NCBI GenBank assembly: GCA_003513855.1
Contig: DOTC01000004.1
Location: 377 to 26,778 of the forward strand
DNA from: Deltaproteobacteria bacterium
GTDB lineage: Bacteria; Desulfobacterota; Deferrimicrobia; Deferrimicrobiales; Deferrimicrobiaceae
Direction of reading: 5' to 3'
DNA length: 26,402 bases
Shown: piece by piece, positions 1 to 26,402 of the stretch
How the letters are laid out: each line of letters begins with the position of its first letter
How positions within the stretch are numbered: the stretch's first letter is position 1
Position numbers and translations under genes: made by a program
Notes under the pieces: generated by a model
Databases searched by the model: none
The model's input: only the letters and a program-made list of their open reading frames with translations
Told to the model about the DNA's origin: nothing

Positions 1-480
1 ATGATCGAGGGGGACAGCGCGACGTGTGCGGAACTTTACGCGCTTCTGAGCGCGATCACGGGAGTCCCGGCCAGGCAGAGCATCTCGATCACGGGATCCA
101 TGGACCAGGGGGGAAACGTGCAACCGATCGGGGGCGTGAACCAGAAGATCGAAGGGTTCTTCTCGCTCTGCCGCCTCAGGGGACTCGACGGATCGCAGGG
201 GGTCATCATCCCGGAGCGGAACGTCAGAAATCTGATGCTGAGGAAAGATGTCGTCGAGGCGGTCCGGGAGGGGACGTTCCGGATCCACGCCATCGACCAC
301 GTGGAGGAGGGAATCGAGATTCTGATGGGGATGCCGGCGGGGAAACCCGGTCCGGACGGAAGATACCCGGACGGGACATTCAACGGTCTTGTGGAGGATC
401 GCCTCGCGTTGCTGCGGGAAGCATCGAAAAAAGAGGAGGATCGAAAGGAGGGAGGGAAGAACAGGAACAGCAACCAGTGA
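1..480 (+). CDS. Lon-family (LonH/YcbZ-type) ATP-dependent protease, C-terminal fragment
   Basis: This is the 3' end of a gene that begins before the window, so the first ATG is internal. The visible 159 residues are the Lon serine-lysine peptidase domain. The catalytic serine lies in EGDSA (Ser6 of the fragment) and the catalytic lysine in GGVNQKIEG (Lys49). The run IEGDSATCAELYALLSA and the stretch ending in VIIPERNVRNLMLR resemble the Lon-related protease family that carries an AAA domain without the classical Lon N-terminal domain (YcbZ/LonH) more than classical LonA. Such proteins unfold and degrade damaged or regulatory proteins in the cytoplasm. The tail after residue 130 is charged and probably disordered. 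The ACT-domain gene begins 34 bases downstream on the same strand, which suggests co-transcription. The subfamily assignment comes from recalled sequence resemblance; the peptidase itself is secure. Confidence 0.92.
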   Translation: MIEGDSATCAELYALLSAITGVPARQSISITGSMDQGGNVQPIGGVNQKIEGFFSLCRLRGLDGSQGVIIPERNVRNLMLRKDVVEAVREGTFRIHAIDHVEEGIEILMGMPAGKPGPDGRYPDGTFNGLVEDRLALLREASKKEEDRKEGGKNRNSNQ

Positions 481-514
481 AATCGGGAGGGGAGACTCCC
501 GGAGGAGGAGAGAG

Positions 515-928
515 ATGGCGGACCGGATTATGAAAACCGACTATTTCAAGCTGGAAACGCCGAACAGGCCCGGCGAAGGGGCGCGAGTCCTCAAGGTTCT
601 GCGGGATGCCAGGGTGAACCTCCTGGCGTTTACCGGTTTCCCGAAAGGGGGGAAGACGCAGATGGACTTCGTTCCTTCGAACGCCGCCGCCTTCAAGAAA
701 GCGATGAGGAAGGCAGGTTTGCCCGTGAGCGGGAAGAAGGCCGTCTTTCTCATCCAGGGCAGCGACCGGGTGGGGTCGATACACCGTGTCATGGAGAAAC
801 TCGGCAATGCCGGCATCAATGCGACTGCCGTCGACGCGGTCACGGGCGGAAAGGACCGCTACGGCGCCATTCTCTGGGTGAAGGCGGAGGATGTCCGGAA
901 GGCCGCGAAGGTGCTCGCGGTTTCCTGA
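515..928 (+). CDS. Tandem ACT-domain protein
   Basis: A 137-residue cytoplasmic protein with no enzymatic domain. Residues about 9-65 (ETPNRPGEGARVLKVLRDARVN...) and 72-130 (KAVFLIQGSDRVGSIHRVMEKLGNAGIN...) are two ACT-like units, each with the beta-strand, then helix after a D/NRPG- or DRVG-type turn that marks this ligand-binding fold. ACT domains usually bind amino acids and regulate metabolic enzymes; stand-alone tandem ACT proteins are common, and their ligands are often unknown. The start at 515 is chosen because GGAGGAGGAG ends four bases before it; the same frame is open upstream to 389 without another good ribosome site. It sits between the Lon-type protease gene and pcm with short gaps (34 and 23 bases), so an operon is likely. 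The ligand cannot be read from sequence. Confidence 0.85.
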   Translation: MADRIMKTDYFKLETPNRPGEGARVLKVLRDARVNLLAFTGFPKGGKTQMDFVPSNAAAFKKAMRKAGLPVSGKKAVFLIQGSDRVGSIHRVMEKLGNAGINATAVDAVTGGKDRYGAILWVKAEDVRKAAKVLAVS

Positions 929-951
929 CCGCTCCCGTCGGAGGGAGGAGA

Positions 952-1662
952 ATGCACTCCCGCCGGATCGTCATCGTTCTCGTGACGGCACTCCTGTGTG
1001 CCGCGGCATCCCCTTCGGCGCGGCAGGCGGACCCGACCCTCGAATTGCGGCTGGCGATGGTGCGGGACCAGATCGAGAGGGAGGGGATATCGGATTCCCG
1101 CGTTCTCGAAGCGATGCGGGAGGTCCCCCGCCATCTTCTCGTCCCCCCCGAATACCGACCGATGGCCTACGAGCCCCGACCCCTTCCGATCGGAGAAGGC
1201 CAGACGATCTCGCAGCCGTACGTCGTCGCCTTCATGACCCAGATCCTCCGGCTGAAATCCGGAGACCGCGTCCTGGAAGTGGGGACGGGATCCGGCTACC
1301 AGGCGGCAATCGCCGCGAAGCTCGCCGGGGAGGTGTACACCGTCGAGATCTTTCCGTCCCTTGCGGACCGTGCGCGCAGGAATCTCGAATCCCTGGGGTT
1401 CCGCAACATATTCCTCCGGCAGGGGGATGGGTATTACGGCTGGGAAGAGAAGGCCCCCTTCGATGCCATCATTGTCACGTGCGCAGGGGGCCATATCCCG
1501 CCGCCCCTTCTGCGGCAACTGCGAAACGGGGGAAGGATGATCATGCCGGTCGGAGGCCCCTTCATGACACAGAACCTCGTGTTCCTCGAAAAGAACGCCG
1601 ACGGCGCCCTTTCCCAGCGCAACGTCCTCCCGGTGGTCTTCGTTCGCCTCCTTGGCCACTGA
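952..1662 (+). CDS. pcm: Protein-L-isoaspartate O-methyltransferase, exported form
   Basis: A 236-residue SAM-dependent repair enzyme that methylates L-isoaspartyl residues in aged proteins so that they can revert to aspartate. Seen: the active-site block GEGQTISQPYVVA (Ser87), SAM-binding motif I LEVGTGSGYQAA (residues 108-119), the acidic ribose contact VEIF (131-134), and the closing NGGRMIMPVGG block. Unlike the E. coli protein, it opens with a hydrophobic signal-like stretch (MHSRRIVIVLVTALLCAAASPSA), which suggests export or membrane anchoring; export is inferred. A GGAGGGAGGAG Shine-Dalgarno lies just before the ATG. The last 11 bases overlap the start of the next gene. The neighbouring protease is consistent with a protein quality-control grouping. 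Confidence 0.93.
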   Translation: MHSRRIVIVLVTALLCAAASPSARQADPTLELRLAMVRDQIEREGISDSRVLEAMREVPRHLLVPPEYRPMAYEPRPLPIGEGQTISQPYVVAFMTQILRLKSGDRVLEVGTGSGYQAAIAAKLAGEVYTVEIFPSLADRARRNLESLGFRNIFLRQGDGYYGWEEKAPFDAIIVTCAGGHIPPPLLRQLRNGGRMIMPVGGPFMTQNLVFLEKNADGALSQRNVLPVVFVRLLGH

Positions 1663-4054
1663 ACCCGGACACGGCCGGGTTGCCCCGGCGGTCTTCCTCG
1701 TTTCCGCGGCGGCCATGGCCAACGAGATCTTCCTGATCCGCCTGCTCTCTCTTCGGTTCTGGCCCCACTTCGTTCCGCTTATCATATCCCAGGCGATGCT
1801 CGGATTCGGCGCGTCAGGCGTCGCTCTCCACCTGCTTCGTCCGCGGATCGCCGAGAAGCCGGAGACCATATTCGCGTGTGTCGTCCTTCTCGCCGCCCCC
1901 TCGTTCGAACTTGCGTTCCGGGCATCCCAGCACGTTCCGTTCGATCCTTTCCTGCTCCTGTGGAATCCTTCCTCTTGGCCTGCATTCGCCCTGTTCTTTT
2001 TTCTCCTCGCGGTCCCCTTTTTCCTTGCGGGAACAGCGGTCGGCCTTCCGCTCTCCTTCGGACTCGGAAGGGTCGGAATCGTTTACGGTGCGAGTTTCGC
2101 CGGGTCGGCCGCCGGTGCGATCATCGCTCTCCTCGCGTTTCTCCTCCTACCGACCGAATCGCTTCTGCGGGTTCCCCTCGGACTGGGGATGATCGCATCC
2201 GCATTCGTCCTTTCGTACCCGGGGAGACGGATATCCGCAGGACGGATCGTGTGCGTGATCCTCTCGTCGCTGCTCCTTCTGACCCGACCCGTTCCCATTT
2301 CGTTGTCCCCCTACAAGGGGCTTGCGATTGCACGAAAGCTTCCGGATGCGAGAACGCTCTCCGTCCGGTCCGGCGTGACGGGCGATTACCGGGCACTCTA
2401 CTCTCCGGGCATTCACCATGCGCCTGGTCTCAGCGTCCGGTTCGAAGGAGAGATCCCTCCGCAGGCAGCCATATTCGCGGACGGGGAACTCCGCGGCATC
2501 GTTCCCCGGAATGGGGGAAGGACTCTTCCTGACTATCTCGGCTTTCTTCCGGCTGCGCTTCCCTACCGGATGACGAGCAGACCGGAAGTGGCGCAGTTCT
2601 CCCTTCGTGGAACCGAAGGGATTCTCATGGCGGCGGGAAATGGGGCGTCTTCCGTCACGGTTGTGGAACAGGCAGCGGAGTACGTGAGAATGGTCGAGCA
2701 GGACCTGGCGAAGTTCTCCGCGGGGATGCCTCCCTCGCTCCGGCTGGAGATCCGGAGAGAGGGCGGAAGGAACTTTCTCGCACGGGGAGGGGAGAAGTTC
2801 GACATCATCGAGCTGGCGGACGTCTCTTCCCTGACCTTTTCCTCCCTCGGAATTCACGCAACGGGCGAGACCTACCTTCTTACCCGCCAGGGGATCCGGG
2901 ACGCCCTGTCCCGCCTGAAGCGCAGGGGGGTGCTCGCCGTTTCCGGGTGGCTCAAGTCCCCTCCGCGCGAGAGCCTGAAGATCCTGAACACGATCCGTGC
3001 GGAACTGGAGCAGGCGGGCGGAGGGGCTGTGGCGGAGCGTTTCGTTGTGGTCCGGGGGTGGGGGTCGTTCGTGGTCCTCGCGCGGAACGTCCCGTTCACC
3101 ATGGACGAGCTTGCCGCCGCAAAGCGGTTTTGCCGGGAGACGGGGTTTACGATGGTGTGGCCGGAAGGGGGGACCAGGAATCCCGATGAGGGACTGGAGG
3201 AGGCGGCGTTCCGGGAGGCCGTGAAGAGCGCCCTGTCGGGATCGCCGGCCGGGATGCAGGCGGAGGGACTGTTCGACCTCCGGCCCGTCTCCGACGATGC
3301 CCCGTATTTTCACCGGTTCCTCAAGCCGGGTTCCCTCACGAAGTTCCGCCGTATTCTCGGGCAGCAGTGGGTTCCTTTCATGGAATGGGGCGTGGTCTTT
3401 CTCGCGTTGTCCCTCGCCGTGTCGGTTGTTCTCTCCGTCGTCCTCCTCCTGCTTCCCCTTCCCTTCGTCCCGCAGGGACGAAGGGAAGGGGGGTTCCCGG
3501 TGGCGATCTACTTCTCCGCCCTCGGACTGGCCTACATGCTGATCGAGCTCACGTTCCTCAAGTTCGGCATCCTCATTCTCGGGGATCCCATCCGTGCCGC
3601 GACGGCGGCCGTCGGGGGGTTCGCCCTGCTGTCGGGATTCGGGAGCGCGGTTTCCGGGAGATGGGAATCCCCGAAAGCGAAGAGGTATGTCTTTCCCGGA
3701 ATCGGGGTCCTCGCCATGGGAGGATTTCTGGCCCTTTCGCGCGGTGTCCCCTTTCTTTTGCCGACGGAGGAATGGGTGAGGGTGCTCGCATTCCTCGCCG
3801 CCCTCGCCCCGGCAGCGTTCCTGATGGGGATCCCATTTCCCGCGGCCCTGTCCCGGATGGCAAGGTCGGGATCGGCGGCCGTCCCGTATGCCTGGGGCGT
3901 AAACGGCTTTTTCTCGGTGGCGGGGGCTTCGGTTGCCTCGGTCGGTTCGTTGTGGATCGGATTCCACGGCACGGTTGCCGTCGGCGCCGTCCTGTATCTG
4001 CTGGCCGGTGCGGTGTTTCCCCGTCTGGGATCCGGGACACTATCCATCCGCTGA
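1652..4054 (+). CDS. Polytopic membrane protein with degenerate spermidine-synthase-like domain
   Basis: An 800-residue protein in three parts. The N-terminal part (about 10-230) is a series of hydrophobic helices; its first helix, FLVSAAAMANEIFLIRLLSL, matches the opening helix of membrane-fused spermidine synthase homologues. The central soluble part (about 235-565) has a Rossmann-like stretch around GILMAAGNGASSVTVVEQ and ends with DDAPYFHRF, a motif near the end of that family's soluble domain. The C-terminal part (about 575-800) has at least six more hydrophobic helices. The expected glycine-rich GGGDG and the acidic VEID of true aminopropyltransferases are replaced by AAGNGA and VVEQ, so polyamine synthesis is doubtful. 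The start is TTG at 1652, overlapping pcm by 11 bases; ATG 1715 would cut the first helix. Function is unknown. Confidence 0.8.
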   Translation: MATEPGHGRVAPAVFLVSAAAMANEIFLIRLLSLRFWPHFVPLIISQAMLGFGASGVALHLLRPRIAEKPETIFACVVLLAAPSFELAFRASQHVPFDPFLLLWNPSSWPAFALFFFLLAVPFFLAGTAVGLPLSFGLGRVGIVYGASFAGSAAGAIIALLAFLLLPTESLLRVPLGLGMIASAFVLSYPGRRISAGRIVCVILSSLLLLTRPVPISLSPYKGLAIARKLPDARTLSVRSGVTGDYRALYSPGIHHAPGLSVRFEGEIPPQAAIFADGELRGIVPRNGGRTLPDYLGFLPAALPYRMTSRPEVAQFSLRGTEGILMAAGNGASSVTVVEQAAEYVRMVEQDLAKFSAGMPPSLRLEIRREGGRNFLARGGEKFDIIELADVSSLTFSSLGIHATGETYLLTRQGIRDALSRLKRRGVLAVSGWLKSPPRESLKILNTIRAELEQAGGGAVAERFVVVRGWGSFVVLARNVPFTMDELAAAKRFCRETGFTMVWPEGGTRNPDEGLEEAAFREAVKSALSGSPAGMQAEGLFDLRPVSDDAPYFHRFLKPGSLTKFRRILGQQWVPFMEWGVVFLALSLAVSVVLSVVLLLLPLPFVPQGRREGGFPVAIYFSALGLAYMLIELTFLKFGILILGDPIRAATAAVGGFALLSGFGSAVSGRWESPKAKRYVFPGIGVLAMGGFLALSRGVPFLLPTEEWVRVLAFLAALAPAAFLMGIPFPAALSRMARSGSAAVPYAWGVNGFFSVAGASVASVGSLWIGFHGTVAVGAVLYLLAGAVFPRLGSGTLSIR

Positions 4055-4094
4055 CGCATGCGGCGGGCAGCCTCATCGGGGGGATCCGGACGGT

Positions 4095-5873
4095 CTACTC
4101 TTTCCTGATCGAGGAGACGATTCTTCTCTGGTACGCCTCCAGGACTTCTTTCCTGTGGATGATTCCGATCAGCTTTCGCGTTTGGAGGTCGGAGATCACG
4201 GGCAGAACCGCCACGTTTTTATACCCGAACTTGATCAGCACGTCGAACAGGGATTCCTGCGGGGTGAGGGATATGACATTCGAGGAGGCGATATCCTTCA
4301 CCCGTACGAGGTCCGAGAGCCCCTCTTCCATAAGATAGGGGCGGATGTCGCTGAAGGAGACGACACCGTTCAACGCCCCGTCCGAATCCACGAGGTAGAA
4401 ATAGTCGACCTGTTCCGCCAGGAATCTCGCGGAAAGATGCCGGAAGGAGGCCGAGGACGGGATCGTCAGGACTTCTTTCCTCATCACATCCCTGACGGTA
4501 ATGGTCTTGAGAACTCCCTCCTCGCGGCCCCTCACCAGGTCCACCCCCTTTTTGTGCAGATGGTGGGTGTAAAGGGAGAAACGGGAGATCTGTCCGGAGA
4601 CGAGCATCGCGGAGATCACCGCGATGAGCAGCGGGAGGATGATCTCGTAGTCCCCCGTCATCTCGAAGAGGATCAGGATCGCCGTGAGAGGGGCGCCGAC
4701 CATGGGTGCGAGGAATGCCGCCATACCGATGAGGGTGTATCCCCCCACGGAACCCGCTGTTCCCGGGAAGAGGGCATTCGCCGCGGTGCCGACAAGTCCC
4801 CCGATCATGCCGCCGATGAAGAGCGACGGTCCGAGAACCCCTCCCGAACCGCCCGATCCCAGGGAAAAGGAGGTGGCAACGATTTTCAGGAACCCGACCG
4901 CCATCAGGAGAACCCAAGGGAGGGTGCCGTGAAGGGCCTGGTCCAGTGCGGTGTGGTCGGTTCCGAGGACCTGGGGGAACTTGATCGCGATGATCCCGGT
5001 CAATCCCCCGCCGACCGCCGCCCGCGCCCAGACCGGGATTCTCGAGGAAGAGAACCTTTTTTCCGTTACGTCCAGGGACCGGATGAATGCCTGGGCGATC
5101 ACCCCGCAGGCGACCCCGAGAAAAGCGCAGAAGAGGATCTGGGGCATGCTGGCCAGAGCGAAAGGCGGTACGCTGAAGATCAGGACGTTCCCGAGAAATG
5201 CCCTGGAGACGGCAACGGCCGCGACCGAAGCGATCACGATCGGGGGAAACGTTTGCGCGGAGAAATCCCCCAGGAGAACCTCGAGGGCGAAGAACACCCC
5301 GCCCATCGGCGCGTTGAAGACCGCGGCGATTCCGCCTGCCGCACCGCATCCCACGAGATTGCGCATCCGTTCGCCGGAAACCCTCAGAAACTGGCCGACC
5401 ATGGATCCCACGGCGGCGCCGATCTGGGCGATCGGCGCCTCGCGGCCCACCGACCCGCCCGATCCGATCGTGATGGCGGCCGTGATGGTGCGCAGGGCGA
5501 CGGTCCTGGGTTTGATGATCCCGCCGCGGAGGGCGACCGTTTCCATCGCGTGCGGCACACCGTCTCCCTTCGCTTCCTTCGGAAAGTAATGGATGAGGGG
5601 GCCGATCGCCAGACCGCCCAGCGCCGGGAGCAGGAAGATCAGGAAGGGGGCCGGGGCCATGGCGGAGTAGAGAATCCCGAAAAAGAACGATTTGAAGAGG
5701 CGGATCAGAAGAATGAAGGAAACCGCTCCCAGGCCGGTAAGGGCTCCGATGATGGTGGCCAGAAGGACGATGAACAGCTGCGGCCCGATGCGGAACCGCT
5801 CCATCGTCCGGAAAATCCATTTCCTCGGGACTTCCATGGCCGCGAGGATCGCCGTGTTGATCCTTTTTACCAT
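4095..5873 (-). CDS. CLC-family chloride channel/transporter with C-terminal CBS pair
   Basis: A 592-residue inner-membrane protein. Residues about 35-430 form the CLC fold, with GSGGSVGREAP (gating Glu145), FNAPMGGVFFALEV (187-199), GSGGSGGVLGPSLFIGG (339-355) and the GAPLTAILILFEMTGDY helix (393-409). Two CBS domains follow (about 457-515 and 525-585), which usually bind adenine nucleotides and tune gating. The classical GSGIP anion motif is GDGVP (103-107). The residue aligned with the intracellular proton-pathway glutamate of E. coli ClC (Glu203) is Val199, as in CLC channels. The start at 5873 is chosen because GGGAGGA precedes that ATG; the frame stays open to 6029, but the extra residues look non-coding. 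It is divergent from the trehalose operon and convergent with the upstream membrane gene (40-base gap). Confidence 0.93.
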   Translation of the reverse strand: MVKRINTAILAAMEVPRKWIFRTMERFRIGPQLFIVLLATIIGALTGLGAVSFILLIRLFKSFFFGILYSAMAPAPFLIFLLPALGGLAIGPLIHYFPKEAKGDGVPHAMETVALRGGIIKPRTVALRTITAAITIGSGGSVGREAPIAQIGAAVGSMVGQFLRVSGERMRNLVGCGAAGGIAAVFNAPMGGVFFALEVLLGDFSAQTFPPIVIASVAAVAVSRAFLGNVLIFSVPPFALASMPQILFCAFLGVACGVIAQAFIRSLDVTEKRFSSSRIPVWARAAVGGGLTGIIAIKFPQVLGTDHTALDQALHGTLPWVLLMAVGFLKIVATSFSLGSGGSGGVLGPSLFIGGMIGGLVGTAANALFPGTAGSVGGYTLIGMAAFLAPMVGAPLTAILILFEMTGDYEIILPLLIAVISAMLVSGQISRFSLYTHHLHKKGVDLVRGREEGVLKTITVRDVMRKEVLTIPSSASFRHLSARFLAEQVDYFYLVDSDGALNGVVSFSDIRPYLMEEGLSDLVRVKDIASSNVISLTPQESLFDVLIKFGYKNVAVLPVISDLQTRKLIGIIHRKEVLEAYQRRIVSSIRKE

Positions 5874-6045
5874 GCGTGGCTCGTCCTCCCGGGAAGCCCC
5901 CCCCCGGACCGGCCGCCAGCCGAAGGGAAGGGAGGGAGGGACCTGCCGGGCAACCGCGAAGAGAGGGCGAAAAACCGTTGAGGGTCCGTTGTTCCTTCTC
6001 CTGTCTCCTACCCGGCCATTCCGGGGCACCGTATTCGGAGGTGAA

Positions 6046-6074
6046 TTGATTTTGGTCCCAATAGCCTGTATGGT
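6046..6074 (+). promoter_or_regulatory. Candidate sigma-70-type promoter for the trehalose operon
   Basis: TTGATT (6046-6051) and TATGGT (6069-6074) are separated by exactly 17 bases and each match four of six consensus positions. Transcription would start near 6081, about 125 bases before the otsA ATG, and read directly into the palindrome at 6088-6099. Inferred from sequence only. Confidence 0.45.
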
Positions 6075-6082
6075 GAGGAATC

Positions 6083-6111
6083 ATACTAAACGATCGTTTC
6101 CTTTAGCACAA
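6083..6111 (-). promoter_or_regulatory. Candidate sigma-70-type promoter for the CLC gene
   Basis: On the minus strand, TTGTGC (6111-6106) is followed after exactly 17 bases by TAGTAT (6088-6083), a modest match to the -35 and -10 consensus. It would give a leader of about 200 bases before the ATG at 5873. The spacer contains the 12-base palindrome at 6088-6099. Inferred from spacing and similarity only. Confidence 0.4.
6088..6099. promoter_or_regulatory. 12-base perfect palindrome between divergent promoters (candidate operator)
   Basis: AAACGATCGTTT is a perfect palindrome. It falls inside the -35/-10 spacer of the candidate clc promoter and just past the predicted start of the trehalose operon transcript. 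One bound regulator could affect both directions. No regulator gene lies beside it, so its identity is open. Confidence 0.4.
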
Positions 6112-6205
6112 CGACCGGGTTCCTCAAGAAAAGATCAGGAAAAAAGAGGAAGAAGACTGTCCGGTTGATCGGGGAGGGAAGGCAGAGGCTGGCGGTGGTT
6201 CCTCC

Positions 6206-7693
6206 ATGAAATCCTCGGAGCTTGCAGAAGTCGTCTCCCGGATTTCCGCGGGAGCGAAAGTGATCGTGGTGTCCAATCGCGAGCCGTATGTCCACGAGCG
6301 GATCGAGGAGGGGATCCGGGTGGTCCGACCCGCAAGCGGGATGGTGACAGCTCTCGAGCCGATCGTCCGGGCCGTCGGCGGCACATGGATCGCGTACGGG
6401 GGTGGAAGCGCCGACCGGCTCGTGGTGGACGAACGCGGCCGGATCGCCCTGCCCCCCGACGACCCGAAATTCATCCTGAAAAGAGTGTGGGTCAGCCGAA
6501 CCGAGGAAAAAGGCTATTACCAAGGAATGTCCAACACGGCTCTCTGGCCTCTATGCCATATCGTCTACAAGCGGCCCGATTTCACCCGAAGCGACTGGGA
6601 GGCCTACAAGGCGGTGAACCGGAGGTTCTGCGAAGCCGTCCTGGAAGAGGCGGGCACCGACCCGGCGATCGTCTTCATCCAGGACTATCATTTCGCCCTC
6701 CTCTCCCGGATGATCAAGGACGAAAGGCCTGACATCCGGGTGATCCAGTTCTGGCATATCCCGTGGCCCAACCGGGAAGCGTTCCGCATCTTTCCGTGGG
6801 AGGAGGAGCTCCTCGACGGGCTTCTGGGGAATGATCTCCTCGGGTTTCATATCCAGTATCACTGCAACAATTTCCTGGATACGGTGGGGAGAGCCATCGA
6901 ATCGCTGGTGGACTACGAGCATTTCCGGGTTTTCCGGGGAGGGCATCCCACCTACGTCAGGCCGTTCCCCATCAGCGTCGATTACCGGCAGATCGAAACC
7001 GATATCTCCTCCTTGGAGGTGGAGAAACGCAGAACCCGTTTTCTCAAGGAGCTGGAAGGGGACGTCCTGTCCACGAAGCTCTACGTCGGCGCAGACCGGA
7101 TCGATTACACGAAGGGAATTCTGGAACGTCTCCGGGCGTTCGATCTGATGCTTTCCCGGTATCCCGATACAAAAACGAAAGTCACCATGTTGCAGCTGGC
7201 TGCGCCGAGCAGGACGGCCGTGGCGGCCTACCGGAAGCTGAACGAGGAGCTTGACGAGCTCGTCGATGAGATCAACTGGCGGCACCAGACGGAGGAGTGG
7301 ATTCCCGTCCGCTTTCTGCGTGCCCATCACGACTACTACGCGGTGCTCGCCGCCTGCCGGATGGCGAACGTCCTGCTCGTGACCTCGCTGCACGACGGGA
7401 TGAACCTGGTTGCCAAGGAGTTCATCTCCGCCCGCACGGACGGGGACGGAATCCTCGTCCTTTCCCAATACACCGGGGCGTCCCGTGAGCTGGCCGACGC
7501 GTTGCAGGTCAACCCGTACGACCTCGACCAGATGGCCGATGCGATGTACGCGGCGTTCCTGATGCCCGAAGAGGAACGGCGTCAGCGGATGGAGAGGATG
7601 CGCAACATCCTCGAGAAGAACGACGTGTACCGGTGGGGAGCCAACATCTTCCAAGAGCTGGAGAGGACCTCCTTTCTCGAGGGGATGTCGTGA
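6206..7693 (+). CDS. otsA: Alpha,alpha-trehalose-phosphate synthase (UDP-forming)
   Basis: A 495-residue GT20 glycosyltransferase that joins UDP-glucose and glucose-6-phosphate to make trehalose-6-phosphate in the cytoplasm. Seen: the N-terminal VVSNREPYV strand, the SGMVTALEPI loop (44-53), QDYHF (159-163), HIPWP (184-188), GADRIDYTKGI (295-305, with the phosphate and nucleotide contacts Arg298 and Lys303) and LHDGMNLVAKEF (395-406). Length is normal or slightly above for the family. The substitutions NRLP to NREP and HIPFP to HIPWP mark a bacterial sub-branch. The ATG at 6206 lacks a good ribosome site (the nearest purine run, GGGGAGGGAAGG, is about 25 bases upstream), so translation initiation may be weak or regulated. 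It is the first gene of a four-gene operon with otsB, a DUF5752-like gene and treT. Confidence 0.95.
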   Translation: MKSSELAEVVSRISAGAKVIVVSNREPYVHERIEEGIRVVRPASGMVTALEPIVRAVGGTWIAYGGGSADRLVVDERGRIALPPDDPKFILKRVWVSRTEEKGYYQGMSNTALWPLCHIVYKRPDFTRSDWEAYKAVNRRFCEAVLEEAGTDPAIVFIQDYHFALLSRMIKDERPDIRVIQFWHIPWPNREAFRIFPWEEELLDGLLGNDLLGFHIQYHCNNFLDTVGRAIESLVDYEHFRVFRGGHPTYVRPFPISVDYRQIETDISSLEVEKRRTRFLKELEGDVLSTKLYVGADRIDYTKGILERLRAFDLMLSRYPDTKTKVTMLQLAAPSRTAVAAYRKLNEELDELVDEINWRHQTEEWIPVRFLRAHHDYYAVLAACRMANVLLVTSLHDGMNLVAKEFISARTDGDGILVLSQYTGASRELADALQVNPYDLDQMADAMYAAFLMPEEERRQRMERMRNILEKNDVYRWGANIFQELERTSFLEGMS

Positions 7694-8478
7694 GGGGAGG
7701 GATCGTGAACCGGCGTCTCTGGACGTTCGATTTCGACGGAACCCTTTCCCCCATTGTTCCGGTCCGCACCGAAGCCCGGATGCACCCTGCATGCCGGTCG
7801 CTTCTCCACGAGCTCGTTCGTGCCCCGGGGAATCTGGTCGCCGTTCTTTCCAGCCGGTCGCTCGAGGATCTTGCTTCCCGCGTGCCTGTGCGAGGGGTGT
7901 TCCTCGGGGGAGGGAGCGGACTCGAATGGCGGCTCCCGGGGGGACATCGGATCGTTCCCGGGAGGGAGGTCGTGAGGAGTGCAAAGAATGCCCGCACACG
8001 GATCGTACCGTTGCTCGAGAAGATCTCCTCCGTACCCGGCGCCGACATCGAGGACAAGCGATGGTCCCTCGCGGTTCACTACCGTCGGGTTCCCCCGAAC
8101 GAGCGTGCGGCACTTGTTCCTCTGCTGGACAAGGTGCGGCGACATGAGGACGTTCGCGTCTTCGAAGGGCCTTCCGTAGTGGAGATCCTGCTTGTGCCCG
8201 GCTGGGATAAGGCGATCGGGATTGACCATCTTTGCCGCTTTCTCCGGTTCGACCCGTCGGGCGGGAGGACCGTCTATGCGGGGGACGACGAAAACGACGG
8301 CACCGCCATGCGTTGGGCCCTCTCCCGCAAAGGGACCGCTCTTGCCGTCGGGAACCGCCCCGGGGTTCCCGGCGCGCGTGCCGTATCCGGCCCCGCATCG
8401 CTGGCGAACGCCGTGCGCCGGCTTGCCTCTCTCTCCGGGAGCGAGGGGGACGTTTGCAGGAGGACCGCATCCGGATGA
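7690..8478 (+). CDS. otsB: Trehalose-phosphatase
   Basis: A 262-residue HAD-superfamily phosphatase that converts trehalose-6-phosphate to trehalose, completing the OtsA route. Seen: the nucleophile motif DFDGTLSPI (residues 14-22), a mid-protein SSRSLEDL block corresponding to HAD motif II, a lysine in GWDKAIGIDHL, and the metal-binding motif AGDDENDGTAM near residue 200. The start is GTG 7690, which overlaps the otsA stop (GTGA) with GAGGGG five bases before it. An in-frame GTG at 7705 is the alternative and gives a protein five residues shorter. Its last bases overlap the next start (ATGA), so translation of the whole operon is coupled. Family length is typical. Confidence 0.92.
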   Translation: MRGGIVNRRLWTFDFDGTLSPIVPVRTEARMHPACRSLLHELVRAPGNLVAVLSSRSLEDLASRVPVRGVFLGGGSGLEWRLPGGHRIVPGREVVRSAKNARTRIVPLLEKISSVPGADIEDKRWSLAVHYRRVPPNERAALVPLLDKVRRHEDVRVFEGPSVVEILLVPGWDKAIGIDHLCRFLRFDPSGGRTVYAGDDENDGTAMRWALSRKGTALAVGNRPGVPGARAVSGPASLANAVRRLASLSGSEGDVCRRTASG

Positions 8479-9128
8479 CCCCGTTCAAAGTGAAGGATTG
8501 CGCCCTCCTCGTCCGGATGAGCGGCCTTCCCCCGGCAATCAATCTCCGGGAACTCCGGGAGCGATTGGCGGCGTGCAGCGAAAACGCCCTTTTCCATCAT
8601 TTCTGCGAGCCTCTGCTCCGCCCCGCGTTCGACCACCCCGACTACCGGAACGATTTCGCCGTCTGGGCGAAATGGTATCTCGCGGATAGAGTCCTCGCGG
8701 AACGGCTGGGCATCCTGGACCCCTTTTCCATGGGTTCCCTCGAGGAAGTCCGGGCGGTTACCCTGGACATCATCGATGAGAGGCTCAGCGAAGTGGCCGC
8801 GATACCGTCCGCCGCCCCGGGGGACGAATTCTACTTTCTCGAGGCGACGACCATCGTCTTCGACACGGAGGACCGTATCGCCTCCGCGAGGGAGCTTGCG
8901 CCGGCCATCCGGAAGATGACGAATGGGAGCGTCTACTACCATTTTCTGGAAGCCCGGCGTCGCACACCGGCCGGGAGGGACGATTTCTCCGCGTGGCTGA
9001 AGGCAGAGGAGAAGAAAAACGCAAAGTATATCCGCGCCCTGGATTCGATCGACTTCTATTTTCACACCCTCAGCAATCTGAAGGAAGAGATCATCGCCGC
9101 ATTGGAGAAGGTGGAGCGGAAACGATGA
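8475..9128 (+). CDS. DUF5752-like protein of unknown function, internally duplicated
   Basis: A 217-residue predicted soluble protein without a signal peptide. It resembles the family I know as DUF5752 (opening F.VKDCAL, then the pattern LRELR...FHHF...NDFAVWA). It appears built from two copies of one module. In copy one (about 24-104), LRELRERL precedes LFHHF (39-43), NDFAVW (59-64) and SLEEVRAVTLDIIDERL. In copy two (about 138-213), ARELAPAI precedes VYYHF (153-157), DDFSAW (169-174) and NLKEEIIAALEKV. No catalytic motif is recognisable. It sits between the two trehalose pathways: its ATG overlaps the otsB stop and its stop overlaps the treT start. A role in trehalose synthesis or its control is inferred from position only. 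Confidence 0.85.
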   Translation: MTPFKVKDCALLVRMSGLPPAINLRELRERLAACSENALFHHFCEPLLRPAFDHPDYRNDFAVWAKWYLADRVLAERLGILDPFSMGSLEEVRAVTLDIIDERLSEVAAIPSAAPGDEFYFLEATTIVFDTEDRIASARELAPAIRKMTNGSVYYHFLEARRRTPAGRDDFSAWLKAEEKKNAKYIRALDSIDFYFHTLSNLKEEIIAALEKVERKR

Positions 9129-10363
9129 CCGTGCCCCTGTCCGCCTACGAGAAAATCGTAGGACCCACAGCCATTACGCAGCTCCGGCGACTCGGGAAGA
9201 AGCTCGGGGGGATCCGGGTTGTCCATGTGAACTCCACGAGGGAGGGGGGAGGGGTCGCGGAAATCCTCGAATGGATGATCCCTCTCATGCGCGAGGTGGG
9301 GCTCGACGCCTCGTGGGAAGTCATCCAGGGGACGGAGGAATTTTTCGAGGTCACCAAGAATATCCACAACGGGCTGCAGGGGAGACCCGTGGACCTCTCG
9401 CACAAGGGATGGAAGATCTTCCAGGAGGTCAACGAGAAGAACATGGACAAGCTGCGGCCCACCCTGAAGGACGCAGAGATCGTCGTCGTGCACGATCCCC
9501 AGCCCGCCTTTCTTCTCGCTCTGTGCGACAAAAGAAAAGGAAAATGGATCTGGAGGGGGCATATCGACATCAGCCGCCCCTTCCGGCCCGTGTGGAAGGT
9601 CCTGAGGACCATGCTGGAAAAGTACGACGCCAGCATCTTCTCCATGTGCGAGTTTGCCCAGGCGCTTCCCCACATCCAGTTTCTCGTCCCGCCGAGCATC
9701 GATCCGCTGAGCCCGAAGAACCGCGATCTCGAACCGTCCGAGCTCGAAACGGTGAGAGCCCGGTTCGGGATCGACCCCGATCGCCCCCTGCTGGTGCAGG
9801 TCTCCCGGTTCGACCGGTTCAAGGATCCCGTGGGCGTGATCCAGGCATACCGCATGGTCCGGAAAGTCGTGCCGGTCCAGCTCGTGCTGGCGGGGGGAAG
9901 CGCCGCGGATGATCCGGAGGGAAATGCGGTTCTGGAGGATGTTATGGAAGCCGCAGGCGAAGACCCCGACATCCATGTACTCAACCTTCCCCCGAGCGCG
10001 CACCTGACGATCAATGCCATACAACGCCTTGCGGACATCATCCTCCAGAAATCGACGAGGGAAGGGTTCGGCCTGACGGTGACGGAGGGGATGTGGAAAG
10101 GAAAGCCGGTCATCGGGGGGGACACGGGGGGGATCCGCCTTCAGGTGGTGAACCACCACACCGGTTTCCTCGTGAACACTCCCGAAGGGGCGGCGCACAG
10201 GATCCGCTACCTCCTTCATCACCGGGAACGCATCAGGGAGATCGGCGAGGAGGCACGCGAATTCGTCCGGGAAAACTTCCTGCTGAGCCGGCACCTCCGT
10301 GAGTATCTCACCCTGATCCTCGCCATCCGCAGGGGGGTGGACGGTCGGTCATTCGAGGTATGA
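9125..10363 (+). CDS. treT: Trehalose synthase, glycosyltransferring (GT4)
   Basis: A 412-residue GT-B glycosyltransferase of the TreT type, which reversibly makes trehalose from NDP-glucose and glucose. Seen: the N-terminal nucleotide-fold loop STREGGGVAEIL (37-48), VVHDPQPAF (121-129), WRGHIDIS (143-150), the donor-domain strand LVQVSRFDRFKDP (223-235) and the GT4 retaining motif STREGFGLTVTE (310-321, Glu313 and Glu321). HDPQP and WRGHIDIS are characteristic of TreT rather than of sucrose-phosphate or glycogen synthases. Translation is coupled to the preceding gene (ATGA at 9125-9128). In archaea the reverse direction can serve trehalose breakdown; with otsAB in the same operon, either a second synthesis route or a recycling route is possible. 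An imperfect terminator follows at 10365. Confidence 0.9.
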   Translation: MTVPLSAYEKIVGPTAITQLRRLGKKLGGIRVVHVNSTREGGGVAEILEWMIPLMREVGLDASWEVIQGTEEFFEVTKNIHNGLQGRPVDLSHKGWKIFQEVNEKNMDKLRPTLKDAEIVVVHDPQPAFLLALCDKRKGKWIWRGHIDISRPFRPVWKVLRTMLEKYDASIFSMCEFAQALPHIQFLVPPSIDPLSPKNRDLEPSELETVRARFGIDPDRPLLVQVSRFDRFKDPVGVIQAYRMVRKVVPVQLVLAGGSAADDPEGNAVLEDVMEAAGEDPDIHVLNLPPSAHLTINAIQRLADIILQKSTREGFGLTVTEGMWKGKPVIGGDTGGIRLQVVNHHTGFLVNTPEGAAHRIRYLLHHRERIREIGEEAREFVRENFLLSRHLREYLTLILAIRRGVDGRSFEV

Positions 10364-10364
10364 C

Positions 10365-10394
10365 ACGGGAGGGGCGGGCGCTCTCCCGTTATTT
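10365..10394 (+). terminator. Weak intrinsic terminator at the treT / methyltransferase junction
   Basis: ACGGGAG (10365-10371) pairs with CTCCCGT (10383-10389) around an 11-base loop and is followed by TATTT. The stem is good but the T tract is poor. It overlaps the stop codon of the convergent gene by one base and would mainly serve the trehalose operon. Confidence 0.45.
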
Positions 10395-10952
10395 CCTGGC
10401 TTCGTAGATCCTCAAAGGGGGGAGGTTGAGCATCTCGTACTCGACAAGCACAGAAGGGAAAATCCGCTCCAGGTGAAATTTCAGGTGGTTGTTGGACTGG
10501 TAGAAGGTCTGGTAGGCCAGAAATTTCCCCCCCGGGCGAAGGGCGGAGAAGGAGTTCCGCAGAATCCGGTCTTTCAGGTGATCCGTCAGGAAGGAAAACG
10601 GGATCCCGGAAATCACGTAGTCGGCGGAGGTCTTCCCGAATCCCGCCAGGGTATCGTGGATATTCGACGCGCAACCGTTCACCACGATCAACCTCGGGTC
10701 CCGGATCTTCCTTCTCAGCACCTCAACGAAGTTGGCGTTGCGCTCGATCGTGATCAGCAGGGAGTCGAGCCCCATCTTTCCCAGAAGGTAGTTCGTGAAA
10801 ACCCCGGTTCCCGGCCCGTATTCCACGATCAGGCCGCATCGCGAAAAATCGATCTTGCCGCACACTTTTCTGACGCCGAAGTCGGAGGTCGGGGTAATGG
10901 AGGCGATATACTTGTCCGAGAAGAAGTTTTTCACATAGGACAGTGTGCTCAT
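10389..10952 (-). CDS. Class I SAM methyltransferase, phospholipid N-methyltransferase (PmtA)-like
   Basis: A 187-residue cytoplasmic methyltransferase. SAM motif I is LIVEYGPGTGVFT (41-53), the acidic ribose contact is in ITIERN and motif IV is SGIPFSFL. The C-terminal NLPPLRIYEARK resembles the PPAFV-type ending of PmtA phospholipid methyltransferases, a group distantly related to KsgA rRNA dimethylases. The protein is too short for KsgA, which carries a C-terminal helical domain, so lipid methylation is the better guess, but the substrate is inferred. The start at 10952 is chosen for the GGAGGATGGGAAG upstream. The open frame continues to 11126 without a credible start. It converges with the trehalose operon and diverges from mscS. 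Confidence 0.78.
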   Translation of the reverse strand: MSTLSYVKNFFSDKYIASITPTSDFGVRKVCGKIDFSRCGLIVEYGPGTGVFTNYLLGKMGLDSLLITIERNANFVEVLRRKIRDPRLIVVNGCASNIHDTLAGFGKTSADYVISGIPFSFLTDHLKDRILRNSFSALRPGGKFLAYQTFYQSNNHLKFHLERIFPSVLVEYEMLNLPPLRIYEARK

Positions 10953-11248
10953 GATATTCTTCCCATCCTCCGTTTTCCCGGGTTTGCCGGAAAAACCCCT
11001 CCCCCCCCGCCCGGGGTTCGCGGCAGGACGGGCAACCCGGTTATGATGACCAGAAGTACGCAATATGATAAGCAATCGGCGGGACGACCGCCAGTCCAAT
11101 TTTATCCCTCCCGAACCGGCATCCATCCGTTTTGCTTTTCACGAAACCACAGGCCGGGCGGCGGACCGAGGGGGAGGATTCTCTTGCCGTCGGGGAAAAA
11201 ACAGGATTCCCGCACGGTCCGTCACGCGGCCGGGAAGAGGGGGTAGAC
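10953..11248. other. 296-base divergent intergenic region, methyltransferase / mscS
   Basis: No gene is supported here. The frame of the MscS gene is open back to 11132, but the upstream residues (Arg/Gly-rich) look non-coding, and the ribosome site favours 11249. A TATGAT at 11064-11069 could be a -10 element for mscS but lacks a convincing -35. No operator or RNA structure stands out. Confidence 0.5.
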
Positions 11249-12310
11249 ATGTTCCAGGAGATCCTGAACCGGGAATATTTTCAGAACCGGGTTGCGGACT
11301 ATCTCGTTTTCCTGATCGTCCTGGTCGCAGGGATCGTGATTGTCATGCTGTTTCAACGGATCGTCCTTGGACGGCTGAAACGATGGGCGAAAACGACCAC
11401 ATGGAATATCGATGAATTCATCATCGATATCGTTCGAAAGATGCTCGTTCCGATCGCCTATTACGGGGTGTTTTTCCTGGCCGTGGGCCACCTGGCGCTT
11501 CCCCGGGTTCTGGGCCGGATCATCGGGGTGGCCGGGGTGGTCCTGATTGCCTTCCTGTCCGCTCAGGCTCTGATCGCGGTGGCGAGGTTCGCCATCCGGA
11601 GTTACATAGAGACCGCGGAGAAAGGGTCGTCCCGCGAGCGCGCCCTTCAGGGATTCATGACCCTGATCCGCGTCGTCGTGTGGGGGCTCGCTACGGTCGT
11701 CCTCCTGGACAATCTCGGCATCCGGATCAACACGGTCATCGCCGGTCTCGGGATCGGCGGCATCGCCGTCGCGCTGGCGGCGCAGAACATCCTCGGAGAC
11801 CTCTTCGCCTACTTCACCATCATGTTCGACAGGCCCTTCGAGATCGGCGACTTCATCATCGTCGGGGAGTACATGGGAGTGGTCAATCATCTCGGGGTGA
11901 AGACGACGCGCATCGGCAGCCTGGGCGGGGAGCAGATCGTCATGTCCAACAAGGACCTCACCGATTCCCGGGTCCGGAACTACAAGAGGATGGAGAAACG
12001 GAGGGTTCTGTTCCGCCTCGGGGTCACCTACCAGACGCCTTTCGGGAAGTTGCAGGAGATACCGGAAGTCATTGCCGGCGTCATCCGGGGAGTCGAGGAC
12101 ACCGCCTTCGATCGGGCACATTTCTTCTCCTACGGGGACTTCAGTCTCGTTTTCGAGGTGGTCTATTACGTCATGGACAACGACTACACCAAGTACATGG
12201 ACATCCAGCAGGAGATCAACCTGAGGATTCACGAGGAGTTCGAGAAGCGGAAGATCGAGTTCGCGTACCCGACGCAGACGCTCTACCTGAACAGGATCCC
12301 TCCGTCCTAA
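11249..12310 (+). CDS. mscS: Small-conductance mechanosensitive ion channel (MscS family)
   Basis: A 353-residue inner-membrane channel that opens under membrane tension to release solutes after hypo-osmotic shock. Hydrophobic helices lie at about 18-38, 66-84, 90-112 and 136-156. The pore helix with its glycine/alanine packing and the following beta domain is seen at 162-205 (TVIAGLGIGGIAVALAAQNILGD, then FDRPFEIGD). The cytoplasmic vestibule domain occupies the rest. It is longer than E. coli MscS (286) and has an extra transmembrane helix at the N-terminus, like many YbdG/YnaI-sized homologues. The ATG at 11249 has GGAAGAGGGGG about six bases upstream. Its location next to trehalose genes fits osmotic protection: trehalose accumulates in hyperosmosis and MscS vents it on dilution (inference). 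Confidence 0.93.
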   Translation: MFQEILNREYFQNRVADYLVFLIVLVAGIVIVMLFQRIVLGRLKRWAKTTTWNIDEFIIDIVRKMLVPIAYYGVFFLAVGHLALPRVLGRIIGVAGVVLIAFLSAQALIAVARFAIRSYIETAEKGSSRERALQGFMTLIRVVVWGLATVVLLDNLGIRINTVIAGLGIGGIAVALAAQNILGDLFAYFTIMFDRPFEIGDFIIVGEYMGVVNHLGVKTTRIGSLGGEQIVMSNKDLTDSRVRNYKRMEKRRVLFRLGVTYQTPFGKLQEIPEVIAGVIRGVEDTAFDRAHFFSYGDFSLVFEVVYYVMDNDYTKYMDIQQEINLRIHEEFEKRKIEFAYPTQTLYLNRIPPS

Positions 12311-12371
12311 GAACGAAACGGCGGGAATCCGCGCCCGGCGTCGTCGGACGGGAGAAGGGGGTGATCGGCCG

Positions 12372-13298
12372 TCAGCCGTCCTCGCGGGCTTCGAGCCATC
12401 GCTCCGCATCGATGGCGGCCCGACAGCCGGAACCGGCCGCGGTCACCGCCTGGCGGTAGACGAGGTCGTGCACGTCGCCTGCGGCAAAGACACCCTCGAC
12501 GCTGGTCCCCGAGCCGTTCCGGACAACGATATACCCCTGATTCAGTTCCAGTTGTCCCTCGAAGATCGTGGTGTTCGGAACGTGTCCGATCGCGACGAAG
12601 ACCCCGTCGGTTTTCCGGGTATCCTCCTTTCCGTTCACCGTGTTCCGGATCGTTACCCCGGAAACCTCCTGTTTCCCGGGATCGAGGATGTCCGTGATCA
12701 CGGTGTTCCAGAGGAACTCGATCTTGTCGTTCCTCGATGCGCGATCGGCCAGGATCTTGGAAGCACGGAGCTGGTCGCGACGGTGCACGACGGTGACCCG
12801 GCTGGCGAATTTCGTGAGGAAGGTCGCCTCCTCGATCGCGGTATCCCCGCCTCCGACGACCAATACCTCTTTGTTCCGAAAGAAGGCGCCGTCGCACGTC
12901 GCGCACGTGGATACGCCCCGGCCGAGCAGTCTTCTCTCGGACTCCAGCCCCAGCATCCTTGCCGAGGCGCCCGTTGCGATGATCACGGATTCCGACCGGT
13001 AGGTGCTCTCCTCGGTCTTCACGGTGAAGGGCGGATGGCGGAGCGACACCTCGGTTGCCCTCTCCATCCGGTATTCCGCCCCGAAACGCTGGGCCTGCTG
13101 CTTCATGAGATCGACGAGTTCCGGCCCCTGGACGCCTTTCGGAAACCCGGGAAAGTTTTCCACATCGGTCGTGAGGGACAGTTGTCCGCCTGGCTCGTGC
13201 CCTTCCAGGACGAGGGGGGCAAGATTTGCCCGCGCCGTGTAGATGGCGGCCGTGGAGCCGGCGCACCCGGACCCGAGAATGATCACCTTGCGTGACAT
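12372..13298 (-). CDS. trxB: Thioredoxin-disulfide reductase
   Basis: A 308-residue FAD- and NADPH-dependent flavoenzyme that reduces thioredoxin. Seen: the FAD-binding GSGCAGSTAAIY (9-20), ENFPGFP (47-53), the ATG strand (108-110), the redox disulfide CATC (Cys132, Cys135) followed by DGAFF, the NADPH-binding GGGDTAIEEATF (149-160), HRRDQLRAS (171-179) and the C-terminal FAD contact GVFAAGDVHD. The normal GSGPAG is GSGCAG: an additional cysteine sits in the FAD loop, which is uncommon but at a variable position. GGAGGAGGA precedes the ATG. It converges with mscS and diverges from the micropeptide unit at 13460. A close alternative would be a ferredoxin-dependent or thioredoxin-like paralogue, but the NADPH motif is intact. 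Confidence 0.95.
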   Translation of the reverse strand: MSRKVIILGSGCAGSTAAIYTARANLAPLVLEGHEPGGQLSLTTDVENFPGFPKGVQGPELVDLMKQQAQRFGAEYRMERATEVSLRHPPFTVKTEESTYRSESVIIATGASARMLGLESERRLLGRGVSTCATCDGAFFRNKEVLVVGGGDTAIEEATFLTKFASRVTVVHRRDQLRASKILADRASRNDKIEFLWNTVITDILDPGKQEVSGVTIRNTVNGKEDTRKTDGVFVAIGHVPNTTIFEGQLELNQGYIVVRNGSGTSVEGVFAAGDVHDLVYRQAVTAAGSGCRAAIDAERWLEAREDG

Positions 13299-13332
13299 GG
13301 TTCCTCCTCCGATGTGTTCAAAGCCCTGGGGA

Positions 13333-13362
13333 AGTTTGCCCTCTGACGATAATCGTTGTCAA
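13333..13362 (-). promoter_or_regulatory. Candidate trxB promoter with palindromic spacer
   Basis: On the minus strand a perfect TTGACA (13362-13357) is followed after 18 bases by CAAACT (13338-13333), a three-of-six -10. The spacer begins with the palindrome ACGATTATCGT (13356-13346). The surrounding 16 bases also resemble part of a Fur box, which is suggestive only. The start codon of trxB lies about 35 bases further. Confidence 0.4.
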
Positions 13363-13459
13363 GCCGGCCTCCTGTTCGAGAAGGTGTCGAATCCTCCTGG
13401 ATATCGGAGCATCCCAGTACTAAAAGAAAACGACGAATCACAGAACGGGAGGAGACGCC

Positions 13460-13495
13460 ATGTGTGACCCATGCGCATGCGGCGGGAAGAAATAA
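13460..13495 (+). CDS. Probable 11-residue cysteine-rich micropeptide
   Basis: A very short open frame encodes MCDPCACGGKK and ends in TAA. Support for translation: a strong Shine-Dalgarno (GGGAGGAG, 13448-13455) at good distance from the ATG, and an excellent intrinsic terminator 24 bases past the stop, so the segment looks like a complete small transcription unit. Three of 11 residues are cysteine in a C-x-x-C-x-C pattern, suited to binding a metal or iron-sulfur cluster, or to carrying a modification. It could instead be a leader peptide sensing cysteine supply for the downstream flavoprotein gene. I recognise no family. Translation is inferred. Confidence 0.5.
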   Translation: MCDPCACGGKK

Positions 13496-13519
13496 CACCG
13501 TAGCTGAAATAGGGATCGG

Positions 13520-13550
13520 GGGGAGAGGGGAATCCTCTCCCCGCTTTTTT
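13520..13550 (+). terminator. Strong intrinsic terminator after the micropeptide
   Basis: GGGGAGAGG (13520-13528) and CCTCTCCCC (13534-13542) form a perfect 9-base stem with a five-base loop, followed by GC and six T. It ends a plus-strand transcript starting somewhere in 13363-13459 and separates it from the flavoprotein gene. It could also work as an attenuator. Confidence 0.85.
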
Positions 13551-13602
13551 GTCCGGAAGGCGTCCGGTGGCGGGATCGAGGAGCGAAAGGAGGGATCTGG
13601 AG

Positions 13603-13974
13603 ATGATATTCTCGGAACATCTGAAACCCGGGGGACTTGGGGTGATGGCGACGGCTGGGGGTGATGGAACCGTGAACACGGCCGTTTACGCGCTTCCCCA
13701 TCTGACCGGCGAAGGCACCGCTGCATGGGGAATGACCGAGGGGCGTACCTACCAGAACGTTCGCGGAAATCCGAACGCCTCCTACCTGTACGCAGCCCCC
13801 GGCGGGGGATACAAGGGAGTTCGGCTTACCCTGAGGCTCAAGGAGATCCGGGATTCCGGGGAGCTCCTCGAGACGATCCGGGCGCGGACGAGGGAAACGT
13901 CGGGTGAAGGAGCGGCGAACGCCACCAGATATGTCGCCTTCTTCGAGATCATCGAGGAGAGGCCGCTTGTCTGA
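13603..13974 (+). CDS. Pyridoxamine 5'-phosphate oxidase-family (FMN split-barrel) protein
   Basis: A 123-residue protein of the flavin-binding split-barrel type. Seen: GVMATAGGDGTVNTAVYALPHL (13-34) is the first hairpin of the barrel; WGMTEGRTYQNVRGNPNASYLYAAPG (42-67) matches the family pattern in which an R/KT-x-x-N-x-x-x-NP segment contacts the FMN phosphate. The length is typical of the small uncharacterised members rather than of true PdxH (about 210). The substrate is unknown; some relatives bind F420 or haem instead of FMN. The ATG at 13603 has AAGGAGGG nine bases upstream. A GC-only hairpin without T tract follows the stop (about 13981-13999). Confidence 0.82.
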   Translation: MIFSEHLKPGGLGVMATAGGDGTVNTAVYALPHLTGEGTAAWGMTEGRTYQNVRGNPNASYLYAAPGGGYKGVRLTLRLKEIRDSGELLETIRARTRETSGEGAANATRYVAFFEIIEERPLV

Positions 13975-14031
13975 GGGAACCCCCCGGAGAGGCGGGGGAT
14001 GGTCGAGGCACGCCGGAAAACGGGAGTTCCC

Positions 14032-14313
14032 ATGAAGCAGGCAGGGACCTTCGCCGCCTGGTTGGCGATCGTCTGCACAATGTCGCTCATTCCTCCCGCT
14101 GCCTGCACTACCAGGTCGAACCTTCGATCGATCCGTCTTCCCCCGGGATTCGCCACATCCCTGTATCCCTACCGGATACCCTATGAAATCCGGGATCGGG
14201 AAAAGAAGGCGCCTCGAGGTCTGTCAAAAATAATCTGTTGGCGAGGGGAAAAACCGGACTACCATTGGAGGATGATTTCCCCGATGACGTTCAGGGACGG
14301 AGGGACAACATGA
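14032..14313 (+). pseudogene. Possible remnant of an exported PQQ-dependent sugar dehydrogenase (N-terminal fragment)
   Basis: A 93-residue open frame begins with a lipoprotein-like signal (MKQAGTFAAWLAIVCTMSLIPPAAC) and continues with LRSIRLPPGFATSLYPYRIPYEIR. The run I-x-LPPGF followed by a short strand and IP is how the mature part of PQQ-dependent (sorbosone-type) sugar dehydrogenases begins. After about residue 48 the translation loses any such resemblance, and no beta-propeller follows, so this looks like a truncated gene or a short lipoprotein derived from one. GGGAG lies five bases before the ATG. The last codons overlap the livK ATG (ATGA), which may be chance. It could also be a genuine small lipoprotein or non-coding. 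Confidence 0.35.
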
Positions 14314-15455
14314 GAAGGAGCCTGTCGCTCGTGGCTGTGGCCGTTCTGAGTGTTGCGTTTTTCCCGGGATGCAAGCCTCCCCCCGGGAATGAGATGAAGA
14401 TCGGCCTGATCACCCCGCTTTCGGGAGATGTCAAGACGTTCGGAGAATCCGTGAAAAATGCGTTCGAGATCGCAGTGGAGGAGGCGAACACCAAAGGCGG
14501 CGTGGGAGGCAGGAAAATCGCCACCGTCATCGTGGACGACAGGAACGATCCCACCGAGGCGAGCAACGCGGCGAACCTCCTCATCAACCAGCACAGGGTG
14601 AAGGCGATCGTCGGCTCGGTTACATCGAAAACCACCATTCCGGTCTCCGATCTCGCCCAGAGTTCCCGGATCCCCACGATTACGGGTACTGCGACGAATC
14701 CCAAGGTTACCGTTGCGGACGGAAAGCGGAAGGACTATATGTTCCGGTCCTGTTACACGGACTCCTTCCAGGGAACGGTGATGGCGAAATTCGCTCGGGG
14801 AGAGCTCCAGGCAGTCACGTCCGCCGTCCTCTACGACGCCTCCAACGACTATTCCAAGGGGATCGCCGAGGTGTTCCGGGACGCCTTCACCCGCATGGAA
14901 GGGAAGGTGTCGGCCTACGAGTCGTACGGGAAGGACGACGTGGATTTCTCGGCACTGCTCACCAAGGTGAAGGCGTCGAAGCCGGACGTCCTCTTTCTCC
15001 CCGACTACTACAACAAGGTCGGTCTCATCGCGAAGCAGGCGAAGGAACAGGGCCTGGAGGCGAAATTGATCGGGCCGGACGGATGGGATTCCCCGGATCT
15101 GGTGAAGGTGGCTGGGGATGCGATCGAGGGTGGGTACTTCTCCAACCATTACTCCCCGGAGGATACGCGACCCGAGGTGGTGAACTGGGTGAAGAAGTAC
15201 CGGGAGAAGTTCGGCCAGACCCCGGATGCCCTGGGGACCCTTACCTACGACGCCACCAACATGCTGGTGGAGGCGATCCGGAGAGCGAACAGCGACGACC
15301 CAGGCAAAATCCGGGATGCGCTTGCGTCGCTCAAGGGGTTCGAGGGGGTCACCGGGAAGTTCACGATGGACGAGAACGGCGATCCGATCAAGAGCGCCGT
15401 CATCATCCAGATCCGGGACGGGAAGCAGAAATTCCTCCAAGTCGTGAATCCCTGA
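14310..15455 (+). CDS. livK: Branched-chain amino acid ABC transporter, substrate-binding lipoprotein
   Basis: A 381-residue periplasmic binding protein of the Leu/Ile/Val type. The signal MRRSLSLVAVAVLSVAFFPGC ends in a lipobox-like FPGC, so the mature protein is probably anchored by Cys21. The mature domain starts MKIGLITPLSGDVKTFGESVKNAFEIAVEEAN and carries the usual VDDRNDPTEASNAANLLI segment and the C-terminal GVTGKFTMDENGDP. The ligand may be a branched-chain amino acid, another amino acid, or an aromatic or amide compound; sequence alone does not decide. GGACGGAGGG precedes the ATG. It is the first gene of the liv operon, separated from livH by an intrinsic terminator. Confidence 0.93.
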   Translation: MRRSLSLVAVAVLSVAFFPGCKPPPGNEMKIGLITPLSGDVKTFGESVKNAFEIAVEEANTKGGVGGRKIATVIVDDRNDPTEASNAANLLINQHRVKAIVGSVTSKTTIPVSDLAQSSRIPTITGTATNPKVTVADGKRKDYMFRSCYTDSFQGTVMAKFARGELQAVTSAVLYDASNDYSKGIAEVFRDAFTRMEGKVSAYESYGKDDVDFSALLTKVKASKPDVLFLPDYYNKVGLIAKQAKEQGLEAKLIGPDGWDSPDLVKVAGDAIEGGYFSNHYSPEDTRPEVVNWVKKYREKFGQTPDALGTLTYDATNMLVEAIRRANSDDPGKIRDALASLKGFEGVTGKFTMDENGDPIKSAVIIQIRDGKQKFLQVVNP

Positions 15456-15482
15456 CCCCGGAGACGAAGGGGAAAAACGATC

Positions 15483-15525
15483 GGCCGGGCGGTCTCTGCG
15501 CCACCCGGCCTTCTTTTTTTTCTTT
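15483..15525 (+). terminator. Intrinsic terminator between livK and livH
   Basis: GGCCGGGCGG (15483-15492) pairs with CCACCCGGCC (15501-15510), with one mismatch, and is followed by a long T-rich run (TTCTTTTTTTTCTTTT). The permease and ATPase genes must be reached by read-through or by a separate promoter, which would keep the binding protein in excess. Confidence 0.8.
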
Positions 15526-15560
15526 TGCAGAAAAAGGGGACGAGGCGATACATTCCGCTT

Positions 15561-16445
15561 ATGGAATATTTCCTTCAACAGGTGATCAACGGTCTGCAGA
15601 TCGGGTTCGTCTACGCCCTGATCGCCCTCGGCTACACCATGGTCTACGGGATCGTTCGGCTGATCAATTTCGCACACGGGGACGTCTTCATGATCGGCGC
15701 CTTCATCGGTCTCTACGCCGTCGAACGGTACCAGTGGCCGCTCACGGCGGTGTTCGTGTCCGCGGTCGTCGGGTGCACGATCCTCGCGGTTCTGATCGAA
15801 CAGTTGGCGTACCGTCCCCTGCGGCACGCCCCGAAGATCGCCTCGCTGATCACCGCAATCGGGGTCTCGCTGTTTCTCGAGTACTTCACAAGCCTTCGGC
15901 AGGTATTCGGCCCGAACTTCTACTCCTTTCCCCGCCCCTTCGCCGTGGTCAGCTGGAATTGGCACGGCATCCTGGTGACCAATATCCAGGCGGTCATTTT
16001 CTTCGTCACGGTCTTCTGCCTCCTCCTTCTCCAGTTCATCGTGTTCCGGACAAAGATGGGCAGGGCGATGAGGGCGGTATCGTTCGACTACGTCACCGCC
16101 GGGCTCATGGGGGTGAACGTAAACATGGTGATCTCCTTTACCTTCGGTCTCGGGGCGGCGCTGGCGGGCGTGGGTGGGGTGTTGTACGGCATTGCCTATC
16201 CCCAGGTGAACACGTTCATGGGATTCATGCCGGGACTCAAGGCGTTCACCGCGGCCGTTCTCGGCGGGATCGGCAACATTCCGGGTGCGGTGCTGGGGGC
16301 GCTCATCATGGGGCAGTCGGAAACGATGGTGTCGGCCTACGTATCCTCCGCGTACCGGGACGGGATCGCCTTCGTGATTCTCATCCTGGTGCTGCTGTGG
16401 AAGCCGACCGGAATCCTCGGGACCCCCCGGACCGAAAAGGTCTGA
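15561..16445 (+). CDS. livH: Branched-chain amino acid ABC transporter permease LivH
   Basis: A 294-residue inner-membrane permease with about eight hydrophobic helices. It starts MEYFLQQVINGLQIGFVYALIALGYTMVYGIVRLINFAHGDVFMIGAF, a close fit to the LivH opening. GLKAFTAAVLGGIGNIPGAVLGALIMG (about 229-256) is the cytoplasmic coupling region that contacts the ATPases. The ATG at 15561 is chosen on family pattern. The ribosome site is weak (GAGGCG, about 12 bases upstream) and the frame stays open to 15525. It pairs with LivM to form the channel for substrate delivered by LivK. Confidence 0.94.
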   Translation: MEYFLQQVINGLQIGFVYALIALGYTMVYGIVRLINFAHGDVFMIGAFIGLYAVERYQWPLTAVFVSAVVGCTILAVLIEQLAYRPLRHAPKIASLITAIGVSLFLEYFTSLRQVFGPNFYSFPRPFAVVSWNWHGILVTNIQAVIFFVTVFCLLLLQFIVFRTKMGRAMRAVSFDYVTAGLMGVNVNMVISFTFGLGAALAGVGGVLYGIAYPQVNTFMGFMPGLKAFTAAVLGGIGNIPGAVLGALIMGQSETMVSAYVSSAYRDGIAFVILILVLLWKPTGILGTPRTEKV

Positions 16446-16451
16446 AGCTTG

Positions 16452-17417
16452 GTGCGTCTTCTGCGGAACCTGATCAAGACCTTCGTCGCGTACGCGTTCC
16501 TGGCGGGGAGCATCTCTCTCCTGGCGGGAGGGGGGGTTGTGAACCCCTACTGGGTCCAGATCCTGGAACTGGCGTGCATCGTTGCGATTTCGGCCCAGGG
16601 TCTGAACATCATCTACGGCCATACCGGCCTGTTCTCGCTCGGTCACGCGGCGTTCTACGGGATCGGCGCCTACACGGCCGCCTATCTCATGAAGATGTAC
16701 GGGGGGCAGTCCCAGGCGGCATTCCTCGCCGCGCTGCTCGCGGGGGGGGGTGCCGCGGCCGCGGTCGCCTGCCTCATCGGATTGCCCACGCTCCGGCTTA
16801 CTTCGGACTACCTGGGCATTGCGACTCTCGGGTTCGGAATCATCATGAAGGTCGTCTTCGACAGCGCCGACCGGTTCCTCCCCGAGCTGGGGGGCGCCCG
16901 GGGAATGACAGGGATTGCGAAGATGACGACCGTTCCCTGGGTGGTCTTCTTCCTGCTCGCCTCCCTCCTCGTCGTACGGAACATGATCCACTCCAGCTAC
17001 GGGCGGGCGATCCTCTCGATCCGCGAGGACGAGATCGCTGCCGAGACGATGGGGATCGACACATTTCAATACAAAATGGTCGGATTCGTGACCGGATGCA
17101 CCTTTGCCGGGGTGGCGGGGGGCCTCTACGCGCACCTGTACGCCTTCCTCCACCCGAGCAATTTCGACTTTTTCAAGTCGATCGACATCCTGGTCATCGT
17201 CGTTCTCGGGGGCCTGGGGAACATGAGCGGGACGCTTGTCGCCTCGTTCGGGTGGATCTTCCTCCTGGAAGGGCTGCGGGTTGTTCTTCCTCCGGGGTAC
17301 GTGGAGCTTCGATGGGTGCTGATCCCCGTCCTGCTGATCGTCACCATGCTCCTGCGACCGCAGGGAATTTTCGGGACGCGGGAATTTCCGTTTCTGAGGG
17401 GAAAGGTATACCGATGA
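16452..17417 (+). CDS. livM: Branched-chain amino acid ABC transporter permease LivM
   Basis: A 321-residue inner-membrane permease. Hydrophobic helices alternate with the family blocks GLNIIYGHTGLFSLGHAAFYGIGAYTAA (53-80), RLTSDYLGIATLGFGIIMK (115-133) and the coupling region SIDILVIVVLGGLGNMSGTLVASFGW (about 238-263). The start is GTG 16452 or the adjacent TTG 16449, just after the livH stop (six- or three-base gap); neither has a clear ribosome site, so coupling to livH is likely. The stop overlaps the livG ATG. Confidence 0.93.
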   Translation: MRLLRNLIKTFVAYAFLAGSISLLAGGGVVNPYWVQILELACIVAISAQGLNIIYGHTGLFSLGHAAFYGIGAYTAAYLMKMYGGQSQAAFLAALLAGGGAAAAVACLIGLPTLRLTSDYLGIATLGFGIIMKVVFDSADRFLPELGGARGMTGIAKMTTVPWVVFFLLASLLVVRNMIHSSYGRAILSIREDEIAAETMGIDTFQYKMVGFVTGCTFAGVAGGLYAHLYAFLHPSNFDFFKSIDILVIVVLGGLGNMSGTLVASFGWIFLLEGLRVVLPPGYVELRWVLIPVLLIVTMLLRPQGIFGTREFPFLRGKVYR

Positions 17418-18184
17418 TGCTCGAGATCCGGGGGCTCACCAAGCATTTCGGCGGCATACGGGCGGTAGACGGCGTCGACCTCCATCTCGGGGAAGGGGAA
17501 CTCGTCGGCCTCATCGGGCCGAACGGATCGGGGAAGACCACGGTGTTCAACCTGGTGACCGGGATCTACCGGGCCGATGCCGGCTCCGTCACACTCAAGG
17601 GAGAAAACCTCGTGGGGCTCCCTCCGCACCGGATCAACCGGCTCGGGGTCGCAAGAACCTTTCAGAACATCCGGCTCTTCAGGAACCTGACCGTCATGGA
17701 CAACGTGCGGATCGCCCACCACTCCCACCTGGGGTACGGTCCCGTGGCCGCGCTGTGTCGGACCGGGCGATTTTACAACGGCGAGAAGGAACTAAATGGG
17801 ATCGTTGAGGTATTTTTATCTATCTTTTCGCTTCAAAACAGGAAAAATGATATAGCGGGAAGTCTTTCCTATGGGGACCAAAGGAAACTGGAGATCGCAA
17901 GGGCTCTCGCCTCGAAACCGGAGGTGCTCCTTCTCGATGAACCGGCGGCGGGGATGAACCCATACGAGGTGGGAAGGTTGATGGAGTTTATCCTCGCGAT
18001 CCGGGATCGGTTCCGGATCTCCATCCTGCTGATCGAGCACCAGATGAGACTGGTCATGGGAATCTGCGAGCGCCTGGCCGTGATGGATTTTGGTCAGGTG
18101 ATCGCGAGAGGACTCCCCTCGGAGATCCGGGAAAACCGGAAAGTGATCGAAGCATATCTCGGGGAGGACGTCGCGATCGAATGA
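17414..18184 (+). CDS. livG: Branched-chain amino acid ABC transporter ATP-binding protein LivG
   Basis: A 256-residue cytoplasmic ATPase. Walker A GPNGSGKTT (about 36-44), Q-loop VARTFQNIRLF, signature LSYGDQRKLEIARAL (about 152-166), Walker B VLLLDEPAAGMNP and switch histidine IEHQM are all intact. GDQR in the signature is typical of LivG, which has YGxQR rather than the usual SGGQ. The start overlaps the livM stop (ATGA); the second ATG at 17417 is equivalent. Oddity: the stretch 17793-17885, which encodes the helical subdomain just before the signature, is conspicuously AT-rich with codons such as TTA, CTA and ATA that are rare around it. Confidence 0.94.
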   Translation: MMLEIRGLTKHFGGIRAVDGVDLHLGEGELVGLIGPNGSGKTTVFNLVTGIYRADAGSVTLKGENLVGLPPHRINRLGVARTFQNIRLFRNLTVMDNVRIAHHSHLGYGPVAALCRTGRFYNGEKELNGIVEVFLSIFSLQNRKNDIAGSLSYGDQRKLEIARALASKPEVLLLDEPAAGMNPYEVGRLMEFILAIRDRFRISILLIEHQMRLVMGICERLAVMDFGQVIARGLPSEIRENRKVIEAYLGEDVAIE

Positions 18185-18214
18185 GAAGAGGCAAGGAGCA
18201 ATACAACGGATGCG

Positions 18215-18934
18215 ATGATGTTGCTATCTGTTGAACATATAAACGTATATTACGACAACATTCGGGCTTTGCACGACGTCTCCTTCACCGTGGGAAAAGG
18301 GGAGATCGTTTCGTTGATCGGAGCGAACGGGGCTGGGAAGAGCACCATTCTGAAAGCGGTGTCCGGGATCCTGAAGCCCCGGTCCGGAAGGATCCTCCTC
18401 GCGGGCAAGGACTTGGTCGGGGTCCCCCAGCACAGAATCGCCAGGATGGGCGTATCCCTCGTACCGGAAGGGCGGGGAATCTTCGCGAATATGACCGTTC
18501 GGGATAACCTGGAGATGGGCGCGTTCACCCGGAACGTCCGGGAGGAGATCGAGAAAAGTGTCGCGGAAGTGTTCGCCCTCTTCCCCCAGCTGAGGGAGAG
18601 GGCTTCCCAGTCGGCGGGTACTCTCTCGGGCGGGGAGCAACAGATGCTCGCCATCGGGCGGGCGATGGTCGCCAAGCCTTCCGTCGTCCTGCTGGACGAA
18701 CCCTCGATGGGGCTTTCCCCCCTTCTGGTCCGTGATCTCTTTTTCCTCATCCGGGAAATCCATCAGGCCGGAACGACGATCCTCCTCGTCGAGCAGAACG
18801 CGTTCATGGCGCTCTCCGTCTCCCACAGGGCATACGTTCTGGAAACGGGCGCCATTGTCCTGTCGGGAAATGCATCCGATCTTCGCTCGGACCCGAAGGT
18901 CAGAGCCGCCTACCTTGGGGATGTGACAGGATAG
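18215..18934 (+). CDS. livF: Branched-chain amino acid ABC transporter ATP-binding protein LivF
   Basis: A 239-residue ATPase, partner of LivG. Walker A GANGAGKST (38-46), VPEGRGIFANMTVRDNLEMGA (the LivF-specific Q-loop region), signature LSGGEQQMLAIGRAM, Walker B VVLLDEPSMGLSP and VEQN switch are present. Two ATGs lie together (18215, 18218); AAGGAG at 18193-18198 is 16 bases away, longer than usual. The first 20 codons are AT-rich compared with the rest. The 3' end overlaps the convergent cheR-like gene by 25 bases, leaving no room for a terminator after livF. Confidence 0.94.
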   Translation: MMLLSVEHINVYYDNIRALHDVSFTVGKGEIVSLIGANGAGKSTILKAVSGILKPRSGRILLAGKDLVGVPQHRIARMGVSLVPEGRGIFANMTVRDNLEMGAFTRNVREEIEKSVAEVFALFPQLRERASQSAGTLSGGEQQMLAIGRAMVAKPSVVLLDEPSMGLSPLLVRDLFFLIREIHQAGTTILLVEQNAFMALSVSHRAYVLETGAIVLSGNASDLRSDPKVRAAYLGDVTG

Positions 18935-19731
18935 GGGTGGTCCGAAGGGCCCTGCCGCAGGTAGATGGCGCCGGGGGGACCGGCGGGAGTGAACCAGACC
19001 GATGTTCGAGGGGGGAGTTTTTCCGTCCTTCCGAGCACCAGCGCACCCCCGGGGGGAAGGGCCGATGCGATCGATTCGGCGATCTCCATCCGGCGCCGGG
19101 GAGCGAAATAGGTGAATGCCGCATTGCGGCAGAGGATGATGTCGAACGCGCCGGGAGGAGGCTCGAACAGGAGATCGTGTCTTTGAAACGTCACGGAACG
19201 GAGGACGTCCTCCCGCAGCCGGTATCTTCCCCCTTCCCGCCGGAAATACTTTTCGACGACCGGCCCCGGAACCTCGCGGAGACTGCTCTCGGAGTAGAGC
19301 CCTGCCGCGGCGCGCGCCAGGCACGCCTCGTCGACGTCCGTTGCCAGGATGGAAAGAAGGGGTCGCGGACCCGGAAGTTCCTCCCACAGGATCCGGAGGG
19401 TGAACGCCTCCTCCCCCGAAGCGCACCCTGCGCTCCAGGCGCTCGCCGGACTCCCTTTCGCCGCAAGGGGAGTAAGGATATGGCGTGCAAGGGTATCGAA
19501 CACCTTGCGGTTGCGAAAGAACCGCGAAATCGTCACTGTCAGGAGAGGCCGCAGGGCCTCCCGCTCCCCGGGGGTTCTCCGGAGCAGGACCAGATAAGCC
19601 TGGAAATCGTGAACTCCCAGCGATGCCATTCTCTGCATGACCCGCCGGCGGATGTTCCGCCTCCGCAACGCGGTCGGGGAGAGTCCGAGAGAGGGGAGGG
19701 CTTCGGCGAGGAATCGTTCGAAATCCGTCAC
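18910..19731 (-). CDS. CheR-type protein-glutamate methyltransferase
   Basis: A 273-residue SAM-dependent methyltransferase of the CheR family, which methylates glutamates on chemoreceptors. The N-terminal helical domain (1-75) ends TVTISRFFRNRKVF, the standard T-x-FFR-type element. The SAM domain has SAGCASGEEAFTL (100-112), LATDVDEACLARAAAGLY (129-146) and CRNAAFTYF (201-209) where CheR has CRNVLIYF. No receptor, CheA, CheB or CheY is nearby, so it is an orphan; such CheRs often belong to alternative signalling systems. The start is GTG 19731 without a good ribosome site. It follows the 122-residue gene by 41 bases on the same strand, and its end overlaps livF by 25 bases. Confidence 0.85.
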   Translation of the reverse strand: MTDFERFLAEALPSLGLSPTALRRRNIRRRVMQRMASLGVHDFQAYLVLLRRTPGEREALRPLLTVTISRFFRNRKVFDTLARHILTPLAAKGSPASAWSAGCASGEEAFTLRILWEELPGPRPLLSILATDVDEACLARAAAGLYSESSLREVPGPVVEKYFRREGGRYRLREDVLRSVTFQRHDLLFEPPPGAFDIILCRNAAFTYFAPRRRMEIAESIASALPPGGALVLGRTEKLPPRTSVWFTPAGPPGAIYLRQGPSDHPYPVTSPR

Positions 19732-19772
19732 GGTTTACCCCGCTCGGAAATCCCCTGTTGGACAGGCTGCGC

Positions 19773-20141
19773 TCAAGAAGGGATCCCCTCCTCAAGGGCG
19801 GGGGCGCCCGACGGGGATCGGATCGATTTCCGGTGACGCCTGACCGGCATGGATGTCGACGATCTTGTGAACGATGCCCTACCGCGGGCGGGGGGAAGTT
19901 TCCGAAGGAACGTGAGCGTCCGTTCGGGCACGGAAGACGGGTCGATGGAGGTGAGAAATTCGGGCGGCTGGCGCTTTCGGAGGATGGACACGATTTGCTT
20001 CATTGCGGATGGAGGCAGATCCGTCACCTTGCCCTCGGAGGCTCGCTCCATGATGAGAGAGGCGAACCGCCCGACCTCCTCGAACGAGATCGGACGGTCC
20101 CCCGGGGCTTTCTTGGTGATGGGTCCTGCCCCTTGGCTCAT
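19773..20141 (-). CDS. Small protein of unknown function, coupled to the reductase-hydratase fusion
   Basis: A 122-residue protein I do not recognise. Residues 17-85 look structured, with alternating helix-like stretches (ISFEEVGRFASLIMERASEG, then AMKQIVSILRKRQPPEFLTSI and RTLTFLRKL). The last 35 residues are Arg/Ser-rich and probably disordered. There is no signal peptide or membrane segment. The start is well supported: AAGGAG lies six bases before the ATG, and that site is inside the last codons of the upstream fusion gene, whose stop lies one base before this ATG. It is probably translated together with that enzyme. No cysteine or obvious catalytic motif is present. Confidence 0.6.
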   Translation of the reverse strand: MSQGAGPITKKAPGDRPISFEEVGRFASLIMERASEGKVTDLPPSAMKQIVSILRKRQPPEFLTSIDPSSVPERTLTFLRKLPPARGRASFTRSSTSMPVRRHRKSIRSPSGAPALEEGIPS

Positions 20142-20142
20142 A

Positions 20143-22902
20143 TCACTCCTTCTCGGCAGAGATCAGTTCCAGGAACGACGACTGCAGCGGGTCCTTCCCG
20201 AGAAAGCGGCCTACCCACTCCTGCCCTGCGGGGGAAGCCGTGATCTCCCCGAACGCCCGGGCGTCATTTCCCAGGCCGGAGAGAAACCCGCTTTCGTAGC
20301 CGTATTTCATGGCGAGGAGAGCCCCCTTCGCGGCGGCTCCCCGTGCGGCGCGGAGATCTTTCGCCTCCTCCGGGCCGGGAACGGGGGCCGCAAGGATCTC
20401 CCGGACATCCCTGCGTTCCAGAAAACGGCGAAGGGCTTCCTTCTGCTCCGACGCAATGGCGTCCCAGTCCTTCCGGGGGAAGGGCCTGTCTCCCGAGAGG
20501 AACGCACGCGCCCGCGTTACGGCCGCGGACAGGGCGGTCGCGGACGGGAGGAACTCGTCGGCCAGTCCCCACGCAACCGCCGTGTCCCCGTCCACCGGCT
20601 CGCCGTTGGCGCTCATCTCCGCCGCCCGGGCGGGTCCTACCAGGCGAGGGAGGCGCTGCATCCCCCCGTATCCGGGGATGATGCCGAGCTTGACCTCGGG
20701 TTGGCCCAGGCTTGCGTTCTCCGTCACGATCCGGTAATGGGCGCTCATCGCCAACTCGTTGCCGCCACCCAGGGCAAACCCGTCGACGACGGCGATCACG
20801 GGAAGGGGCAGGGCCTCGAGTTCCGTGAAGACGGAGATGTTTTTCGACGCAAGGGCGCGGATCATTCCGGCATCTTTCCCGTGGAACTCCTTCACGTCTG
20901 CACCCGCAACGAAGGCCCTTCCTGCGCCGGTCAGCACCAGTGCCCGAACGGCTTTCCCCCCGATCGTCCCGAGGGAGCCGGCCTCCCGAACCACCGAGGA
21001 AAGCTGGGAAAGCAGTTCCTCGTTGAGCGCGTTCAGCGCCTCCGGACGGGTGAGAGTTACGATTGCCACCTCGCCAAGGAGTCTCACGTCGAGGAACCGG
21101 TTCTCCTTCGGTTCCGCGACCATGATCCTCTCGCCGAGGAACACATCCTCGTATTCCCGGATCGAACGCCCGGCCCGGTCCGCCTGGACAAGCGCGACGC
21201 CTTTCGGTTTCCCCATGGTCCCGTCCAGCATTTTCTGGTGGACCCCGGGAAGTCCGTCCAGGGTGGTGATCTCCAGGTCCTCCTGCTCCATGACGATCTT
21301 CCCCTCGGCAAGGAGCCGGATGACTTCCCCCGCCTGGTCCGAGCGGTACATGTGGGATCCGAAAATGGACATGTTCGTCTTCCCGCGCAACACGATGAAC
21401 CCGCAGGGCATCGCGTTTTTCTCGTCGTAGTCGCGCAGGACGAAGGTGCTGTATTGGAGGGTGCTCTGGTCCGGGCGCTCCACGATAAAATCGGGGCTCT
21501 GGCGGGGGCCGAAAATACCCCAGTACGCCTTGCCGAGGGCCTGGGCGCTTCGCATGAACCCCGTAGTGTATTCGGGGTCCGGCTTTCCGTCGGGCGTAAG
21601 CGGGTCGGGCATGTCCGGCAGGAAGCGGATTCCGTCCCGGTCGATCACGCGGGAAGGGGGGATGCCCATCCGCCGGAGCGAGGCGATCCCCTTTTTTTCG
21701 GCGGAGCGGGAGGCCACGAAGGCGAGTTCCGCTCCGCGGGCAAGCGCCGCCCGGGCGAAGCTTCGGGAGTAGGCGTCAGCCCCCCAGATCAGGCCCTTGC
21801 GGCCGGGAAGGAGGCCGATTTCCGCGAAGATCGCATCGGGCGTGCCCTTCCGGAAGAGAACCTGCTTCTGCCGCATCCAGACCCACCGAGCGTCGAATAC
21901 GTACCTCCCTCCGTCGTAGAAGAAGGTTTCCTTGTATTCCCCCTTGAGACCTTTCCCCGTGGCGCCGAAGAATGCAAGCGAGCCGTTTTGGGACAGTGCG
22001 GAGACGAGCAGGGGGAAGTTGAGGGCGCCGGTATGCTCGAAGATCCTGTCCACCGGGCGGCCGTCGTTGGCGGCATATACGGCCTGCCGGAACGGCTCCG
22101 TCCGCGCGAACCACTCCTCGTACAGGGTTCCCGGCGGGATGAAGCCGAAGACCTCCGGAGGGATGGCGCGCCGATCGATGAACGCATCCGCGATGCCGCG
22201 CTCACGGAGCGATCGCGCAAGGTCGGGATTGGACCCCATCAGGATCACCCGGGCACCGAGCCGCTTGGCGATCTGCGCCCCCGCGAAGCTCGTACCCTTT
22301 CCGCCTCCCAGGAGAAGGACGGAATTCCCGGGGGAGACACCGAGTCTCTCGACGATGGCACGGTAGGCCGTTCCGTAGGTGAGAAGCATCGCCGCAAGCC
22401 TCTCCGGAGCATGCCCCCGCAACGGGGGTGGGACAGGGATCGCCCGTTCCTCGTCCACGATCGCGAACTGGGCGTTGAACCCGTCATGGGTCTCGTATCC
22501 GCGGATGTTGTGACCGGTCCAGGAATCGAGGATAACCGCCTGCCCCTCCCTGACGCGCGATACCGCACCGCCTGTGTCGACCACGATCCCCAGGGCGTCG
22601 CTTCCCGGGATGTGAACGGTTGCGGAGTCCCCTCTCCCGAAAACCGGGACCGGGAGGCCCATCGATGCGAAGATGGTGTTGAAGTTCGGTCCCGTGGCAA
22701 GGATCGCCACGAGAACGCGTTTCGCGTCCCGTCCGCGCAGGCGGGGAACCTGTACCTGCTCCCGTCGGAGAGATTCGGAGGGCAACCCGTACCGGTCCCG
22801 GTGGATCGTAAGCGCTTGCATCATTTCGGGGAGGGGGGTGCCAAGGGTCGGCGGACAGGAAAGAGGCCATGATCTGGCACGATCGTTCGGTTTCCCGGAC
22901 AT
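20143..22902 (-). CDS. Fusion of MDR-family enoyl-CoA reductase, second Rossmann domain and enoyl-CoA hydratase
   Basis: A 919-residue cytoplasmic multidomain protein. Residues 45-190 are a GroES-like catalytic domain resembling crotonyl-CoA carboxylase/reductase ([22 protein letters not shown]). Residues 191-360 are a nucleotide domain ([27 protein letters not shown] with His290). Residues 366-575 repeat that fold ([65 protein letters not shown]). Residues 605-800 are an enoyl-CoA hydratase with oxyanion-hole [11 protein letters not shown] and both catalytic glutamates (Glu716 in GGGNELAMS, Glu736 in [12 protein letters not shown]). A FadB-like helical tail ends the protein. It probably hydrates or dehydrates and reduces short-chain acyl-CoA intermediates with NADPH; the substrate is unknown. 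The start at 22902 follows GAGGAGGA; the frame is open upstream to 23094. Confidence 0.88.
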
Positions 22903-23378
22903 GAAATCCTCCTCAGCGTACACTTGGTCGTTGCGGTGTGTCGTCCCGGATGGCGTCTTTTTTTCGATTCCAAGAAATGGAGTCTGATTCAAAAATGTAG
23001 TATATTTCCGTGCATGCCCGGGAAGCCAGAGGAAAAACGCGGCTATCTCGAGAGGAGCGACCGGATGAGCGTGAAGGGCAAGCCGCCACATCAATTCGTG
23101 CTATTTTACGATGGTTGCCGTCGATCCGGATAGACGACCGACCATGGTGGCCCGGCGCGTTCTGGAGACGGATCAGGAACGGCGACGGAACGAGGAGGCC
23201 GCCCAGCGCGTTGAGTCCCGGAGAAGGCCCAGATAGGGCGCAACCAACGGCCTCCAAGGGTGCGCTTTTCCCTGTTGATCCCCGGGGGGATCGGGTATAA
23301 TGATATCCGGCTCCATGTACGGCGGCGGGGTAACGCGCGGACGAACATTCATGGCCCCAGGAGGGGAAGGGGGTTGCC
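22903..23378. other. 476-base region with no secure gene
   Basis: It lies between the divergent fusion gene and the 50-residue membrane gene. 22960-23010 is AT-rich and probably holds the promoter of the fusion gene, but no element pair is convincing. Two tiny plus-strand frames are seen: 23065-23133 (22 residues, GAGAGGAG upstream) and 23111-23236 (41 residues, Arg/Glu-rich, no ribosome site). They overlap in different frames and could be remnants of one gene broken by a frameshift. The 3' part holds the promoter-operator candidate at 23275-23301. Confidence 0.4.
23275..23301 (+). promoter_or_regulatory. Candidate promoter with embedded operator palindrome
   Basis: A perfect TATAAT (23296-23301) is preceded by TTGATC (23275-23280), a short 15-base spacing. 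The spacer is largely the inverted repeat GATCCCCGGGGGGATC (23277-23292; two 7-base arms around GG). A repressor or an MerR-type activator (which often uses over- or under-spaced promoters) could act here. It would drive the 50-residue gene at 23379. Confidence 0.45.
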
Positions 23379-23531
23379 ATGATGGATGTCCTGTTCTGGG
23401 CGTTCTTCGGCATCGGGTTCCTTGTCATGATGGCGATGATCGTGTCCGTTTTCCGGTCGATCTGGAACGGAAAGAAGGAAAGGGATCACTGGAAAGGAAT
23501 CAGTGATAAATCCTCGATCCTTCGCAGGTAG
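23379..23531 (+). CDS. 50-residue single-pass membrane protein, unknown function
   Basis: A short frame opening MMDVLFWAFFGIGFLVMMAM. Residues 4-25 form one hydrophobic membrane helix; the rest (about 26-50) is charged and basic (NGKKERDHWKG), probably cytoplasmic, giving an N-out or hairpin-less topology by the positive-inside rule. GGAGGGGAAGGGGG lies six bases before the first ATG, a strong ribosome site, and a TATAAT box lies about 78 bases upstream. A weak terminator candidate follows at 23644. I recognise no family. Small single-helix proteins of this form often modulate a membrane complex, but nothing identifies a partner. Confidence 0.6.
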   Translation: MMDVLFWAFFGIGFLVMMAMIVSVFRSIWNGKKERDHWKGISDKSSILRR

Positions 23532-23585
23532 GAGTGGAAAAGTTTTTCCCGTTCCGGCGACGGCAGGAAAATTACAACCTAAAAT

Positions 23586-23620
23586 GGGAACTTGGGAACC
23601 CTCAACAAGGAACAGGAAAC
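23586..23620 (+). repeat. Short direct repeats of GGAAC
   Basis: GGGAAC (23586), GGGAAC (23594), GGAAC (23609) and GGAAAC (23615) occur in 35 bases, in a gene-free stretch between the 50-residue gene and the 77-residue gene. They may be a protein-binding cluster or part of an ECF-type -35 element (which uses GGAAC), but no matching -10 is clear. Confidence 0.35.
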
Positions 23621-23643
23621 AGTACCAATTTGTTAAGTCCTCA

Positions 23644-23667
23644 AAACCACTACGGTTTCTTTTTTTT
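23644..23667 (+). terminator. Weak intrinsic terminator after the 50-residue gene
   Basis: AAACC and GGTTT form a short 5-base stem around ACTAC, followed by C and eight T. The stem is weak but the T tract is strong. It is 113 bases past the stop at 23531. Confidence 0.4.
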
Positions 23668-23704
23668 CGTTAAGGCTCGGTAATTGCATTTTTTCTGGGA
23701 GGAT

Positions 23705-23938
23705 ATGCGAGGCTACCCCGTATACAGGATGGACACCTCGACCGACACAATCCTTCGCGTCGGGACGATGCTCGAGTTCCGCAAAAGCAGAAGAAGCATG
23801 AACCGTATCGCCCTGGCGAAGCTCGCCCAGAAGCTTTTCGCGTCGGGGCCGGGCGACATCATCTATCTGGGGTCCGAATCCGCCCTCGAACGCGCCGAAG
23901 TATCGAGGAATCTGGGGGAGACCCTCACCGCAGGATAA
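23705..23938 (+). CDS. 77-residue conserved-looking protein of unknown function
   Basis: The frame encodes MRGYPVYRMDTSTDTILRVG and continues with a basic helix (residues about 25-45) and an acidic-to-neutral C-terminal part (SESALERAEVSRNLGETL). No signal peptide, membrane helix or cysteine. The codon use fits real coding sequence. The start is uncertain: GGGAGG is only two bases before the ATG at 23705, a TTG at 23684 extends the frame, and ATG 23729 is also possible. It lies 88 bases before the cold-shock gene and could share its transcript. I do not recognise the family. Confidence 0.55.
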   Translation: MRGYPVYRMDTSTDTILRVGTMLEFRKSRRSMNRIALAKLAQKLFASGPGDIIYLGSESALERAEVSRNLGETLTAG

Positions 23939-24026
23939 CTACCCTCCATCCTGATTCCGGCCGCATCGCAACAGGGGGCAAGCCGCCGCTCGATCGGCGA
24001 AAAAAGAGCAAAGGAGAGCGAAAGGG

Positions 24027-24227
24027 ATGTCAACAGGGACGGTGAAGTGGTTCAACGATTCCAAAGGGTACGGGTTTATTACACCTGACGAAGGGGAGGA
24101 CATCTTCGTCCATTTCAGCGAGATCGTGGGAGATGGTTTCCGCTCCCTGGCCGAGGGGATGAAAGTGGAGTTCGAGGTGACCCACGGACCCAAGGGGAAA
24201 AAAGCGTCCAACGTCCGGAAAGTCTGA
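24027..24227 (+). CDS. Cold-shock protein (CspA family)
   Basis: A 66-residue single cold-shock domain, full length for the family. RNP1 is KGYGFI (13-18) and RNP2 is DIFVHF (25-30), the aromatic surface that binds single-stranded RNA or DNA. The opening [21 protein letters not shown] is standard. It acts in the cytoplasm as an RNA chaperone that melts secondary structure; many bacteria carry several paralogues, and only some respond to cold. AAGGAG lies 10 bases before the ATG. The 88-base gap upstream is too short for the long CspA-type thermosensing leader unless it starts within the 77-residue gene. It is followed by a strong terminator. Confidence 0.97.
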
Positions 24228-24252
24228 CCGGCCGCGAACCGGGGATCAGGAG

Positions 24253-24292
24253 AAAGCGCCACGGGAGGAGATCCCGGAGGCGCTTTTTTTTT
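24253..24292 (+). terminator. Strong intrinsic terminator of the cold-shock gene
   Basis: AAAGCGCCACGGG (24253-24265) pairs with CCCGGAGGCGCTTT (24273-24286), with a small bulge, and is followed by nine T. It ends the cold-shock transcript 26 bases after the stop. Confidence 0.85.
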
Positions 24293-24390
24293 GGGGAATC
24301 CCTGGCCATTTTTCCTTCGTTCGCCTCAACGGATCCGAAAGGGAGTGACACGATGGGTTCCCTTTGCTAGATTGTCCCCTACAATCCGCC

Positions 24391-24450
24391 CGATCCGCTT
24401 TCCGCCCGGCCGATCACGTTTCCGCCCGGGTCATCGAATTTCCGGAAGGG
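24391..24450 (+). repeat. 20-base tandem repeat upstream of the acyl-CoA synthetase gene
   Basis: Three head-to-tail 20-base units: 24391-24410 and 24411-24430 share CGATC and TTTCCGCCCGG (16-17 of 20 identical); 24431-24450 keeps ATC and TTTCCG at the same offsets (about 12 of 20). The period is close to two helical turns, so repeated binding by one regulator is possible. It ends 29 bases before the ATG. Confidence 0.6.
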
Positions 24451-24479
24451 GAGAGGGCCATCGCGCAGAGGTGCCCCCC

Positions 24480-26402
24480 ATGTCCTCCACCCTCACGCCT
24501 CTTTTCCGACCCGGCCGCATCGCCGTCATCGGCGCTTCGGCCAATCCCGAAAAAATGGGGTTCCAGATCTTCCGGAACATTCTGGATGCCGGCTTTGCGG
24601 GGGAGATTATTCCCGTAAACCCGAAGGGGGAAATCATCTTGGGCCTTCCATCGGTCCGATCGGCCTCCGAAATCCCGGAGGGGACGGATCTTGCGGTCGT
24701 CATCATCCCGGCGAAGCTCGTACCCGCGACGATGCTCCAAATGGGGGAGAGGAAGGTGCGATCCGCGATCGTCATCACGGGAGGGTTCGCCGAGTCGGGG
24801 GAGGAAGGCGCTGCGCTGCAGGAGGAACTGGTCCGGAACGCCAGCCGGTACGGGATCCGAGTCATCGGGCCGAACTGCCAGGGAGTCAACGTTCCGTTTC
24901 ACGGGGTCTGCGCCTCCTGGCCGCTCATCACGCGGAGAGGCGAAATCGCGATCGTGTCCCAGAGCGGGACCGTCGGTGCAGCGCTGATCGACTGGGCCTC
25001 CGAAGATCGAATCGGCTTCTCCGCATTCGTGAGCATGGGCAACCGGGCCGACGTCGACGAGGCGGACCTGATCGCCTATTTCACGGACGACCCGAATGCA
25101 AAGGTCATCGCCCTGTATATCGAGGGGGTCAAGGACGCGGAGAAGTTCCTCTCGGCCGTCCGGAAGTGCCGCAAGCCCATCGTCATCTTCAAGGCGGGGC
25201 GGACGGAGCAGGGGAGGAAGGCGGCGGAATCCCACACCCGGTCCCTCGCGGGCAAGGACGAGATCTACGACGCCGTGTTCCGCCAGTTCGGCGTGCACCG
25301 CGCCTCCACCCTCGAGGAGCTGTACGACTTTTCCAAGGCGCTGGCCTACCTGCCGCCGGCGGCGGGTCCGAAAATGCTGATCGTCACGAGTTCGGGGGGG
25401 TCCGCCATCATCGCAACCGACGTGGCCGAGGAGGAGGGGTTCCGCGTGTCCCCCCTTCCCCGGGATCTTGCGGTCCGATTGCGTGAGATTCTCCCCCCCC
25501 ACTGCATCGTCGGAAACCCGCTCGACCTCACGGGGGACACCGATGCGGAGCGGTACCGGAAGGTCCTTGCCGCCGCGGACGGGTACTACGACGTGGTCAT
25601 GACGATCTTCGGCGACCCGATTCCGGGCGCTTCCGAAGTCATCCGTCCGGGGAAGTGCGATCTCGTCTGCTACCTCGGCGGGGCCGACGTCGAAAGGGAA
25701 GAGCGGGGGAAGATGCACGAAAAGAAGATCGCCGTCTTCCCGACGCCGGAACGGGCGGTCAACGCCCTGTCCTGCTACGCGCGTTTCGACAGGAATACCT
25801 TTCCGACGGATCGGGCCCTTGCCGTATCGACGGCAAAGTCGCCGGAGAGACTGCGGGCGATGACCCCCGCCGAATCGATGGCGTTTCTCGCCGGGAACGG
25901 GTTCCCCGTCACCCCTGCGCTTCCCGCGGGGAGCGAGCAGGAAGCGGTTGCGGCCGCACGACGCATCGGTTTCCCGGTCACCGTGAAGATGAACTCCCCG
26001 GACGTGACGCACAAGACCGACGTGGGCGGGGTGATCCTGGACGTGCCCGACGAGGAAAGGGTCAGGAAGGCGTACCGCCTCATCGCGGAGGCGGCCGGGA
26101 GGATCGGGGCGAGGGACGGCGGCGTGCTCGTCGCCGCGATGGCGGCCCCGGGGCAGGAGGTCATCGTCGGGGTCACGAAGGACCTTCAGTTCGGGCACGC
26201 GGTGATGTTCGGGCTCGGAGGGATCATGGTGGAGGTGATGAAGGACGTCTCGTTCCGGATCGTCCCTCTTTCGGGAAAAGACGCCGCGGAAATGACCTCG
26301 GAAATCCGGGGGGCGCGGGCCCTGGAGGGGATTCGGGGAAGAAAGCCCGCCGATGTGGCCGCCGTCCGCGATCTCCTCGTCCGGGTGTCGGACCTTGTTT
26401 CG
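24480..26402 (+). CDS. ADP-forming acetate/acyl-CoA synthetase (fused alpha-beta), 3'-truncated by the window
   Basis: At least 641 residues; no stop before the window ends. The CoA-binding domain (about 1-130) has IAVIGASANPEKMGF (14-28) and VIGPNCQGV. The succinyl-CoA-ligase-like domain (about 145-440) has IVSQSGTVGAAL and the phosphorylated His252 in ESHTRSLAG. The ATP-grasp domain starts near 460, with the second histidine of the phosphoryl relay in DVTHKTDVGG (His511) and FGLGGIMVEVMKD. The enzyme interconverts acyl-CoA, ADP and Pi with acid, CoA and ATP. HTGSLAG is HTRSLAG here, a minor variant. It could instead be a protein acetyltransferase of the Pat type if a GNAT domain follows outside the window. 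The ATG at 24480 is chosen; GTG 24471 is also in frame. Confidence 0.92.
   Translation, partial: MSSTLTPLFRPGRIAVIGASANPEKMGFQIFRNILDAGFAGEIIPVNPKGEIILGLPSVRSASEIPEGTDLAVVIIPAKLVPATMLQMGERKVRSAIVITGGFAESGEEGAALQEELVRNASRYGIRVIGPNCQGVNVPFHGVCASWPLITRRGEIAIVSQSGTVGAALIDWASEDRIGFSAFVSMGNRADVDEADLIAYFTDDPNAKVIALYIEGVKDAEKFLSAVRKCRKPIVIFKAGRTEQGRKAAESHTRSLAGKDEIYDAVFRQFGVHRASTLEELYDFSKALAYLPPAAGPKMLIVTSSGGSAIIATDVAEEEGFRVSPLPRDLAVRLREILPPHCIVGNPLDLTGDTDAERYRKVLAAADGYYDVVMTIFGDPIPGASEVIRPGKCDLVCYLGGADVEREERGKMHEKKIAVFPTPERAVNALSCYARFDRNTFPTDRALAVSTAKSPERLRAMTPAESMAFLAGNGFPVTPALPAGSEQEAVAAARRIGFPVTVKMNSPDVTHKTDVGGVILDVPDEERVRKAYRLIAEAAGRIGARDGGVLVAAMAAPGQEVIVGVTKDLQFGHAVMFGLGGIMVEVMKDVSFRIVPLSGKDAAEMTSEIRGARALEGIRGRKPADVAAVRDLLVRVSDLVS

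Follow-up and report, generated by a model that had tools for sequence, protein, structure and literature searches.

A reductase-hydratase fusion related to propionyl-CoA synthase in the Deferrimicrobiaceae, and the deletion of its malonyl-CoA reductase-like partner

Results

Organization of the ER-ECH gene

The window analysed here is a 26,402-nucleotide stretch of contig DOTC01000004.1 from a member of the Deferrimicrobiaceae. On its minus strand, from 22902 down to 20143, lies a gene for a 919-residue protein (plus stop codon) in which an enoyl-CoA reductase (ER) is fused to an enoyl-CoA hydratase (ECH), as supported by the open reading frame, Pfam matches, homologues, and dN/dS. The first-pass annotation had recognised this single frame but did not state its strand; the plus strand of this interval is nearly open as well, which is common in high-GC DNA.

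Pfam identifies an ADH_N type catalytic domain (residues 61-158), an ADH_zinc_N Rossmann domain with a score just under the cut-off (residues 207-320), and ECH_1 (residues 611-803, 5e-43). Together with a profile search that places the ER core closest to crotonyl-CoA carboxylase/reductases (CCRs), this agrees with the CCR-like catalytic domain proposed initially. The ER catalytic (GroES-like) part occupies residues 1-185 (22348..22902, minus strand) and carries N75, Y136, and E137; it is followed by two Rossmann modules, R1 (residues 186-351; 21850..22347, minus strand), which ends in WVWMRQK, and R2 (residues 352-512; 21367..21849, minus strand), defined by profile matches and an AlphaFold2 model. 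The chain then returns to the catalytic part at residues 513-590 (21133..21366, minus strand), which contains H517, the equivalent of H365 in KsCCR, and ends with the ECH domain at residues 600-915 (20158..21105, minus strand). This domain had been described as complete with both glutamates, and indeed E716 and E736, which we take to be the catalytic pair, are present in all 163 rows of an alignment of 121 proteins (P0001-P0121) and the 42 of P0122-P0234 that are longer than 2,300 aa. A FadB/FadJ-type fusion was considered and rejected, since Pfam finds no 3-hydroxyacyl-CoA dehydrogenase domain. Pfam also finds no AMP-forming acyl-CoA synthetase domain in the 919 residues, the chain being filled by ER and ECH.

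The doubled Rossmann fold

That two Rossmann folds align to the same CCR region was an initial proposal that hhalign substantiates for R1 (186-351) and R2 (352-518): E values are 2.5e-13 and 2.8e-8, respectively, against the Rhodococcus CCR Rossmann and 4.5e-13 and 1.7e-6 against that of Kitasatospora. In the profile search both modules likewise match the Rossmann region of AntE and of 9kva. Direct profile comparison of R1 with R2 yields no significant match (E 0.29 and 0.37) and does no better than reversed controls (0.14 and 0.23), suggesting that the duplication is old; it is supported solely through the common CCR match of the two modules. The second fold, placed at 366-575 by the first-pass annotation, appears in the AlphaFold2 model as strands alternating with helices over 369-515; block pLDDT is 90-97 for residues 351-430. 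R1 is presumably the NADPH-binding module; no glycine-rich loop was seen in R2 (residues 352-512), which probably does not bind cofactor. The doubled Rossmann is not new, as it is already present in the reductase of propionyl-CoA synthase (PCS, 6eqo), on which model residues 1-588 superpose.

The CO2 pocket

Carboxylation had initially been argued against by reading Gln145 as a replacement of the CO2-anchoring glutamate of CCR and His290 as the retained pocket histidine. Both assignments are mistaken: KsCCR likewise has Gln at the position of Gln145, and His290 sits in the FEHxG strand of the Rossmann, and this case against carboxylation therefore falls. The KsCCR pocket is given as N81, F170, E171, and H365 in the source paper (PMC10966969), whose numbering is shifted by 2 relative to the PDB sequence, and these residues align with N75, Y136, E137, and H517, all kept in ER-ECH. 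Each of the four is present in 162 of the 163 aligned rows, the remaining row being a gap, and Tyr at the position of Y136 is also found in 4gi2 and AntE. A profile of the C-terminal 105 residues of the ER has no CCR match, so that the H517 assignment rests on other alignments.

These residues, together with the CCR-like appearance of T76 and M343, are what would be expected if the enzyme were a reductive carboxylase, forming methylmalonyl-CoA from acrylyl-CoA and CO2, or ethylmalonyl-CoA from crotonyl-CoA and CO2. However, three pocket residues, N, Y, and E, are retained in Erythrobacter PCS (the alignment does not show its His), and all four in a haloarchaeal PCS. At the positions of T76 and M343 Erythrobacter PCS has D1302 and T1753, and these sites are reportedly given weight in one study; the T1753 site does not separate the groups, because the haloarchaeal PCS has Met there. 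PCS is nonetheless described as converting 3-hydroxypropionate to propionyl-CoA with promiscuous carboxylation (PMC10176493), and the pocket residues thus decide neither way. A carboxylating ER would also have less need of the propionyl-CoA-carboxylase-type module that co-occurs with it (see below). We therefore consider a reductive carboxylase quite unlikely and suppose that the ER carries out plain reduction.

A deletion scar downstream of ER-ECH

In relatives, a coding region for a protein of about 1,670 residues that ends in four SDR domains is either fused with the ER-ECH gene or located after it, and the fused forms are about 2,500-2,700 residues long. All that the window retains of this partner, beginning directly after the ER-ECH stop, are ~83 codons from its start and ~25 from its end. 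The remnant of the start (19899..20147, minus strand; 54% identity over 87 positions, E 1e-19) lies mostly within the open reading frame 19773-20141, and that of the last 25 codons (19795..19869, minus strand; 52%, E 0.006) is in a different frame, 29 bases away. When the C-terminal 39 residues were shuffled, none of 2000 shuffles reached the observed score of 84, the best scoring 55. The window has thus lost its partner by an internal deletion, with some 1,560 codons missing.

Locus L001, whose ER-ECH is 96% identical to that of the window, keeps the partner tail (E 5e-4) and a few codons of the partner start, the latter seen by eye only. No intact partner was found elsewhere in the window's genome (75% complete) or in that of L001. 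A dN/dS of 0.155 against L001 shows that ER-ECH remains under purifying selection. Directly after the scar lies a gene (18910-19731, minus strand) that we read as encoding a putative CheR-type methyltransferase, and the same cluster follows in L001.

The partner resembles malonyl-CoA reductase

The predicted structure of the partner contains four tandem SDR domains, and Foldseek ranks 1-25 are all malonyl-CoA reductase (MCR), with SDR1-SDR2 barely covered by VIA. The MCR-N residues T165, Y172, R175, Y178, and K182 are present in 106 of 113 partner homologues; the other seven are 1,123-2,130 aa long and at least some are marked partial. The strict MCR-C pattern (S731, Y743, R746, Y749, K753) occurs in none of the 113, although a regular expression finds Y..R..Y in 99, with Ser replaced by Thr and Lys753 by Gln. 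Because the Lys753 residue test fails, we treat the partner as MCR-like and not as an MCR member. By hhalign, SDR3-SDR4 is nearer to MCR-N (5e-23) than to MCR-C (7e-17), and SDR1-SDR2 is equally near both. The region corresponding to R799 and the MCR extra domain is short and of low pLDDT. In the first SDR the motif reads YxxxQ, with Lys at +7, in place of YxxxK; this spacing is known from enoyl-ACP reductases and is unusual for an MCR-like enzyme. The ~540-residue N-terminal region of the partner, between ECH and the SDR domains (L009:2538-4169, plus strand), gives no match in Pfam and no convincing one among PDB sequences; the beginning of this region is the piece retained in the window. By predicted fold and MCR-N site, the partner half would work like malonyl-CoA reductase.

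This coupling to a half carrying malonate-semialdehyde residues weighs against a C4 enzyme, in which 3-hydroxybutyryl-CoA would be converted through crotonyl-CoA to butyryl-CoA in butyrate, PHB, or reverse beta-oxidation metabolism, as does the R2 module held in common with PCS. The kinship of the ER core with CCRs favours such a substrate, as does the best NCBIfam match of the ECH domain, a generic enoyl-CoA hydratase; but the score against the CCR equivalog TIGR01751, at 174.3 bits, does not reach the curated cut-off of 378.55, and we regard the C4 reaction as unlikely.

Homologues and distribution

A protein search with ER-ECH returned 486 proteins. Of the best 120, all but one align over 93-100% of the query, with identities of 63-92%, and the exception covers 82%. 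With the Pfam matches, this puts the frame well beyond what chance would give. Two relatives at 82-83% identity, among the matches listed, are named Candidatus Deferrimicrobiaceae. No characterised ER-ECH member was found in the searches made, and no paper on the ER-ECH order or an MCR-ER-ECH fusion was found in those parts of the literature that the searches covered.

ER-ECH is present in 16 of the 24 species of the window's family and the partner in 12 (E up to 1e-100). In 148 genomes drawn from the phylum, ER-ECH was found in 6. Within the window's genus ER-ECH occurs in four of five species and the partner in none; G191, another species of the family, also has ER-ECH without the partner. 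In a tree of 31 ER-ECH rows (L030 was excluded as incomplete) partnerless rows lie near fused forms in two places, the window with L001 and L002, and L003, and stand-alone L013, L020, and L031 group with fused L005, L006, and L010 with moderate support. The deep forks are weak, and no order of fusion versus stand-alone forms is therefore read from the tree. The record of L009 is titled Actinomycetota, yet its ER-ECH groups with the Deferrimicrobiaceae-like L004, and it is perhaps a mislabelled bin.

Stand-alone ER-ECH genes without the MCR half occur in several phyla, and could point to a general enoyl-CoA reductase/hydratase that detoxifies acrylyl-CoA (from acrylate or beta-alanine) or acts on branched-chain CoA esters, with the MCR fusion a local recruitment; genes near ER-ECH in the window that we read as a putative branched-chain amino acid ABC transporter would fit such a role. 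We give this little credence, since the pocket residues are conserved throughout the 163 rows and the partner is present as a fusion or in an operon in 10 of the 16 ER-ECH species of the family (f1). The seven annotated neighbours at stand-alone loci (CorA, DUF1501 and DUF1549/1553 proteins, GatZ, a deacetylase, and a formate transporter) are not informative.

Neighbours and metabolic setting

Divergent from ER-ECH is a gene for an ADP-forming acyl-CoA ligase (24414..26402, plus strand) that runs off the contig. Clustering places a ligase of this type, likewise divergent, next to ER-ECH in 6 of 32 loci, including the window, whose copy is annotated. It is a possible supplier of the CoA ester; the family models do not specify a substrate. 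Cytochrome bd oxidase genes follow ER-ECH or the partner in L003 (by Pfam) and in L004, L009, and L028 (by clustering).

Every one of the family's 16 ER-ECH genomes has a carboxylase and methylmalonyl-CoA mutase set, versus four of the eight without ER-ECH (p 0.007, uncorrected for relatedness, in genomes 61-100% complete). The four include G192 and G058, which have a weaker-scoring carboxylase beside the mutase, and in G180 the carboxylase and mutase genes are not adjacent. The set in L055, the sole annotated stretch of five, comprises a carboxyltransferase, biotin carboxylase, mutase, and BirA; the carboxyltransferase matches a methylmalonyl-CoA decarboxylase model but does not reach its cut-off, and our reading is that the carboxylase of the set is a putative propionyl-CoA carboxylase. 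On a Natribaculum luteum plasmid, a haloarchaeal protein annotated only as AMP-binding (L052:5271-10706, plus strand) contains synthetase, ECH, and ER, is read as PCS, and adjoins acyl-CoA carboxylase and methylmalonyl-CoA mutase genes.

Discussion

We favour, with moderate confidence, the interpretation that ER-ECH performs the hydratase and reductase steps of PCS with the domain order reversed, and was ancestrally coupled to an MCR-like enzyme. Because of its architecture and kinship, the protein probably converts 3-hydroxypropionyl-CoA to propionyl-CoA: the ECH domain would dehydrate the substrate to acrylyl-CoA, and the ER domain would reduce this with NADPH, the toxic intermediate probably not being released. 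A separate ligase, for which the neighbouring ADP-forming enzyme is a candidate, would supply the CoA ester. In the ancestor, the gene would have been coupled, as an operon or one polypeptide, to the MCR-like four-SDR enzyme, which would convert malonyl-CoA through malonate semialdehyde to 3-hydroxypropionate; the fusion thus makes malonyl-CoA a likely ancestral source of 3-hydroxypropionate. Having deleted the MCR-like half and kept ER-ECH, the window's genus is presumably fed by 3-hydroxypropionate from another source.

A bolder proposal, which we offer tentatively and hold to be somewhat short of probable, is that the relatives of about 2,500-2,700 residues are single-chain malonyl-CoA-to-propionyl-CoA multienzymes lacking only a CoA ligase, combining the roles of Chloroflexus MCR and PCS, the order being reversed in their PCS half and, it seems, in their MCR half. 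They would provide a 3-hydroxypropionate route in a lineage reported without its key enzymes, one that the window's genus is dismantling. A genome study of such bacteria states that the key enzymes of the 3-hydroxypropionate pathway were not identified (PMC9386147), and the available part of a carbon-fixation survey does not mention the lineage for this pathway (PMC9802188).

The fusion suggests an unrecognised version of part of the Chloroflexus carbon-assimilation route. If this is true, uncultured Deferrimicrobiaceae-like bacteria carry signature 3-hydroxypropionate reactions in a new, highly fused form. The ER-ECH and partner proteins could have escaped notice because of their altered domain order, and such proteins may be overlooked when PCS or MCR is searched for by whole-protein similarity or domain order. 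The reversed ER-ECH order also makes it possible to ask, as a natural test, whether the reaction chamber of PCS depends on how its domains are ordered.

Among known systems, CCRs (4gi2, AntE, and KsCCR 6na3/6owe) share the catalytic core and CO2-pocket residues with ER-ECH but have one Rossmann and no hydratase. Malonyl-CoA reductase (8hjw, 8hi4) is the best fold match of the partner, with four SDR domains and the MCR-N active-site residues; unlike MCR, the partner has a ~540-residue N-terminal region, a first SDR with YxxxQ, and, apparently, the pair nearest MCR-N last, not first. On a Haladaptatus plasmid (L053), a stand-alone haloarchaeal doubled-Rossmann ER (632 aa, WP_276248821.1) lies with an ADP-forming-type CoA ligase, two enoyl-CoA hydratases, and a BCCT transporter, and this cluster is an unfused version of the ligase, ECH, and ER set, although its ER has Gln at the position of E137. 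The PCS of Erythrobacter sp. NAP1 (6eqo) and of Chloroflexus, like the protein described here, has in one chain an ECH with two catalytic glutamates and a doubled-Rossmann ER that superposes over its full length, with the pocket N, Y, and E in common and the His also in a haloarchaeal PCS. It keeps the WMRQK element in R2, whereas here it is in R1. The first-pass annotation correctly noted that PCS joins its synthetase, hydratase, and reductase in another order: ACS-ECH-ER there, ER (1-590) followed by ECH (600-915) here. What distinguishes it from PCS is this reversed order and the absence of the AMP-forming synthetase domain, and we class ER-ECH as PCS-like, not as PCS.
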